Shown: in pieces, positions 1 to 64,000 of the stretch | Position numbering within the stretch: position 1 is the first letter of the stretch | Layout of the letters: the number at the start of each line of letters is the position of its first letter | Origin: Sulfurimonas lithotrophica | GTDB lineage: Bacteria > Campylobacterota > Campylobacteria > Campylobacterales > Sulfurimonadaceae | Assembly (NCBI RefSeq): GCF_009258225.1 | Contig: NZ_CP043617.1 | Span: 1-64,000 of the forward strand | Length of the DNA stretch: 64,000 bases | Reading direction: 5' to 3' | Notes under the pieces: generated by a model | What the model saw: the letters and a program-made list of their open reading frames with translations, nothing else | The model's database searches: none | What the model was told of the DNA's origin: nothing | Position numbers and translations under genes: made by a program

Positions 1-100
1 CTAAAGTTATGTGATAAGTCATATAGACTATATTCACATTAGTTCACATATTGGATTATATCTTTTTTTTACTTTTTTTACAATTGAGTTTATTTAGCTT
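1..100. promoter_or_regulatory. oriC-like segment downstream of dnaA (DnaA boxes plus T-rich tract)
   Basis: This non-coding stretch lies after the dnaA stop codon and presumably before dnaN outside the window. It holds two TTCAC-core motifs (TATTCACAT near 31 and AGTTCACAT near 41) followed by an AT-rich, T-tract-rich segment at 51-80. In Campylobacterota, origins sit in the ruvC-dnaA-dnaN region, and their DnaA boxes share a TTCAC core. I infer this is the unwinding half of a bipartite oriC. The left edge is cut by the window. Confidence 0.55.
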
Positions 101-1408
101 TTAAACGTTAGTTGTTAGTTTATTTGTAAGCTCATCAATTTTTACTTTAAAGTCCTCATCGTTTTCTATAAGTGAATTTATTTTTTTAATAGTATGTGAA
201 ATAGCAGTATGATCTTTCATACCAAAATATTGAGCTAACTGAGGCATAGTATTTTGAGTTAGTTCGCGACAAAGGTATATAGATATACGTCTAGCATAAA
301 CAAGGTTTTTTGCTCTTCCTTTAGATGTTATTTCACTTGGTTTTATATTTAAATCTTTTGCTACAAATTTAGTAATGTTATCAAGAGTAAGGTTGGCTGT
401 TTTTTCTTGCATCTGATCTTTTAGTACATTTTTTGTAAAGTCGAGGTCTATATCTACATGCATCAGTTGTGAATAAGCATGCAGTTTTGAGAGTATCCCT
501 TCTATCTCACGAACATTACTCTCTATAACGGTAGCAATATAATTAATGATATCTTTTGAGAGTTTTACTTTGTTTATCTCAGATTTTTTCTCAATTATGG
601 CGATTTTAGTTGTTAACTCAGGCGGTTGAATATCTGCAACCAGTCCCCATTCAAATCTGCTTTGAAGTCTTTTTTCAAGTCCGCCTATTTTTTTAGGATG
701 TTTGTCTGCTGTTAGTATTATCTGTTTGCCTGCTCCTTTTAGAGCTTCAAATGTATGAAAAAATTCTTCTTGAATAGTATCTTTGTTACTTAAGAACTGA
801 ATATCGTCTATTAAAAGTACGTCACATTTGCGGTATTTTTCTTGAAATCTATCCATAGTCTGGTTTCTTACATGGCGTATAAAGTCGTTTAAAAACTGCT
901 CAACCGTAGTATAAATTACGCTTTTGCCCTGATCTTGAAAAACATTTCCCGCTGCTTGCATCAAGTGGGTTTTTCCAAGACCGACACCACCGTATATAAA
1001 AAGAGGGTTGTAAACTTCACCCGCTTTTTCACTAACACTCTTCACTGCCGAGTATGCAAACTGGTTTGAACCGCCTACCATAAAGTTATCAAATGTATGT
1101 GAAGGGTTTAAAAGTGATTTTGAAGTTGGTTTTTCCTCTTTTTTCTTGGTTTTTCTTTTATCAAAACTGTCTTTTAGAGTTATTTTAACAGTAACGTTGT
1201 TTGATGTTTTAACTTCAAACAAATGTTCGAGTTTAGATGTATATTTATTTTTTATCCAGTTGCAAACTAAAGTATTTGGTGCATAATATACGGCTAAGTC
1301 ACTGGTTGATTTTTTAGAATCATAGTCTAATTGTTTAATATAACGGTTATATTCAACCTCTGTTATCTCTTCTTTAAGTTGTAATAATATCTCTTGACCA
1401 ATATTCAC
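101..1408 (-). CDS. dnaA: Chromosomal replication initiator protein DnaA
   Basis: Initiator ATPase that binds DnaA boxes, melts oriC and loads the helicase. At 435 aa it has normal length. Domain I covers about residues 1-85, followed by a Lys-rich linker, and the AAA+ domain starts near 105. Walker A GGVGLGKT is at about 140-147 and Walker B is LLIDDIQFL. Domain IV has the DNA-binding signature DHTAISHTIKKI near the C-terminus. The start is GTG at 1408, because the overlapping ATG frame stops at once. The start codon lies inside a DnaA-box-like sequence (minus strand ATGTGAATA), which suggests autoregulation. Non-coding DNA rich in DnaA-box motifs flanks both ends. Confidence 0.98.
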   Translation of the reverse strand: MNIGQEILLQLKEEITEVEYNRYIKQLDYDSKKSTSDLAVYYAPNTLVCNWIKNKYTSKLEHLFEVKTSNNVTVKITLKDSFDKRKTKKKEEKPTSKSLLNPSHTFDNFMVGGSNQFAYSAVKSVSEKAGEVYNPLFIYGGVGLGKTHLMQAAGNVFQDQGKSVIYTTVEQFLNDFIRHVRNQTMDRFQEKYRKCDVLLIDDIQFLSNKDTIQEEFFHTFEALKGAGKQIILTADKHPKKIGGLEKRLQSRFEWGLVADIQPPELTTKIAIIEKKSEINKVKLSKDIINYIATVIESNVREIEGILSKLHAYSQLMHVDIDLDFTKNVLKDQMQEKTANLTLDNITKFVAKDLNIKPSEITSKGRAKNLVYARRISIYLCRELTQNTMPQLAQYFGMKDHTAISHTIKKINSLIENDEDFKVKIDELTNKLTTNV

Positions 1409-1567
1409 ATAATCACCTATTTTTTAAATAATAAGTGAATAATAACTCAAACTTACATAAAATAGGGTTAAATATATGTGAATAACTAAAATGTGAATAA
1501 GTGATTAAAAGTAAAGATACTTTATTGTAAAATTATTAAAATTTATGTATTTGGGGTATAAAAGATT
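1401..1567. promoter_or_regulatory. oriC-like DnaA-box cluster upstream of dnaA
   Basis: The AT-rich gap between divergent dnaA and the response-regulator gene has at least four motifs with the GTGAAT/ATTCAC core. These are at 1401-1409 (overlapping the dnaA start), 1434-1442 (AGTGAATAA), 1477-1485 and 1492-1500. The last two are exact TGTGAATAA, the complement of TTATTCACA. Together with 1-100 this fits the bipartite origins described for Helicobacter and relatives. The dnaA promoter must also lie here. The role is inferred from motif density and position. Confidence 0.65.
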
Positions 1568-2812
1568 ATGGATAGAATATTAGTAATAGAGGATAATAAA
1601 ACACTTGCAAATTTAATGGCTAAAAAAATATCTTCTAAGTTAGATTTTGAAGTAGATGTTGCTTATAGTATGTCTGAGGCCAAACTTTTTTTAAAAGGTT
1701 ATAAATATTTTTTAACTCTCTCGGATTTAAATCTTCCGGATGCTCCAAACGGTGAAATAATTGATTATGTTTTAAAAACAGGAAACCATGTAATAATTTT
1801 AACTTCAAATATAGATAAAAGTTTTAGAAAAAAGATGTTTGAAAAAAATATTATAGATTACATACATAAAACAGGAATAGAAGATATAAATTATATCATT
1901 AACAACATAAGAAGGTTGTCTAAAAACCGAAAACATAAAGTTTTGGTTGTAGATGATTCGGTCGTGTTTAGAAAACAGATGAAAGATATGCTCACAAATC
2001 TTTTTTTTAATGTTATTACGGTTGCTCACGGTGAAGAAGCTATAAATATTTTAGATACTACACCAGATATAAGTTTGGTTTTGACAGATTATAATATGCC
2101 TGTAATGAACGGCTTAGAACTAACAACACAGATAAGAAAAAAATACAAAAAAAGTGAACTATGTATAATCGCACTCTCAGGCAAAAGCGATGATGAAGAG
2201 ATAGCGATGTTTCTAAAAAGCGGTGCAAACGATTTTATAAAAAAACCTTTTTCAAAAGAGGAATTTTCTTGTCGTATAAACAATTCGATAGAAGCCTTGG
2301 AAAATATTCATGCAATTACGAACCAATCTATAAGAGATTTTTTAACGGGTCTGTATAATAGAAGATACTTCTTTAAAGAGGTTGAAAAGTATTTTATAGA
2401 TGCAGTTAATAATGATGAAAGTTTTTCAATAGCTATGGTTGATATAGATGATTTAAAAAAAATAAACGACACATACGGACATGAGAACGGAGATAAAATA
2501 ATTGTAAGTTTAGCTGAAACTCTAAGAAGTGAAACATCAAAAGATGATATAGTAGCGAGATTTGGAGCGGGAGAGTTCTGTATGGTTTTAAAAGATGTAT
2601 CAACCGATAAAGCTATAGATGCATTAGAGAGTATAAGACAAAAAGTACAAAATTCGGTTACGCTCTCAGATAAAAATCAAGAGATAAAATACACAATATC
2701 GGTAGGTATAGCATTAGAACATGAAAATACTTTAGAAGACACAGTCAATGAAGCAGATATGCATCTATACACTGCTAAAGAAAACGGTAAAAATAAAATA
2801 GAGCATCAGTAA
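1568..2812 (+). CDS. Double-receiver response regulator with degenerate GGDEF domain
   Basis: PleD-like architecture in 414 aa. REC1 is at about 1-115 with phospho-acceptor Asp in LSDLNLPD. REC2 is at about 122-240 with DDS at its start, LTDYNMP and the IKKPF lysine. A GGDEF domain spans about 250-414. The catalytic signature reads RFGAGEF instead of RFGG(D/E)EF, so the second Gly and the acidic residue are changed and cyclase activity is doubtful. It may act as a phosphorylation-controlled effector or c-di-GMP sensor. It diverges from dnaA and ends 9 bp before ruvC, so the two are probably co-transcribed. ATG start after a GGGG-containing leader. Confidence 0.9.
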   Translation: MDRILVIEDNKTLANLMAKKISSKLDFEVDVAYSMSEAKLFLKGYKYFLTLSDLNLPDAPNGEIIDYVLKTGNHVIILTSNIDKSFRKKMFEKNIIDYIHKTGIEDINYIINNIRRLSKNRKHKVLVVDDSVVFRKQMKDMLTNLFFNVITVAHGEEAINILDTTPDISLVLTDYNMPVMNGLELTTQIRKKYKKSELCIIALSGKSDDEEIAMFLKSGANDFIKKPFSKEEFSCRINNSIEALENIHAITNQSIRDFLTGLYNRRYFFKEVEKYFIDAVNNDESFSIAMVDIDDLKKINDTYGHENGDKIIVSLAETLRSETSKDDIVARFGAGEFCMVLKDVSTDKAIDALESIRQKVQNSVTLSDKNQEIKYTISVGIALEHENTLEDTVNEADMHLYTAKENGKNKIEHQ

Positions 2813-2821
2813 AGAAATAAA

Positions 2822-3316
2822 ATGATAATTTTGGGAATAGACCCCGGTACTAGAAATATGGGATATGCCCTTATTGAACTAAATAAAGGTAAAACAAGTT
2901 TAAAAGAGGCCGGTCTTATAAAAATAAAAGCAGATGATCTGCAATTTCAAATTCCACAGATGGTAGAAGCCTTTGATACCATCTTTAAAAACAATAAAAT
3001 CGATGAAGTAGCTATGGAAGACATTTTCTATGCCCATAATCCAAAAACTACCATAAAACTTGCTCAGTTTCGCGGTGCTATCATGTTAAAGCTTCTTCAG
3101 GAGTTTGGTCAGTTTAGCGAATATACCGCTTTGCAAGTAAAACAAGCTATAACAGGAAACGGAAAGGCAAAAAAAGAACAAGTAGCTTTTATGGTAAAAC
3201 GCCTTTTAAATATAAAAAAAGAGATAAAACCCTTAGATATTACAGATGCTATAGCCGTCGCGATAACTCACTCACAAAGAATAAAATTTTCAGAAAATAA
3301 AAAGAGTACTACTTAA
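2822..3316 (+). CDS. ruvC: Holliday junction resolvase RuvC
   Basis: Endonuclease that resolves Holliday junctions with RuvAB during recombinational repair. At 164 aa it is close to the usual 160-175. The N-terminal [13 protein letters not shown] carries the first catalytic Asp. A second acidic motif is [13 protein letters not shown], and the C-terminal [12 protein letters not shown] contains the last catalytic acidic residues. It follows the GGDEF-like gene by 9 bp and overlaps the converging histidine kinase gene by 4 bp. Linkage of ruvC to dnaA is typical of Campylobacterota origins. Confidence 0.96.
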
Positions 3317-5052
3317 TCTAAATACTTTTTTAATATAGTTATTAAAGATTCATTATTTATAGGTTTAGCTAAATAATCATCAAAACCTTCTTCTATATAC
3401 TTTTCTCTGTCCCCGCTAACGGCATTTGCGGTTAAGGCTATAATCGGTGTTTTATTTTCAAAATCTTTTTGATACTCTTTTATACTTTTCATAGCTTCAA
3501 GACCGTTTTTGTTTGGCATATTTATATCCATAAAAACCATATCGTATTTTTCTTTTTTAAAGTAGTTTTCTGCTTCTAATCCATCATTTGCCATTGTAAT
3601 ATCTATATCCATATCGTCAAGCAACAACTTAATAAGCATTTGGTTTGTTTTGTTATCTTCTACAACAAGTATGCTTTTATTTTCAAAACGATGAATATCT
3701 TCAGTTGTAGTTAACTCTTCCTCATTGCTATCTAAAACTTCAATATCTATAGTAAAGAAAAATCTACTACCTTTGCCTAGTTCACTCTCTATATGCAATT
3801 CACTGCCTAAAAGTTTTAACAGTTTTAGTACTATAGAGAGACCAAGCCCTGTTCCACCGTATTTTCTAGTTATAGAAGTATCCGCTTGTATAAACTCTTG
3901 TGTTATAGAAGATATTTTTTCTTTTTCTATCCCTATCCCTTCATCTTTTATCTCTATGTATAAAGAAGACTCAGCTCTATTAAACTTAACTATAAATTCA
4001 ACTTCATTATTTTCATGGGTAAATTTTATTGCATTAGAAATCAGGTTTGATATTATTTGTTTTAATCTCAGTTTATCGGTTTTTATGTTTTTGGGTAATT
4101 TATTTGAAATTGAATTTACTAGAGTAACTCCATTCTCAGATGCTGCTTCACTGTATAGTTCATATATATTATCAAGTTCTTTTTTTGGATTAAACTTTGT
4201 AAATTCAAGTGAAAATTTTCCGGATTCTATTTTTGAAAAATCTAATATATCGTTTATGATGTTTAACAGTGAATATGAGGATTGATCGATAGTATTAAGA
4301 TATTTTAAACGTTTACTATCTTTTTCGGTTTTTTTAAGAATTTTTATAAAACCTATTATTGCATTTAGGGGTGTTCGTATCTCATGCGACATTGTTGATA
4401 AAAAGTTTGACTTAGCTTCTGCAGCTCTATTTGCTTCATCTGCCTTTACCTCTAATTTTTTGATTAAATCTTGATTTCTATAGCTTAAAGATATAGAATT
4501 TATAACTAATTTATTCATTTTTTTTGAACTGGCAAAGGAAAATAATATATAAAGAAATAAAGTTATAAAAAGAGGATTATATATAGGGTTGTCCATAGTA
4601 GTAATAATATACATAAAGGGTGTCATAGTAAGAATAACAAAACTGATATATAGTTTATTGTTAGTAGCTAAACTAGCCGAAGCCGTTGATGTAAGTCCAC
4701 CAAGCATCAGAACCAAGAAGATTTGATATACGATACTTTGGGGTAATATAACAAAAGGAATAACACCCCAAACAGTACCGGATGTTATAAGTGAGATTGC
4801 AAAATAGAATTTATATTTTTTAAAATTTTTTTTGTTGATTTTAACGGAGGAGTATTTTTTTGCCAAAAATAAACGTGCTATAACCATAAAAACAATGAAG
4901 AGATACCAGATATTTAAATTTATATCCGGCACTTCACCTCTTAGTACAAAAAATATAACAGTTGCTACACCAAAAAGACCTAGCGTTGACGAATTTAGAT
5001 TATCATATAAATAGGCAAGTTCTTTATGCTCTAAATAATCTTTTTTTTCCAC
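3313..5052 (-). CDS. Membrane-bound hybrid sensor histidine kinase with C-terminal receiver
   Basis: A 579-aa protein. About six hydrophobic segments cover residues 20-190 and form a membrane sensor with no large periplasmic domain. A short coiled coil leads to the HisKA domain, with phospho-accepting His in [19 protein letters not shown] near residue 222. The HATPase_c domain follows with an N-box ([11 protein letters not shown]) and [10 protein letters not shown] receiver domain has Asp near residue 507 in [11 protein letters not shown]. The start is GTG at 5052, with an AAGGG ribosome-binding site about 5 bases upstream. No cognate phosphotransfer protein is adjacent, and the stimulus is unknown. 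Confidence 0.93.
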
Positions 5053-5077
5053 TTAATCCCTTTTTTTATTTATCTAT

Positions 5078-6355
5078 TTAATTAGGTGTTCTTTCTGTCT
5101 TTCCGGTATATAATTGTCTCGGTCTTGCAATTTTAATAGTTTTTTGTTGACGTAGTTCACTCCACTGTGCAATCCAGCCCGGTGTGCGACCAATTACAAA
5201 GATTACTGCAAACATCTCTTTTGGAATCTTTAGTGCACGTAATATAAGTCCGGAATAAAAATCTATATTTGGATAAAGTCCGCGGGATACAAAATACTCA
5301 TCGTTTAAAGCAATATGCTCTATTTTGTTAGCTACTGCAACTAACTCACTGCTTATTCCCAGTTCATCCATTAGTTTATCACGAATATCTTTTAGTATAG
5401 TTGCACGCGGGTCAAAGTTTTTATATACGCGGTGACCAAAACCCATAAGTCTAAACGGATCATTCTTATCTTTTGCACGAGCTATAAACTCATCTACTTT
5501 ATCGACTGTACCTATCATCTCCAACTGGCGTATAACGCTCTCATTTGCTCCACCGTGACTTCTACCCCATAGTGCACCGATTCCGGCACTAATAGCTGCA
5601 TATGGGTGAGCCATGGTTGATGCCAGATTTCTTACCGCCGTAGTAGATGCATTTTGTTCATGGTCCGCATGAAGAGTAAAAATAGTGTCCAGTGCTTTAA
5701 CCTCTATAGGTTTTAAATCTACGTGTTTATGTGGATATGCACGCATCATATATAAAAAGTTTTCGGTAAATGTTTTGTCTAAATCAGGATATATTATAGG
5801 CATACCGTTAGAGTAGCGATAACTCATAGCAGCTAAAGTCGGAACTTTGGCAACGATTCTGTTTGCCATCTCTCTATACTCTTCAGGGGTGTTTATCTCT
5901 AAATGGTTAAAATATATGGTTGATAAAGCAGAAACTCCGGCAGAAAGAATAGCCATCGGATGTGCACGGTCGGGAAAAGAATCATATAATTTTCTGATAC
6001 CCTCATGAACAAATGCTCGTTTGTTCATTTCAATTCTAAACTCTTTAGATTCCTCTTTTGTCGGTAACTCACCGTTTAATAATAAATAAGCAGTATCTAA
6101 AAAACTTTTTTCTTTTGCCATATAAGAGATATCATAACCTCTATACATTAGTTTTCCGGCTGCTCCGTCTATATAAGTTATTTTAGATTCACAAGATGCA
6201 GTAGAAGTATAACCTTCATCATAAGTAAACATTCCGGTTTCTTTATAAAAGCTTGATATATCTACTACTGAGGGTCCTATGCTTGCATCTAGTATATTAA
6301 ACTCATATTCCTTGCCATCACGATTATTTATAATAGTAACTGTATTTTTAGCCAT
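5078..6355 (-). CDS. gltA: Citrate synthase (type II, gram-negative form)
   Basis: Condenses oxaloacetate and acetyl-CoA to citrate. In sulfur-oxidising Campylobacterota it coexists with the reductive TCA cycle or serves biosynthesis. The 425-aa length and N-terminal beta-rich region match the hexameric gram-negative type. Signature regions include TLHADHEQNAST, MGFGHRVYKNFDPRA (catalytic His and CoA-binding residues) and the C-terminal RPRQLYTG. The start is ATG with an AAAAGG site upstream. It reads in the same direction as the kinase gene downstream, 25 bp apart. Confidence 0.97.
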   Translation of the reverse strand: MAKNTVTIINNRDGKEYEFNILDASIGPSVVDISSFYKETGMFTYDEGYTSTASCESKITYIDGAAGKLMYRGYDISYMAKEKSFLDTAYLLLNGELPTKEESKEFRIEMNKRAFVHEGIRKLYDSFPDRAHPMAILSAGVSALSTIYFNHLEINTPEEYREMANRIVAKVPTLAAMSYRYSNGMPIIYPDLDKTFTENFLYMMRAYPHKHVDLKPIEVKALDTIFTLHADHEQNASTTAVRNLASTMAHPYAAISAGIGALWGRSHGGANESVIRQLEMIGTVDKVDEFIARAKDKNDPFRLMGFGHRVYKNFDPRATILKDIRDKLMDELGISSELVAVANKIEHIALNDEYFVSRGLYPNIDFYSGLILRALKIPKEMFAVIFVIGRTPGWIAQWSELRQQKTIKIARPRQLYTGKTERTPN

Positions 6356-6416
6356 AAAAAAACCTTTTCTAGTTATTGTAGAAAATTATTATAGCATTTT
6401 ATTTAGCTTCAAAAGT

Positions 6417-6842
6417 TTATGTAAATTGTGATACTAAATTATTTAAACTTGATTCATCAAGTGCTCCACTTATTCTATGTGCCTCTTTAGAGTTTTTAAA
6501 AATCATCAGAGTAGGAATGCTTCTAATCCCAAATCTTGCACCTAGGTTTTGCTCATTTTCAGTATTTACTTTAACGTATAAAGCTTTTAAAGGATAGTTT
6601 TTTGAACTTTTTTCAAATACCGGTCCAAACATTTTACATGGACCGCACCAAGGTGCCCAGAAGTCAACAATAACAGGAATATCACTGTTAACTACTACTT
6701 CATCAAAGTTAGAATCTGTAAGCTCTATAGGATTTGTGTCCAATAAAGACTTTTTACATTTTCCGCAATTTGCTTTTTTATAACTCTCTTTTTTAGGGAT
6801 GTTATTTACGCTTAAACAGTGTGGACAAACTACACGCATCAT
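6417..6842 (-). CDS. trxC: Thioredoxin 2 (zinc-ribbon thioredoxin)
   Basis: A 141-aa thiol-disulfide reductase. The N-terminal 35 residues hold two Cys pairs (CPHC and CGKC) that form the zinc ribbon of the Trx2 class. The thioredoxin fold follows, with active site WAPWCGPCKM and the cis-Pro motif SIPTLMIF. The ATG overlaps the TGA of the upstream htrA by 4 bp, so translation is coupled and the pair works as a protein-quality operon. It is probably cytoplasmic because there is no signal peptide. Confidence 0.93.
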   Translation of the reverse strand: MMRVVCPHCLSVNNIPKKESYKKANCGKCKKSLLDTNPIELTDSNFDEVVVNSDIPVIVDFWAPWCGPCKMFGPVFEKSSKNYPLKALYVKVNTENEQNLGARFGIRSIPTLMIFKNSKEAHRISGALDESSLNNLVSQFT

Positions 6843-8218
6843 AACACCACCGCAAATACACCGCCGCGACGGTATATAAAAAGACGTTTTTTACTTTTTG
6901 ATTTTGTAGCATGTAAAAATTCTTTTGTATTTGTTATCTCTTTATTTTCAACTTGAATAACAACATCACCTATCTTAACGCCTATTCTTGCAGCATCTGA
7001 TTTTGGATCAACTTTTGTAACTATAACACCTTTTACTTCTTGTGATAACATTAATCTTGATCTTGTCTGAGCGTCTATATCTCTTAGTTCTATTCCGTTA
7101 TAGCTAACAGCACCACTTGGCGATATGTTTTCCAGAGAACCGAGTTTTACTTCCGCGGTTTTTAATTTTTTGTCTCGTAAAAATTTTATTGTGACTTCCG
7201 TATTTGGAGCAAATGTGCCTATTATATTTTTAAGTTCACTTGCACTTTTAATCTCTTTTGAGTTAACTGCCACTATTAAATCACCCCTGATAATCCCTGC
7301 TTTTTGAGCAGGTGTTTCATCTTCCACACCTGTAACAAGAGCACCGAAGTTATTGTTATAAAACTTACTCATATCTTCACTAATATCAGATATGTTAACA
7401 CCTAAATATGCACGTGAAAATTTTCCACTCTCTATAAGTTGTTTTGCTATGGATGTAACCATATTTGAAGGGATGGCAAAACCTATACCTACGTTTCCTC
7501 CGCTTTTTGAAAGTATTGCAGAATTTATACCTATTAAATCACCTTTGGAATTTATAAGAGCACCACCTGAGTTACCCGGATTGATAGATGCATCGGTTTG
7601 AATAAAGTTTTCATACTCAACTATACCTACACCGCTTCTGCCCGTTGCGGACACAATACCTTGAGTTATAGTTTCATGTAAACCAAACGGGTTACCTAAA
7701 GCAAAAACTACGTCACCTACTTTTACGTTATCAGAATTATAAAAGCTAACGGCATTTAAATCATCTTTTTCTATTTTTATAACAGCTAAATCGCTTTTTT
7801 CATCTTTACCTATAAGTTTAGCTTCGTACTCTTTTTTATCACCGACTAAATTTACAACTATTTTATCTGCACCGTCAACTACATGGTTATTTGTAACTAT
7901 ATAACCGTCTTCACTTATTATTACACCGCTACCGAGAGCTCTTTGTATCCTCTCTTGAGGTATATTTTGGTAACCTCTAAAAAACTCACGAAAAAACGGA
8001 TCGTTCATAAGCGGATTAACTGTTTGGGTTACATTCTTTTGTGTTGAAATATTTACTACGCTGGTTCTAACATCTTTTAAAACGTTATTATATGAAAGTA
8101 TGTAGTCTTGGTTTGTTGGAAATTTTCTTGTTTCTACGTCAGAATACTTAAAATCTATACTGCCTTTTGCTTGAAGCAATGATAATCCAAGCAAAAGAAC
8201 TAAAGCTATCTTTTTCAT
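6839..8218 (-). CDS. htrA: Periplasmic serine protease HtrA/DegP family (Do)
   Basis: Periplasmic chaperone-protease of 459 aa. The signal peptide is KKIALVLLLGLSLLQAKG at the N-terminus. The trypsin-like domain carries the His (ITNNHVVDGAD), Asp (KSDLAVIKIE) and Ser (INPGNSGGALIN) of the catalytic triad. Two PDZ domains follow, one near residues 270-360 and one near 390-455. An ATG start follows the AGGAG site. It is first in a two-gene operon with trxC. The second PDZ domain is short but recognisable. Confidence 0.95.
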   Translation of the reverse strand: MKKIALVLLLGLSLLQAKGSIDFKYSDVETRKFPTNQDYILSYNNVLKDVRTSVVNISTQKNVTQTVNPLMNDPFFREFFRGYQNIPQERIQRALGSGVIISEDGYIVTNNHVVDGADKIVVNLVGDKKEYEAKLIGKDEKSDLAVIKIEKDDLNAVSFYNSDNVKVGDVVFALGNPFGLHETITQGIVSATGRSGVGIVEYENFIQTDASINPGNSGGALINSKGDLIGINSAILSKSGGNVGIGFAIPSNMVTSIAKQLIESGKFSRAYLGVNISDISEDMSKFYNNNFGALVTGVEDETPAQKAGIIRGDLIVAVNSKEIKSASELKNIIGTFAPNTEVTIKFLRDKKLKTAEVKLGSLENISPSGAVSYNGIELRDIDAQTRSRLMLSQEVKGVIVTKVDPKSDAARIGVKIGDVVIQVENKEITNTKEFLHATKSKSKKRLFIYRRGGVFAVVL

Positions 8219-8300
8219 ATTGTCTCCTTTATATATAAAGATAAAATCTATAACTAGTGTCTTTGAAAATTTTATAATTATTAGGTATATGAAAAACTAA

Positions 8301-8314
8301 CCGTTATCTAACGG
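8301..8314 (-). terminator. Possible terminator after fliW
   Basis: A short hairpin with 6-bp arms CCGTTA and TAACGG and a 2-base loop. On the minus strand it is followed by TTAGTTTTTC. It sits 18 bp past the fliW stop. The tight loop makes it only moderately convincing. Confidence 0.4.
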
Positions 8315-8331
8315 ATGGTAAATAAGCTCTT

Positions 8332-8715
8332 TTATTGTTTAAAAGATTCTATAGTCTCAGCCATACCAAAGTCGGGATGGGTTTTAGAGTTTAAAACAGC
8401 TTGACCTACTGTTTTATTATCTTCATTTACTATAATAGGAGCTAAAAAGTTAACAGACGATTTTTCAAGCGGTTCTTGTATAACTACAATGTTATATACG
8501 TTTACTTTAGAATCTTCTTTTATATCTAGTAAAACTTTTAAATTTGTAGGTAAATCAAAAGAATATTCTCTAAGAACATAAGGGTTAGCCAATGTAAAAG
8601 ATATATTTTCATTATTGACATCAATCATTGTTGAGAACAACTCATCTACTTCATGTATATCTACAGTCATAGTATTTTCAAAACCTAATATTTGACCCTT
8701 AACTTCGTAACTCAT
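8332..8715 (-). CDS. fliW: Flagellar assembly factor FliW
   Basis: FliW binds flagellin and antagonises the translational regulator CsrA, coupling flagellin synthesis to secretion. At 127 aa it has the usual length. Family features visible are the N-terminal VKGQILGFENT, the central FTLANPYVLREYSFDLP, and C-terminal NFLAPIIVNEDNKTVGQAVL. It follows a 112-aa unknown gene and nrdA in the same direction. No csrA or flagellin gene lies in the window, although fliI is at 21.6 kb. Confidence 0.92.
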   Translation of the reverse strand: MSYEVKGQILGFENTMTVDIHEVDELFSTMIDVNNENISFTLANPYVLREYSFDLPTNLKVLLDIKEDSKVNVYNIVVIQEPLEKSSVNFLAPIIVNEDNKTVGQAVLNSKTHPDFGMAETIESFKQ

Positions 8716-8735
8716 TTAATACCCTTTGTGTATAT

Positions 8736-9074
8736 TTAAAATTGTCCTTCTTCATATTTTAATGATGAGGATTTTATTTTGAATGTTGAATTGTTTACCT
8801 TAAAAGCAAATTCAGTACCATCATTTTTTAAGTACACTCCCTCACTCATATCTATATGGGCTAAATTTGAACTATCTAAGAGTGAAGCATCACTGATGCC
8901 GTCAAACTCTAGTTTTAATGTTATCCAGTCATATCCTCTGGATGCATCTTGGATTGCAAAATTTAGTGTTATGTTTGTCGGTGAGTTTATGATAATATCT
9001 CTAAACTCACCATCTTTAAAATATTCAAAACGCTTTAAAAAATTTTCCAAAGAGTTTTTACTTAAAGGTTTCAT
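8736..9074 (-). CDS. Conserved hypothetical protein downstream of nrdA
   Basis: A 112-aa protein I do not recognise. It is hydrophilic, without signal peptide or membrane segment, and has alternating beta-like stretches (NITLNFAI, WITLKLEF). Its ATG begins 1 bp after the nrdA TAG (sequence TAGGATG), so translation is coupled to nrdA, and fliW follows 20 bp later. Reading-frame integrity and spacing support a real gene. Function is unknown. Confidence 0.8.
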   Translation of the reverse strand: MKPLSKNSLENFLKRFEYFKDGEFRDIIINSPTNITLNFAIQDASRGYDWITLKLEFDGISDASLLDSSNLAHIDMSEGVYLKNDGTEFAFKVNNSTFKIKSSSLKYEEGQF

Positions 9075-9075
9075 C

Positions 9076-11442
9076 CTATTGACAACCTACACATTCCATG
9101 CTTCTATCTTCTACGTCGTTGGAAATCTCAGGAGATTGACTTCTTAAATAGTAAGTAGATTTAAGTCCTAGTTTCCATGCTAGCATATATATCTCGTTTA
9201 AGTACTTTCCGCTTGCTTTATCAAGCGTAATAAAAATATTTAGACTCTGACCTTGGTCTATCCATTTTTGACGTATAGCGGCAGCTTTAATAAGTATAGT
9301 CTGATTTAGATCATATGCCGGTGTATAGAATGCCCAAGTCTCAGGTGAAAGTTTAGGAACAACAACAGGTATAAGACCGCTTAAATTCTCTTCGAACCAC
9401 TTACGTTTAAATACAGGCTCAATAGCTTGAGTAGTACCAGTAAGGATTGAAATAGAACTAGTCGGTGCTACAGCCATTAGATAACCGTTTCTCATACCTT
9501 GCTTTTTAACTTTCGCACGTAAATCATCCCACTCGTATTTCGATGCAAATAAACCACCACGGTCAACTAGATTTACCACTTCTGCATTCGCATGGTCATG
9601 AGGCATAATACCTTGGCTCCATTTTGAACCTTCAAATTCAGGATATTGTCCTTTCTCAATAGCTAAATCAGAAGATGCAGAGATAGCGTTAAAACTAACA
9701 GACTCCATAATCTCATCTATCTTATCAAAGTGTTCTTGGCTTCCCCATGTTATACCTGCTTCTGCCAGCATCTGAGCTTCACCCATAACACCCAGACCGA
9801 TTGAGCGGGTTTTCATGTTTGTACGTTTTACTTTCTCAACAGGATAGAAGTTTAAATCAATTACGTTATCTAAACATCTAATAGCAGTCGGAACGATACG
9901 GTCGATATCTTCTTTTGTATTTATGCGAGATAAGTTTACGGATGCAAGATTACAAACGGCAGTATCACCGTTAATTTTTTCTTTCTCAACTACATATATC
10001 GGCATACCGCCAAGTGAATCTAAAGCGGTTACTTTTTTAGCAGGTTTTTCAATTCCGCTGTCAACTTTAACTATCTCATCCTCTTCATAGGAAACACTGT
10101 CTCCGTTTTCAAAAATGAATTTGATTTTATAACGGTTAGGGTTAGTGTTTTGAAAAATTTCCGTACAAAGGTTTGAACTTCTAATAACACCTGTGTGTGA
10201 ATTAGGATTTGCACGGTTTGCATTATCTTTAAAACATAAAAAAGGTGAACCTGTTTCAAAGTAAGATGTTAGTATTTTTTTCCAAAGGTTTTTAGCTTTG
10301 ATTTTCTCTTTTATTAGACCCTCGTCATTTTCAAGTTCTATATAACGTTTGCTAAATTCTTCACCGTGAAGAGTTGAGAGTTCTCTAACATCATAAGGAT
10401 CAAAAAGAGTCCAGATGCCGTCCTCTTGAACTCTTTGCATAAACAAGTCGTTTAACCATAAAGACGGGAACAAATCATGTGCACGACGACGCTCTTCACC
10501 TGAGTTCTTTTTAAGATCTAAAAAGTCATTTATATCTATATGCCAAGGTTCTAAATAAACGGCAATTGCACCCTTGCGAGTTCCAAGCTGGTCAACTGCA
10601 ATGGCAATATCGTTAGTTATTTTTAAAAACGGTACAGTTCCGCCTGCTGCATTTTTATGTCCGTCAATATATGAACCCATTGAACGAACTTGTGTCCAAT
10701 CCCAACCGATACCTCCACCAAATTTAGACAGCATCGCCATCTCTGCATAAGAATCAAAGATACCTTCTATATTATCCGGAGTAGAACCTATGTAACATGA
10801 ACTCAGCTGGTGTCTAGTCGTTCTTGCGTTTGATAAAGTCGGAGTAGCGAGCATCACTTCAAACTGAGAGATCATGTCATAAAATTTTATTGCCCACTCT
10901 TGGCGATTTTCTTCACGTTGTGCCAAAAACATTGCTATAGCCATAAACATATGTTGTGGGAGTTCTATTGGATCTGAATTTCTATCTTTAATAAGATATC
11001 TATCGTAAAGCGTTTTTACGCCAAGGTAGTTAAATAACATATCGCGTTCAGGTTTTATATGTTTGTCTAAAGCTTCAAGGTCATACATCTCTTTAAGACC
11101 TAAAAGTAACCTACCCTCTTTTTCACCTCTTTTGAAGTAATCTTCAAGTGAAGAGTAGCCTGAAAAACCGTTTACTTGATGATATAAGTTAAACATAAAA
11201 AGTCTAGATGCTACAAAAGTCCAGTTCGGTGCATCTATATCTATTTTATCAACGGCAGTTTTAATAAGGGTTTGTTGTATCTCTTTAGATGTGATTCCAT
11301 CACGAAAATGAATTTGTGCATCAACTTCCAATTCACTTTGACTTACATTCTCCAAACCTTTTACGGCTGCCGATGTGTACTTTTGAATTTTAGTGATGTC
11401 TAATGGCTCGGTTCTACCATTTCTTTTTATAACTGTAATCAT
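9076..11442 (-). CDS. nrdA: Ribonucleoside-diphosphate reductase, alpha subunit (class Ia)
   Basis: Reduces ribonucleotides to deoxyribonucleotides and needs the NrdB radical subunit, which is not in this window. The 788-aa protein begins with an ATP-cone regulatory domain (ITVIKRNGRTEPLD, residues 1-90). The substrate-site Cys residues are in HQLSSCYIG and TAVCNLASVNLS, with the radical Cys in SNLCTEIF. The flexible redox tail ends ECVGCQ. The start is ATG with AGGAAA upstream. It appears to be first of an operon with the 112-aa gene and fliW. Confidence 0.97.
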   Translation of the reverse strand: MITVIKRNGRTEPLDITKIQKYTSAAVKGLENVSQSELEVDAQIHFRDGITSKEIQQTLIKTAVDKIDIDAPNWTFVASRLFMFNLYHQVNGFSGYSSLEDYFKRGEKEGRLLLGLKEMYDLEALDKHIKPERDMLFNYLGVKTLYDRYLIKDRNSDPIELPQHMFMAIAMFLAQREENRQEWAIKFYDMISQFEVMLATPTLSNARTTRHQLSSCYIGSTPDNIEGIFDSYAEMAMLSKFGGGIGWDWTQVRSMGSYIDGHKNAAGGTVPFLKITNDIAIAVDQLGTRKGAIAVYLEPWHIDINDFLDLKKNSGEERRRAHDLFPSLWLNDLFMQRVQEDGIWTLFDPYDVRELSTLHGEEFSKRYIELENDEGLIKEKIKAKNLWKKILTSYFETGSPFLCFKDNANRANPNSHTGVIRSSNLCTEIFQNTNPNRYKIKFIFENGDSVSYEEDEIVKVDSGIEKPAKKVTALDSLGGMPIYVVEKEKINGDTAVCNLASVNLSRINTKEDIDRIVPTAIRCLDNVIDLNFYPVEKVKRTNMKTRSIGLGVMGEAQMLAEAGITWGSQEHFDKIDEIMESVSFNAISASSDLAIEKGQYPEFEGSKWSQGIMPHDHANAEVVNLVDRGGLFASKYEWDDLRAKVKKQGMRNGYLMAVAPTSSISILTGTTQAIEPVFKRKWFEENLSGLIPVVVPKLSPETWAFYTPAYDLNQTILIKAAAIRQKWIDQGQSLNIFITLDKASGKYLNEIYMLAWKLGLKSTYYLRSQSPEISNDVEDRSMECVGCQ

Positions 11443-11476
11443 ATATTTTCCTGATTTTTATGTTCAATCTTTTAGG

Positions 11477-11497
11477 TAATTATTTATAAAATAATTA
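11477..11497. repeat. 21-bp inverted repeat in the nrdA promoter region
   Basis: The sequence TAATTATTT-ATA-AAATAATTA is a near-complete palindrome centred about 45 bp upstream of the nrdA start. It does not match the NrdR box consensus as I know it. It could be an operator, but such AT-rich palindromes arise easily in a low-GC genome. Confidence 0.35.
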
Positions 11498-11614
11498 GAT
11501 AAAAAATCATTAATATAATCTCAGATTTTAACCATAGTTAACTTTAAAATGATTGAATTTCTGACAAATTTCAATAGAAATTTTGAAAGCTTAATAAGTA
11601 TAATTTTATATGAT

Positions 11615-11645
11615 GTTTAGCATAATTTTTTAGGTTATGCTAAAC
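11615..11645 (-). terminator. Hairpin after purB
   Basis: Ten-base arms GTTTAGCATA and TATGCTAAAC with an 11-base loop lie 6 bp beyond the purB stop codon. There is no strong T-run on the minus strand after the stem, so it may act as a 3' stabiliser or weak terminator. Confidence 0.5.
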
Positions 11646-11650
11646 GGTTT

Positions 11651-12979
11651 TTAACCAAATACCCTCTTAAAAATAGCATCCACGTTTTTAGTGTAGTAAT
11701 CATAGTTAAAACACTCACGAATTTGCTCTTCACTTAGTTTGCTTCTTAGTTCATCATCGGCTAACAAGTGGTTAAGGTATAATGATTCACCTTTTTCATT
11801 TGTAGTCGCTTTACCTTGTTGAATCTCTTCCCAAACTTTCATTGCATTTCTCTGAACTATTTTATAAGCATCTTCACGGCTTACACCTTGAAGCGGAAGT
11901 TCAAGTAGTACACGTTGAGAGAAAACAAGTCCGCCTGTAAGATTTAGGTTTTTCATCATGTTCTCAGGCATAACAGTTAGGTTAGCTATAACACTATTCA
12001 TACGGTGTAGCATGAAATCAGTTGTAATAAATGCATCAGGTAGCCAGAAACGCTCAGTAGAAGAATGGCTAATATCTCTTTCATGCCATAGTGCTACGTT
12101 TTCCATCGCAGGGTTTGCATAGGCTCTGATCATTCTTGCAAGACCTGTAATGTTTTCTGTAAGAATAGGGTTACGTTTGTGTGGCATAGCAGATGAACCT
12201 TTTTGCCCTTTTGCAAAATACTCTTCTGCTTCATAAACTTCTGTACGTTGTAGGTGTCTTACTTGTACAGCAAACTTTTCAACCGAAGATGCTAGTAGTG
12301 CTAAAGCTGTAGCAAGTCTTGCATATCTATCACGATGTACTACTTGGTTTGAACAAGGCTCAGGTTTTAAACCTAATTCTGCCATCGCTAACTCTTCAAG
12401 CTCTAACGGTGCATGAGCAAAGTTACCCATAGCTCCTGAGATCTGACCAACAGATATAACTTCCATAGTGTCTTCTAGGTTTTTTAAATGACGTGCAACT
12501 TCATCATACCAAACAGCTAGAGTTAAACCAAATGTAATAGGCTCACCATGAATACCGTGGCTACGTCCAACCATTAAAGTAAATTTATGTTCCTCTGCAC
12601 GTTTTTTGATAGACTCCATTAACATTTTTACATCTTCTATGATAATAGTTAAAGAATCTCTCATTTGAAGCGCTACACCGGTGTCAACTGCATCTGAAGA
12701 TGTCATACCGTAGTGAAACCATCTTGACTCATCACCAAGAGATTCTGAAACGCTTGTATTGAATGCAATAAGGTCATGTTTAGTGATTGCTTCAATCTCT
12801 TCTATACGCTCTACAGAGAATGTTGCATTTTTTACAATTTTGTCAGCATCATCTTGAGGGATTTTTCCAAGTTTTGCCCAAGCTTTTACCGCAGCTTTTT
12901 CAACTTCTAGCCATGCAGCATATCTTGCATGTTGCGTCCAATTTTTACTCATCTCTTCACGAGCATATCTTTCTACCAT
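11651..12979 (-). CDS. purB: Adenylosuccinate lyase
   Basis: Catalyses two fumarate-releasing steps of purine synthesis (SAICAR to AICAR and adenylosuccinate to AMP). At 442 aa it matches the compact bacterial form. The superfamily signature GSSAMPHKRNP is near residue 265, and the catalytic His region VGRSHGIHGEPITFG is near 140. The active-site TSSDAVDTG is also present. ATG start with a clear purine-rich leader. It stands alone, with hairpins downstream and a divergent pseudouridine synthase upstream. Confidence 0.97.
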   Translation of the reverse strand: MVERYAREEMSKNWTQHARYAAWLEVEKAAVKAWAKLGKIPQDDADKIVKNATFSVERIEEIEAITKHDLIAFNTSVSESLGDESRWFHYGMTSSDAVDTGVALQMRDSLTIIIEDVKMLMESIKKRAEEHKFTLMVGRSHGIHGEPITFGLTLAVWYDEVARHLKNLEDTMEVISVGQISGAMGNFAHAPLELEELAMAELGLKPEPCSNQVVHRDRYARLATALALLASSVEKFAVQVRHLQRTEVYEAEEYFAKGQKGSSAMPHKRNPILTENITGLARMIRAYANPAMENVALWHERDISHSSTERFWLPDAFITTDFMLHRMNSVIANLTVMPENMMKNLNLTGGLVFSQRVLLELPLQGVSREDAYKIVQRNAMKVWEEIQQGKATTNEKGESLYLNHLLADDELRSKLSEEQIRECFNYDYYTKNVDAIFKRVFG

Positions 12980-13085
12980 CTATCTAACCTTATCTTTTTT
13001 ATTTGTGTATAATTCCATTTATACGAAGTATCGAATTGTACAAAAATGTACGTAAAGATATGATTAATTATAAAAGGTACATATA

Positions 13086-13994
13086 TTGCCATTTAAACTA
13101 AAGCGTTTTTATAGTCCGACAAAACAAAGAGCTTTTAAATTTCTTGTAAATGAACTCGGCATCTCTCAAAAGCAATCTCAACGAGATATTGCAAACGGTA
13201 GGTTATTCATAGATGGTAAAGCTATGACAAAACCAACTGCTGAAGTTGAAGGTCATTTTGAATTTGTAGTTTATGAACCAAGTACCAGAGGGTTAAAACC
13301 TATTAGAGTAGAAGATAAGTTTGTTGTCTTTGATAAGCCAAGTGGTGTATTGATTCATCCTCAAAATAGAAATACGGAATACTCATTAGTAGATGAACTA
13401 AAATATCAGTTTGGGTTAGATGCAAATATAGCACATAGAATAGATCAAGAAACAAGCGGACTAGTTTTGTGTGCCAAAGATAAGCAAAGTGAGAAAGATA
13501 TAAAATCTATGTTTGAGTTTCGTGACATGAATAAAACTTACTTAGCTTTAGTCCACGGAAACTTTGAAAATGAGATAACTATAGATGAACCTTTACTTAG
13601 ACGTGAAGATGAAAGTGCTATCGTTAGAATGGTTGTGAAGGTTCATAAAGATGGTAAAGCATCTAAAACATATTTTAACCCGTTAGAGTATTTTCCAAAA
13701 GCAAATATGACCCTAGTTGAGTGTAAACCATATACTGGAAGACAGCATCAGATTCGTGTACATTTGTTTCATGTGAAACATCCAATAGTCGGAGATCCAA
13801 TTTATGGACAAAAAGAAGAAGATGTACTAAAATTTTTAGATAAAAAAATATTTGAACATGAGAGAATAAAACTTAGTGGAGCATCCAGACTTATGCTTCA
13901 TGCATCTGAATTAGAATTTGATTTATATAATAAAAACTATAAGATATCCAGTAAAGAAGATTTTTTAAACGAAGTATATAAAGTAGTGAAATAA
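13086..13994 (+). CDS. RluA/RluD-family pseudouridine synthase
   Basis: A 302-aa RNA pseudouridine synthase. The N-terminal S4 RNA-binding domain is at about residues 20-75 (LGISQKQSQRDIANGRLFI). The catalytic motif is AHRIDQETSGLVLCAK, with catalytic Asp in HRIDxxTSG. The C-terminal motif is GRQHQIRVHL. The start is TTG at 13086 with an AAAAGG site 8 bases upstream. The exact rRNA or tRNA target cannot be told from sequence alone. A near-perfect parS site is embedded in its coding sequence at 13765-13780, read as the peptide LFHVKH. Confidence 0.92.
   Translation: MPFKLKRFYSPTKQRAFKFLVNELGISQKQSQRDIANGRLFIDGKAMTKPTAEVEGHFEFVVYEPSTRGLKPIRVEDKFVVFDKPSGVLIHPQNRNTEYSLVDELKYQFGLDANIAHRIDQETSGLVLCAKDKQSEKDIKSMFEFRDMNKTYLALVHGNFENEITIDEPLLRREDESAIVRMVVKVHKDGKASKTYFNPLEYFPKANMTLVECKPYTGRQHQIRVHLFHVKHPIVGDPIYGQKEEDVLKFLDKKIFEHERIKLSGASRLMLHASELEFDLYNKNYKISSKEDFLNEVYKVVK
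13765..13780. promoter_or_regulatory. parS-like ParB-binding site inside the pseudouridine synthase gene
   Basis: The 16-mer TGTTTCATGTGAAACA is a perfect palindrome except at its centre. It differs by one base from the widely conserved bacterial parS TGTTTCACGTGAAACA. Its reverse complement is identical to the site at 16648-16663. Position about 12 kb from dnaA agrees with known origin-proximal parS clusters. The parAB genes are not in the window. Confidence 0.8.
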
Positions 13995-14093
13995 GCAGTT
14001 ATTATTTGCTTTACTATTTAGTCCTCGATGGTCCTTCGGACAACATCTGCGGTTCCGAACCTACAAATAATAAGCAGTTATTATTTGCTTTAC
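13990..14093. repeat. 25-bp direct repeat pair with palindromic core
   Basis: Two identical copies of a 25-mer starting AATAAGCAGTTATT lie at 13990-14014 and 14069-14093, 79 bp apart. Each copy can form a small hairpin (AAGCA/TGCTT). The intervening 54 bp hold two further perfect short palindromes, GTCC-TTC-GGAC and GGTTCCGAACC. This looks like a dispersed intergenic repeat element, but only this pair is visible in the window. The first copy overlaps the stop codon of the upstream gene. Confidence 0.75.
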
Positions 14094-14390
14094 GGTTCTC
14101 ATGTGAATAACTTTAAAAGATAAATGTATACTTTTTGTATCACTTGTTATTTTTTATTATCAAATTCTTTATAAAGCCCTGAAAATAGGACTTTAAGCTA
14201 TGTTAAAGATATTTGATTTAAGTAATAATTTAGATAAAAAAACTCTTAATATATTTATAATTTTTCAAATTCTTTGTTAATATAGATTTATGTTATTCAC
14301 AACTTAGAACAATGTGTGAATAATACACATAAACATATTTTATATATATAAATTATATTATTTTAAGATTATTTTTTATCACAGAAAGGA
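14094..14390. other. Non-coding region with DnaA-box cluster and AT-rich flank
   Basis: No credible gene is seen. Three exact copies of the nonamer TTATTCACA occur at 14102-14110 (reverse), 14293-14301 (forward) and 14315-14323 (reverse). The last two form an inverted pair 13 bp apart. They are followed by an almost pure A/T stretch at 14330-14378. The arrangement resembles an initiator-binding locus (oriC-like or datA/DARS-like), about 12.7 kb from dnaA. Function is inferred only. Confidence 0.5.
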
Positions 14391-14393
14391 TTA

Positions 14394-14555
14394 TTTTTCT
14401 ATAAGAAAAAGAGGGTATTATTACATGTATAAACGACCTTCCTGGTGTGTTGGTCGTTTGCATATAAAATAATGAATTTGTTTGTGGAAGTTGGTTGACC
14501 GAATATACGAAAACCTTAATCATCTTCTGGCTAAACATTTGTATAGCAAATGTTT
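14394..14555. other. Three consecutive hairpins in non-coding DNA (possible structured RNA)
   Basis: Stem-loops are at 14394-14410 (TTTTTCT/AGAAAAA), 14431-14459 (AAACGACC/GGTCGTTT, 13-base loop) and 14533-14555 (AAACATTTG/CAAATGTTT, 5-base loop). The last lies 18 bp past the stop of the 81-aa gene and could be its 3' hairpin. No terminator-like T-run was seen on either strand for the middle one. The segment could encode a small RNA. Confidence 0.4.
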
Positions 14556-14573
14556 GCTCATGCGATGGGTTTT

Positions 14574-14819
14574 CTACACTTTATTATATCTATTAATAAT
14601 CTTTTTAACGCGCTTCTTTAGTTTACGTAATGCTTCAACACTAGTTTCACCGTCTGCAGTTAAGTTTTCAAAACCATCGTCAAATTGAGCCTTAGCAATC
14701 CAACCGATTTTTTTATGATATTTGATACCAACAAAGCGGATATCTCCAAAATGTTCTTCACACAAGTCATAGATGCGTTTAATACGCTCTGTATTAGTTT
14801 TTTTTGGAATGTCTGACAT
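14574..14819 (-). CDS. Small conserved hypothetical protein (81 aa)
   Basis: An 81-aa basic protein I do not recognise. It has two amphipathic helical ends (NTERIKRIYDLCEEHF and VEALRKLKKRVKKIINRY) around a beta-rich core (IRFVGIKYHKKIGWIAKAQF). No signal peptide or membrane segment is seen. An excellent AAAAGGAG ribosome-binding site lies 6 bases before the ATG. It follows the 35-aa membrane peptide gene by 55 bp and may be the last gene of the hisF-rlmN strand. The DNA- or RNA-binding look of the C-terminus is only a guess. Confidence 0.75.
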   Translation of the reverse strand: MSDIPKKTNTERIKRIYDLCEEHFGDIRFVGIKYHKKIGWIAKAQFDDGFENLTADGETSVEALRKLKKRVKKIINRYNKV

Positions 14820-14874
14820 TTTATTCTCCTTTTTAGAATATACCGGAATTTTATCATAATAAAATTACAATTGA

Positions 14875-14982
14875 CTAATCTTCTTTAGAATCATTAGACG
14901 TAGCTACTTTCATAAAACCAATAACACCTACTGCAAAAACAGCTACTAAAAATATTATTTGAAATATTTCAATATAACTCAT
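14875..14982 (-). CDS. Small membrane protein (35 aa)
   Basis: A short ORF encoding [20 protein letters not shown], then [15 protein letters not shown]. It has one transmembrane helix at about residues 5-25 and a charged C-terminal tail. Its ATG overlaps the rlmN TGA (ATGA, 4 bp) and has an AAGGA site 6 bases upstream within the rlmN end, so translational coupling is likely. I do not recognise the family. Similar one-helix peptides accompany respiratory complexes, but there is no such gene next to it. Confidence 0.65.
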
Positions 14983-16055
14983 GAGATTTCCTTATTTTTT
15001 TCTTTTAGCTGTCCACATGCAGCAGATATATCTATACCTTTTGAATCTCTAATTGTACATAATAAACCATGTTTTACAAGATACTCTTGAAAGTTGAGCA
15101 TATCTTTTAGTTCAGGTCTGTTATATGTAGTTCCGGGATAAGGATTAAAATATATCAGGTTTACTTTTGCCTTGATTCCGTGCAAAAGTTTAACTAATTT
15201 TTTCGCAGATGCTAAATCGTCGTTTTTATCTTTGATAACCAGATATTCAAACATAACACGCTTACGGGTATCTATAGGAAAGCGTTTAACAGCTTCTATA
15301 ATAGAGTTAATATTGTGAGCTTTATTCATAGGGATAAGCTCGGTTCTTAACTCATCATCTACGGCATGAAGTGATATAGCTATATGTACACCTAAATCCA
15401 TTGCACCCAGTTGGTCTATTTTATTGCTCAGTCCACTTGTAGAAACTGTTTGGCGTTTACCGCTTATAGAGAGTCCGTCTTCTTCTTTAAATATCTCTAT
15501 AGCCTTAGCCAGGTTATTTAGATTATCCAGAGGTTCACCCATACCCATATATACTATATTTATTTTACGGTTGTGTTTGTGAGCATTATCACGCTTAAGC
15601 GCAACAACTTGACCCACAATCTCCCCTGCACTCAAATCTCTTGTAAACCCACCTTTAGCCGTTAAACAAAAAGCGCATCCCACTTTGCATCCGACTTGTG
15701 TGGATACACAAATAGTATATTTTGCTTCATGGATAAGCTTGCCTGATTCATCGTAAACATCATCTTTCATTTTAAGCCATACTGCTTCTACGGTTTTACC
15801 GTCTTGAAGCTCAAAAAGATATTTTACTGTTCCATCAGAGGATACTTCTTTTTTTATTATTTTTAATGGATTAACTATATATTTTTTAGCTAGTTCTTCC
15901 TTTAAAGACTTAGGAATATTTTTCATATCATCATACTCAGATGCATAGTTATGGTATAACCAGCCCAGTATTTGTTTTACACGAAAGGAGGGTTTTATAA
16001 TGTCTAAAAGTTCTTTTTTTGTAAAGTCAAGAAGAGACGGTTTTAGCTCTGTTAT
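14979..16055 (-). CDS. rlmN: 23S rRNA/tRNA adenine-C2 methyltransferase RlmN, with apparent non-canonical start
   Basis: Radical-SAM methyltransferase acting on 23S A2503 and tRNA A37. The cluster motif is CKVGCAFC (CxxxCxxC), with GEPLDN after it and a final Cys in ISAACGQL. The first ATG (15926) would remove 43 conserved-looking codons, including a segment reading [18 protein letters not shown] and [16 protein letters not shown], which is typical RlmN N-terminus. An in-frame stop lies just upstream. Between it and the conserved part there is no ATG, GTG or TTG. The start must be ATA at 16055 (overlapping the upstream TAA as ATAA) or ATC at 16061 (6 bases after AAGGA). Full length is then about 358 aa. 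Confidence 0.85.
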
Positions 16056-16594
16056 ACTGATGTTAGTTCCTTAATTCTTTTTTTGACATGCTCAGTCAAG
16101 AGTTCTTTCGCTTTTGTATGATTATCCAAAAAATCTTTATGAGCATTTTTGTTAGTATAATTTGTTACACAAAAAACACCGCCTGCAGGTATATTAAACT
16201 CCTGAGCAATTTTTAAAACAGAGTAAAACTCCATGTTTTCAATTTCTACTCCAAACTTTAAAAACTTTTTTGTTTGCTCTTTACATGTAGATATATAGTT
16301 AGATGAGTTTACTATAATATCTTGAGTGTTAGTTGTGTTAGTTGATACGACGTTGTCCAAAGGTGTATATGCACAAGAATCTAAAAACCCTAACTCAATA
16401 TTAGAAGCCGTTTTAGATTCTATAATGTCAAATATCTCATGCTTACCATAACTTCCTGCAGTTCCTACAAACAGTAAAAATTCCGGTTTATCAAATAAAC
16501 AAAGGCGTGTTATGTTCATTGCAGATTCTATAAGACCTACTCCCATTGGAGTTGCAAAATCAAAAGTTTCGTTATTTCCGGCGCAGATAATTAT
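16052..16594 (-). CDS. Purine nucleoside phosphorylase/nucleosidase-like protein, with apparent AUA start
   Basis: A short member of the PNP/UDP phosphorylase superfamily (about 180 aa, shorter than the usual 230-250). Motifs include [25 protein letters not shown] with the conserved ENME substrate motif, and a C-terminal [10 protein letters not shown]. The first ATG (16546) sits inside the family core. The frame extends upstream through [15 protein letters not shown], which resembles the family N-terminus. No ATG, GTG or TTG exists before the in-frame stop. ATA at 16594 lies exactly 6 bases after an AAAAAAGGA ribosome-binding site and is the best start. It is followed by rlmN with a 4-bp overlap. 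Confidence 0.78.
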
Positions 16595-16647
16595 GGTGTA
16601 TCCTTTTTTGTAGTTATTATTTAGTAGTATAACTTTAGCAATTTAAA

Positions 16648-16663
16648 TGTTTCACATGAAACA
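16648..16663. promoter_or_regulatory. parS-like ParB-binding site
   Basis: TGTTTCACATGAAACA differs by one base from the bacterial parS consensus TGTTTCACGTGAAACA. The palindrome extends to 10-bp arms (AAATGTTTCA/TGAAACATTT). It lies between hisF and the nucleosidase gene. A degenerate third copy (three mismatches) sits at 16694-16709. With 13765-13780 this makes an origin-proximal parS cluster. Confidence 0.85.
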
Positions 16664-16715
16664 TTTTGCTTTTGAAAACTCAAGCATACTAAATATTACT
16701 CATGAAACAATAAGA

Positions 16716-17474
16716 CTAAAGTCTTACTGCTATACCTTCATCATTTAGATAATGTTTTAAATCCATTATATCAATCTCTTTATAGTGAAAAATACTTGCT
16801 GCAAGTGCTGCATCTGCACCATGATTAAATGCATCTTTTATATGTTCCATAGTACCTGCCCCACCGCTGGCAATAACAGGCACGTTTACAACGCTGGAAA
16901 TCTGCTCTGTAATGTTAAGTTCAAATCCTGCTTTTGTACCGTCTGCATCCATAGAGGTTAAAAGTATTTCACCGCTTCCACGATCAACTACTTCCTTAGC
17001 CCACTCAACTGCATCTATACCGGTATCGACTCTACCGCCGTTTAAATAAACATTATAAGAATCGCCTGTTTTTTTAACATCTATAGCAGTAACGATGCAT
17101 TGTGAGCCAAAACGTTTTGCACCTTCATTTATAAGTTCAGGACGTTTTATTGCAGCAGAATTAACACTAACTTTATCGCAACCTACGTTTAAAAGTTTGT
17201 AAATATCGTCAAGTTTTCGGATTCCGCCACCGACAGTTAATGGAATAAAAATTTCACGTGCAACTTCTGCCACTATATCAACTATAGTATCACGGTTGTC
17301 ACTAGATGCAGTTATGTCTAAAAAGGTAATTTCATCAGCACCCTCTTGATTATAACGTTTAGCAACTTCTACCGGATCCCCCGCATCTTTTAAACCGACA
17401 AAGTTAACACCTTTAACAACTCTACCGTCTTTGACATCAAGGCAGGGGATAATTCTCTTTGCAAAGTAATTCAA
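16716..17474 (-). CDS. hisF: Imidazole glycerol phosphate synthase, cyclase subunit HisF
   Basis: Cyclase that converts PRFAR and ammonia to imidazole glycerol phosphate in histidine synthesis, with HisH (not in the window). It is a TIM barrel of about 252 aa, with [20 protein letters not shown] at the start (catalytic Asp) and the second Asp in [11 protein letters not shown]. Phosphate-binding glycines are in VIASGGAGT. The frame opens at GTG 17480, but TTG at 17474 has better spacing to AAGG (7 bases) and gives the usual N-terminus, so I prefer it. A parS site lies just downstream. Confidence 0.95.
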
Positions 17475-17655
17475 GTACACACCTTATGGGCTTTATAGAA
17501 GCACCCTTATATAATGAACTAATTATACTACTTTAAGCTTATATTTTAATAGTAATATCTCTCTCTGAATAAAATATAAATTAATTTACAATTTATAAAA
17601 GAAAGTTATAATATAGAAATTTGTTTTAAAATATTAAAAAAGCCAAAGGCTAGTT

Positions 17656-18120
17656 ATGGATAAAGAAGAGATAATTGAGCATCTAAGAGCGGCAAAAACC
17701 GCTCATATAAAGTGGGTGCAAAAAGCTAAGCTTTTGATTAATGGAATAGAGATTGAAAAAGATGCTATACCGGTAAATTCTACTGAATGTAAATTCGGTA
17801 AATGGTTTTATAGTGATGGTCAAGTGTTAAATGCTCTTTCTAATAATCCTATGGAGTGTATGAATTCTATAGAACAATTACACTTTGAACTGCATGATAT
17901 TTATATGCATATTTTTAATATATATTTTTCAAAACCCGAAGGTGGCTTTTTATCTAAACTTTTTGGAAAGAAAAAGGAAGTAACGGAGATAGACGCTCAA
18001 AGAGCACAAACATACTTTGCAAATATGGAAGAGGTATCCAAAAAACTTTTAGATGAAATAAATAGACTTGAGAGAAGAATTTTGGCAATACCTGAAGAGA
18101 GAATCAAGGAACTTATGTAA
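17656..18120 (+). CDS. Stand-alone CZB (chemoreceptor zinc-binding) domain protein
   Basis: A 154-aa soluble protein made of one CZB domain. The conserved residues are HIKWVQKAK near residue 17, ECKFGKWFYSDG near 57 (zinc Cys) and LHFELHDIYMHIF near 90 (two His). The C-terminal part is helical and ends in a basic coiled coil. CZB domains sense zinc or hypochlorous acid in chemoreceptors and diguanylate cyclases. Here no signalling domain is attached, so it probably works with a separate receptor or enzyme. ATG start with an AAAGGC site. It is the first gene rightward of hisF. Confidence 0.85.
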   Translation: MDKEEIIEHLRAAKTAHIKWVQKAKLLINGIEIEKDAIPVNSTECKFGKWFYSDGQVLNALSNNPMECMNSIEQLHFELHDIYMHIFNIYFSKPEGGFLSKLFGKKKEVTEIDAQRAQTYFANMEEVSKKLLDEINRLERRILAIPEERIKELM

Positions 18121-18156
18121 ACATTAACTAATTATAAGCAAATATAGGGTAAACTC

Positions 18157-18948
18157 TTGCTTATGAATGAGAATAGTGTAGTAGCCAAAAAGAAGTTTGG
18201 ACAAAACTTCTTAAAAGATGAGAGTGTATTACACAAAATCATCCAATCGAAGCCCAAAAATGATAATAAGATTGTAGAAATTGGGCCTGGTTTAGGTGAT
18301 TTAACTAAATATTTAGTAGATGTCGGAAGTGTAGAAGCTTTTGAGGTCGATACCGATTTATGTAAGATATTACAAGAAAAGTTTAAAAAAGAGATCAATA
18401 CCAAGCAACTCCACTTAAATTGTGGGGATGTGCTCAATGCTTGGCAGAGTAGCTCAGAGGGTAATTTAATAGATGAGCCGTATGATTTGGTAGCAAATCT
18501 GCCTTATTATATTGCGACGAATATTATCCTAAAAGCACTCGCTGATACAATGTGTAAAAACATTCTTGTAATGACTCAGCTAGAGGTTGCAGAAAAATTT
18601 TGTGCAGAGGCTGGAGAGAAGGTATTTGGTTCTTTGGGGATTATTACCCAAAGTGTAGGGACGGCAAAGATTGTTGTAAAAGTTCCACCGACTGCTTTTG
18701 AACCGCCTCCAAAAATTGATTCTGCAGTTTTTTTAATTCAAAAAGATAAAGACAGATCTGACAAAGCTTTCGAGGATATGCTAAGAGTTGCATTTATGCA
18801 GCCTAGAAAGACTTTGATGAAAAATTTATCTTCTAAATATGAAAAAGCAAAACTTCAAGAGGTTTTTCAAGAACTGGGTCTCACATTAACGATTCGCCCT
18901 CATCAAGTAAATACTAAGGACTATCACCAACTCTATAAAAAAATATAA
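18157..18948 (+). CDS. ksgA: 16S rRNA dimethyladenosine transferase RsmA/KsgA
   Basis: Dimethylates two adjacent adenosines near the 16S 3' end during small-subunit maturation. The 263-aa length is typical. Motifs are KKFGQNFLKDESVL, the SAM-binding VEIGPGLGDLTKYL and the catalytic NLPYYIATNII. The frame opens with TTG at 18157, 7 bases after AGGG. An ATG two codons later (18163) has poorer spacing, so the start is uncertain by two residues. It is followed 14 bp later by rnj, an RNA-metabolism pair common in Campylobacterota. Confidence 0.96.
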   Translation: MLMNENSVVAKKKFGQNFLKDESVLHKIIQSKPKNDNKIVEIGPGLGDLTKYLVDVGSVEAFEVDTDLCKILQEKFKKEINTKQLHLNCGDVLNAWQSSSEGNLIDEPYDLVANLPYYIATNIILKALADTMCKNILVMTQLEVAEKFCAEAGEKVFGSLGIITQSVGTAKIVVKVPPTAFEPPPKIDSAVFLIQKDKDRSDKAFEDMLRVAFMQPRKTLMKNLSSKYEKAKLQEVFQELGLTLTIRPHQVNTKDYHQLYKKI

Positions 18949-18962
18949 TTGAAGGAGTTTGG

Positions 18963-20912
18963 ATGGAAAAGAACGGTAATGTAAAAGAACCGGAAGTAAA
19001 CGGTAATGTAAAAGAAAGTTCAAAACCAAATAGTAATCGTAAACCAAACAATAGAAACAATAACAGAAGCAATCAAAACAGAGATTCAAAACAAAATAAC
19101 AAAAATAATAGTCAAAACCGCAATAAGAATAGCGGTGGACGAGGACGTCGTCGTCAATCGACGCCAGTAGATGAAAATCTTAAAAAATTTGTTGCGATGA
19201 ATCAAGAAGGTCATAAGCAAAGATTAAATCCACACTTTAAACTTGATTTGAACTCAAAAGATAAAATCCGCATTACACCATTAGGCGGTTTAGGCGAAAT
19301 CGGTGGAAACATTACCGTGTTTGAGACACAAAAAGAAGCAATCCTTGTTGATGTAGGTATGAGTTTTCCTGATGAAGATATGCACGGTGTTGATATATTA
19401 GTACCGGATTTTTCATATATCCGTGAGATAAAAGATAAAATCAAAGCTGTTATTATAACCCATGCCCATGAAGACCACATAGGTGCTATGCCGTATCTTT
19501 ATAAAGAGATGCAGTTCCCGATATACGGTTCGCCACTGCCTCTAGCAATGATAGGTAATAAGTTTGATGAGCATCATATAAAAGAACATAGAAGATTTTT
19601 TAATCCGATAGAAAAAAGAAAAGTATATGAGATAGGTGATGATTTTAAAATAGAGTGGATGCATATGACACACTCAATTATAGATAGTTCATCTTTAGCT
19701 ATTACTACAGAAGCCGGTACGGTTATACATACCGGTGATTTTAAAATAGACCATACTCCTGTAGATGGCTATACAGCTGATTTACACAGGCTTGCTTACT
19801 ATGGAGAAAAAGGTGTGCTTTGTCTTTTAAGTGATTCTACCAACTCATATAATCCACAGCCTACACCTTCAGAATTAAGTGTAGCACCTGCACTTGATAG
19901 AGTTTTTTCCAAAGCGGAAGGTCGTGTAATACTTTCAACATTCAGCTCAAATATTCACCGTGTTCAGCAAGCTATCCAATACGGTATAAAATATGGACGT
20001 AAAATCTGTGTAATAGGTCGTTCAATGGAGCGTAATATTGAGATAGCTATGCAATATGACTATGTAAAACTTCCTAAAAATGCGTTTGTTGAACCTGAAC
20101 AAATATCTCATATGAATGATAAAGATGTTCTAATTGTTACAACGGGAAGCCAAGGAGAGCCAAGCTCAGCTCTGTTTAGAATGAGTATAGGTGAGCACAG
20201 GCATGTTAAAATTAAGCCTACGGACTTGGTAGTATTATCCTCACGTGCAATTCCTGGTAATGAGGGAAGCATCTCAGGAATGCTTAACCACCTTCAACGA
20301 GCAGGTGCAAAAATATCTCACGATAAAGATATTCACGTATCTGGTCATGCTTCTATAGAAGAACAAAAGCTCATGTTACGTCTAACAAACCCTAAGTTTT
20401 TCTTACCGGTTCACGGTGAATATAATCATGTTGTACGCCATAAAGAGACAGCTGTAATGTGTGGAATTCCTGAGAGAAATATTTATATTATGAATGATGG
20501 AGATTCTATAGAGGTAGCTCCAAAATATATGAGAAAAGTTAAAACCGTTAAATCAGGTAAAACTTATATAGACAACCAAAATAATCATAAAATTGATGAC
20601 GATATTGTACTTGATCGCCAAAAACTTGCATCTGACGGTATTGTTATGCTTATAGCAGAGGTTGATGGACAACATGCTAAGATGCTCTCAAAACCTAAAG
20701 TTACTACATTTGGTTTAGTTGCCGACAAACAAGATAAAGCGTTTGCTAAAGAGATGGAGGATGTACTAGAACATTTCTTACTTCATATTAAAGACGGTTT
20801 ATTAGAAAACGGTCGTGCATTAGAGAATGATTTACGTCAAGTTGTACGCAAACATATCTACCGTAAAATGAAAAAATATCCGCTTATTGTTCCACACGTA
20901 TTTGTTCAATAA
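18963..20912 (+). CDS. rnj: Ribonuclease J
   Basis: Bifunctional endo/5'-exonuclease that is the main mRNA decay and rRNA maturation enzyme in Campylobacterota. In 649 aa, the N-terminal 75 residues are an Asn/Lys/Arg-rich disordered tail as seen in Helicobacter RNase J. A metallo-beta-lactamase domain follows with the motif ITHAHEDHIGAMP. The beta-CASP domain contains STFSSNIHR and SGHAS, and a C-terminal domain follows. ATG start with GAAGGAG upstream. A strong hairpin lies downstream. Confidence 0.96.
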   Translation: MEKNGNVKEPEVNGNVKESSKPNSNRKPNNRNNNRSNQNRDSKQNNKNNSQNRNKNSGGRGRRRQSTPVDENLKKFVAMNQEGHKQRLNPHFKLDLNSKDKIRITPLGGLGEIGGNITVFETQKEAILVDVGMSFPDEDMHGVDILVPDFSYIREIKDKIKAVIITHAHEDHIGAMPYLYKEMQFPIYGSPLPLAMIGNKFDEHHIKEHRRFFNPIEKRKVYEIGDDFKIEWMHMTHSIIDSSSLAITTEAGTVIHTGDFKIDHTPVDGYTADLHRLAYYGEKGVLCLLSDSTNSYNPQPTPSELSVAPALDRVFSKAEGRVILSTFSSNIHRVQQAIQYGIKYGRKICVIGRSMERNIEIAMQYDYVKLPKNAFVEPEQISHMNDKDVLIVTTGSQGEPSSALFRMSIGEHRHVKIKPTDLVVLSSRAIPGNEGSISGMLNHLQRAGAKISHDKDIHVSGHASIEEQKLMLRLTNPKFFLPVHGEYNHVVRHKETAVMCGIPERNIYIMNDGDSIEVAPKYMRKVKTVKSGKTYIDNQNNHKIDDDIVLDRQKLASDGIVMLIAEVDGQHAKMLSKPKVTTFGLVADKQDKAFAKEMEDVLEHFLLHIKDGLLENGRALENDLRQVVRKHIYRKMKKYPLIVPHVFVQ

Positions 20913-20919
20913 TATATAA

Positions 20920-20956
20920 TTATTATCCCCTCCCTTATACCTTGAGGGGGTAATAA
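20920..20956 (+). terminator. Hairpin between rnj and folE
   Basis: Thirteen-base arms, TTATTATCCCCTC and GAGGGGGTAATAA, pair with a single T-G wobble around an 11-base loop, 8 bp after the rnj stop. The following bases CTTTAAAA give a weak T-run. It probably separates rnj from folE or stabilises the rnj 3' end. Confidence 0.6.
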
Positions 20957-21002
20957 CTTTAAAATATAGTATAATTCCCTATTAAATATCAAAGGTTATA
21001 TA

Positions 21003-21587
21003 TTGTCTGATACTAAAGATACACAGTTTGAAAATGCTGTAAAAACTATGATGGAACATGTAGGGGAAGACCCAAATCGTGAAGGGCTACTTGATACTCC
21101 TAGTCGTGTTAAAAAAGCATATGAATTTATATTTGGTGGGTATAAGGAAGATCCGAAAAAGATACTTGAATCAGCTTTGTTTACATCCAGTAATGATGAG
21201 ATGGTACTTATAAAAGATATAGAACTATATTCAACTTGTGAGCATCATCTCTTACCTATAATAGGTCGTGTACACGTGGCATATATTCCAGACGGAAAAG
21301 TGGTTGGACTTTCAAAAATTCCACGTGTTGTAAATGTATTTGCACGTCGTATGCAGATACAAGAACAGTTAACTGAGCAAATTGCAGATGCAATTATGGA
21401 GACTATAAACCCAAAAGGTGTAGCAGTTGTAGTTCAGGCTCGTCATATGTGTATGGAGATGCGTGGAGTTGAAAAAATAAACTCTACAACTACATCCTCT
21501 GCTCTTCGCGGATTATTTAAAAAAGATGAAAAAACCAGAGGCGAGTTTTTCTCTTTAATAAATTCTCCTACAGGAACTAGATACTAA
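21003..21587 (+). CDS. folE: GTP cyclohydrolase I
   Basis: Makes dihydroneopterin triphosphate, the first step of folate synthesis. The 194-aa homodecamer-type enzyme shows the zinc-binding STCEHHLLP and the later Cys in [10 protein letters not shown], plus the usual GLSKIPR. The start is TTG at 21003, about 5 bases after AAAGGTT. It is followed 5 bp later by fliI. Confidence 0.97.
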
Positions 21588-21592
21588 ATTTT

Positions 21593-22897
21593 ATGCCGTT
21601 TAGCTCCCTAAAAGAAAAATTATCGTCTGTTAGCCACTCTACACATTTTGGAGAAGTGGTTAAAATTAATGCTACGGTAATAACTGCAACAGGATTAAAT
21701 GTCAGCATCTCCGATATGGTAAAAATCATATCAAACTATAATGGACAAGAAACGGTAGGAATGGTTACCGAAATAGACGGTAATACTTTTTATATAACTC
21801 CATTTCGTTTTGTTGAGGGTTTTCGTGCCGGCGATAAAGTATATTTAGATTCTAACGGATTAAATATAAATGTAGGTGAAGGTTTAATAGGTCGTGTAGT
21901 AAACCCGTTTATGCAACCCATAGACGGTAAAGGTCCCATAAAAAACACTCAAACAGCCCCGATTATAAAAGAGCCTATTCCTGCAATGAAGCGTGGAATG
22001 ATAGATGAGGTATTTAGTGTAGGGGTTAAAAGTATAGATGGTCTTTTGACATGTGGAAAAGGTCAAAAGCTTGGTATTTTTGCAGGAAGTGGGGTAGGTA
22101 AATCCACTTTAATGGGTATGATTGTTCGCGGTGCTGATGCACCTGTTAAAGTTGTAGCACTTATCGGTGAGCGTGGACGTGAAGTACCGGAATTTATAGA
22201 GAAAAACCTCGGCGGTGATTTGACAAATACCGTAATCATCGTTGCAACTTCCGATGACTCGCCTCTTATGCGTAAGTATGGAGCCTTTTCGGCTATGAGT
22301 GTTGCCGAGTATTTTAAAGATAAAGGTCAAGATGTCCTTTTTATAATGGATTCCGTTACCAGGTTTGCTATGGCACAACGTGAAATAGGTCTTGCACTTG
22401 GTGAACCTCCGACATCAAAAGGTTATCCTCCGTCATCCCTAACTTTACTTCCGCAACTTATGGAGCGTGCAGGAAAAGAGGTTGGTAAAGGTAGTATTAC
22501 GGCATTTTTTACTGTTTTAATTGAGGGTGATGATATGAGTGACCCTATTGCAGATCAAAGTAGGTCGATTTTAGACGGTCATATTGTACTCTCACGTGAA
22601 CTTACCGACTTTGGTATATATCCGCCTATCCATATATTAAACTCTGCATCCAGGGTTATGAATGACATTACAAGCGTAGAACATATAGATGCAGTAATGA
22701 AGTTTAGAAGAATGTACACTCTTTTAAAAGAGAACGAGATGCTAATCCGTATAGGTGCATATATAAAAGGTACAGATAAAGAACTTGATGAAGCTATAGA
22801 AAAAAAAGACAGTATGGAGAACTTTTTAAAACAACGTGCAGATAATCAAATTCCTTATGAACAGAGTATGCAAGAAATATTGTCTATTATTAAATAG
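21593..22897 (+). CDS. fliI: Flagellar export apparatus ATPase FliI
   Basis: ATPase of the flagellar type III export apparatus. The 434-aa protein resembles F1 beta. Walker A is GIFAGSGVGKSTLMG near residue 165, Walker B is DVLFIMDSVTRFAMAQRE, and the export-specific PTSKGYPPSSLTLLPQLMERAG follows. It sits 5 bp after folE, a pairing without obvious functional link. Other flagellar genes are absent from the window except fliW. It converges with the WD40-like gene, 3 bp apart. Confidence 0.96.
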   Translation: MPFSSLKEKLSSVSHSTHFGEVVKINATVITATGLNVSISDMVKIISNYNGQETVGMVTEIDGNTFYITPFRFVEGFRAGDKVYLDSNGLNINVGEGLIGRVVNPFMQPIDGKGPIKNTQTAPIIKEPIPAMKRGMIDEVFSVGVKSIDGLLTCGKGQKLGIFAGSGVGKSTLMGMIVRGADAPVKVVALIGERGREVPEFIEKNLGGDLTNTVIIVATSDDSPLMRKYGAFSAMSVAEYFKDKGQDVLFIMDSVTRFAMAQREIGLALGEPPTSKGYPPSSLTLLPQLMERAGKEVGKGSITAFFTVLIEGDDMSDPIADQSRSILDGHIVLSRELTDFGIYPPIHILNSASRVMNDITSVEHIDAVMKFRRMYTLLKENEMLIRIGAYIKGTDKELDEAIEKKDSMENFLKQRADNQIPYEQSMQEILSIIK

Positions 22898-22900
22898 TTA

Positions 22901-25018
22901 TTATTGAATAAATTCTGAAAACAACCAACTGTCTCTCTGGGTTGTAATGTCATGTGTAATAGCTAGTTTATGCTTAGTCTTTTGTTCGTATTTTTTCATC
23001 AGCATTTTTATCTCATAGTCTAGTCCAAATGTATCTATGTATGAATAAATGAGTTGTTGAGCATTTTTAAAAGAACGCTTAGATAGATATGTTTTGACTC
23101 TTATATGAAATGCAAGTCTAAATAAATCACCGATTTTATCAACCCTGCTCTTTAAGGTTACTAATAGCCCAAGAGTGTTCTTTATATCCGATATCTTTCC
23201 TTTAAGGGCATAACTCTCACATTCTTCAACTATTTTTTGCCAATGTTTTTCTAAGAGTTCGCCAAGTTCGGTTGTATATAAACTCGTGTATATGTCTAAG
23301 GTTTCATAGCATTTTTTTAAATTATTTTCTTTATAATAGTGTTGAAGAGCTTCTAAATGTTTGCACTCTCTATCAAAGTCGGAAATTTGCTGCTTTAAAT
23401 AAGGCACATCTTTTATAATAGATATTGCTATTCTTGCATTTGCAACATCGCCGTGGTATATAAAATTTTTGATTTGTTCTGTTTTGTATTCAATCTCACT
23501 TTGAAGCGTATTATAACTTGGTGATTTCATTAGAAGTTTATTTCTAAGAGCAAGCATAGAAGCTTTCGCATAATTTTTTTTATCTATAGCAAAGATAAAC
23601 TCAACAAAATCTTTATTTTGGTTTAGAACTAAGTCAATCATCTCCTTTTTTGAAGGTATTGTTTTATATTCTTGAAGCAGGGATCTTGCATTTTGTGTTT
23701 TGTTAAGCAGTATTTGTCTTTGTGCATTTTTAAAGACATCCCTCCAAATCTCTTCCATCTTTCTAAATATAGGTGTTTTTTCCAACTCCGGATATTTAGA
23801 ACAAAGAGCATAGGCAAGAGAGAGTTTTTTACTTAAATATAGAAGTTTTAGATTATTATAATTTTTAAAAGCAATGAATAAAGAGTTAATTTCTTTTTGT
23901 TTAGAAGGTATGTTTTTGAACATTTTTAGCAGTTCATTTGCTAAAGAAGTATTTTGGTTTATCAATGCGACTATAGCTTTATTATATATATTATTATATA
24001 GTTTATTTAAATCCATATAAGTTTTTGTGCTTTTTAGCATCGGTTCTTTTTCAACAAGTTCATACGCTTTGTCTAAAGAGTTGTGTAGTACCAAGGATTT
24101 TAAATCTTCTTCACAAGAGAGTTCAATCTTTTTGATAAAACCGCTTCTTAAAGCAACGGCAACATGTTTATAGTCTATAGATGAGAGTCTGATTACTTTA
24201 TCGTCAAAGCTCATATATTTGTGTTGCAACATTTTGGAGTTTTTAATATCAACAATACTTACGTAATTTGTATTTGAACAAAGCATGATATAGTTTGACT
24301 CTGGCATTGGTAAAACTTGACGAATCTGTGTAAGAGGCGTGTCTATTTCACTTAATAATTTTCTTTGCTTTATAGAAAATATGCTTATTAGACCGTCAAA
24401 GTTTGCGCTTAAAATTGTATCATCATCTATAAAGTGTAAAGCATTGATTCTTGAATTAGTATTTTGTAAAACGATTTTATTCGCTCTGGAGTACATATCT
24501 AATACAATTATTGCTCCACCTAACCCTGAGCATGCTAAACGATTATTTTTAACACACAGCGCACTAACGTAGTTTTTACGTATATATTTTCTATCGCTAC
24601 ACTCATGTGGAAATGAACATAATCTCGATATTGCAGAAGAATTTGCCCAGTTATATTGGGTTACTCTACCGTTTTCATTACCAGCTATTAAATAATTAGA
24701 TGTTTCATCAAATGTTAGTATTTGAATGTGCTGGTCATCGGTGGGAATTATTTTTAAAATCTCTTTTTTTTCTATATCGGCTATATATATAGCCTTTATA
24801 TTTGCAAAAGCAATAAGGTTACCTTGCAGATTAAATGTAAAAGCTGTTGTATCTTGATTTAGATGTTGGCTTGTAAAGTGGTATTTAACATTACAATTTT
24901 TGGTAGAAAAAATTTTTGCACCATGAAGTTTTGTACAAAAAGCGAGTTCGTCGGTAGAAGTTGTTTTGAGAGAGGTTATGAATGATCTAGCCTTAATGCA
25001 CTCTATAATTTCAGACAA
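22901..25018 (-). CDS. Large WD40-like beta-propeller protein of unknown function
   Basis: A 705-aa protein that I can only describe. Residues 1-310 contain about six degenerate WD40-type repeats (for example ILTFDETSNYLIAGNENGR and INALHFIDDDTILSANFDG), forming a likely beta-propeller. Residues 320-690 are helical, with repeated motifs built around Tyr/Leu-rich pairs, possibly TPR-like. There is no signal peptide, so it is probably a cytoplasmic scaffold. ATG start. It ends 3 bp from fliI on the opposite strand, and a terminator separates it from the upstream cytochrome-like gene. Confidence 0.8.
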   Translation of the reverse strand: MSEIIECIKARSFITSLKTTSTDELAFCTKLHGAKIFSTKNCNVKYHFTSQHLNQDTTAFTFNLQGNLIAFANIKAIYIADIEKKEILKIIPTDDQHIQILTFDETSNYLIAGNENGRVTQYNWANSSAISRLCSFPHECSDRKYIRKNYVSALCVKNNRLACSGLGGAIIVLDMYSRANKIVLQNTNSRINALHFIDDDTILSANFDGLISIFSIKQRKLLSEIDTPLTQIRQVLPMPESNYIMLCSNTNYVSIVDIKNSKMLQHKYMSFDDKVIRLSSIDYKHVAVALRSGFIKKIELSCEEDLKSLVLHNSLDKAYELVEKEPMLKSTKTYMDLNKLYNNIYNKAIVALINQNTSLANELLKMFKNIPSKQKEINSLFIAFKNYNNLKLLYLSKKLSLAYALCSKYPELEKTPIFRKMEEIWRDVFKNAQRQILLNKTQNARSLLQEYKTIPSKKEMIDLVLNQNKDFVEFIFAIDKKNYAKASMLALRNKLLMKSPSYNTLQSEIEYKTEQIKNFIYHGDVANARIAISIIKDVPYLKQQISDFDRECKHLEALQHYYKENNLKKCYETLDIYTSLYTTELGELLEKHWQKIVEECESYALKGKISDIKNTLGLLVTLKSRVDKIGDLFRLAFHIRVKTYLSKRSFKNAQQLIYSYIDTFGLDYEIKMLMKKYEQKTKHKLAITHDITTQRDSWLFSEFIQ

Positions 25019-25043
25019 TCAGCTAGCTCCGTTAAAACTAAAA

Positions 25044-25063
25044 TTGAGCCTTAAAAGGCTCAA
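25044..25063 (-). terminator. Rho-independent terminator of the cytochrome-like gene
   Basis: Nine-base arms TTGAGCCTT/AAGGCTCAA with a 2-base spacer. On the minus strand the stem is followed by TTTTAGTTTT. It lies 7 bp beyond the stop of the gene at 25071. Confidence 0.8.
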
Positions 25064-25070
25064 AAAGTAC

Positions 25071-25388
25071 TTAACAAGATGGAACGTTTCCACTGTCGTT
25101 AGCGTACTCGTAGAAAAAGTCAAAATAGTGTTGTAAATATTTATCTTTTAATGCACTGTCTTTTGCTTTAGGACAAATATTTTTAATCTCTTTAGCTAAG
25201 TCACCTTTAACAGCTTCCCATTCCATTTGAGAGTGTTTTGCAGCCATTTTTGCACCGTTCATTCCACATGCACCTTTTAATTTTTTAAGGTATAGTTTTT
25301 GACCTTTTGCAGGATCTGCACTAAGTGTTGTAGCACTCATAGTTAGCATTACTAATGCAGCTAAAGCGATTTTAATCATTTTTTTCAT
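25071..25388 (-). CDS. Periplasmic cytochrome-c-like protein lacking a haem motif
   Basis: A 105-aa exported protein with a clear signal peptide (KKMIKIALAALVMLTMSATT, cut after LSA). The mature part resembles small mono-haem cytochromes c (PAKGQKLYLKKLKGACGMNGAKMAA), but where CxxCH is expected it reads ACGMNGA. No covalent haem site is therefore present. Two other Cys remain (NICPKAK and the C-terminal Cys), so a disulfide or metal role is possible. It lies downstream of the SQR-like gene on the same strand, 150 bp away, with its own terminator. I do not know its function. Confidence 0.8.
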   Translation of the reverse strand: MKKMIKIALAALVMLTMSATTLSADPAKGQKLYLKKLKGACGMNGAKMAAKHSQMEWEAVKGDLAKEIKNICPKAKDSALKDKYLQHYFDFFYEYANDSGNVPSC

Positions 25389-25511
25389 TTTTTTCTCCTA
25401 TTGAAAATTGATGTATTTTAACTAAGAAAATATAAAATTAAGATTTATCACATAAATTACATACAATATTTATGAAAGTGTGTAAAAGCGTAAAATTGAA
25501 GATTTTAGAAG

Positions 25512-25535
25512 AATTTTCCCAAAAAAGGGAAAATT
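25512..25535 (-). terminator. Terminator of the SQR-like gene
   Basis: Nine-base arms AATTTTCCC/GGGAAAATT enclose a six-A loop, 3 bp after the stop codon. On the minus strand it reads into TTCTTCTAAAATC, so the T-run is imperfect. Confidence 0.65.
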
Positions 25536-25538
25536 TGA

Positions 25539-27029
25539 TTAAGCACGGCCTGAAAGCATTCCGTGAATAGTCATTGGTTTTAGAGCATAAACTTTTAGTA
25601 ACCACCAAATCCATCTCTCTTGAGTCGGGTCTAACGGGAATGAAGCAGCATTTTTACCTGAACCTGCAGGTTTAGAAGCCCAGTTAAACTCAGCTAACAT
25701 TACAGTACCGATGCTAGTAATAAGCGGACATACAGTATAACCGTCATACTTAGCAGTTAAAGATTTACCTTGCATTGCAGCAATCATATTGTCAACAACT
25801 ACTTTATATTGTTTACGAGCTGAACCACCTGTTTTACCCATAGGAACAGCAGCAACATCACCTAAAGACCATACATTAGGGTATTTTACATGTTGAAGAG
25901 TTTCTTTGTTTACAGGTACCCAACCTTTAGCAGAACCAACAGCAGAGTTTCCAACTACGTCCGGAGCTTTCATAGGAGGCGTAATATGCATGAAGTCATA
26001 TTTTACTTCTACACGCTCGTGTTTAGTTACCATAGTGTACTCTTCTAAGTCCTCATCGTATGCACCTTTTTCTTTCCAGTGCTTGTCAAATACAGCAGTT
26101 TTAGTAGCAGTATCTACTTCGATAAGGTTATGTTTGTAGTGCCATTTGAAACCACGAGTTTTAAATTGTTCTACGATTGCAGTGTGATAATCTTTAATAC
26201 CGAACATTCCACCACCGTTTGGATAGAAAGTTAACTCAACTTTATCACGAACACCAGCTTCTTCTAAACGTGAATTTGTAAGATACATGATTTTCTTAGG
26301 AGCACCACCACATTTAATAGGTGTATTTGGGTGAGTAAATACAGCTTGTAGTTTTTCAGGACCTTTGTGAGCTTTAGCTTTAGCGATTAACTCTTCAATA
26401 CCTTTATAAGTAGCTTCTGCACCATCACGGAAGTAGATAGAGTGAAGACCGTCTTTACCTATACCTGAGTTTTTAACTGCAGAGTTATCAGTACCACTTG
26501 AAGTGATTTCACCTTCAAGACCTTTGATTTGTGCATAGTTTAGCATAACACCTGTAGCAATAATCATTTGGTCGTATTTAACTTCTTTAGAACCGTCAAC
26601 AGTTACAGAGTTATTGTCAGGGTCAAAAGCAGTAACGCTACCTTTAATTAGTTTTACACCACTTGGTAAGAAGTCATCTCTGTTATAGATAATATCTTCT
26701 TTGTCCCAAATTCCGGCACCTACTAAAGTTTGACCAGGTTGGTAAGATACAGATGTAGGATCCGGCTCAATAACGGTAATATCAGCATTGCTAATAGAGT
26801 TGTTAAGACGAGCAGCTGTACTCATACCTGCAAGTCCACCACCTACGATAACTATTTTACCTTTTACATCAGCAGCAACAGCACTAGCTGCACCAACAGT
26901 TGTTCCAGCCATTACTGAAGCAGCAACAGGTGAAACACTCATGAATTTTAAAGCGTCACGACGAGACATAATCTCAGGGTGCTTATCAACTTCGTTTAGA
27001 ATCTCTTCTAGGATTTGATTTTTAGACAT
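25539..27029 (-). CDS. TAT-exported FAD oxidoreductase of the sulfide:quinone reductase/flavocytochrome c family
   Basis: A 496-aa flavoprotein probably oxidising sulfide at the periplasmic face. The N-terminus has a twin-arginine motif SRRDALKFMS followed by a hydrophobic Ala-rich stretch. The FAD-binding motif KIVIVGGGLAGMSTAARL starts near residue 57. Two conserved cysteines (PIKCGGAPKK and YTVCPLITS) fit the redox pair of this family. I cannot say from sequence whether it is an SQR type or an FccB-like subunit; no haem subunit of FccA type is adjacent. The next gene is the haem-less cytochrome-like protein. Confidence 0.88.
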   Translation of the reverse strand: MSKNQILEEILNEVDKHPEIMSRRDALKFMSVSPVAASVMAGTTVGAASAVAADVKGKIVIVGGGLAGMSTAARLNNSISNADITVIEPDPTSVSYQPGQTLVGAGIWDKEDIIYNRDDFLPSGVKLIKGSVTAFDPDNNSVTVDGSKEVKYDQMIIATGVMLNYAQIKGLEGEITSSGTDNSAVKNSGIGKDGLHSIYFRDGAEATYKGIEELIAKAKAHKGPEKLQAVFTHPNTPIKCGGAPKKIMYLTNSRLEEAGVRDKVELTFYPNGGGMFGIKDYHTAIVEQFKTRGFKWHYKHNLIEVDTATKTAVFDKHWKEKGAYDEDLEEYTMVTKHERVEVKYDFMHITPPMKAPDVVGNSAVGSAKGWVPVNKETLQHVKYPNVWSLGDVAAVPMGKTGGSARKQYKVVVDNMIAAMQGKSLTAKYDGYTVCPLITSIGTVMLAEFNWASKPAGSGKNAASFPLDPTQERWIWWLLKVYALKPMTIHGMLSGRA

Positions 27030-27262
27030 ATAATTTCCCTTGTGTTAATAAAGTGATTGATTTTACTTGCTATAAGCTTAAAATATTTTTAAAAATTGCC
27101 ATTTTTGACAATTTTAAGAGAGTTATCACAAATTTTTGATTATATGTCTGAAAATTACATAATTAAAAGTTTGTCAAATATAGTCAGGCAGGGAGTTTGA
27201 AAGGTTTTTGTAATAATTATTATAAGTAGAAGTTTATTTAGTATTTTTTTAAGAATTGAAAC

Positions 27263-27289
27263 AGAAATAAGTGAAAAACACTTATTTCT
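27263..27289 (-). terminator. Hairpin after the first DUF3373 gene
   Basis: Eleven-base arms AGAAATAAGTG/CACTTATTTCT around a five-base loop, 16 bp downstream of the stop. No long T-run follows on the minus strand. Confidence 0.6.
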
Positions 27290-27304
27290 ATTAAATATTT
27301 TGGA

Positions 27305-28822
27305 TTAGTATCTATATCTGAAATATACTCTTAAATCTTGAGCAGTTTCTATTTCATCCATCATTTTACCCATAATTGAATCTACCTTATAAGATAAACT
27401 ACCATCACCAAAGAAACCATTTGATCCAGAGTAGTCATAATTCATTTGCGTATATCTAACTTGCATAGAAAATACATTATCGATTAAAGGTTGTGTCCAA
27501 TAAGCTTCTATAGCATTACCACGTGTAGCAAGCTTAGAACCGGACATAGTGTCTTCACCGTATGTGAATGACTTCCAGTGTTCATCACCATGATTATACT
27601 CTAGTCCAAATCTACCGCCTGTTAAGTTTGGCATATTTACACCAAGCCAGTAAGAATGACCTGTTTCAGATTTATTACTACCCAACATTGAACCAGTTAT
27701 TCCCATACCTTGTGCAACCATTGTAGCAGTGGCTGTACGATTAACTGAAGCCGGATGAGATTTACTCATAGCATAAGAAGCAAAGAAAGTTGTTTCATCT
27801 AAGAAGTCGGATATTTCATTACCTATACCGTCAACTTTAAATGATACAGCCATTCCATCCATATCTCCAGTATTTTGCATTGACCAAGTTTGAACGTCAT
27901 CAGCAGTGTTCATTGTAGCATCAGCTCCTGCGCTATAATCTGATAAAATTAAACCGGGAACGTTTTTACCGCGATACCATGTAGTTTTAACCGCGTATTG
28001 ACCATCATCATACGGTACAAAAATAAATCCGTATAAATCTACAGTATCTAAGTTGTTTCCATCTTCCGTATAGTTAGGTTGTGTTGAACCACCTGTAAAC
28101 GAGTTGAAACCGGTAGGTGTTATACGAGAAGTTGCATTAGAAGCCCATCCGGTTGCATTTGTTAAACCACGACCTAAACAAAGTTTAACCATAAAACCAG
28201 GTAGAACCTTATCTAAAGTAACACCGGCAGATGCACCGTCAAATTCCATATTTATAACATGACCTAGTGGAGATTTTGGTTTTTTGTCATCTTCTCTTAA
28301 GTTAGCTAGGTAACCGTTTGTAGATGGGCGACGACCGATACTTGCAGTAACTCTAGCATCACCAAATGTAGGCATCCATAACCAATAAGCTTCACGCACA
28401 CGAACTTTATCGTCATTTAATGTTTCACTTGAAATCCAGTCAAATGTATCAAATCCAAAACCTGTTCCACGTTGACCATAAGAAGCACCAAAAGCTTTAT
28501 AGTAAGAAAGTTGACCTTTAAAAACCATATCATCAGTAGGTGCATAACCCATATTTAACCATAAACGATTAGAATATAAATTAGTATTTTTATATTTATT
28601 ACCGTTTACACTTTCATATTCAATTTTATCAACGGCTGTACGAAAATCTACATCAAACTTGATATTGTCATTTGCCGCCTGAGCATTTACACTACTAACT
28701 TTTTTTTGTAAGTAATTAACTTGTTTATTTAATTTATCAATCTGAGATTGTAAATCATCATTTGCGTATACTGCTGTACTTAGAAAAGCTGCAGTGGCAG
28801 AAAGAGCAATTATTTTTTTCAT
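27305..28822 (-). CDS. DUF3373-family outer-membrane protein
   Basis: A porin-like protein of 505 aa. The signal peptide KKIIALSATAAFLSTAVYA is followed by a coiled-coil segment (LQSQIDKLNKQVNYLQKKV). The long beta-rich body ends in aromatic YFRYRY, typical of outer-membrane barrels. The open frame begins 12 codons earlier. The internal ATG at 28822 is preceded by AAGGA 7 bases upstream and starts the signal peptide, so I use it. It has a paralogue immediately upstream. Substrate is unknown. Confidence 0.88.
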   Translation of the reverse strand: MKKIIALSATAAFLSTAVYANDDLQSQIDKLNKQVNYLQKKVSSVNAQAANDNIKFDVDFRTAVDKIEYESVNGNKYKNTNLYSNRLWLNMGYAPTDDMVFKGQLSYYKAFGASYGQRGTGFGFDTFDWISSETLNDDKVRVREAYWLWMPTFGDARVTASIGRRPSTNGYLANLREDDKKPKSPLGHVINMEFDGASAGVTLDKVLPGFMVKLCLGRGLTNATGWASNATSRITPTGFNSFTGGSTQPNYTEDGNNLDTVDLYGFIFVPYDDGQYAVKTTWYRGKNVPGLILSDYSAGADATMNTADDVQTWSMQNTGDMDGMAVSFKVDGIGNEISDFLDETTFFASYAMSKSHPASVNRTATATMVAQGMGITGSMLGSNKSETGHSYWLGVNMPNLTGGRFGLEYNHGDEHWKSFTYGEDTMSGSKLATRGNAIEAYWTQPLIDNVFSMQVRYTQMNYDYSGSNGFFGDGSLSYKVDSIMGKMMDEIETAQDLRVYFRYRY

Positions 28823-28858
28823 TCGAATTCCTTCATCAATATATTCACTTACCATCAT

Positions 28859-29022
28859 ATCACAAACCCGAAAGAAATTTGATAAAAAAGTGATAAATAA
28901 TCACCCTTTTGTTACAAAAGTACGCATAAGAAATATTTATATAACTTAGACAAATTATATATATAAATTTATAGAATAATTATAGGGAAATTGGGCTAAA
29001 CGAAGAATATTTTATACTAACA
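28859..29022. promoter_or_regulatory. Intergenic region with Crp/Fnr-type half-sites
   Basis: This spacer between the two DUF3373 genes contains an ATATCACAAA half-site at about 28857-28866 and a small inverted repeat GTGAT-N5-ATCAC at 28890-28904. Similar TATCACA half-sites precede the SQR-like gene (27121-27130) and the cytochrome-like gene (about 25447). A common regulator is an inference. Confidence 0.3.
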
Positions 29023-29053
29023 AATACTAATAGAGAGTTACTCTATTAGTATT
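29023..29053 (-). terminator. Hairpin overlapping the end of the second DUF3373 gene
   Basis: Thirteen-base perfect arms AATACTAATAGAG/CTCTATTAGTATT with a five-base loop. The stem includes the stop codon of the gene at 29046. The T-run afterwards is weak. Confidence 0.6.
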
Positions 29054-30437
29054 TATAGGTTATAGCAAGTCTAATGTTTTTGGAAGTTATATCTGCATCT
29101 GTCGGTGCAACCCAACCTGCACATTTATTGTTCGGAGTATAATCATGTTGTATATAAGTATATCTAATTTGTGATGGAAGATATTTTACTCCAAATAAAT
29201 CAAAATTCCAGTAAGCTTCATAAGCTTGACCGCGTACGGATATTTTTGAACCGATAGTAGTATCTTCAGCCCAAGTCATTGGTGTCCAGTATTTTGAACC
29301 ATGATTATATTCAAACCCGAATTTTCCAGAATCCGTAATCATATCAGGTATTATAATTCCTGTCCATATAGAAGAACCGTTTTTACTGCCACCGTTACTT
29401 GAACCTAATAATTGATATCCGCTTTTTGCATTATAGTCGGTATAAGCACCGGATATAAAAAATGTAGTTTCATCTAAAAAATCACTTATTTCATCCCCAA
29501 TACCTTCGATTTTTAAACCTACAGAGAATAAATCTGCCGTACCGGCTGCTGCTTTAGCAGTTGAAGGGTCGTTAAATCTTTGACCTTTTGTATTAAAAAT
29601 ATGTGCCCATTCATACATAATTTGATATTGACCGTTATAATACGCTTGACCAGGCACTACAAAAAAATCAACGTCTTTGTCATCACCGTAATTAGTACTG
29701 CTATCTAAGGCATAAGGTGTGATGCCTCCTGTTCCGTCGTATCCATATACACCGTTTGTCGCTCCCGTATGAGCACGTCCATATACAAATTTGGTATATG
29801 CACCCTCTATAAAACGACCCCAGTCGAGTTTAACCATAGCCCCGTTTACTTCCATATTTGTAATATGTGCTAAAGGTGAACTCGGTTTATCTTCATTCTC
29901 TCTATAATTAGCTAAAAAACCATTTGTTGAAGGACGACGACCTATAGAAAAACTTATAGGTTGAGATCCTATAGAGTTAGAGTAAACAAAATAAGCTTCT
30001 TTAATGCGCATCACTGTATCAGTAGGTTTAGATGAAGCAGACCAGTCTTTTAAACCTGTACTTTCATCATATATATGTGCACCCCAAGTTGAATATATAG
30101 CAAGTTGACCTTTAAAGATTAATCCTTTCATAGGTGTTGCAGCCATATTTAAAAAGAGTCTGCTTGTAAAAAGTGAATCGTTTTCAGCTTTTATATTGTT
30201 TTTATTATCTTTATACTCTAAAGATTCAAAGGTGTTTCTAAAATCAATATCGAGTTTAACATTATCGCCTCCAGTAGCTTTTTTAACTGAGCTTAAAGAC
30301 ATATTAGTTCTTTTTTGATCTTTCTTTAATTTTTGAATCTCTTTTTTTAGTTCATCTATTTGAGTTTGAGTATCTGTAGATGCATATAAACCGGAGCTTA
30401 AAATAGCAACAGAAGAGAGGGCTATTATTCTTTTCAT
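29046..30437 (-). CDS. DUF3373-family outer-membrane protein (paralogue)
   Basis: A 463-aa protein of the same architecture as its neighbour: signal peptide ending GLYA, a coiled coil (DELKKEIQKLKKDQKRTN), then a beta-barrel ending in AITYKY. Shared blocks such as IGRRPSTNG.LANYRE, GDEISDFLDETTFF and FGFEYNHGS show recent duplication. Its ATG has a TAAGGAT leader. A predicted ligand cannot be named. The duplication next to the sulfide-oxidising gene suggests an envelope adaptation. Confidence 0.88.
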   Translation of the reverse strand: MKRIIALSSVAILSSGLYASTDTQTQIDELKKEIQKLKKDQKRTNMSLSSVKKATGGDNVKLDIDFRNTFESLEYKDNKNNIKAENDSLFTSRLFLNMAATPMKGLIFKGQLAIYSTWGAHIYDESTGLKDWSASSKPTDTVMRIKEAYFVYSNSIGSQPISFSIGRRPSTNGFLANYRENEDKPSSPLAHITNMEVNGAMVKLDWGRFIEGAYTKFVYGRAHTGATNGVYGYDGTGGITPYALDSSTNYGDDKDVDFFVVPGQAYYNGQYQIMYEWAHIFNTKGQRFNDPSTAKAAAGTADLFSVGLKIEGIGDEISDFLDETTFFISGAYTDYNAKSGYQLLGSSNGGSKNGSSIWTGIIIPDMITDSGKFGFEYNHGSKYWTPMTWAEDTTIGSKISVRGQAYEAYWNFDLFGVKYLPSQIRYTYIQHDYTPNNKCAGWVAPTDADITSKNIRLAITYKY

Positions 30438-30516
30438 TGTTTATCCTTATAATTTTTATAAGCTGTAATCTTAACAAAGAAAAGTAAATTATTATTTGAT
30501 ATTATTTATATTATAA

Positions 30517-32094
30517 TTATATATAAATTTTATTAATAAGTAGTTGAGTTGATATTCTATTATTCCATATATTTTTATTTACGGTATATGAACAAGTTAT
30601 CTTTTTATTTTGAGGCATTTCAAAAACTTCTCTAAATAGTGTAAGCTCAAGAGAGTTTAGGTCATCTTTATTTTGCCTGATTATTATTTTAGAATGATTT
30701 TTTTCACGACCAAAGATTTTTATATCTTCAATATATGCATTTTGTATCAAAAAAGTCGGACGTTTGTTTGCTTCACCATATGGTTCAAACATATCAAATA
30801 TATTTAAGAGTTCAATATCTATAGATGAGCTGTCTAAAATACCAAGTACATCATCTTTTGGTAAGAAACATGAATCCGGGATGTTTTTTGCACTCTCATT
30901 TATAGCTTTGGTAAAACTATATATATTTTCTTTGTCTATACTAAGACCCGCCGCCATTTTATGACCGCCAAAACCATTTAGAAGATTATTGTTTGCTGCC
31001 AAAAGTTTATAAATATCAACTTCACCTATACTTCTTGCACTTCCTTTAGCTTTTTTATCTTCAATATTAAGAACTATACTCGGTCTTCCGAACTTGTCCG
31101 TAAGTCTTGAAGCAACTATCCCTACTACTCCTTCGTGCCAATCTTCACCTGCGACAACTATAATTTTGTCATTTTTATTTACGGATGCCGTAGCTTGCTT
31201 TGTAGTATATGCCTCAGTTTCTTTTCTTTGTTCGTTTAAATTGTTTAATCGGTTAAAGTAGTTATAGGCAATATTTACGTCTTTTGCTCTAAAAAAGTTC
31301 AGTGCAATAGAAGCGTCTTCTAATCTTCCTGCAGCATTGATGCGTGGTGCAATTGCAAAAGCAATATCTTCACTGCTTATATATGGTTTGTTTATAAAGT
31401 CTTTTATTATGACAGATGCAGGTCGGGAAGAGTTCATTAAAACTTTTAATCCCTCTTTTACGAGTAAGCGGTTAATATTTATAAGTGGCATTACATCCGC
31501 AATTATTGCTATAGTTAATATATCTAAAAATTGTTTCATATCTATGTTTATAGATAATTTTCTTTTTAATAGACCTAAGAGTAGCCATGCAACTTGTGCA
31601 CCGCATATCTCTTTAAAAGGATATTGGCACTCTTTTAATTTTGGATCTACTATTGCATATGCGCGAGGAAGTATTTCACCGGGTGTATGGTGATCTGTAA
31701 TAATTAAATCTATCCCGCGTTCTTTACATATGTCGGCTGCTTCTATAGCAGTTATCCCATTATCCACACTTATAACTAAATCTGCATCGATTCTATTTAA
31801 AATAGTCGGGCTCACACCGTAACCGTCATTAAATCTATTTGGGATTACTGCATCTAGGGGATAAGGAATTTGAGCAAAAAAATCACACATTATAGCTGTA
31901 GCTGAAATTCCATCTACGTCATAATCACCTACAAGTGTGATTTTTTCATTGTTTTTTATAGCTTTAGCTATCCTAGAAGCTGCCTTGTCGGCATCTTTTA
32001 AAAGGGAAGGATTTGGGATTTGTGAAAGAGTTTTTTCTTCATCAAATCTTGAGCTTAGAAGCTCAAAGATTTTCTGTTTATTTAGTATTTCCAC
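30517..32094 (-). CDS. recJ: Single-strand-specific exonuclease RecJ
   Basis: 5'-3' single-strand exonuclease in recombination and repair. Motifs in 525 aa are VGDYDVDGISATA, the DHH signature DLIITDHHTPGE near residue 130, a third metal-binding region and DHHA1 with LNGFGGHKMAAGL. The start is GTG at 32094, sharing its G with the pyrG TAG stop. This one-base overlap implies coupling. It is slightly shorter than the enterobacterial enzyme. Confidence 0.95.
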   Translation of the reverse strand: MEILNKQKIFELLSSRFDEEKTLSQIPNPSLLKDADKAASRIAKAIKNNEKITLVGDYDVDGISATAIMCDFFAQIPYPLDAVIPNRFNDGYGVSPTILNRIDADLVISVDNGITAIEAADICKERGIDLIITDHHTPGEILPRAYAIVDPKLKECQYPFKEICGAQVAWLLLGLLKRKLSINIDMKQFLDILTIAIIADVMPLININRLLVKEGLKVLMNSSRPASVIIKDFINKPYISSEDIAFAIAPRINAAGRLEDASIALNFFRAKDVNIAYNYFNRLNNLNEQRKETEAYTTKQATASVNKNDKIIVVAGEDWHEGVVGIVASRLTDKFGRPSIVLNIEDKKAKGSARSIGEVDIYKLLAANNNLLNGFGGHKMAAGLSIDKENIYSFTKAINESAKNIPDSCFLPKDDVLGILDSSSIDIELLNIFDMFEPYGEANKRPTFLIQNAYIEDIKIFGREKNHSKIIIRQNKDDLNSLELTLFREVFEMPQNKKITCSYTVNKNIWNNRISTQLLINKIYI

Positions 32095-33713
32095 TAGTGA
32101 ACTTCTAAACTTGCTTTAACAAATGCAAGTATAGAAGGATTTGGACTTTGCAGGCGTGATGTAAATTCAGGGTGGAATTGAACGCCTAAAAACCAAGGAT
32201 GATCTTTTATCTCAACTGTTTCAATTAAACCGTTTGATTCGCCGGTAACTATCATTCCTGCCTTTTCAAGCTGCTCACGATAAGCCGGATTCGCTTCATA
32301 GCGATGACGATGGCGTTCATAAATAATTTTTTCACCGTTATAAGCTTTGCGAAGAATTGAGCCCTCTTTAGTTTCGCATGGGTACTCTCCTAAACGTAAA
32401 GTACCACCCATTGGCGAGCTATGCGTACGAAGTTGTGCCTCTCCGTTTTGGTCTAAAAAGTCCGAAATTAGATATATCATAGGGTTTTTGCAGTTTTCAT
32501 CAAACTCTATAGAATTTGCATCATCTAAACCAAGGACATTTCTAGCATATTCTACGAGTGTAAGTTGCATACCTAGACATATTCCAAGATACGGTATTTT
32601 ATTAACACGAGCATATTCTATAGCTTTTATTTTGCCTTCAACTCCACGATTACCGAATCCTCCCGCAACTAAAACAGAATCACAGTCGGCAAGTAGTGTT
32701 TCAGGACCACGTTCTTCAATCTCTTCAGAATCTACCCAGCATATTTCAACTCTTGCATCTAAATGTGCGCCTGAGTGAATAAGTGCTTCCGTTAAAGATT
32801 TGTAGCTCTCTTTTAATTCAAGGTATTTTCCCACAAAACCTATAACGACTTTGCCTTTAGGTTGAACAATCTTTTTAACTAGGCTGTCCCATTCTTCCAT
32901 GTCCGGTGTTAAATCCCCTAATTCAAGTGCTTTAGCTATTGGACTTAGTATATCTTGTCTTAAAAAACTCATAGGAACATCATATATAGATGCCGCATCA
33001 TTAGCTTCTATAACAGCATCTTGGTGTACGTCACAACTCATAGCTAATTTTTTCTTGAATGATTTTGGAAGTTGGTTTTCACTTCTGGCAATAATCATCT
33101 GCGGAGTTATACCGATACGGCGAAGTTCCTGAACAGAGTGTTGAGTTGGTTTAGATTTTAATTCACCTGCAGCTTTTATGTAAGGAATAAGTGTTACATG
33201 AACAAAAAAAGTACCTGCTACTTCTTCATCATGTTTCATTTGACGGATTGCCTCCATAAACGGTAAACCTTCTATATCTCCTACAGTTCCGCCAAGTTCA
33301 ACTACAAGTATATCGTGACCCTCGCCGGCTTCTTTTATACGCTTTACAATCTCACCGACTATGTGGGGAATTACTTGAATGGTTTGACCAAGATATCCGC
33401 CCGCACGTTCACGTTCTATTACGCTTGAGTATATTTGACCGGTAGTAAAATTTGAACTCTTTAAATAAGATGTATCTAAAAAACGTTCATAATTACCTAT
33501 ATCCAAATCAGTCTCGGCACCGTCTTTTGTTACAAATACTTCACCATGCTCAAGTGGGCTCATAGTACCGGGATCTACATTAATATATGGATCTATTTTT
33601 AGCATACCTACTTTTTTACCGGAGTGTTTTAGTAGTGTACCGATGCTAGCAGCAGTAATCCCTTTTCCAAGAGAACTTAAAACCCCTCCCGTTACAAAAA
33701 TATACTTAGTCAT
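32094..33713 (-). CDS. pyrG: CTP synthase
   Basis: Aminates UTP to CTP using glutamine. The 539-aa protein has the synthase domain ([17 protein letters not shown] with the P-loop) and a class I glutamine amidotransferase domain with catalytic Cys in LGICLGMQL and His/Glu in VQFHPEF. The frame opens at TTG 33728, but ATG at 33713 gives the conserved N-terminus and has GGAG 9 bases before it. It is first in the pyrG-recJ pair and divergent from the Kef-type gene. Confidence 0.97.
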
Positions 33714-33825
33714 GCCAAAATTCTCCAAAATTTAAATCTAATCCGCGATTATATAATAAGTGCACTTAAAAAGTTATTTAGATATACTTTTATGAAAATA
33801 AAAATCGGAAAAACAAAAATAAAAA

Positions 33826-35448
33826 ATGGATAAAGTTTTATTAATAATAGTACTGGCATTAGGTATATCAACTGTTCTAAGTTTGCTGTTAAAAAGAATA
33901 GGCGTATCTCAAATAATAGGATATATTTTTACAGGTACGATTTTAGCATACAGTTTTGGGCTTCAAGATTCAAGTCAATCAAGTACTTTGGAGCATATCG
34001 GTGAGTTCGGTATAGTTTTTTTGATGTTTACTATAGGTTTGGAGATATCTCTTTCTAAGATGAACCGTATGAAAAAAGAGATATTTGGAAACGGTTTCAT
34101 GCAGGCTACATTTACGGCTATTGCTATTTTAATAATAAGTTTTTTTATATTTAAATTAAATTTTGTAACATCACTGATTATCTCAACGGCATTTGCACTT
34201 TCATCAACCGCAGTAGTTTTAAGTTATCTCAAATCCTCAAAAGAAATATATGCACCTTATGGTCAAAGAGCTACCGGTATATTGATTTTTCAAGATATTG
34301 CGGTTATCCCTTTACTTATATTACTGGGGTTTTTAACAAACGAAGCTAATCAATCTGTATGGATAATTATCAGAGATACGTTTATAAGTGCTCTTATTGT
34401 AGTCTCAATACTCTTTTTTATCGGTAGAAAAGTTGTTTCTTGGTTGTTGCATTTTTCTGCCTCTTCGGAGGAAGATGAATTGTTTATGGGGAGTGTTTTA
34501 TTTATAGTTATTAGTGCATCCCTTTTAGCTTCATATTTTGGTTTTACTTATTCACTGGGTGCTTTTGTAGCAGGTATGGTTATAGCCGAGACAAAGTATC
34601 ACCACAAAGTCGAATATGATATAGCACCGTTTAAAGATATCCTTTTGGGGACTTTTTTTATTGTAGTAGGTATGAAAATAGATATATCGTATTTTATAAA
34701 TAATATAGCATTAATTATAGGTATATTTGTTCTGGTTCTTCTTTTAAAAACGGTAATTACATTTTTGGTTTTAAGACTAAGTTCCGATAATTCAACATCA
34801 TTAAAAACAGCATTGTCGATATCTCAAGTCGGTGAATTTTCATTTGTAATTTTTGCAGTGGCAAGTATGGGAGGTTTAATCGATAAAGAATTGGAATCGC
34901 TTTTACTTTTAATAGTAATTTTTTCTATGATGATTACGCCTTTTTTTATTTCACATATAAATGGTTTTGTAGATACTTTTATAAAAGACGACAGTTATGT
35001 ACTGCTTGATGAAAAAGATTTTAAATCACGTCAAGGACACATAATAGTTTGCGGTTACAGTGATATAGGTAAGTCGGTTGCAGAGCATCTGGATGAAATG
35101 GGAATACCCTATGTAATAATAGATAACAATCCGAAAAACGTACAACTTGCACTTAAACAAAATAAAGAAGTTTATTTAGGAGATATGTCTGAGCTTTCTA
35201 TGATTGAAGCACTTCATACCGAAAGTTGTGCATCTGTTATTGTAACATTAGACAATATCGATAAGAAAAAAGCTGTTTGTGAGACTATACGGGAATATAC
35301 AAAAGATATACACTTAATAGCCAAAGTTGTATCTCAAGAGGAAAAAAACAAGCTTAGAGGTATTGATATCGATGTTATAGTCGATGGAAAATACGAGGTT
35401 GGTAGAATCTTGGTGGACAAGATGATGGTTTGTCAGATGAGGAATTAA
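33826..35448 (+). CDS. Kef-type monovalent cation:proton antiporter with TrkA-N domain
   Basis: A 540-aa membrane protein of the CPA2 family. About twelve hydrophobic helices cover residues 1-375, including the ion-binding region [16 protein letters not shown]. The C-terminal cytoplasmic RCK_N domain starts near residue 400 ([19 protein letters not shown]), with a nucleotide-binding fold. No RCK_C domain is seen. Probable role is potassium efflux with H+ or Na+ entry, but ion specificity cannot be predicted. It converges with pyrE with a 4-bp overlap. Confidence 0.9.
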
Positions 35449-36053
35449 TTTCCTCTTGAACCCGGCTTTATAGCTTCGCTTCCATCTTTACAAAGTGGAC
35501 ATTTATCAGGTGAATACATCTCAAACGTAAAGTCTTCTAACGCAAAAAACGGAATATTTTGCGGAAGTTTACAGTTTGGCTTAGTCTCAATAGAACTGTT
35601 CTCACGTTTACAAAAACCACGGTTAGCTAAAGCTGCTACACCGACTATTTTACCGCCAAGAGACTCAACTACGGCTGCAGCTTCCATTGCACTTCCGCCT
35701 GTTGTAATGATGTCTTCGCACATTAAAACTCTCTCGCCTTTTTTTACTTCAAAACCGCGACGGATATTCATCTTGCCATCAACTCTCTCTGCAAAAATAT
35801 AACGAACATCAAGTGCTTGTGCTAAAGCAAATCCGGCAATAAGTCCACCAAGAGCAGGTGCACATACGGTATCTACTTCAAGTCCGCTCTCTTTGATCTG
35901 CTTTGCAAGAGCATCGGCTAGAAGTTTAGCAGTTTTTGGATCTTCTAAAACTTTTGCGGATTGTAGATAAAACTGTGAGTGATTACCACTGCTTAGTTTA
36001 AAATGACCCTCTAAAAGAGCCTCTGCATCCATATATATTTTTTTTATATCCAT
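35445..36053 (-). CDS. pyrE: Orotate phosphoribosyltransferase
   Basis: Transfers phosphoribose from PRPP to orotate in UMP synthesis. The 202-aa enzyme carries the PRPP-binding motif [17 protein letters not shown]. Its C-terminal tail includes the cysteine-rich CPLCKDG, as in the longer PyrE type. The ATG shares its A with the frr stop (TAATG). Part of secG-frr-pyrE on the minus strand. Confidence 0.96.
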
Positions 36054-36610
36054 TAAACTTTAAGAACCTCAATCTCTTTAGCTTTTGCGTCTTCTTCAAT
36101 TTTGGCTATATATTTATCAGTTAATTTTTGAATATTTTCTTGGGCAACTTTTGATTCGTCTTGAGTAATCTCTTTGTCTTTTTCAAGTTTCTTAACGGCA
36201 TCGTTTGCTTTTTTTCTGTCATTTCTTACAGAAACTTTAGCATCTTCAACCATTCCTTTCATCTGCTTAACAGTCTCTTGTCTTTGCTCACTTGTCATAG
36301 GTGGAAAGAAAAGTTTGATAAAGTCACCGTCATTATTTGGATTTACTCCGAGATTTGCAGTGTTTATAGCGGCTTCAATATCACCTAACAGATGTTTTTC
36401 CCAAGGGTTGATAGCAATAGTTGTTGCATCTATAGCCGTTACCGAACCGACTTGGTCAAGAGGCGTCATTGTTCCATAGTAGTCGATTTTTACATTGTCT
36501 AAAACAGTAGTACTTACTTTACCTGTTCTTAGAGTTTTAAAATCTCTATGCATATGTTCAACACTGCCTTGCATCTTCTCTTCACATTGACTATAAACAT
36601 CATTTAACAT
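36053..36610 (-). CDS. frr: Ribosome recycling factor
   Basis: Splits post-termination ribosomes together with EF-G. The 185-aa length and the three-helix-bundle sequence, including [20 protein letters not shown] and [14 protein letters not shown], are standard. The AAGGA site stands 9 bases before the ATG. It lies between secG (12 bp upstream) and pyrE (1-bp overlap). Confidence 0.97.
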
Positions 36611-36622
36611 TTTAAGTATTCC

Positions 36623-36934
36623 TTATTTTGAAGTATTTGTTTCTTTTGCTGCCGGCGCTACAACATTTGTATTCTCAGTTAAGTTATCTACGACCGATTC
36701 CTCAGCCGATTTAGAATACATATAACCTAAAGTGATTGTATTTACAACAAATAAAAATCCTATCGTAAATGTAACCTTTGCTAAAAAGCTGTTTGGTCCT
36801 TTTGCTCCAAAAACTGAGTCGTTTGAACCGCTATATGCTCCAAGACCGATGCTTGAGCTTTTTTGTAATAGTACAGCGATTACGATTAAAATCACTAAAA
36901 CTATTTGAACAATAAGTAAAAAACTAGTTGTCAT
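36623..36934 (-). CDS. secG: Preprotein translocase subunit SecG
   Basis: Small auxiliary subunit of the SecYEG channel. In 103 aa there are two transmembrane helices (about 3-24 and 53-75) with the conserved linker SSIGLGAYSGSNDSVFGAKG. The charged C-terminal extension is variable. It starts with ATG and an AGGAA site, and leads the frr-pyrE operon. Confidence 0.94.
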   Translation of the reverse strand: MTTSFLLIVQIVLVILIVIAVLLQKSSSIGLGAYSGSNDSVFGAKGPNSFLAKVTFTIGFLFVVNTITLGYMYSKSAEESVVDNLTENTNVVAPAAKETNTSK

Positions 36935-37056
36935 TTATAAATTCCTGTTTGGCTTTTCCAAAATGGTCTAAAGCTATAATTAAAGTTGCGAATTATATCC
37001 AAAAAAAGCTTTAATTCAAAATTGGGTATAATACAAAAAAATTTGATGGGTCGAAT

Positions 37057-38007
37057 ATGAGTTTAAAAAATATAATTATCGTTCTTTTTCTTTTGATTCT
37101 AATAGTTGGATATGCTCTATTAAAACCTGAACAAAAAATACAAAATCACAGTTCAAAAAATAGTATTGTATTGAGTACTTTTGCACTTTACGATGCAGCT
37201 AAGCATATTGGTAAAGATAAATTTAAGCTCTCCAGTGTACTGCCTTTTGGAAGCGATGCACACAGCTATGAGTTGACACCTAAAAAAATGGCTGAGATAC
37301 AAGATAGTTCTTTATTTGTATATAGTGGAGCTTCGCTAGAACCTTGGATTTCTAAAATATCTTCGCCTAATATGTTGGATATGTCAAAATATGTGAATTT
37401 AATCCATTTGGAAGAAGATCATCACCATCACCACCATCATGAAGATGAAAGTCATCACGAAGATGAAGAAGTTTCTCACAAAGAGGCAATAGATCCTCAT
37501 TATTGGTTAGATATAAATAATATGATAAAAGTGGCTCAAAAACTAACGCAGGAGTTTGTTAAACTATCTCCAAAAAATAAAGATTTTTTTGAGTCAAACA
37601 AAAATGAGTATATAAAAACTTTAAAAGAGATGGATAAGAGATATAAAGAAGAACTATCTTTATGTAAAAAAGATACTATTATCGTTAACCATAATGCTTT
37701 TTCATATCTTGGTAAAACGTATAATTTTCATATAGAGTCTATTAATGGTTTATCAACTGAAAGTATGCCCTCACCAGATGATGTTAAACATATACTCCAT
37801 GAAATAAAAGAGAAAAATGTCTCTATTATCTTTTTTGAAAGTTTTGCAAGTGACAAACTAATCAAATCTATCGCAAAAGATGTAAACGTTAAAGTTGATA
37901 CTTTACAACCTTTAGGAAATATTACAAAAGATGAGCAGAATTTGACATATGCTGAGATTATGGATAAAAATATTAGAAAAATCAAACAAGCATTAGAGTG
38001 TAGATGA
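37057..38007 (+). CDS. znuA: Zinc ABC transporter, periplasmic binding protein (ZnuA-like)
   Basis: Periplasmic metal-binding component of 316 aa. The N-terminus is a hydrophobic signal or anchor segment with no lipobox Cys. The metal-binding His in FGSDAHSYELTP and DPHYWLD is present, as is the late Glu/Asp set. A histidine- and acid-rich loop (seven consecutive His at about 127-133, then DESHHEDEE) is the typical zinc-scavenging insert. It overlaps znuC by 4 bp. No Fur/Zur box was recognised upstream, although a TATAAT -10 element lies at about 37026. Confidence 0.9.
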   Translation: MSLKNIIIVLFLLILIVGYALLKPEQKIQNHSSKNSIVLSTFALYDAAKHIGKDKFKLSSVLPFGSDAHSYELTPKKMAEIQDSSLFVYSGASLEPWISKISSPNMLDMSKYVNLIHLEEDHHHHHHHEDESHHEDEEVSHKEAIDPHYWLDINNMIKVAQKLTQEFVKLSPKNKDFFESNKNEYIKTLKEMDKRYKEELSLCKKDTIIVNHNAFSYLGKTYNFHIESINGLSTESMPSPDDVKHILHEIKEKNVSIIFFESFASDKLIKSIAKDVNVKVDTLQPLGNITKDEQNLTYAEIMDKNIRKIKQALECR

Positions 38008-38768
38008 ATTTTAAATTACCGATTTTTGATGTAGAAAATCTTAATTTTAATGTTGGCGGGGTAAATATTTTATCTAATGTATCTTTACAGATTTTTAACT
38101 CCCAATATATTGCTATTATCGGACCAAACGGTGGTGGAAAAACAACTTTGATTCGTTTATTATTGGGACTTGAGAGACTAAATTCCGGTAAGATTAAAAT
38201 TTACGGCAAGACACACTCGGAATTTAAAGAATGGTATAAAATAGGATACGTCCCTCAACGTGCATCTCATGTTGATATTAACTTTCCTGCTACTGTTTTA
38301 GATATTGTAAAAATGGGTAGGACTGCTCAGAGGAAAATCTTTTCTACAATGAGTAAAGAGGATGAAACTTTAGTGTTAGATGCAATGGAGCAGATGGATA
38401 TAATGCATCTAAAAGACAAGATGGTAGGTACGCTCTCAGGTGGACAGCGTCAACGTGTCATGATAGCACGTGCACTTGCATCTCAGCCGGAAGTTTTGAT
38501 ACTTGATGAGCCAAATACAGGTGTAGATGTAGCATCTCAAAACAGGTTTTATTCACTTCTTCGCAAACTAAACAAAGAGAAAAAAATAACTATTATTTTT
38601 ATAACACACGATATCGGTGTTATAGCTGATGATATTGCAAGACTTTTTACGGTAAATCAAAAAGTTATAACCTGTAACAACCCAAAACAAGCTTTAAGCT
38701 GTGATGAGATGAGTGAGCTTTACGGGATAGAAGCTCATCTAATCCATAATCATAAGCATGGACATTAA
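38004..38768 (+). CDS. znuC: Zinc ABC transporter ATPase (ZnuC-like)
   Basis: The 254-aa cytoplasmic ATPase of the same transporter. Walker A is GPNGGGKTTLIR near residue 45, the signature motif is LSGGQRQRVMIARAL, Walker B is VLILDEPNTGVD, and the H-loop is FITHDIG. Its C-terminus is short, ending in HNHKHGH, a His-rich tail. It overlaps both neighbours (4 and 11 bp). Confidence 0.93.
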   Translation: MNFKLPIFDVENLNFNVGGVNILSNVSLQIFNSQYIAIIGPNGGGKTTLIRLLLGLERLNSGKIKIYGKTHSEFKEWYKIGYVPQRASHVDINFPATVLDIVKMGRTAQRKIFSTMSKEDETLVLDAMEQMDIMHLKDKMVGTLSGGQRQRVMIARALASQPEVLILDEPNTGVDVASQNRFYSLLRKLNKEKKITIIFITHDIGVIADDIARLFTVNQKVITCNNPKQALSCDEMSELYGIEAHLIHNHKHGH

Positions 38769-39567
38769 CATGATAGAGATGCTTTCATACGACTTTATGC
38801 AACGTGCTTTTTTAGCAGGAGTCATTATAGCTACACTCGCATCTATAAGCGGTACTTTTGTTGTACTTAGACGCTATTCTATGATAAGTGAAACGCTTGC
38901 GCATTCTGCTTTAGTAGGAGTTGCTGTTGGTTTGGTAGCTGGATATAATCCACTATGGATAGCTGTACTTGTAGCACTTTTTTCGGCATGGCTTATAGAA
39001 TATCTGCGTTCAAACTTTGCAATATACTCAGATGCGGTACTTGCTATTATGCTCTCTGGTTCACTTGCTTTAGCAGTAATTATTGTATCTCTTGGCGGTT
39101 CTTTTAACAACTCGCTAATGTCATATCTATTTGGCTCAATATTATCTGTTAGTTATGAGGATGTTATAACAATCTTTGTATTTGGTTTTATTGCTTTGGG
39201 TATTTTACTTACGTTTTCTAAAGAGTTTTATTTTATAGCATATGATGAAGAGATTGCTAAAGTTAGCGGTATAAAAGTTAAACTACTTAATTTTTTACTC
39301 GTTAGTGTTGTTGCTATTATTATTGCTTTATCTATAAGAATAGTCGGAACACTCTTAATTGGTGCACTTATGGTTATCCCTACAGTTTCGGCTTTACAGT
39401 ATAAATTTGGCTTTTTTAAAACAACTATGTTAGCATTGGGTTTTGCCCTACTAAGTGTAATTTCGGGAATGGTTCTATCATATCACTTTTCACTTCCAAG
39501 CGGTGCTACCATAGTTTTATCTGTTTTGATAATCTTTATACTTTCTCTAATAATAAATAAGAAATGA
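38758..39567 (+). CDS. znuB: Zinc ABC transporter permease (ZnuB-like)
   Basis: Membrane permease of 269 aa with about eight helices of the ABC-3 family. Conserved ETLAHSALVGVAVG and the loop LNFLLVSVVAIIIALSIRIVGTLLIGALMVIP fit the family (given as separate blocks). It follows znuC with an 11-bp overlap and overlaps the methyltransferase gene by 4 bp. Together with znuA and znuC it makes a complete importer. Confidence 0.92.
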   Translation: MDINMIEMLSYDFMQRAFLAGVIIATLASISGTFVVLRRYSMISETLAHSALVGVAVGLVAGYNPLWIAVLVALFSAWLIEYLRSNFAIYSDAVLAIMLSGSLALAVIIVSLGGSFNNSLMSYLFGSILSVSYEDVITIFVFGFIALGILLTFSKEFYFIAYDEEIAKVSGIKVKLLNFLLVSVVAIIIALSIRIVGTLLIGALMVIPTVSALQYKFGFFKTTMLALGFALLSVISGMVLSYHFSLPSGATIVLSVLIIFILSLIINKK

Positions 39568-40268
39568 TGAAAATATCTCAAGAATTTTCAAAATATGCTA
39601 AGTCATATGGTACATACAATATTATTCAAAATAAAGTTATAAAGCATCTACTCTCAAAACTTCCAAGAGATAAAAAGATGCCTTTAAATATTTTAGACTT
39701 AGGTTGCGGTAGTGGAAGTTTGTGTAAAAAAATAAACTGGAAATATAAACATTTCATAGGTGTTGATTTTGCTTCGGGTATGTTGGAACTGCATCCAAAA
39801 TCAAAAAAAATAGAGTGCATCTATGGTAATTTTAACGATGATACTCTTTTTGAAAACCTTATTACATATAACTATGATTTTGTTTTTTCGGCTTCTGCTT
39901 TGCAATGGGCAGAAGATTTGGATAAGGTATTTAAAAATATAAAAACACTGGATGCACCGGTTGGGCTTGCCATTTTTACGGCAGGGACTTTTAAAACTTT
40001 AAATAAAACAGCGGGATTAAAATCAATCTTAAGAGATGCGCAAGAGGTAAACAAACTACAAAAAAAGTATTTTGATGCAGACTTTGAAGTTATAAACTAT
40101 AAGTTAGAGTTTGAAAATACAAGAGAGATGTTCAGGTACATAAAAAAAAGCGGAGTCAGTGCATCTAGAAAAGTTTTAAATTATAAACAAACAAAAAATC
40201 TGGTTAATAACTACCCTCTTAATTATTTAGAATTTGAAGTAGTATTTATATCATCTAAAGGTATTTAA
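39564..40268 (+). CDS. SAM-dependent methyltransferase, BioC-like
   Basis: A 234-aa class I methyltransferase with the SAM motif ILDLGCGSGSLCKKI near residue 33 and the acidic motif FIGVDFASGM. The post-motif region FVFSASALQWAEDLDKVFKNI resembles malonyl-ACP O-methyltransferase (BioC), the first enzyme of biotin synthesis, so that role is possible. No other bio gene is present in the window. It is co-transcribed with znuABC (4-bp overlap) and cinA-like (1-bp overlap). Confidence 0.8.
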   Translation: MMKISQEFSKYAKSYGTYNIIQNKVIKHLLSKLPRDKKMPLNILDLGCGSGSLCKKINWKYKHFIGVDFASGMLELHPKSKKIECIYGNFNDDTLFENLITYNYDFVFSASALQWAEDLDKVFKNIKTLDAPVGLAIFTAGTFKTLNKTAGLKSILRDAQEVNKLQKKYFDADFEVINYKLEFENTREMFRYIKKSGVSASRKVLNYKQTKNLVNNYPLNYLEFEVVFISSKGI

Positions 40269-40999
40269 TGAATTTTTATGCAGTAATTATCGGTACGGAG
40301 ATTTTAAATAGCAGACGTGAGGATAAGCATTTTGATTTTTTAAAAAAAGAACTCGCTAAATATGGACACGAACTCTTTGCTTCTTTTATCATTAAAGACG
40401 ATAAAACACTTATAAAAAATACCTACGAGATGATAAAAAAAGATGAAAATGCTATTTTGTTTTCTTTTGGAGGTATAGGCTCGACTCCTGATGATTTAAC
40501 ACGTGAGATAGCTGCTGAGATTTTTACATCTAAACCCTTACAAACAAATGAAAAGTTTAAACAAGATATTTTGGATAGGTTTGGAGCTGAAGCGTATCCT
40601 CATAGAATCCATATGGCAGATATACCTGTTGGTTCAGAACTTATTTTTAACCCTGTAAATAATATGTCTGCGTTTTCTTTAGAAAACAGATTTTTCTTTG
40701 TCCCGGGTTTTCCATCTATGGCTCACCCAATGCTTGAGAGTGTTATAGCTAAAAATTTTAGTGTATCTAAGAAAAAATACCGCTATACGCTTTTAGCAAA
40801 AACAAGTGAAAATACTTTAATAACTTTAATGAATCAAGTGCCTGATGAGGTGGAGTTATCTTCTTTGCCAATGTTTAAAAATAATAAAGCATCGGTAGAG
40901 TTATCATTAAGCGGTTATGATAAAACTCTTTTAGAGAAGTATTTTGATATGTTTGAAAATGAGTTGTCGTTGAAGAATATTGATTTTAAAAAAGTTTGA
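40268..40999 (+). CDS. CinA/MoaB-type molybdopterin-binding domain protein
   Basis: A 243-aa protein with the MoCF_biosynth fold at residues 1-170 (AVIIGTEILNSRREDKH, then FSFGGIGSTPDDLTREI). The deamidase domain of full CinA is missing, so it is the short form related to nicotinamide-nucleotide or ADP-ribose metabolism, or to molybdenum-cofactor binding. The C-terminal 70 residues are extra and of unknown role. It is last in the znu operon and overlaps the convergent ThiD2 gene by 14 bp. Confidence 0.8.
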   Translation: MNFYAVIIGTEILNSRREDKHFDFLKKELAKYGHELFASFIIKDDKTLIKNTYEMIKKDENAILFSFGGIGSTPDDLTREIAAEIFTSKPLQTNEKFKQDILDRFGAEAYPHRIHMADIPVGSELIFNPVNNMSAFSLENRFFFVPGFPSMAHPMLESVIAKNFSVSKKKYRYTLLAKTSENTLITLMNQVPDEVELSSLPMFKNNKASVELSLSGYDKTLLEKYFDMFENELSLKNIDFKKV

Positions 41000-41393
41000 T
41001 TATCTCTTTTTCCAAATCATATAATTCATAACGTATATGTTTAAACTTTTCGCTTTCTTTGAGAGTATGCAGTTTAAAAAGTTCTTCTAAAACTCTTGAG
41101 CTTTCTTGTGCACGTTTGAAATTTGCAACAACTATTGCTTTTAAATCTTCTCTTTGTAACTCGTCATCCATACTTGAACGAAGTACATCGTTTATACTGT
41201 CACGATGTTTTAGTAATGCATCTATATCTTCAAAAATAGCTAAATGTCTTAAATGTTTAAGTTTTTGTGAAAGTTCTTTGTTGTTATGTAGATATCGTTG
41301 TAGATCTTCAACAACCCTTATACCCTCTTTTAGACGGTTAAGGTTTGCATCTATCACCCGATAAATCTCGGGTGATAAATTATTGTTATTCAT
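40986..41393 (-). CDS. Stand-alone ThiD2-domain protein (thiamine metabolism)
   Basis: A 135-aa all-helical protein. The start SPEIYRVIDANLNRLKEGIR and the later helix ANFKRAQESSRVLEEL are typical of the domain found fused N-terminally to ThiE in some bacteria and described as an HMP-phosphate kinase (ThiD2). Here no ThiE domain is fused. The frame opens at 41411, but the internal ATG at 41393 follows GGAAGTG and overlaps the upstream gene by 8 bp. YjbQ, which has thiamine-phosphate synthase activity in some members, is encoded at 62.8 kb. Confidence 0.75.
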   Translation of the reverse strand: MNNNNLSPEIYRVIDANLNRLKEGIRVVEDLQRYLHNNKELSQKLKHLRHLAIFEDIDALLKHRDSINDVLRSSMDDELQREDLKAIVVANFKRAQESSRVLEELFKLHTLKESEKFKHIRYELYDLEKEIIKLF

Positions 41394-42087
41394 CACTTCC
41401 AAATATTCCAAACAGGTGTAAAAGTGCTGTAAAGATATTTAAAAAGTCTAAATAAAGTGCAATTGCACCGTCAATCGGAGTTTCATAGTTTCCTGCAATA
41501 ATATTCTGTGTATCAAATACAACCAAAATACTAAACAGTACAACAACTACCGCTGATATACCTATAGCTAAGATTGGACTGCCTAAAAATATATTTACGA
41601 TTGAAAATGCAAATATAATTAAAACAGCAATCATTAACGGTTTACCAAAACTAGTAAAATCTTTAGTTGTTTTGATAGCATAAAAACTCATAGTACCAAA
41701 AATTAAAGATGTCATAGCAAAAGCATTACCGATTACAACGCCACCACCATTCATACCCAAAGTATGAGCAAGTAGTGGACCCAACATTAAACCTGTCATA
41801 AATACAAAACCAAACATAACCGCTAAGTTAATACCTGGCTTGTGTTTTACGGCAAATAAACCAAACAATAAAGCGATTTCCAAAATCATAAGCGGAATAA
41901 ACCATGAAGCGATAGTTCCGGCTATTGGTACTCCAACATATGCACCGACTGCACCAGCCATCATAGATGCTGCAAAAAGTTTATATGTTTCTTTTACGAA
42001 TGTTATGATTTGAGAGTCACTTCTTGATGCGCTACTGTATTCAAAAGCACTACTGCTTCTTGCATAATCACGATCATATAGTCCCAT
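41386..42087 (-). CDS. Bax inhibitor-1/YccA family membrane protein
   Basis: A 233-aa protein with seven transmembrane helices from about residue 35 on. The family signature at the C-terminus (FDTQNIIAG then DGAIALYLDFLNIFTALL) is clear. Members form pH-sensitive calcium leak channels or interact with FtsH, but the role here is not known. ATG start. It overlaps the ThiD2 gene by 8 bp. Confidence 0.93.
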   Translation of the reverse strand: MGLYDRDYARSSSAFEYSSASRSDSQIITFVKETYKLFAASMMAGAVGAYVGVPIAGTIASWFIPLMILEIALLFGLFAVKHKPGINLAVMFGFVFMTGLMLGPLLAHTLGMNGGGVVIGNAFAMTSLIFGTMSFYAIKTTKDFTSFGKPLMIAVLIIFAFSIVNIFLGSPILAIGISAVVVVLFSILVVFDTQNIIAGNYETPIDGAIALYLDFLNIFTALLHLFGIFGSDE

Positions 42088-42155
42088 AAATATATTCCTT
42101 TATATAGTTAATTATAAGAATTTTACATATAAAGAGTAAACACAGAGAAACAATA

Positions 42156-42191
42156 TAGTATAAAATACTAATAAATAGTATTGCAATACTA
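42156..42191. promoter_or_regulatory. Two adjacent inverted repeats with identical arms
   Basis: TAGTAT-AAA-ATACTA (42156-42170) and TAGTAT-TGCA-ATACTA (42176-42191) share the same 6-bp arms. They lie about 70-130 bp upstream of the BI-1 gene and about 100 bp upstream of the rRNA -35 element. The paired layout is that of a dimer-binding operator. No regulator can be assigned. Confidence 0.45.
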
Positions 42192-42254
42192 CATTATAAA
42201 TATATAGATCATATAAATAGGATTAGTAAATAACAAATGATAACTAAATAAACA

Positions 42255-42286
42255 TTTTCAAAAGAATTTTAAAATTCTTTTGAAAA
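42255..42286. repeat. 32-bp perfect palindrome next to the rRNA promoter
   Basis: The 16-base arm TTTTCAAAAGAATTTT is followed directly by its exact reverse complement, with no spacer. It ends 4 bp before the -35 box of the rRNA promoter. As a fully symmetric A/T-rich site it may be a UP-element-like or repressor-binding sequence, or a bidirectional hairpin insulating the rRNA operon. Confidence 0.75.
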
Positions 42287-42290
42287 ACTA

Positions 42291-42319
42291 TTGACATCAA
42301 AGAATTGTTAGCATATAAT
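42291..42319 (+). promoter_or_regulatory. rRNA operon promoter (consensus sigma-70)
   Basis: TTGACA at 42291-42296 and TATAAT at 42314-42319, separated by exactly 17 bp, form a perfect consensus promoter. A purine-start region and the leader to 16S follow, with a small hairpin CAAACG/CGTTTG at about 42329-42347. The exact start is unmapped. Confidence 0.9.
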
Positions 42320-42348
42320 TCTGCTCCACAAACGCAAGAGACGTTTGA

Positions 42349-42388
42349 GATCATTGAAAACTAAGTAAGTGAACTAACTAACAACTAA
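42349..42388 (+). other. Left arm of 16S processing stem
   Basis: The leader segment beginning GATCATTGAAAACTAAGTAA pairs with the reverse complement of 44137-44175 after the 16S, with about 33 of 40 positions matching. This is the RNase III-type stem that excises pre-16S. Confidence 0.75.
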
Positions 42389-42569
42389 TAAAGAAATTAG
42401 TTAACGGTTTTAAAAAGTTTACTTTATAAAACACAATAACAACAACCGTCTATTCTATAAATACCCGGTATTTATAGCAATAGATACTTTACGTGTATAT
42501 ATTATATATAGTATATACATAAAACAAAGCCAAAGATTTTGATCTTGGGCTATGGAATCAAGCATTCAA

Positions 42570-44082
<1,513 letters not shown>

Positions 44083-44326
44083 TAGAGTAAGAGCAACTAT
44101 TCGTTTAGTTGGCTCAGAAAAGTTCTCACGAACTAATTAGTTGTTAGGATGTTGCTTACTTAGTTTTCAGTGATCTGTGATCATTGAAAGATATAGATGT
44201 TTATCTTATAGGGATTTTTGCTTTAATCGAGGTGGGTTCTTGAACGAATGAGGAGTATAGTTAGACTATATGACGAATGAGAGAAAGGTTCCAACGAAGA
44301 AAAAAGAAAAAAGCACATAAGAAAGA
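44083..44326 (+). other. 16S-tRNA spacer with right arm of the 16S processing stem
   Basis: The right arm of the 16S stem is at 44137-44175. A second copy of GATCATTGAAA from the leader is at about 44178. A hairpin TATAGT/ACTATA near 44258-44272 is flanked by two ACGAATGAG copies. No tRNA-Ala is present, although many relatives encode it here. No open reading frame is credible. Confidence 0.6.
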
Positions 44327-44403
44327 GGGCCTATAGCTCAGCTGGTTAGAGTGCACCCCTGATAAGGGTGAGGTCCCAGGTTCAAGTCCTGGTAGGCCCA
44401 CCA
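44327..44403 (+). tRNA. tRNA-Ile (GAT)
   Basis: The 77-nt tRNA has acceptor arms GGGCCTA/TAGGCCC. The anticodon loop reads CTGATAA (anticodon GAT, isoleucine). The T-arm GGTTCAAGTCC and an encoded CCA end are present. It lies in the 16S-23S spacer, as usual for tRNA-Ile. Confidence 0.97.
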
Positions 44404-44487
44404 TTTTTGGAAATTTGCACTTGATAAGCTTGCTCACATACTTAAAGTATGCTTCGCAATCTTCTCAAGCACAACTTCCACAAAAAT
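44403..44487 (+). other. Long imperfect hairpin in the tRNA-23S spacer
   Basis: The two halves of this 85-nt stretch are near-complementary, from ATTTTTGGAAATTTGCACTT outwards to AAGCACAACTTCCACAAAAAT inwards, with a perfect tip CATACT/AGTATG. It could be a tRNA 3' processing signal or an antitermination structure. The rest of the spacer to 44714 is AT-rich and has no gene. Confidence 0.55.
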
Positions 44488-44574
44488 ACTAAAGATTAAA
44501 AAGTTTAATCCAAGTCTTAAATATTAAGATTTAGATTAGACTTTTATGTTTAAAGTCTTGTTCATTTAAAATAC

Positions 44575-44731
44575 AATTGTTAAAGTCAACAACTATAGTT
44601 AAAGAAACTAGTTATAGATAAATTATTAGATATAACAATAGGTCAATTTAATTATAACAACTAAATAACTACAATAATAAGATTACTGACTTGTTTGAGG
44701 TATTAAAGTACATTAAACAAGGTAGTGAAGC
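44575..44731 (+). other. Left arms of the 23S processing stems
   Basis: Two blocks pair with sequence after the 23S. AATTGTTAAAGTCAAC at 44575-44590 is perfectly complementary to 47670-47685. AAACAAGGTAGTGAAGC at 44715-44731 is perfectly complementary to 47637-47653. These bring the 23S ends together for RNase III cleavage. Confidence 0.8.
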
Positions 44732-44738
44732 GAATTAG

Positions 44739-47630
<2,892 letters not shown>

Positions 47631-47636
47631 TTTTAA

Positions 47637-47685
47637 GCTTCACTACCTTGTTTAGTGTATTAAGTTGCTGTTGACTTTAACAATT
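47637..47685 (+). other. Right arms of the 23S processing stems
   Basis: GCTTCACTACCTTGTTT (47637-47653) and GTTGACTTTAACAATT (47670-47685) are the exact complements of the upstream blocks before the 23S. Both are perfect, of 17 and 16 bp. Confidence 0.8.
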
Positions 47686-47745
47686 CTATACAAACAACTT
47701 ATACAATCAAATATAAGTACATACTACGATGTATTTATACTTGAT

Positions 47746-47866
47746 TGTCTAGGTGGCAATAGAGAGAGGGAAACGCCTGGCCCCATTCCGAACCCAGAAG
47801 CTAAGCCTCTCATCGCTGATAATACTTGTCCTTTCAGGATTGGAAATGTAGGTCGCCGCCTAGTTG
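47746..47866 (+). rRNA. rrf: 5S ribosomal RNA
   Basis: About 120 nt. The conserved core CCCCATTCCGAACCCAGAAG is present, and the 5' and 3' ends pair (GTCTAGGTGGC with GCCGCCTAGTTGA, including wobbles). The ends are approximate. Confidence 0.9.
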
Positions 47867-48189
47867 ATCAGTTTCTTACTTTTAACAACAATCAATTACA
47901 AATTATCAATACAAAAAATCTGAGTAAATCATGTTACTATAATACCCATCTTGATTATTTTATAATAAATCTTTATATTTTTATATTAGCATTAGAATAT
48001 ATAATAAATATATTTTTACTTATTATACATCACTAATTTGTGATGTATATATGCTTTATTTATTTTTTTGATATATCTATATTATATATGTAAATTTTTA
48101 GCTATAAAGTATAATAAAATATAATTTTACTTTAAGTTTTAATTTTAATCTACTCCTTTATAATCAATTTAGTAAAAAAAGGAGATGGA
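47867..48189 (+). other. Non-coding gap after the rRNA operon
   Basis: A 323-bp very AT-rich gap. It holds a terminator-like hairpin at 48025-48048. An AT-rich -10-like TATAAT at about 48161-48166 probably belongs to the FadL-type gene, whose AAAGGAG site ends 5 bp before its start. No other gene was seen. Confidence 0.5.
48025..48048 (+). terminator. Probable rRNA operon terminator
   Basis: Nine-base arms ATACATCAC/GTGATGTAT with a six-base loop, followed after a few bases by TTTATTTATTTTTTT. It is 158 bp past 5S, so the distance is a caveat. Confidence 0.5.
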
Positions 48190-49455
48190 ATGAATAAAAC
48201 TTTACAGTTGTTACTTCGTGCTTTACTGTTACTGTGTGCCACATCATTATTTGCAACAAATGGTTCGGTATTAATAGGTATTGGAGCTAAATCACGTGCT
48301 ATGGGTGGTAGTGGTATCGGTGTTAGTCATGGAGCAGATTCAGCATTGATTAATCCCTCTTTAATAAGCTCGATAAAGAACAAACACGAAATTTCGTTTG
48401 GCGGAACTTTATTTATGCCTGACGTATCAAATAGCATGGGCCAAGCTGGATTCAATAATACCGATAAAAAAAGTTCAGCCGATAAAAGCGTAATTCCATC
48501 TGTGTCTTTAGCTACAAAAGTTAATGATAGTTTTGCTTGGGGTGTAGGTATGTGGGGTACTGCGGGTATGGGTGTTGATTATCGAGATAGTATCAATAAT
48601 TTTAACATGGTTACAAATCTTCAGTTAATGCAGTTTGGCGTACCTTTAGCTTATTCTGTAAATAATTTTAGCATAGGTATTACCCCGATTATACAATATG
48701 GCTCACTTGATATTAGTTATAGCGGTACTTTAGATGTAAGCATACCTTATGGTGCCGGTGCTACTGCGGATGTAAGTCATGATACTGGAGTTTCACAAGA
48801 TCTGTCTATGGGGTACAATATAGGTTTATCTTATGTAATATCAGACGTAACTTTAGGGCTCTCTTATAAATCTAAAATCGATATGGAATACGATGGCCAA
48901 ATATCAGGTGCTACTGCCGATTTTGCAGCATTTGGATTATTTGGAGGAAGTGTGTTAAAAAACACCCTTTCAACTCCTGCCGAAATAGGTTTTGGAGCTA
49001 GTTATAAAATGAAAGCCCATACTATAGCATTAGATATAAAACAGATACAATGGTCAGATGCTAAAGGCTATAAAGATTTTAAATGGGAAAATCAAAACGT
49101 ACTGATTTTGGGTTATGAGTATAGAACAAGTTTATGGGCTCTAAGGCTGGGATATAATTACGGTGAAAACCCTATTAAAGAACAGGCTACAAATACGGCA
49201 GATGCTACGGCTTCAGCTATCAATATGTTTAATTTACTAGGTTTTCCTGCTATAGTTGAATCACACTACACGTTTGGCGGGTCTTATATATTTGATAAAA
49301 CAACGTCTTTAGACTTAGCTTATACATATGCACCTGAAGTAACAAAAACATATTCAACTTCGCAGTTTGCCGGTTTTGGTCCTACAAATCCAACACAAAT
49401 AGAAACTAAACACTCTCAAACTAGTTTCTCAATAGGTCTAAATTATTCTTTTTAA
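48190..49455 (+). CDS. FadL/OmpP1-family outer-membrane hydrophobic-compound transporter
   Basis: A 421-aa outer-membrane barrel. The signal peptide ends in SLFA, followed by the family N-terminus TNGSVLIGIGAKSRAMGG. The barrel strands are alternating and end in Phe (IGLNYSF). Members import fatty acids or hydrophobic aromatics. The substrate here is not known. AAAAGGAG lies 5 bases before the ATG. It stands alone between the rRNA operon and a strong terminator. Confidence 0.92.
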   Translation: MNKTLQLLLRALLLLCATSLFATNGSVLIGIGAKSRAMGGSGIGVSHGADSALINPSLISSIKNKHEISFGGTLFMPDVSNSMGQAGFNNTDKKSSADKSVIPSVSLATKVNDSFAWGVGMWGTAGMGVDYRDSINNFNMVTNLQLMQFGVPLAYSVNNFSIGITPIIQYGSLDISYSGTLDVSIPYGAGATADVSHDTGVSQDLSMGYNIGLSYVISDVTLGLSYKSKIDMEYDGQISGATADFAAFGLFGGSVLKNTLSTPAEIGFGASYKMKAHTIALDIKQIQWSDAKGYKDFKWENQNVLILGYEYRTSLWALRLGYNYGENPIKEQATNTADATASAINMFNLLGFPAIVESHYTFGGSYIFDKTTSLDLAYTYAPEVTKTYSTSQFAGFGPTNPTQIETKHSQTSFSIGLNYSF

Positions 49456-49483
49456 AGAGAATAAATAATCCCTCTATATAGAT

Positions 49484-49509
49484 AGTGTCGCATATTGCGA
49501 CACTTTTTT
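49484..49509 (+). terminator. Rho-independent terminator after the FadL-type gene
   Basis: Perfect nine-base arms AGTGTCGCA/TGCGACACT with loop TAT, followed directly by TTTTTT. This is the clearest intrinsic terminator in the window, 28 bp after the stop. Confidence 0.92.
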
Positions 49510-49544
49510 GACAATATATATTAAATTATATACAGAACATAAAA

Positions 49545-49639
49545 TTGACTTGCAATTATAATAATTTATGATAAAATAGAATCCTTTTATATGTGATTAT
49601 TTTGTGATAACTATCACAAATAATAATATTAAGGTCACA
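49545..49639 (+). promoter_or_regulatory. Promoter region with perfect TGTGA-N6-TCACA operator
   Basis: A possible -35 TTGACT (49545-49550) and -10 TATGAT (16 bp apart) precede a perfect palindrome TTTGTGATA-AC-TATCACAAA at 49601-49620. The core TGTGA-N6-TCACA is the Crp-type consensus. An outer pair, TGTGA at about 49592 and TCACA at about 49635, flanks it. The regulator is unknown. It would control the DUF302 gene at 49687. Confidence 0.55.
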
Positions 49640-49686
49640 TTATGATAAAAGATTTCTAAGCAAAAATAAATTGACTAAGGAAAACA

Positions 49687-50256
49687 ATGATTAAAAATAT
49701 ACTTGCAGTAATTGGTGCAGTAATGCTAGTAGTGGCTCTAGGTGTTACGGTTCAGTTTGGTACAAAAGTTTCAAAATTAGACAATGGTGCATTGCCAGCG
49801 TATATGACAATGTTTGATAATGTATTAGCAAAAGGTGACCCGGCTCGTGCAATGATGAATGAGTATAAGGTTGCTGAGGATGTTGAAAATGAAGATGCCG
49901 TTGATGCTATTAAAGCTATAACGGAAGAACTTAACATGCGAGTGACAGGTGACATTAAAATGTACACAAAAGAGGACGCAGCAGCAAATGAAGTTAAACA
50001 TGCAAGAATTATCTCTGTATGTAGTTTAGAGATAGCAAAAGTATTTTTAAATTATTCTCGTTATTACGGTGGTTTCATGCCATGTAGAATTATGCTTGTT
50101 GAGTATGGAAACGGGGATAGATTTTTAGTGACTATGGATTTGAACTTAGCAATTCACGGTGGACATGATTTACCGGCTGATATGTTGGAAAAAGCGCTGT
50201 TTGTTCAAAAAGCTATGAAAGATATTCCATCTCGTGCAGCTAAAGGTGAGTTTTAA
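49687..50256 (+). CDS. DUF302-family protein
   Basis: A 189-aa protein with an N-terminal hydrophobic helix (residues 3-25) that acts as signal or membrane anchor. The DUF302 domain is at about 80-180, with the core PCRIMLVEYGNGDRFLVTMDL and a later HGGHDLP. The family is widespread with unknown biochemical role and is often found near sulfur or metal genes. TAAGGA lies just before the ATG. The upstream operator suggests strong regulation. Confidence 0.82.
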   Translation: MIKNILAVIGAVMLVVALGVTVQFGTKVSKLDNGALPAYMTMFDNVLAKGDPARAMMNEYKVAEDVENEDAVDAIKAITEELNMRVTGDIKMYTKEDAAANEVKHARIISVCSLEIAKVFLNYSRYYGGFMPCRIMLVEYGNGDRFLVTMDLNLAIHGGHDLPADMLEKALFVQKAMKDIPSRAAKGEF

Positions 50257-50284
50257 TTAATTTAGAAAATTAAGTGATGGTTTT

Positions 50285-51283
50285 CTAAACCATCACTGCT
50301 TCTCTATCACCTTCAACAATCTCACCGATAAGGTAAGAACCTTCAGCATTTGATAATACAAAATCAACATCTTTTTCTTCAACTACAAGTATCATACCGA
50401 CACCCATATTAAAAGCTCTGTACATCTCATCTTCATCAACGTGTTTTGAAATTAGATCAAAAATAGGAAGTGTTTTAATAGAGTCTTTTTTAACTTCTGC
50501 ACGTAAGTTCTCAGGTAGTACACGTGGTAGATTTTCAACTATACCCCCACCTGTGATATGAGCCATAGCTACTATTTTGTCTTTTAGTGCTTTAAAAGTT
50601 TTAACATAAATATTTGTAGGAGTTAAAAGTGTTTCGATTAAAGGTTTACCGTTAAAGTCATCATTAAAATCTAAATTCATTTTTTCAAATAATACTTTTC
50701 TAGCAAGTGAGAATCCGTTTGAATGTAGTCCTGAGCTTGGTAATGCAATAAGTTTATGCCCTGCTTTTACCAAAGATACCCTGTCCATTTCAGACTTTTC
50801 AGCTACACCGACGGCAAAACCTGCTAAATCATAATCATCTTCTGAGTACATCCCTGGCATCTCAGCAGTCTCGCCTCCGATAAGTGCACATTCACTTCTT
50901 ATACAACCCTCTGCAATACCTGCTACAACGTTTGTAGCAACATCTACATCAAGTTTACCCGTAGCATAATAATCAAGAAAAAAGCTAGGTGTACCGAAGT
51001 TACAAATCAAGTCATTAACACACATAGCCACCAAGTCTATACCTACAGTATTATGAATACCGCTGTCTATAGCAAGTTTTAATTTAGTTCCGACACCATC
51101 AGTCGCAGCAAGCATTACCGGTTCATTAAAACCTTTTGGTAATTCAAATGCACCTGCAAATGAACCTATCCCACCCATAACACCAGGAACTTTAGTTGAC
51201 TTTACAAGAGGTTTAATATTTTCAACAAAACTGTTACCAGCATCTATATCTACACCTGCATCTTTATAAGATATTTGACTCAT
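50285..51283 (-). CDS. purM: Phosphoribosylformylglycinamidine cyclo-ligase
   Basis: Closes the imidazole ring (FGAM to AIR) in purine synthesis. The 332-aa protein shows the family motifs MAATDGVGTKLKLA, GGETAEMPGMY and AHITGGGIVENLPR. ATG start. It is followed on the same strand by nothing close, and preceded 11 bp upstream by the DUF2892 gene. Confidence 0.97.
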   Translation of the reverse strand: MSQISYKDAGVDIDAGNSFVENIKPLVKSTKVPGVMGGIGSFAGAFELPKGFNEPVMLAATDGVGTKLKLAIDSGIHNTVGIDLVAMCVNDLICNFGTPSFFLDYYATGKLDVDVATNVVAGIAEGCIRSECALIGGETAEMPGMYSEDDYDLAGFAVGVAEKSEMDRVSLVKAGHKLIALPSSGLHSNGFSLARKVLFEKMNLDFNDDFNGKPLIETLLTPTNIYVKTFKALKDKIVAMAHITGGGIVENLPRVLPENLRAEVKKDSIKTLPIFDLISKHVDEDEMYRAFNMGVGMILVVEEKDVDFVLSNAEGSYLIGEIVEGDREAVMV

Positions 51284-51294
51284 CTAGTCTCCAA

Positions 51295-51495
51295 TTATTC
51301 TGGCATATCGCATTTTTTAGAAAAAATACAAAGAGGACAAAAGTTTGCTATGCCGGCAATTAAAGGGATAAATCCTAAAAAGAACCATCCTGCGCCATCA
51401 AATGCACCGTATTGTACAATACCGATAGCTATTAATATTAATCCGATAGTTATACGAAAAACTCTACAAAATTTTCTGATTTTGTTGTAATCCAT
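51295..51495 (-). CDS. Small DUF2892-family membrane protein
   Basis: A 66-aa protein with two hydrophobic helices (residues 12-30 and 35-53) and a Cys-rich C-terminal motif CPLCIFSKKC. It resembles the YgaP-type membrane domain (DUF2892), usually linked to rhodanese and sulfur metabolism. Upstream is ATG with AAAGGTATG. It lies 11 bp before purM, an incidental pairing. Confidence 0.78.
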   Translation of the reverse strand: MDYNKIRKFCRVFRITIGLILIAIGIVQYGAFDGAGWFFLGFIPLIAGIANFCPLCIFSKKCDMPE

Positions 51496-51600
51496 TACAT
51501 ACCTTTATGTTTTTATAAATATAACGCAATTATATCAAATTATTAAGAAAAATTAATCCAAAAGTGGTTAAAATCGCGGTAATTGAAAAGGATATATAAC

Positions 51601-52146
51601 ATGAAAGAGTTTATTTATAACGAAATGATGGTTCATGTACCATTGTGTACACACAAAGAACCAAAAAATATTTTAATAATAAGCAATAACGCATCAAACT
51701 TAGAAAATGAAGTCAAAAAGCATATAGACATTAGCTCAAATTCAATAGCTTGTTCTCTTGATGAAGTAAGTAAACTTGAAGATAATAAATATGATGTAGT
51801 TGTATCGGAAATGGAAGGGGACTCTTTATTTATTTCACAAATAAACCGTGTGCTTAACGATGACGGTGTTTTAGTAATCAAGCATCCAAATCTTGATAAA
51901 ATTGAAGAAAACAAGTCACTTATTACAAATTTAGGTAACTATTTTAAAATTATTATGCCATATAATATAGGGGAAGGTTCAACTGCCCTGCTTTGTTCAA
52001 AAACATATCATCCAACTGCCGATATAATACTACAACGCAGTGATATGTTGGATAACCTAGAGTATTATAACTGTGATATTCATCCTGCTGCATTTGCAAT
52101 GGGTAATAATGTGAGAAAGACTTACTTAGGAATTATCAAAAACTAA
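51601..52146 (+). CDS. Degenerate spermidine-synthase-like protein
   Basis: A 181-aa protein related to SpeE but short (SpeE is about 260-290 aa), lacking the N-terminal beta domain. The start FIYNEMMVHVPLCTHKEPKNIL and the end YYNCDIHPAAFAMGNNVRK match SpeE. The SAM/aminopropyl loop normally GGGDGG reads SNNASN, and the catalytic acidic DS motif reads SEMEGD. Catalysis is doubtful. ATG at 51601 follows AAAAGGAT, and the TTG at 51583 is less likely. It overlaps coaE by 1 bp. Confidence 0.75.
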   Translation: MKEFIYNEMMVHVPLCTHKEPKNILIISNNASNLENEVKKHIDISSNSIACSLDEVSKLEDNKYDVVVSEMEGDSLFISQINRVLNDDGVLVIKHPNLDKIEENKSLITNLGNYFKIIMPYNIGEGSTALLCSKTYHPTADIILQRSDMLDNLEYYNCDIHPAAFAMGNNVRKTYLGIIKN

Positions 52147-52739
52147 TGGCATTTAAATACGCTATCGCATTGACTGGAGGGATTGCTACTGGTAAGAGCA
52201 CGGTAGCTTCCCTGCTAGCTTTAAATGGGATGCGTGTGATAGACGCCGACACTATTTCACATGAGATTTTAGATGCTTCATCTGCTTGGGTTGAAGATAA
52301 TTTTGGCAAAGAGTATGTAAATGGGAAAAAAGTCAATCGTACAAAGCTTGGTTCATTGGTTTTCTCAGATGCAGCCGCAAAGAAAAAATTAGAAGATTAT
52401 CTTCATCCTAAAATTCGTGAGGAGATAGCAAAGAGAAGTGAAAAACAAGATAAGTTTAATTTCCCTTACTTAATAGATATCCCGCTTTTTTTTGAAAATA
52501 ATTCTTATGATATTAAAGATTCTGTAGTAGTATATACACCAGCCGATATACAGTTAGATAGGTTTATGAAAAGAAACGGTTATTCAAAAGAGGAATCTAT
52601 AAAAAGAATAGCCTCTCAGATGCCCATAGATGAGAAAAAATCACGTGCTACATGGGTTATTGACAACTCAAAAGACTTAAAGCATCTACAAAAAGAGGTA
52701 GAGATTTTTGTTGAAAAGATAAAGGAGAAATACTTATGA
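52146..52739 (+). CDS. coaE: Dephospho-CoA kinase
   Basis: Final kinase of coenzyme A synthesis. The 197-aa protein carries Walker A in LTGGIATGKSTVA near residue 8 and the CoaE motif VIDADTISHEIL. It overlaps the upstream gene by 1 bp and dapF by 4 bp (ATGATGG). Confidence 0.95.
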   Translation: MAFKYAIALTGGIATGKSTVASLLALNGMRVIDADTISHEILDASSAWVEDNFGKEYVNGKKVNRTKLGSLVFSDAAAKKKLEDYLHPKIREEIAKRSEKQDKFNFPYLIDIPLFFENNSYDIKDSVVVYTPADIQLDRFMKRNGYSKEESIKRIASQMPIDEKKSRATWVIDNSKDLKHLQKEVEIFVEKIKEKYL

Positions 52740-53521
52740 TGGTCTCAAAATACAGTGCAAGTGGAAATGATTTTGTAATTTTCCATTCAGAAGAAAAGCT
52801 AGATAGAACGGAGCTAGCAAAAATATTATGTCACCGTCAAGAAGGTATAGGTGCTGATGGTTTGGTTGTATTGATTCCCCATGAAAAATATGATTTTCAA
52901 GGAAATCAATCAAAGATTGATTTTGAGTGGCAGTTTTATAATTCAGACGGAAGCCATGCCGATATGTGTGGAAATGCATCACGTGCAGCAGCACATTACG
53001 CATTTAAACACGATTTAGCCTCTAAAAACATGAGTTTTTTAACAGGTGCAGGTGTTATAAGTGCAACTATTGAAAGCTCAGACGATAAAAAAGGGATGGT
53101 TTTAAGTGAGCTGACACCACCTGAAATATTAGATACAGAGATAGAGTTTAACGGTAATTCTTGGTGGCTTATAAATACAGGAGTACCGCATCTTGTAAGA
53201 TATATGGATAATATAGAAGAATTTGATATAGAAGAAGCAAGAGAGTTAAGATATAAATATAATGCAAATGTTAATATAGTTCAAGTAGTAGATGGAAATT
53301 TAAAAGTTCGTACCTATGAGCGTGGTGTTGAAGATGAGACACTTGCTTGTGGAACCGGTATGGCTGCTTGTTTTTACAGAGCTTTTAAAGAGGGTAAAGT
53401 TAGTGATAGCATAGAAGTATATCCAATAAGTGGTGAGACTTTATATCTTGGCTATAACGGCGAGACAATCACTTTTAAAGGTAAAGTGAAAAATACTTTT
53501 AATACTGACTGGACCAATTAA
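52736..53521 (+). CDS. dapF: Diaminopimelate epimerase
   Basis: Makes meso-diaminopimelate for lysine and peptidoglycan. The 261-aa enzyme has the two catalytic Cys in MCGNASRAA and LACGTGMAA. The N-terminus [14 protein letters not shown] is standard. Its ATG overlaps the coaE stop, so the order SpeE-like, coaE, dapF is one operon. It converges with prfA, 4 bp overlapped. Confidence 0.96.
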
Positions 53522-54585
53522 AGTCCAGCAGCTTCAACAATTTTAGCTTGAGTATCAGCAATTAGCGGCTCGATAATTTCATCAAATAAACCGCCACTCA
53601 TTATCTCATTTAATCTGTAAAGTGTTAAGTTGATTCTGTGATCACTTATACGGTTTTGCGGGTAGTTGTAAGTGCGAATACGCCCACTTCTATCTCCAGT
53701 TCCTACTTGTGCCGCACGCTCAGCCGCATTTTCAGACTGTTGCGCTTGCATCTCTAACTCATAAAGACGAGACTTTAGTACTTTCATAGCCTTGTCTTTA
53801 TTTTTGTGTTGAGATTTCTGATCTTGGTTCGTTACAACAATTCCTGTCGGTAAGTGAGTAATACGAACAGCTGAATCGGTTGTATTTACAGATTGACCAC
53901 CACAACCGGATGAACGCATAACGTCTATTTTTAAATCATTTTCATTGATTTGAATCTCAACATCATCGACTTCAGGCATTACAGCTACTGTTATCGCAGA
54001 TGTGTGAACACGACCTTGGGATTCTGTAGCAGGTACACGTTGAACCCGGTGAGTACCACCTTCGTATTTAAGTCTAGAGTAAACTTGCTCACCTTTTATA
54101 AGTGCCGTTACCTCTTTGAATCCACCGGCTTCGGAAGGGGAAGTTGAGATAAGCTCAATCTTCCAACCTCTAACATCGGCATAACGCGTATATGCTTCAA
54201 ACAGATCACCAACAAAAAGTGCAGCTTCATCACCGCCTGTTCCGGCACGAAGCTCAACAATTATGTTTCTATCATCATTTGGATCTTTTGGAAGTAAAAG
54301 AAGTTTAATTTCTTCTTCTATTAGCGGTAGTTGAGGTTCAAGTTCTTTAAGTTCTTCTTTTGCCATCTCACCCATTTCAGCATCGCTTAACATCTCTTTT
54401 GCTTCGGCAATTTCTTCTAGTATAGATTTATACTCTTTTGCTTTTTCAACTATTGGTAAAAGTGAAGATTGTTCTTTTGAAAGCTCTGTCATCTTTTTGA
54501 TGTCAGAAGTGATATCAGGTGAACTTAGCAAATCGCTAAGCTCATTATAGCGGTTGATAAACGGTGTAAGTTTATCTGATAACAT
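53518..54585 (-). CDS. prfA: Peptide chain release factor 1
   Basis: Recognises UAA and UAG and releases the peptide. In 355 aa, the PxT anticodon-like region (near residue 185, VPATESQG) and the catalytic GGQ ([17 protein letters not shown]) are intact. ATG start. It is followed by rpsT upstream in the operon, 13 bp apart. Confidence 0.97.
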
Positions 54586-54598
54586 ATTTGTTACCTAA

Positions 54599-54859
54599 TT
54601 ATATAGCGTTAACGGCTTTGTTAAGACGACTAACTTTTCTTGAAGCTGTTTCTCTTTTAAGAACACCTTTGCTTACAAATTTATGAATTTGTTTGTTTGC
54701 TACTTTGAAAGCTACTGTAGCTTCCTCTTTATTACCGGCTTCAACAGCAGTGTTTACCGCTTTTACGATGTTTTTAAGACGAGTTCTGTAAAAACGATTA
54801 CGCTCTGCTTTAACGATCGTTTGGCGAATTCTCTTAATTGATGACTTATGATTTGCCAT
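54599..54859 (-). CDS. rpsT: 30S ribosomal protein S20
   Basis: A basic 86-aa protein that binds 16S rRNA early in assembly. The start [20 protein letters not shown] and the end [10 protein letters not shown] are typical. ATG with GGACTC upstream. First gene of rpsT-prfA. Confidence 0.97.
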
Positions 54860-55116
54860 TTAATGAGTCCTTGTTTTTGGGTTAATTTATATTACCCAGA
54901 TAATTTTAGTGCGCAATTTTAGCTTAAATATAATTAAAATTAAGTTAAACAAAAGTCTTATTCCAAAATATTATATAATTATGTTTATTTGTGCTAAAAT
55001 ACGCCAACTTTATAATATATAGATTTTTCTCGCCGAAAGGCGTAGCTTTTCTGAAGAAACGTAAACATTTTGTGAGAGGAATTTTAAAAGAATTACTTCT
55101 TTTAAAAGGAGAATAT

Positions 55117-56457
55117 GTGAAATTATTTGGAACTGACGGTGTAAGAGGTGAGGCCGGTACATTTTTAAATGCATCTTTAGCAATGCGCGTAGCGATGGCA
55201 GCCGGAATATATTTTAAAAAACATTCAAAAACAAATAAAATCTTAGTAGGTAAAGACACTAGACGTAGTGGTTATATGATTGAAAATGCTATCGTAAGCG
55301 GTTTAACTGCAATAGGTTATGATGTTGTAGAGATTGGTCCTATGCCGACACCTGCTATTGCTTATATTACGGAAAATATGCGTTGTGATGCAGGTATTAT
55401 GATAAGTGCATCCCACAACTCCTTTGAAGATAACGGAATTAAATTTTTTGACTCTCACGGAGACAAACTTTCTTGCGAAGCAGAAGAGGAGATTGAGACT
55501 ATATATCTTGATGAAGATATTATAACCGAGGCTCAAGCAAAAGGGAAAAATATAGGTAAAGCAAAAAGAATCGATGACGTAATCGGTCGTTATATTGTTG
55601 CACTTAAAAACTCTTTTCCAAGAGAACTCTCACTTAGCGGTATGCGTATAGTTTTAGATACTGCAAACGGAGCAGCGTATAAAGTAGGACCTACAGTTTT
55701 AGAAGAACTAGGTGCCGATGTAATTGTGCTGCATAATTCTCCTAACGGTTATAATATTAATGAAGACTGTGGAGCACTGCATACAAAAGACTTATGTGAG
55801 CATGTACGAATGTTTCGTGCAGACTTAGGTATAGCACTTGATGGAGATGCAGACAGGCTTGTAGTCGTGGATGAAAAAGGTGAGGTTATAGACGGTGATC
55901 AGCTTCTTGGAGCTCTTGGAGCATATATAAATGAAAGAGGTCTTCTTAAAGGTGGAGGAGTTGTTGCTACTGTTATGAGTAATCAGGGACTTGAGGATTA
56001 TCTAAAAAGTTTAGATCTTGAACTTCATAGATCGGCAGTCGGAGATAAAAATGTTTTGGAAATTATGAAGCGTGATGGCATCAACTTCGGAGGTGAACAA
56101 AGCGGACATGTAATTATGCACGATTATGCCAAAACAGGTGACGGTTTAGTATCAGCACTCCAAGTATTGGCGCTATTGCTTCATAAAAATGAAAAAGCAT
56201 CAACGGCACTCCGTCCGTTTGAATTATATCCTCAAAAATTGGTCAATATTAAAGTAAATCACAAAAAACCTTTAAATGAAATTGAAGGTTTAGATATACT
56301 TTTAAAAGAATTGGATGATAAACATATACGTCATTTGGTTCGTTATTCAGGAACCGAAAATAAATTAAGACTGCTTTTAGAAGGTCAAAATTCTAAAGAA
56401 TTGGATTCTGAAATGGATAAGCTTTCTAAATTTTTTAAAAAAGCGTTAAATGGATAA
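55117..56457 (+). CDS. glmM: Phosphoglucosamine mutase
   Basis: Converts GlcN-6-P to GlcN-1-P for UDP-GlcNAc. In 446 aa the phospho-serine loop is [17 protein letters not shown] and the metal loop is [10 protein letters not shown]. The sugar-binding [10 protein letters not shown] lies near the C-terminus. The frame extends upstream, but GTG at 55117, which gives the conserved [12 protein letters not shown], lies 5 bases after AAAAGGAG and is clearly the start. It overlaps lspA by 8 bp. Confidence 0.97.
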
Positions 56458-56905
56458 GGTTTATTTAAAACTCGGTGGAATACTTTTTCTCACTATTGCA
56501 GGTATATTTATAATCGATCAAAATATAAAAATGCTTTTTGTAGAGGGTTTTCGTTATTACACCGATTGTATAGACTTGATTTTGGTTTATAATAAAGGTG
56601 TTGCATTTTCCATGCTTTCTTTTTTGGACGAATGGCTTAAATACATACAGTTGACAATGGTTTTTGGAATATTGGCATATGTTGTATATCTAAAAAAAAT
56701 ATGTTATTCAATACCTGTCGGATTGCTTCTGGGCGGGGCTTTTTCAAATGTATATGATCGCTTTATTCACGGTGGTGTAGTTGATATGGTTTATTGGCAT
56801 TGTGGTTTTGATTTTGCAGTATTTAACTTTGCCGATGTTGTGATAGATATAGCTGTAGTGTGGCTACTTATACTAAACTTTAAACCTAATTTATGTAAAA
56901 ATTAG
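56450..56905 (+). CDS. lspA: Lipoprotein signal peptidase
   Basis: Cuts signal peptides of prolipoproteins. The 151-aa protein has four transmembrane helices, the Asn motif [15 protein letters not shown], and the second catalytic Asp in [13 protein letters not shown]. It overlaps glmM by 8 bp. Confidence 0.95.
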
Positions 56906-56968
56906 ATATTATTGCTCAAAATAATAGTTAAAATAGGACTATAAAAAGATATAAACAAAAGGAAATTG

Positions 56969-58267
56969 ATGGAAATCAAATCAAATAAAATTGATGGTGC
57001 GAATGCTGAAATTGAAGCTACAATATTAAAAGAGGTTGTAGATGCCAACTTAGAAAAAATTGCAAAAGAACTTGCTAAAACTGCTAATGTTCAAGGTTTT
57101 AGAAAAGGTAAAGTGCCTGTAGCAATCATAAAACAACAATATGGTGAAAAACTTGTTCAAGATGCTGAAGCTGAAGCATTAAGAGCTGTTTTAAACGGTG
57201 GATTAGAGCAGATGGAAATTGATAATAGTGCTCTAATAGGAGAACCTACTATTTCTAAATTTGATAAAAGCGACGATAAAATTGAAGTAATGGTAAAAGT
57301 TGCTATGCGCCCCGTAATCGAGTTAGGTGATTATGCATCTTTGGCAAAAGACTTTAAAAAGCCCGAAGTAAAAGATAAAGATGTAGATGCACGTTTAAAA
57401 GAGATTGCAGAGAGCCAAGCTCCACTTGAAAACATCAAAAGAAACCGTAAAATGAAAGAAGGCGATACAGCTGTAATAGACTTTGAAGGTTTTGTTGACG
57501 GTACTGCATTTGAAGGCGGTAAAGCTGAAAACTTTGAGCTTCTTTTAGGTTCAGGTCAGTTTATTCCAGGTTTTGAAGATCAATTAATCGGTGTTAAAAG
57601 AGATGAAGAAGTTGAAATCAATGTAAAATTTCCTGATGAATACCAAGCTAAAGATTTAGCCGGTAAAGATGCTATGTTCAAAGTAAAAGTTAACGGCGTT
57701 AAAGTAAAAGGTGAAGTTGAACTTGACGATGAATTAGCTAAAAAATTACTTGGTAAAGACGATGCTACGCTTGAATCTTTAAAAGAAGAATTAAAAACTC
57801 AAATGGAAAATGAAGAGCTTATCAAACTTTACAACGAAGAACTAAAACCTGCACTTTTAGAGTCTTTAGTAGCTGAGATTAAATTCGACTTACCTGAGTT
57901 TGTAGTTGAGCAAGAGATAGATATGGCTCTAAATAAAAAAGCTCAAGGAATGAGTGAAGATGAGATTAAAGAGCTTCGTGAAGATGCAGAAAAATTAAAA
58001 GAGCTTCGTGAAACTTTCCGTTCAGATGCACAGGAAAGCGTAAAAGCTACATTTATTATCGATTCTTTAGCACAAGCCGAGAATGTAAAAGTTGAAGAAC
58101 AAGAAGTTATGCAAACTATTTACTATGAAGCGATGCAAATGGGTCAAGATCCTCAAAAAGCGTATGAGCAGTATAAAGAAGCAGGATATATCCCTGCTAT
58201 TCAAATGTCAATGGTAGAGGATAAAGTACTTCGTCAAATTTTAGATTCAAAGATAAAAGAGGCATAA
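56969..58267 (+). CDS. tig: Trigger factor
   Basis: Ribosome-associated chaperone of 432 aa. The N-terminal ribosome-binding domain carries [16 protein letters not shown]. The FKBP domain is near residues 155-240 ([20 protein letters not shown]), and the C-terminal helical domain follows. ATG at 56969 is preceded by AAAGGAAA (6 bases). It is first of tig-clpP-GGDEF-like-def, with clpP starting 1 bp after its stop. Confidence 0.96.
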
Positions 58268-58268
58268 T

Positions 58269-58859
58269 ATGAGTTATGTACCATACGTTGTTGAACAAAC
58301 CGGACGTGGTGAGCGTTCATACGATATATATTCTCGTCTTTTGAAAGATAGAATAGTAATGCTTAGCGGTGAAGTAAATGATGCCGTTGCATCTTCAATA
58401 GTAGCCCAGTTTCTATTCTTGGAAGCAGAAGATCCTGAAAAAGATATCTACTTTTATATAAATTCACCGGGTGGTGTAGTAACGGCAGGTATGGCTATAT
58501 ATGACACTATGAACTATATTCGTCCTGATGTTTCAACAATATGTATAGGTCAAGCGGCATCTATGGGTGCTTTTTTATTATCAAGCGGTGAAAAGGGTAA
58601 AAGATATGCCCTGCCACATGCCAGAGTTATGATACATCAACCACTTGGCGGTGCTCAAGGTCAAGCTACGGATATTGAGATTCAAGCTAATGAGATCTTA
58701 CGTATGAAAAAAGAGTTAAATTCTATTTTGGCTAAAAACACCGGACAAAGTATTAAAAGAGTTGAAAAAGATACGGACCGTGATAACTTTATGAGTGCTA
58801 AAGAGTGTGTAGAGTACGGTATGATAGATAAAGTTTTAACTAAAAACGAGAAAGAGTAG
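58269..58859 (+). CDS. clpP: ATP-dependent Clp protease proteolytic subunit
   Basis: The 196-aa serine peptidase with Ser in [14 protein letters not shown], His in [16 protein letters not shown], and Asp near residue 170 ([10 protein letters not shown]). One bp after tig. The tig-clpP linkage is conserved across bacteria. Confidence 0.97.
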
Positions 58860-58868
58860 GAATTTGAC

Positions 58869-59927
58869 ATGGCAGGTTCATTAAGAAATAGAGGGCGTAG
58901 AGAAACTAAAAGAGATGCATCTGTTAACTCAGAATCTATTAGAGATACAGCTAGCAGTGAGCCCAGCAGTGATTTAGAACTTTACGCAAAGGAAGTTCTT
59001 AGAAGCTTGATTAATGACAACTTGCCGCCAACCCCTAATAATTACTCACTATATTTCGACAGACTTTTAGAAGATAAGAGTGAAAACTTTCGCAAACAAA
59101 TTATGTCTATGCTTGAACTTGAAGAGAGTAACGACGCAGAAAATACCATTATGCTTGAGCAAAGTCTAAAGCAAGGTTTTACATCGGTAAAAGGTATTTT
59201 AAACGTTACGGCATCGCTATATAAAAATATCTCTTTAATGAGTAAGATACTTAAAAAAAGACGTGATGAGTTGGATGAGAGCAGAGGCGATAACGGTGCA
59301 TCAAGCAGTGTAATAGCATCTTTAGAAGGTGATGTAGCCAAATTAAACGCTATACTTAAAAAACAATCCGGTACTTTAAAATCACAGTACGATGAAACTG
59401 CCAAAGTTGTTAAAAATGTTGAAAATGAAACCATATTTGATAATAAATACGGTGTATATAACAAACGTTATTTAATGACAAAACTTGAACAAGAGATAGA
59501 ACTGGTACGTGAATTTAAACATAGTTCTTCTTTAATTATGGTTGAGTTAAGTAAAGAGCTTATAGAGAATGTCAATAATGAAAAAGCTACGGTATTAATG
59601 ACAAGAACTATTGCCAGACTTCTTCTTAAGACTTCAAGAAGAAGTGATACTGTAGCATACTATGGTAACGGACAATTTGCGATGCTGCTTAAACATACGG
59701 ACTTAGAGAGTGCGAAAAAAGCAAGTGAGCGTTTAACCGAATTAGTTTCAAATTCTAATTTCTTTTTGGCCGATCGTGAAATTCAGCTTAAAATTGCCAT
59801 TGGTATTACAGATATCAATCCATCATACTCTGTTGAAGAGACAGTAGTTAGTACTATGGATGGTATAGAAAAATCATATATGGATAGAAATAGCGATTAT
59901 GCAGTATCGCTAAAAAACAAGTCTTAG
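58869..59927 (+). CDS. GGDEF-like protein with degenerate active site
   Basis: A 352-aa protein. A helical N-terminal region (residues 30-180, with LYAKEVLRSLINDNLPPTPN) and a coiled coil precede a GGDEF-type domain at about 195-345. The active-site signature reads YYGNGQFAML instead of GG(D/E)EF, so it is likely catalytically dead. AGGAA lies 6 bases before the ATG. It is inserted between clpP and def, which are commonly adjacent in relatives such as Helicobacter. Confidence 0.82.
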   Translation: MAGSLRNRGRRETKRDASVNSESIRDTASSEPSSDLELYAKEVLRSLINDNLPPTPNNYSLYFDRLLEDKSENFRKQIMSMLELEESNDAENTIMLEQSLKQGFTSVKGILNVTASLYKNISLMSKILKKRRDELDESRGDNGASSSVIASLEGDVAKLNAILKKQSGTLKSQYDETAKVVKNVENETIFDNKYGVYNKRYLMTKLEQEIELVREFKHSSSLIMVELSKELIENVNNEKATVLMTRTIARLLLKTSRRSDTVAYYGNGQFAMLLKHTDLESAKKASERLTELVSNSNFFLADREIQLKIAIGITDINPSYSVEETVVSTMDGIEKSYMDRNSDYAVSLKNKS

Positions 59928-59937
59928 AGTTTTTTAT

Positions 59938-60462
59938 ATGAAGTTGAATATAGTAACTTATCCAGATAAAATTTTACGCCAAAAATCCAATGAAGTTGAA
60001 AAGTTTGATGAAGAATTGCACGAGCTTCTGGATGCAATGTATCCGTTTATGATGCAAACCAACGGAATAGGATTAGCAGCTATTCAAGTTGCACATCCCA
60101 AAAGAGTACTTATTATAAATATACCCGATGAAGAAGATGAACAAAGTGATGAGAACTTAATAGAGATGATAAATCCTGTTATTACAGAAAAAAATGGTAT
60201 TACTACATATCAAGAGGGTTGTTTGAGTGTACCAACTTTTTATGAAGATATAGAGAGGTTTGAAGAGGTTAGGGTAAACTACCAAGATAGATTCGGTAAT
60301 ACAAAAACACTTGAAGCAAACGGTCTTTTAAGTATTGCAATTCAGCATGAGATGGATCACCTAGAAGGGATTTTATTTATAGATAAATTATCATACTCAC
60401 GTAGAAAGAAGTTTGAAAAAGAGTATAAAAAGTATCAAAAAGAACTAAAATTAAAAAAATAA
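59938..60462 (+). CDS. def: Peptide deformylase
   Basis: Removes the formyl group from nascent proteins. In 174 aa the three motifs are GIGLAAIQV, EGCLSVP (metal Cys) and QHEMDHLEGIL (metal His and catalytic Glu). Eleven bp after the GGDEF-like gene. ATG start with a weak ribosome-binding site. Confidence 0.97.
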   Translation: MKLNIVTYPDKILRQKSNEVEKFDEELHELLDAMYPFMMQTNGIGLAAIQVAHPKRVLIINIPDEEDEQSDENLIEMINPVITEKNGITTYQEGCLSVPTFYEDIERFEEVRVNYQDRFGNTKTLEANGLLSIAIQHEMDHLEGILFIDKLSYSRRKKFEKEYKKYQKELKLKK

Positions 60463-60469
60463 CTTTATG

Positions 60470-61198
60470 TTAGATGGCATTATGCCATTGAACCAGAGTT
60501 AATCTGTATCCCTCTTTAACTTCCTTAACCTCATGTGAAAAGTATGGATTGCTTGGAAAAACAATCATATCACCGGCTTTTGGTTTTAATGTGATCGTAT
60601 TTCCATCATAGTCTTTTAAAAAATTAAATATAAGTTCCCCACCGTTGAATGTAAATTTGTCTTTTAGAGTTTCGGAGTAAGATGTTGCAAATAATACGGT
60701 GGTTAGTTTTCTCTCCGGTGCAACCGTAGTATATCCGACTATATTGTTTTCTTTGTCCAAAAGTGCATTCGCATCATCCGAGTGTTGGATATAAAAACCG
60801 CCTTTTTTATATTCGAGGGCCTGAACTTCCGTTGAAATAGTTATAGCCAAATTAAAATAATCTTCAATTATAGGCTGATATTCTATAAAACGAGATTTAT
60901 ATAATGAATCTAAATGTTCATCTAATGAATATATATTTGTATCTCTATACTCTTTCACGACTTTAGGATTTACGACTCCCGATATAAGTTCAGTCTTCAC
61001 TTTTGCTATTTCTGCCTCGTCATCTTTATAAACAGAATTTACAAAAAGTGGAAGCTCATTAGCTTTTAAAAAATCTTTTATTATTAAAAAAGGAGTTGCT
61101 TTATATGGACTTGGTAGATAGTTGTTTTGTATATCGAGATTGTATATATATTCATCTAAAAAGATGGATTCGCTTATTTGAATCAAGGTAAACCTCAT
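60470..61198 (-). CDS. 2-oxoglutarate/Fe(II)-dependent oxygenase family protein
   Basis: A 242-aa protein of the prolyl-4-hydroxylase-like type. The iron facial triad is HSD in FYIQHSDDANAL, with the distal His in PSNPYFSHEVKEV, and the Arg of the cosubstrate site in KEGYRLTLVQWHNAI. The N-terminal half (residues 1-110) is not recognised. The strand is opposite to def and comM, which flank it. The substrate is unknown. Confidence 0.82.
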   Translation of the reverse strand: MRFTLIQISESIFLDEYIYNLDIQNNYLPSPYKATPFLIIKDFLKANELPLFVNSVYKDDEAEIAKVKTELISGVVNPKVVKEYRDTNIYSLDEHLDSLYKSRFIEYQPIIEDYFNLAITISTEVQALEYKKGGFYIQHSDDANALLDKENNIVGYTTVAPERKLTTVLFATSYSETLKDKFTFNGGELIFNFLKDYDGNTITLKPKAGDMIVFPSNPYFSHEVKEVKEGYRLTLVQWHNAI

Positions 61199-61324
61199 TG
61201 GATAAAGTTGGAAATCATACTCCTTTTTCTAAAATAATGCAATACTAAAATATGACAATTTGCAATAAAATTTAATTTTTTTTATAAAAATAGTTAAGAT
61301 GTAAAAAAAATAAATGGATAAACT

Positions 61325-62827
61325 ATGAAAAAAATATCCTGTGCTACATATGAAGGCTTAGATGCAAAAGTTGTGATTGTTGAATCCACACTGACTAAAG
61401 GTCTGCCGTCTTTTAGCATCGTAGGTATGGCATCATCGAGTATAAATGAGAGTAAAGAGCGTGTAAAGTCTGCTTTATTAAGTAACGAATTTAAATTCCC
61501 GCCTAAGAGGATAACTCTTTCTTTGGTACCCTCAGATGTTAAAAAGGACGGCTCGCATTTTGATTTAAGTATAGCATTAATGATAGCTTTAAATGAAGAA
61601 GATGATGAATTTTCAGATTGGTTTGTTTTTGGAGAACTGGGCTTAGACGGAAGCGTGAGAGAAAATGGCTATTTGTACCCTCTTCTTCTCTCTTTGGCTA
61701 ATCAAGGTATTACAAAAAAAGCTATAGTTCCATATGAATCTCTTGAAAAACTATCAAAAATACCAAATATAGAATTCTATGGTGTTAAAACTCTCAGTGA
61801 AGCTATAGATGTGTTAAAGTCAGATGAATATATGCCAAGTTTGTCTGAATTTGATTTTCCATATCCAAGTTATACTTTAGATCAGAAATATTATGTATAT
61901 AACAAATATGATGAAGATTTTTCAGATGTTAAAGGTCAAGACGTGGCAAAAAGGGCTGCACTTATTGCGGCTTGCGGGATGCATAATATTTTGCTTGAAG
62001 GAAGCCCCGGAAGCGGGAAAAGTATGATAGCCCAGAGATTAAGATATATATTGCCGCCCCTTAATAAAAGTGAGATATTAGATATTGCAAAATTAGAGAG
62101 TTTAGATGATAAAGAACCAAGCTTTAAACCGCTTCGTAATTTTTGCTCACCTCATCATACATCGACATCCGCATCTATCTTTGGAGGAGGCTCTTATAAA
62201 TCTCGTATAGGGGAGGTTGGTTTGGCTAACGGAGGCATACTGTTTTTCGATGAATTGCCACACTTTTCAAAAAGTGTTTTGGAAGCTTTGCGTGAACCAA
62301 TGCAAGATGGAAAAATAAAAATCTCTCGTGTTAATTCAAAAGTAATATATCCTGCAGATTTTTTGTTTATCGGAGCAATGAATCCGTGTCCTTGCGGAAA
62401 TTTACTCGATGAGTCTAAAGAGTGCAGATGCAATGAGATGGAAATACAGCGTTATAAAAACAGATTGTCCGAGCCTTTTTTAGACAGGATAGATTTAAAT
62501 GTAGTAATGTCTCAGATCAATGCAGATGACAAAGCAAGTATGAGTTCTCGTCAGATGCATCAGAGGGTTATAGATGTTCATCATATTATAAAAAAACGTG
62601 GGCAGAAAAACTTTAATGCCAAACTATCTGATCAAGAAGTAGATAGGTACTGTGTATTAGATGTAGATGCTAAAGATACTTTGGATATGGCTATAAACAG
62701 ATTTGCACTCTCTTTTAGAAGTATAAAAAAAATACAAAAAGTTGCACGTACTATTGCCGATATCGATGCAAGTGAAATAATCAATAAAAAACATATATTG
62801 GAAGCTTTGAGTTATAGAAAAAGATAG
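61325..62827 (+). CDS. comM: ComM/YifB-family AAA+ ATPase (Mg-chelatase-like)
   Basis: A 500-aa protein. The N-terminal Lon-like fold (residues 1-170) precedes the AAA+ core with Walker A LLEGSPGSGKSMIAQRL near residue 225, Walker B ILFFDELPHF, and a zinc-like CPCGN...CRCN loop near 360. ComM-type helicases drive branch migration during natural transformation in other bacteria. It is shorter than or equal to the usual 500-510. Alone on its strand, before yjbQ. Confidence 0.93.
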   Translation: MKKISCATYEGLDAKVVIVESTLTKGLPSFSIVGMASSSINESKERVKSALLSNEFKFPPKRITLSLVPSDVKKDGSHFDLSIALMIALNEEDDEFSDWFVFGELGLDGSVRENGYLYPLLLSLANQGITKKAIVPYESLEKLSKIPNIEFYGVKTLSEAIDVLKSDEYMPSLSEFDFPYPSYTLDQKYYVYNKYDEDFSDVKGQDVAKRAALIAACGMHNILLEGSPGSGKSMIAQRLRYILPPLNKSEILDIAKLESLDDKEPSFKPLRNFCSPHHTSTSASIFGGGSYKSRIGEVGLANGGILFFDELPHFSKSVLEALREPMQDGKIKISRVNSKVIYPADFLFIGAMNPCPCGNLLDESKECRCNEMEIQRYKNRLSEPFLDRIDLNVVMSQINADDKASMSSRQMHQRVIDVHHIIKKRGQKNFNAKLSDQEVDRYCVLDVDAKDTLDMAINRFALSFRSIKKIQKVARTIADIDASEIINKKHILEALSYRKR

Positions 62828-62840
62828 AGTATAATTTTAT

Positions 62841-63257
62841 ATGTCTATATTTCAAAAAACTATAAAATTGCATCCTAGACCAAAAGGTTTTCATCTTATA
62901 ACGAGAGAGATTGAAGATGCTCTATTATCATTCCCAGATATAAATCATGGGATATTAAATATTTTTTTAAAACATACATCTGCATCACTTAGTATAAATG
63001 AAAATGCAGACCCGACTGTACGCGCTGATATGGAAGAGTACTTTAGTGATATGATTGACGATAAACCATACTATATGCATACATATGAGGGTGAAGACGA
63101 TATGCCCGCACATATAAAAAGCTCTATTTTAGGAAATTCACTAAACATACCGATAACAAATGCAGAAATGAACTTGGGAGCTTGGCAAGGTATATATTTG
63201 GGAGAACATCGTGATAATGCACAAAGCCGCAAATTAGTTTTGACTATGCAGTACTAA
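62841..63257 (+). CDS. yjbQ: YjbQ family protein (UPF0047)
   Basis: A 138-aa single-domain protein. The signature HTSASLSINENADPTVRADM near residue 45 and the C-terminal WQGIYLGEHRDN are standard. Some homologues show a promiscuous thiamine-phosphate-synthase activity. It follows comM by 13 bp and precedes the HAD gene by 1 bp. Confidence 0.88.
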   Translation: MSIFQKTIKLHPRPKGFHLITREIEDALLSFPDINHGILNIFLKHTSASLSINENADPTVRADMEEYFSDMIDDKPYYMHTYEGEDDMPAHIKSSILGNSLNIPITNAEMNLGAWQGIYLGEHRDNAQSRKLVLTMQY

Positions 63258-63258
63258 T

Positions 63259-63912
63259 ATGAAAAAGTATATATTATTTGATAATGACGGAGTACTAATT
63301 GAAACTGAGATGTGGTACTTTGAAGCTAGTAAACGAGCTTTAAAAGAGTTCTTTGATTTAGAGCTTACATTTCATAGGTATATGGATATTATGGCTAAAG
63401 GTAAGAGGGCTTGGGTTATAGCTGAAGAAGCAGGTATAAGTGAAGAAAAAATAGTTATTGCCAGAGAACAAAGAGACAGATACTATCAAGAGTATATAAA
63501 AACAAAAGATATAACTATTGATGGTGTAATTGAAACTCTAAAGTGCTTGAATAGAGATTATAAAATGGGAATAGTCACTACTTCAAGAAGGGTTGATTTT
63601 GAACTTGCTCACAAGGGGCGAGGGATTGTTGATTATATGGAGTTTGTTTTATGTGTAGAGGATTATCCAAATTCAAAACCGCATCCGGACCCGTATCTTA
63701 AGGGCTTAGAACTCTTTAGTGCATCTAGGGATGAGTGTATAATTATCGAAGATTCAAAAAGAGGGTTAAGTTCTGCTGTAAATGCAGGAATAGAGTGCAT
63801 AATAGTTCATAATGAGTTTACTAAAACACACGATTTCTCAGCTGCTACATATAGAGTAAAAAAGATTACTCAGTTACCTGAACTTTTAAACTCTATACAT
63901 TGTAATAAGTAG
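63259..63912 (+). CDS. HAD-family phosphatase/beta-phosphoglucomutase-like hydrolase
   Basis: A 217-aa HAD subfamily I protein. Motif I is ILFDNDGVLIETE, motif II is GIVTTSRR, motif III is KPHPDPYLKG (Lys), and motif IV is IIIEDSKRG. The helical cap lies near residues 20-85. The substrate is not predictable, possibly a phosphoglycolate or sugar phosphate. One bp after yjbQ. Confidence 0.88.
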   Translation: MKKYILFDNDGVLIETEMWYFEASKRALKEFFDLELTFHRYMDIMAKGKRAWVIAEEAGISEEKIVIAREQRDRYYQEYIKTKDITIDGVIETLKCLNRDYKMGIVTTSRRVDFELAHKGRGIVDYMEFVLCVEDYPNSKPHPDPYLKGLELFSASRDECIIIEDSKRGLSSAVNAGIECIIVHNEFTKTHDFSAATYRVKKITQLPELLNSIHCNK

Positions 63913-64000
63913 CATTAGGGTGGTAAACCACCAATGCAGAAGTTGACTGCTCAGGATGAATCTGAAAAGTCTCACTAAGTTCTATTCCAAACTCTTCTGG
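63893..64000 (-). CDS. Partial reading frame on the minus strand, C-terminal end only
   Basis: An open frame enters from the right edge of the window and ends with TAG at 63893-63895. The last 35 residues contain EFGIELSETFQIHPEQSTSA and end NATYYNV. It overlaps the HAD gene by 20 bp on the opposite strand. I do not recognise the product. The rest of the gene lies outside the window, so it could also be chance. Confidence 0.4.
   Translation of the reverse strand, partial: PEEFGIELSETFQIHPEQSTSALVVYHPNATYYNV

Follow-up and report, generated by a model that had tools for sequence, protein, structure and literature searches.

What is a second cluster of DnaA boxes doing in a non-coding gap about 13 kb from dnaA in the chromosome of Sulfurimonas lithotrophica? 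The window analysed here is the first 64 kb of contig NZ_CP043617.1. An initial annotation of it, made from the letters alone, had suggested that the cluster could serve to titrate or reactivate DnaA, or could be part of the active origin. We therefore examined the statistics, conservation, setting and known counterparts of the locus.

Distribution of the DnaA-box nonamer

Exact copies of the nonamer TTATTCACA were found at 14102-14110 (minus strand), 14293-14301 (plus strand) and 14315-14323 (minus strand). The three boxes span 222 bp and the last two form an inverted pair with 13 bp between them, as had been described. The non-coding region, estimated earlier at about 580 bp, measured 579 bp from the end of rluA (13994) to an 81-aa ORF (14574) and lies at the 3' ends of these two convergent genes; the nearly pure A/T run reported beside the boxes (14331-14380) was 94% A+T. 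One or two nonamers had been expected in 64 kb. Dinucleotide shuffles of the window gave 1.44, compared to 6 observed, and none of 100 shuffles reached 6. Two more copies lie upstream of dnaA, at 1477 and 1492, in agreement with the annotation, and one lies inside dnaA at 468. In the whole genome (2,415,083 bp, 2 contigs) 6 of the 27 exact copies fall in the first 14.4 kb, and others are dispersed as single boxes. At this genome-wide density (27 copies) a triple within 222 bp is expected about 8e-5 times per genome. The looser E. coli R-box consensus TTWTNCACA occurred 12 times in the window compared to 9.8 expected, which is no excess, indicating that the box signal is specific to TTATTCACA. 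The original observation is correct and understated.

Conservation of a 31-bp core

The inverted pair belongs to a core with the following parts.

14293-14323, plus strand: 31-bp core with the layout 9+2+9+2+9, TTATTCACA-NN-TTAGAACAA-TG-TGTGAATAA
14293-14301, plus strand: box I, TTATTCACA
14304-14312: middle 9-mer, TTAGAACAA
14315-14323, minus strand: box II, TGTGAATAA

Using the 31-mer TTATTCACANNTTANAACANTNTGTGAATAA with at most 3 mismatches, the core was found in 84 of 100 sampled Sulfurimonas genomes, in a single copy per matching genome, and the reversed pattern used as a control had no match in the 100; the copies share ancestry and so do not count as independent events, and many of the genomes are metagenome assemblies. 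An earlier core pattern without mismatches had matched only 13 of the 100 genomes, with unrelated pairs mixed in. Nine genomes at least 90% complete were missing the 31-mer pattern, and at least four of them (G037, G041, partly masked, G061 and G067) carry diverged copies at their rluA loci.

In the 76 aligned copies, TTCAC at positions 4-8 was invariant in both boxes of the pair, as in DnaA boxes of the Campylobacterota, and positions 1 and 3 varied. Footprinting has identified TTCAC at these positions as the core of DnaA boxes in the class, with S. denitrificans among the species concerned (Jaworski et al. 2016, PMC5043019), and it is mainly for this reason that we infer DnaA to be the ligand of the pair. 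The middle 9-mer TTAGAACAA was conserved yet asymmetric in the same 76 copies; read on the minus strand it is TTGTTCTAA, which matches the DnaA box at 6 of 9 positions without the TTCAC core. Versions of the pair are kept in the other Sulfurimonadaceae genera g2, g4 and g6, and in g4 the third box, too, is retained at a similar spacing. Order-wide matches outside the family were rejected as copies of the element, being oriC1 box clusters beside dnaA. The initial annotation had called for a conservation check in related species; genus-wide conservation and the invariant TTCAC core strongly support a second, functional DnaA-box cluster.

Sequences around the core

Five further features lie on either side of the core.

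14102-14110, minus strand: third DnaA box, TTATTCACA reversed, 191 bp upstream of the pair
14173-14194, plus strand: hairpin AAAGCCCT..AGGaCTTT, candidate rluA terminator
14217-14249, plus strand: AT-rich spacer motif, consensus TTTCAG...ATTTATATAAA.TA.TTCTTAAA from a 73-copy alignment
14331-14380: A/T run
14416-14459, plus strand: small-RNA-like unit with a -10-like TATTAT (14416-14421) and a stem-loop AAACGACC-TTCCTGGTGTGTT-GGTCGTTT (14431-14459)

The third box had the same orientation in each of the 73 copies whose flank was long enough and lay 183-192 bp from the pair in 64 of them; the 73-copy alignment gave a weak signal of helical phasing beyond this near-constant distance. The spacer motif was strongly conserved, several columns reaching nearly 2 bits (73 copies). 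The A/T run was not strongly kept as sequence across the aligned copies. The hairpin at 14173-14194 is a probable rluA terminator. A search of the region against Rfam returned nothing above threshold. An exact 25-bp direct repeat (13990-14014 and 14069-14093, 79 bp apart) overlaps the rluA stop codon and stops just short of the third box, and a diverged form of it is present in the close relative L008. The same relative is missing the approximately 95 bp between the downstream stem-loop and the 81-aa ORF (14476-14570), a segment with no repeat in the surrounding 404 kb.

In nearly all copies a -10-like GGGTATTATTACA lies 93-295 bp downstream of the pair, and a stem-loop comes after it. The loop is an almost invariant 13 nt, TYCCTGGTGTGTT, and the stem shows compensatory changes on both sides across the family (A-T to G-C, C-G to T-A); the hairpin in the window had a fold z of -3.2. 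The unit at 14416-14459 matched no Rfam family. In genus g6 (genome G286) a matching hairpin was found at approximately 316 kb while the DnaA pair is still at rlmN-rluA, indicating that hairpin and pair are separable, and we judged the hairpin to be a feature separate from the element.

Genomic setting and parS sites

The neighbours of the element and two nearby parS sites are given below.

13086-13994, plus strand: RluA-family pseudouridine synthase (rluA), conserved left neighbour
13765-13780: parS on the rluA side, TGTTTCATGTGAAACA, one mismatch to consensus, inside rluA
14574-14819, minus strand: conserved ORF of 81 aa, next on the right in many relatives though not in every one
14979-15926, minus strand: rlmN, conserved right neighbour
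16648-16663: parS on the hisF side, TGTTTCACATGAAACA, one mismatch

Every core copy inspected is flanked by purB-rluA on one side and rlmN on the other, the 81-aa ORF being present in some cases and absent in others, and the distance from dnaA was 7-13 kb in the genomes measured. With the 16-bp TGTTTCACGTGAAACA as consensus, two parS sites (0-1 mismatch) flanked the core in 15 of 15 genomes checked, and in each of these the rluA-side site lay about 0.26-0.53 kb from the core. The genome also has a ParB-family gene, at 864 kb and far from the element, which together with the two sites near oriC agrees with their assignment as parS. The parS-core arrangement is also present in other genera of the family.

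Location of the replication origin

The start of the window holds the following parts of the origin region.

1-100: window part of oriC2, with boxes at 30 (plus) and 40 (plus)
101-1408, minus strand: dnaA
1401-1500: oriC1 boxes upstream of dnaA, at 1401 (plus), 1434 (minus), 1477 (minus) and 1492 (minus)

Since dnaN is at the opposite contig end from dnaA, the chromosome was most likely opened between the two genes. A DnaA-trio, TAGTATTAGTAGTAGGG, and more oriC2 boxes are found at the opposite end of the circularised contig; the trio adjoins boxes at dnaA-dnaN, and similar repeats occur there in seven relatives. No DnaA-trio repeat was found at the element (13950-14620), which has no unwinding module of the oriC2 type, that is, a DUE with trio by an R1-type box.

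GC skew was computed from sampled genome stretches, with 4-fold-degenerate sites split by gene strand in 8 genomes. The cumulative skew ran through a broad valley that starts at dnaA and reaches to +15-40 kb, and its minimum was often near the second parS, 13-16 kb from dnaA; because of this breadth the cumulative curve alone does not separate dnaA from the element. The interval between them is rich in minus-strand genes, and in these the top-strand skew at 4-fold sites was +0.144±0.038 (8 genomes), compared to +0.148 and +0.213 on the right replichore and -0.028±0.015 on the left. Plus-strand genes agreed (+0.069 in the interval, -0.199 on the left, +0.03 to +0.05 on the right). The interval thus belongs to the right replichore, and the switch in strand bias falls at dnaA or to its left rather than at the element. 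The trio and the skew both point to dnaA-dnaN as the most likely start of replication, which agrees with what has been published on the class. The element is therefore probably not a replication start, and the suggestion that it might be the start site of the active origin is disfavoured, although it might still assist oriC by looping to it. A gene for a CbrR-like response regulator with a GGDEF domain (1568-2812) lies between ruvC and dnaA, which breaks the adjacency of these two genes usual in the class.

Comparison with datA, DARS and bipartite origins

In E. coli, boxes I and II of DARS face each other and head-to-head AAA+ contact of the bound DnaA molecules releases ADP (PMC8682772), while boxes 2 and 3 of datA drive hydrolysis of ATP-DnaA together with IHF (PMC10380432). 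We compared the element directly with the MG1655 DARS and datA sequences. The opposed polarity of its pair is common to DARS boxes I/II and datA boxes 2/3. Start-to-start distances are 14 and 12 bp in DARS1, 48 bp for datA boxes 2/3, and 22 bp in the element, or 11 and 11 bp with the middle slot. Like DARS1 and DARS2, the element is non-coding DNA outside oriC with three boxes, an inward-facing pair and conserved spacing, and it has the order (+)(-)(-) provided that the middle slot is counted. It departs from the DARS core of I(+), II(-), III(-) at short spacing in its non-canonical middle 9-mer and in its spacers, which are 2 and 2 bp where DARS1 has 5 and 3 bp; its two good boxes stand 13 bp apart. 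Its weak slot is the middle one and its extra box is 190 bp off. We found no IHF/Fis pattern of the DARS kind at the element, and DARS loci, unlike the element, are not beside oriC. With datA it shares a non-coding site fairly near oriC, an opposed pair with more boxes over approximately 190 bp, an importance of spacing, and proposed bending or looping of the DNA. However, datA requires an IHF site, and by eye no conserved IHF-like site was recognised in the 73-row alignment of the element; datA is also much farther from oriC (E. coli map positions 94.6 vs 84.6 min). By sequence the element appears datA/DARS-like, and we do not claim membership in either family.

The bipartite oriC1/oriC2 of S. 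denitrificans, A. butzleri, W. succinogenes and H. pylori use the same box sequence and TTCAC core, and oriC1 and oriC2 are looped together in vitro by the DnaA of this class (PMC5043019). The element would come in addition to these loopable clusters, 7-13 kb past dnaA, and differs from them in having no DnaA-trio or R1-type box plus DUE. In g20, another genus of the order, the oriC1 triple upstream of dnaA (L175:1501-1531, L176:1501-1531) has the identical 9+2+9+2+9 layout, TTATTCACAGGTGTGAATAATATGTGAATAA. Its middle slot is a perfect reverse DnaA box, giving (+)(-)(-) with 2-bp spacers. Homology to the element is not claimed; the triple shows that such a layout can hold three DnaA boxes.

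Possible functions of the element

Since its layout is kept in nearly all relatives and it is nested between two parS sites, the element probably represents a DNA switch, so far undescribed, for controlling the initiation of replication or for tying it to chromosome segregation. The best explanation, to which we assign a probability of about 0.52, is a DnaA-regulatory nucleoprotein locus outside oriC working like datA or DARS through its opposed DnaA boxes. DnaA would bind the two opposed boxes, whose separation is two helical turns, and also the box about 190 bp upstream; the middle slot might take a further DnaA molecule. With the AT-rich spacer bent or bound by protein, a compact looped complex would form and change the nucleotide state or availability of DnaA just after initiation. 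The fixed box distances and conserved spacer suggest such a defined complex rather than a sink. An effect after initiation is proposed because the element is replicated early, lies 7-13 kb from oriC inside the parS domain, and has boxes that face each other; its early duplication fits a datA-like role slightly better. Control of the datA/DARS kind would then operate in a genus for which no Hda was detected: in 8 Sulfurimonas genomes DnaA itself was the best match and no protein reached the Hda cut-off. H. pylori has no Hda either, and control of the nucleotide state of its DnaA has been called an open question (PMC8235120). Of the earlier proposal of titration or reactivation, a reactivation or other DnaA-regulatory site appears to be the best class, while plain titration is unlikely because the element holds only 3 of the 27 exact boxes in the genome. 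Several points count against the best explanation. Another protein could occupy the middle slot, which has no TTCAC, the box spacings depart from those of DARS and datA, and the closeness to the origin could be mere inherited synteny. In addition, a predicted 'oriC3' of S. denitrificans showed no DnaA binding in EMSA (PMC5043019); that locus may differ from the element, and if it is the same, confidence in DnaA binding drops.

The two parS sites, one of them close by, would also suit a coupling of replication to segregation, in which DnaA or another ligand of the core acts within the parS domain on ParB/ParA or on the architecture of the origin domain and not on the nucleotide state of DnaA. 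With parB itself far away, it is the sites that are retained here, and they recur with the core in other genera. On the other hand, many bacteria have parS sites close to oriC, so that parS and the element may be independent origin-proximal features, and the parS-core distance varies from ~0.26 to 0.53 kb; we consider this coupling rather improbable. Slightly easier to entertain, although still unlikely, is a composite Sulfurimonadaceae element: a looped three-box DnaA complex between parS sites would sense the state of the initiator and relay it to the ParABS origin domain, or the reverse, in place of Hda-type control.

Looping of oriC1 with oriC2 in vitro, the conserved AT-rich spacer and a cumulative skew minimum often near the second parS would speak for the element as a third sub-origin that contacts oriC1/oriC2 through DnaA-DnaA interactions and aids orisome assembly, or as an auxiliary origin. 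The skew of the interval, like the right and unlike the left replichore, and a canonical trio with box at dnaA-dnaN but not at the element make this quite doubtful. We regard as equally doubtful an operator at which DnaA, or a dimeric factor, would bind palindrome and upstream box to control the small RNA close by or the two convergent genes. A palindromic core with a distal box would suit a repression loop, and the -10-like box and stem-loop downstream are conserved; however, one copy per genome leaves no regulon, the element lies at the 3' ends of its neighbours, its distance to the hairpin is variable, and in g6 the hairpin has a separate genomic location. A chance cluster or passive sink without specific function might be suspected in AT-rich intergenic DNA of a genome with scattered single boxes. 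Judged from sequence comparison this is very improbable and largely refuted by conservation, neither the cores nor the spacing varying in 76 copies. The low expectation for a triple and too few boxes for plain titration also count against it.

Implications for DnaA control in the Campylobacterota

The control of DnaA in Campylobacterota is poorly known, and no locus dedicated to datA/DARS-like control in this class came up in the open-access subset of the literature that we searched. As a single-copy, precisely spaced and genus-wide element of approximately 225 bp, the locus is a small target for study in free-living laboratory species. Work on it could show if the class has datA/DARS-like control at all, and if such control is linked to the centromere.

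Follow-up and report, generated by a model that had tools for sequence, protein, structure and literature searches.

The window, that is, the whole stretch of 64,000 nucleotides that we analysed (positions 1 to 64,000 of contig NZ_CP043617.1 of Sulfurimonas lithotrophica), carries on its minus strand a gene that we take to be hisF, a nucleosidase-like gene and rlmN, with the following features.

16716..17474, minus strand: hisF, as we presume, with a TTG start; lies upstream of the nucleosidase gene on that strand, 121 nt from its start
16648..16663, no strand: parS-like palindrome between hisF and nucleosidase, in the nucleosidase leader
16601..16609, minus strand: Shine-Dalgarno (SD) sequence AAAAAAGGA, 6 nt ahead of the nucleosidase ATA
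16052..16594, minus strand: nucleosidase-like gene (Pfam PNP_UDP_1 superfamily), 180 residues long if it starts at ATA 16594-16592
16592..16594, minus strand: ATA at the homologous start position, the ATG column in relatives; ATA, ATA and ATT in the three clade members
16591-16589, minus strand: ATT, the next codon and an alternative near-cognate start
16544..16546, minus strand: first canonical in-frame ATG of the nucleosidase gene, rejected as a start
16068..16073, minus strand: rlmN SD sequence TAAGGA, 12 nt ahead of the rlmN ATA
16052..16055, minus strand: ATAA overlap, in which the rlmN ATA and the nucleosidase stop TAA share two bases
14979..16055, minus strand: rlmN (23S rRNA/tRNA methyltransferase; TIGR00048), with an ATA start at 16055-16053
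13765-13780: second parS-like palindrome, found as a match within the window

At the nucleosidase start the minus strand reads AAAAAAGGA, TACACC, ATA, ATT, ATC, TGC. The frame is open from 48 nt upstream of the ATA, and ATG, GTG and TTG are all absent from it until ATG 16546-16544, exactly 16 codons in when counted from the ATA, which agrees with the preliminary description, according to which the upstream stop is reached before any canonical codon. The ideal SD that it had placed 6 bases ahead of the ATA is present as well, and among 188 SD-matched starts (279 confident starts in the genome sample) 6 nt was the commonest spacing (48/188); the spacing to the adjacent ATT is 9 nt, which is common too (24/188). 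The start region is weakly structured (z +1.1). An AAAGGA is conserved in all three members of the clade described below, and the rest of the hisF-nucleosidase spacer shows gaps and changes. With the start 121 nt after hisF, there is no stop/start overlap at this gene. The internal ATG 16546 was rejected as a start, as it would drop 16 conserved residues and no SD-like site was seen ahead of it. A frameshift from an upstream start was likewise rejected: in this genome and in the comparison genome G015 (locus L002), the other two frames hold no canonical start running into the nucleosidase start point. In a third genome, G002 (locus L003), TTGs lie in the nucleosidase frame at 30 and 72 nt ahead of the start, and the gene there could start at one of them. 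Thus, in two of the three species no canonical start reaches the gene, and the full-length product there would need a near-cognate start.

The nucleosidase-like gene belongs, on its Pfam match, to the PNP/UDP phosphorylase superfamily: PF01048 scored 41.4 bits against a curated cut-off of 25.1, with a match that covers residues 105-172 only. The NCBIfam equivalogs for MTA/SAH nucleosidase and futalosine hydrolase all fell below their curated cut-offs (22.9 bits against 169, 18.8 against 73.8 and 30.2 against 124.7). A sequence search of the PDB returned weak matches only, to MTA/SAH nucleosidases (best E 0.025), and the predicted structure was too poor for fold comparison (mean pLDDT 42.5).

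A homologue of this gene was present in 55 of the 60 genomes searched. In 30 fetched loci, one from this genome and 29 from others, the position of ATA 16594 is occupied by ATG in 27, by ATA in this genome and in G015, and by ATT in G002. When homologues were compared over the extra 16 residues, as the preliminary description had proposed, the residues aligned and the codon facing the ATA was ATG in 79 of the 80 related loci compared, which were the best of 115 confirmed and overlap the set of 30. The sole exception was L031 (JAPHSI010000246.1, Sulfurimonadaceae bacterium N3D-Bin_8), which has the start sequence of G015 and is the same case; in four further loci the mismatch is an effect of the alignment alone, ATG standing at least one column away. 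In one metagenome-assembled homologue (L095:10001-10537) we observed an internal stop codon, reflecting either a broken gene or an assembly error. The clade members closest to this genome, two other species from other assemblies, share 92% and 87% protein identity with it. All three have ATT at nucleosidase codon 2, and codon 1 varies between ATA and ATT.

The N-terminal codons are under purifying selection. Within the clade, nucleosidase codons 2-16 show 0 amino-acid changes and up to 3 synonymous ones; beyond the first 16 codons, dN is 0.05-0.09 and dS 1.1-1.4. Eight of the first 16 positions (I2, C4, A5, G6, E9, F11, F13 and A14) are invariant in 40 aligned sequences (the window and 39 of the 80 loci, L095 having been dropped), so that the family-like N-terminus noted upstream of the first ATG is borne out, and on this alignment the 16 N-terminal residues are part of the nucleosidase protein. 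Between L001 and L003, codons 2-16 are identical at 15 of 15 positions and 75 of the 164 later codons differ; this identity hints at an extra constraint at the nucleotide level near the start.

The preliminary description had also remarked that the neighbouring rlmN shows the same feature, and so it does. The gene scored 429 bits against TIGR00048 (RlmN), above the curated equivalog cut-off of 290. Its first canonical codon is codon 44, counting from ATA 16055-16053, and the ATG of relatives lies at or within three codons of that ATA. All three clade members have ATA at the start and no ATG within six codons. Among 27 other loci, 14 place ATG at the codon that is ATA here, 11 have it three codons further in, and one locus each has it a codon earlier and two codons later, so that the rlmN start is spread over five codons among relatives and there is no single fixed codon. 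Within the clade, rlmN codons 2-43 have a dN of 0.07-0.08 and a dS of 0.9-1.5; the outgroup value of L002 versus L004 was not used, as gapless pairing had spoiled it. The relative L004 has AAGGA before its rlmN ATG at the same spacing of 12 nt, and its overlap reads ATGA (by eye), from which one G-to-A change would give TGA to TAA and ATG to ATA together. A spacing of 12 nt is uncommon (7/188 SD-matched starts); an ATC exists 6 nt from the rlmN SD, inside the overlapping coding sequence. The rlmN start region is not unusually open (z +0.9; z -1.9 in G015). When 78 rlmN homologues were surveyed, L031 and L055 alone were without a canonical start near the column. In L055 (Sulfurimonas sp. OB5, about 3956-3976), ATC is a possible start, after an upstream TAG, and this seems to be an independent loss of the start in the same gene.

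A third gene with an ATA start lies elsewhere in the genome.

L114:122-646, genome C1:420122: GreA/GreB-family gene (gre), ATA start

Both of its Pfam domains are above cut-off (PF03449, 73.3 bits; PF01272, 82.0 bits). The start is ATA in all three clade members, where it overlaps the upstream stop as ATAA, so that the start codon of both rlmN and gre lies within the stop of the preceding gene. Among 17 other orthologues of 66-77% identity (ten more distant paralogues, L290-L299, were set aside), 13 have ATG, GTG or TTG at the start codon and 1 carries its ATG a codon earlier. Three genus members outside the clade, L273, L276 and L283, have ATT at or beside the start codon, within an ATTAG or ATTAA stop overlap (by eye), and an ATG four codons downstream. 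Such a downstream ATG is found in 16 of the 17 orthologues and might be the true start there; the clade codon at that position is ATC, ATC and ATA in the three members, which leaves no canonical start there either. Within the clade, gre codons 2-18 show no amino-acid change and 6-7 synonymous changes, and the start region is not unusually open (z -0.4). Taken over the three species, the conserved starts carry no in-frame ATG, GTG or TTG (in G002, the nucleosidase TTGs lie upstream), and the codons kept are ATA/ATA/ATT in nucleosidase, ATA three times in rlmN and ATA three times in gre, with dS of about 0.8-1.5 in the main part of these genes.

When we compared the starts in 1.264 Mb of this genome (G000) with those in 1.14 Mb of G031, 7 of 367 assessable genes were flagged in G000 and 4 of them held up on inspection: rlmN, nucleosidase, gre and a family-2 glycosyltransferase. 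Smaller comparison runs returned the same genes. The glycosyltransferase (L305:13875-14705, genome C1:713875) lacks a canonical start around its conserved N-terminus; a codon that is probably ATC, or else ATA, stands behind AAGGGG. This was seen in this genome only, and the G031 orthologue has TTG. The three other flags (C1:1146036 and ORFs in the blocks that begin at 1860001 and 1980001) were rejected, each having a plausible ATG of its own that follows a chance extension of the alignment. In the reverse control 5 of 365 G031 genes were flagged, none convincingly (L159 was left open). The two genomes do not differ significantly in this respect (Fisher p 0.12), and the four G000 cases include the two genes from which we started. 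In the loci surrounding this region, 771 gene instances from 81 genomes were scanned and 9 flags were raised, four of which were set aside (L050 was masked; L051, L095 and L099 were interrupted or partial). After inspection, a canonical start was lacking in 4 of 27 clade instances versus 1 of 744 others (p = 6e-6, a descriptive value only, as the same two genes, taken from two related genomes, account for the clade instances). A genome-wide shift in the code or in start codons was rejected: with 4 of 367 assessable genes affected, the trait is rare, which argues against a code change.

As to the initiation machinery, there are two initiator tRNA genes, both with a CAU anticodon and both keeping, by eye, C1xA72 and GGG/CCC pairs, which we take to be initiator tRNA features; nothing evident points to an altered initiator tRNA as the cause, and that candidate was rejected. 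Of 38 genomes, 37 have initiator tRNA homologues. The divergent second copy recurs unchanged in G002, and the search of G015 found the common copy only. The gene for IF3, infC, was found in 40 of 41 genomes, and its start codon is UUG in each of the 18 genus members read, including this genome (L212, G000:C1:2278052-2278552, minus strand). The IF3 sequence has four clade-distinct frame positions (6, 48, 75 and 78), two of them set against a uniform residue in 15 other genus members: E to K at 75 and K to Q at 78 are found in the clade only, and the 15 others all have E and K. Positions 75 and 78 presumably fall in the linker. Apart from these few clade-only substitutions, IF3 and the initiator tRNAs look ordinary at the sequence level, and the coincidence of the substitutions with AUA starts is a correlation only, which we keep as a lead.

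We consider it very likely that, in this three-species clade of the Sulfurimonas group, nucleosidase, rlmN and gre have no canonical start and are initiated at near-cognate AUN codons, with an output that would be low and perhaps IF3-sensitive. The codon would be AUA in this genome, with AUU possible for nucleosidase. The CAU anticodon of the initiator tRNA would pair correctly with two bases of AUA and be mismatched at the third position. For nucleosidase, a well-spaced SD with little structure would offset part of the loss due to AUA; for rlmN and gre, termination-reinitiation at the ATAA stop/start overlap would do so. The resulting low, possibly IF3-sensitive output may keep the nucleosidase, RlmN and Gre proteins scarce. 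Which codon is used, the low output, a selection for low output and a control by IF3 are what we infer from the comparison of genes and genomes.

Several other explanations were weighed against near-cognate initiation. That the ATA is a sequencing or assembly error, or a mutation of a single strain that has not been fixed, might be entertained since AUA starts are rare and draft assemblies carry single-base errors. However, the same state is found in two other species, in other assemblies, at a dS around or above 1 and in several genes, and we regard this explanation as close to impossible. The preliminary description had left the choice between a real non-canonical start and such an error or unfixed mutation; the loss of ATG in two further species, in two neighbouring genes and a third, together with purifying selection on the N-terminus, favours the real start. 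It is very improbable, too, that these are decaying genes or that translation begins at internal ATGs and yields proteins lacking their N-termini. An in-frame ATG does occur at codon 17 of nucleosidase and at codon 44 of rlmN, but the N-termini are under purifying selection, invariant residues precede the nucleosidase ATG, no SD-like site was seen ahead of either internal ATG, and rlmN started at codon 44 would lose most of its RlmN_N match (residues 8-59). The retention of ATA/ATA/ATT in three species at a dS of 1.1-1.4, along with unchanged codons 2-16, makes an error, a pseudogene and an internal start all unlikely. For nucleosidase, AUU may be the true start: translation would begin at the adjacent codon 2 (16591-16589), and the AUA before it would be a decayed former ATG. 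This codon is ATT in all three clade members although codon 1 is not fixed, its SD spacing is still a common one, and AUU starts are documented for E. coli infC and pcnB in the part of the literature accessible to us. The ATG of relatives, however, aligns with codon 1, 6 nt is the commonest spacing, and rlmN and gre have ATA without a neighbouring ATT, so that we find a start at the AUU rather unlikely.

A neutral loss of the starts competes more seriously with selection for low output, and we see it as a real possibility, short of an even one. Weak starts would simply be tolerated where little product is needed, IF3 having no regulatory role, and a start one substitution from ATG could be such a tolerated decay. 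At an ATGA overlap, the G-to-A change that removes the start also turns TGA into TAA, the commonest stop (235/377 genes); since the two changes come together, the loss of the start may be stop-driven or due to mutation bias. Against this, ATG has not returned in three lineages and three genes at a dS of about 1 or more, where one substitution would be enough, an argument weakened by the small number of lineages. More speculatively, the subclade may have relaxed its start-codon discrimination, such that AUA is a tolerated fourth start that can be fixed at several genes, the IF3 substitutions at 75 and 78 being cause or accommodation and ATAA overlaps the preferred entry route; we hold this to be improbable.

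Reconstructions of start-codon switches reportedly rest on annotated starts. Among 61,358 ancestral AUG starts in 36 genome groups, the accessible text of one such study lists a single switch to AUU and no switch to AUA (PMC5622118), and the word AUA is absent from its text. As far as that text goes, three cases kept within one small clade, two of them adjacent, are thus unusual. AUA starts are already known in bacteria, and the present ones, as further examples, stand out in that a clade shares them, they are long kept and they occur in partly adjacent genes. The published literature covered by our search, with most subscription papers outside it, gave no report of AUA starts in Sulfurimonas, and the accessible part of a C. 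jejuni profiling paper mentions neither AUA nor AUU (PMC11955535).

The closest known cases, as far as the accessible parts of their reports describe them, are in S. aureus, where infC, ccpN and citZ start with AUA and cvfC1 with AUU; three of these starts were tested and gave about 10% of AUG, with ccpN reaching up to 30% in rich medium, behind an extended SD (PMC13009471). The likeness lies in AUA or AUU behind a strong SD and, for ccpN and cvfC1, in conservation among related species. The S. aureus starts, however, are based on initiation profiling, with reporters for three (PMC13009471), whereas ours are deduced by comparing sequences, concern other genes and belong to another phylum, and two of the three clade sites are stop/start overlaps, which sets them apart from the S. 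aureus cases. The AUU starts of E. coli infC and pcnB, in what we could consult of that literature, resemble the clade in having an AUN start with low or IF3-dependent output, and AUU occurs here in G002; unlike E. coli infC, the infC of the 18 genus members has UUG, and IF3 dependence is here predicted at most. According to the accessible portion of another study, IF3 represses near-cognate starts in E. coli and Streptomyces (PMC5472188). The Streptomyces sigR start, GTC and coupled to rsrA, is likewise described there as a rare operon start codon that limits output, but it is GUC and not AUA, and sigR has a regulatory partner pair of which none is known here (PMC5472188). Finally, rlmN and gre start inside the upstream stop, as in termination-reinitiation at ATGA overlaps, except that the clade overlap is ATAA with a near-cognate start; ATAA is absent from the main text of that report (PMC6728339).

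The ATG relatives and the AUA clade offer a natural comparison of when bacteria can afford, or prefer, a weak start. A gene caller limited to ATG, GTG and TTG would make the nucleosidase 16 residues too short and RlmN 43 residues too short.

A promoter scan of the hisF-nucleosidase spacer found 1 candidate versus 1.7 expected. The palindromes at 16648-16663 and 13765-13780 (TGTTTCACATGAAACA and TGTTTCATGTGAAACA), which we presume to be parS sites, had no further match in the 1.264 Mb genome sample. At least one such palindrome occurs in 61 of the best 80 related loci, and the one in the nucleosidase leader is present in all three clade members.
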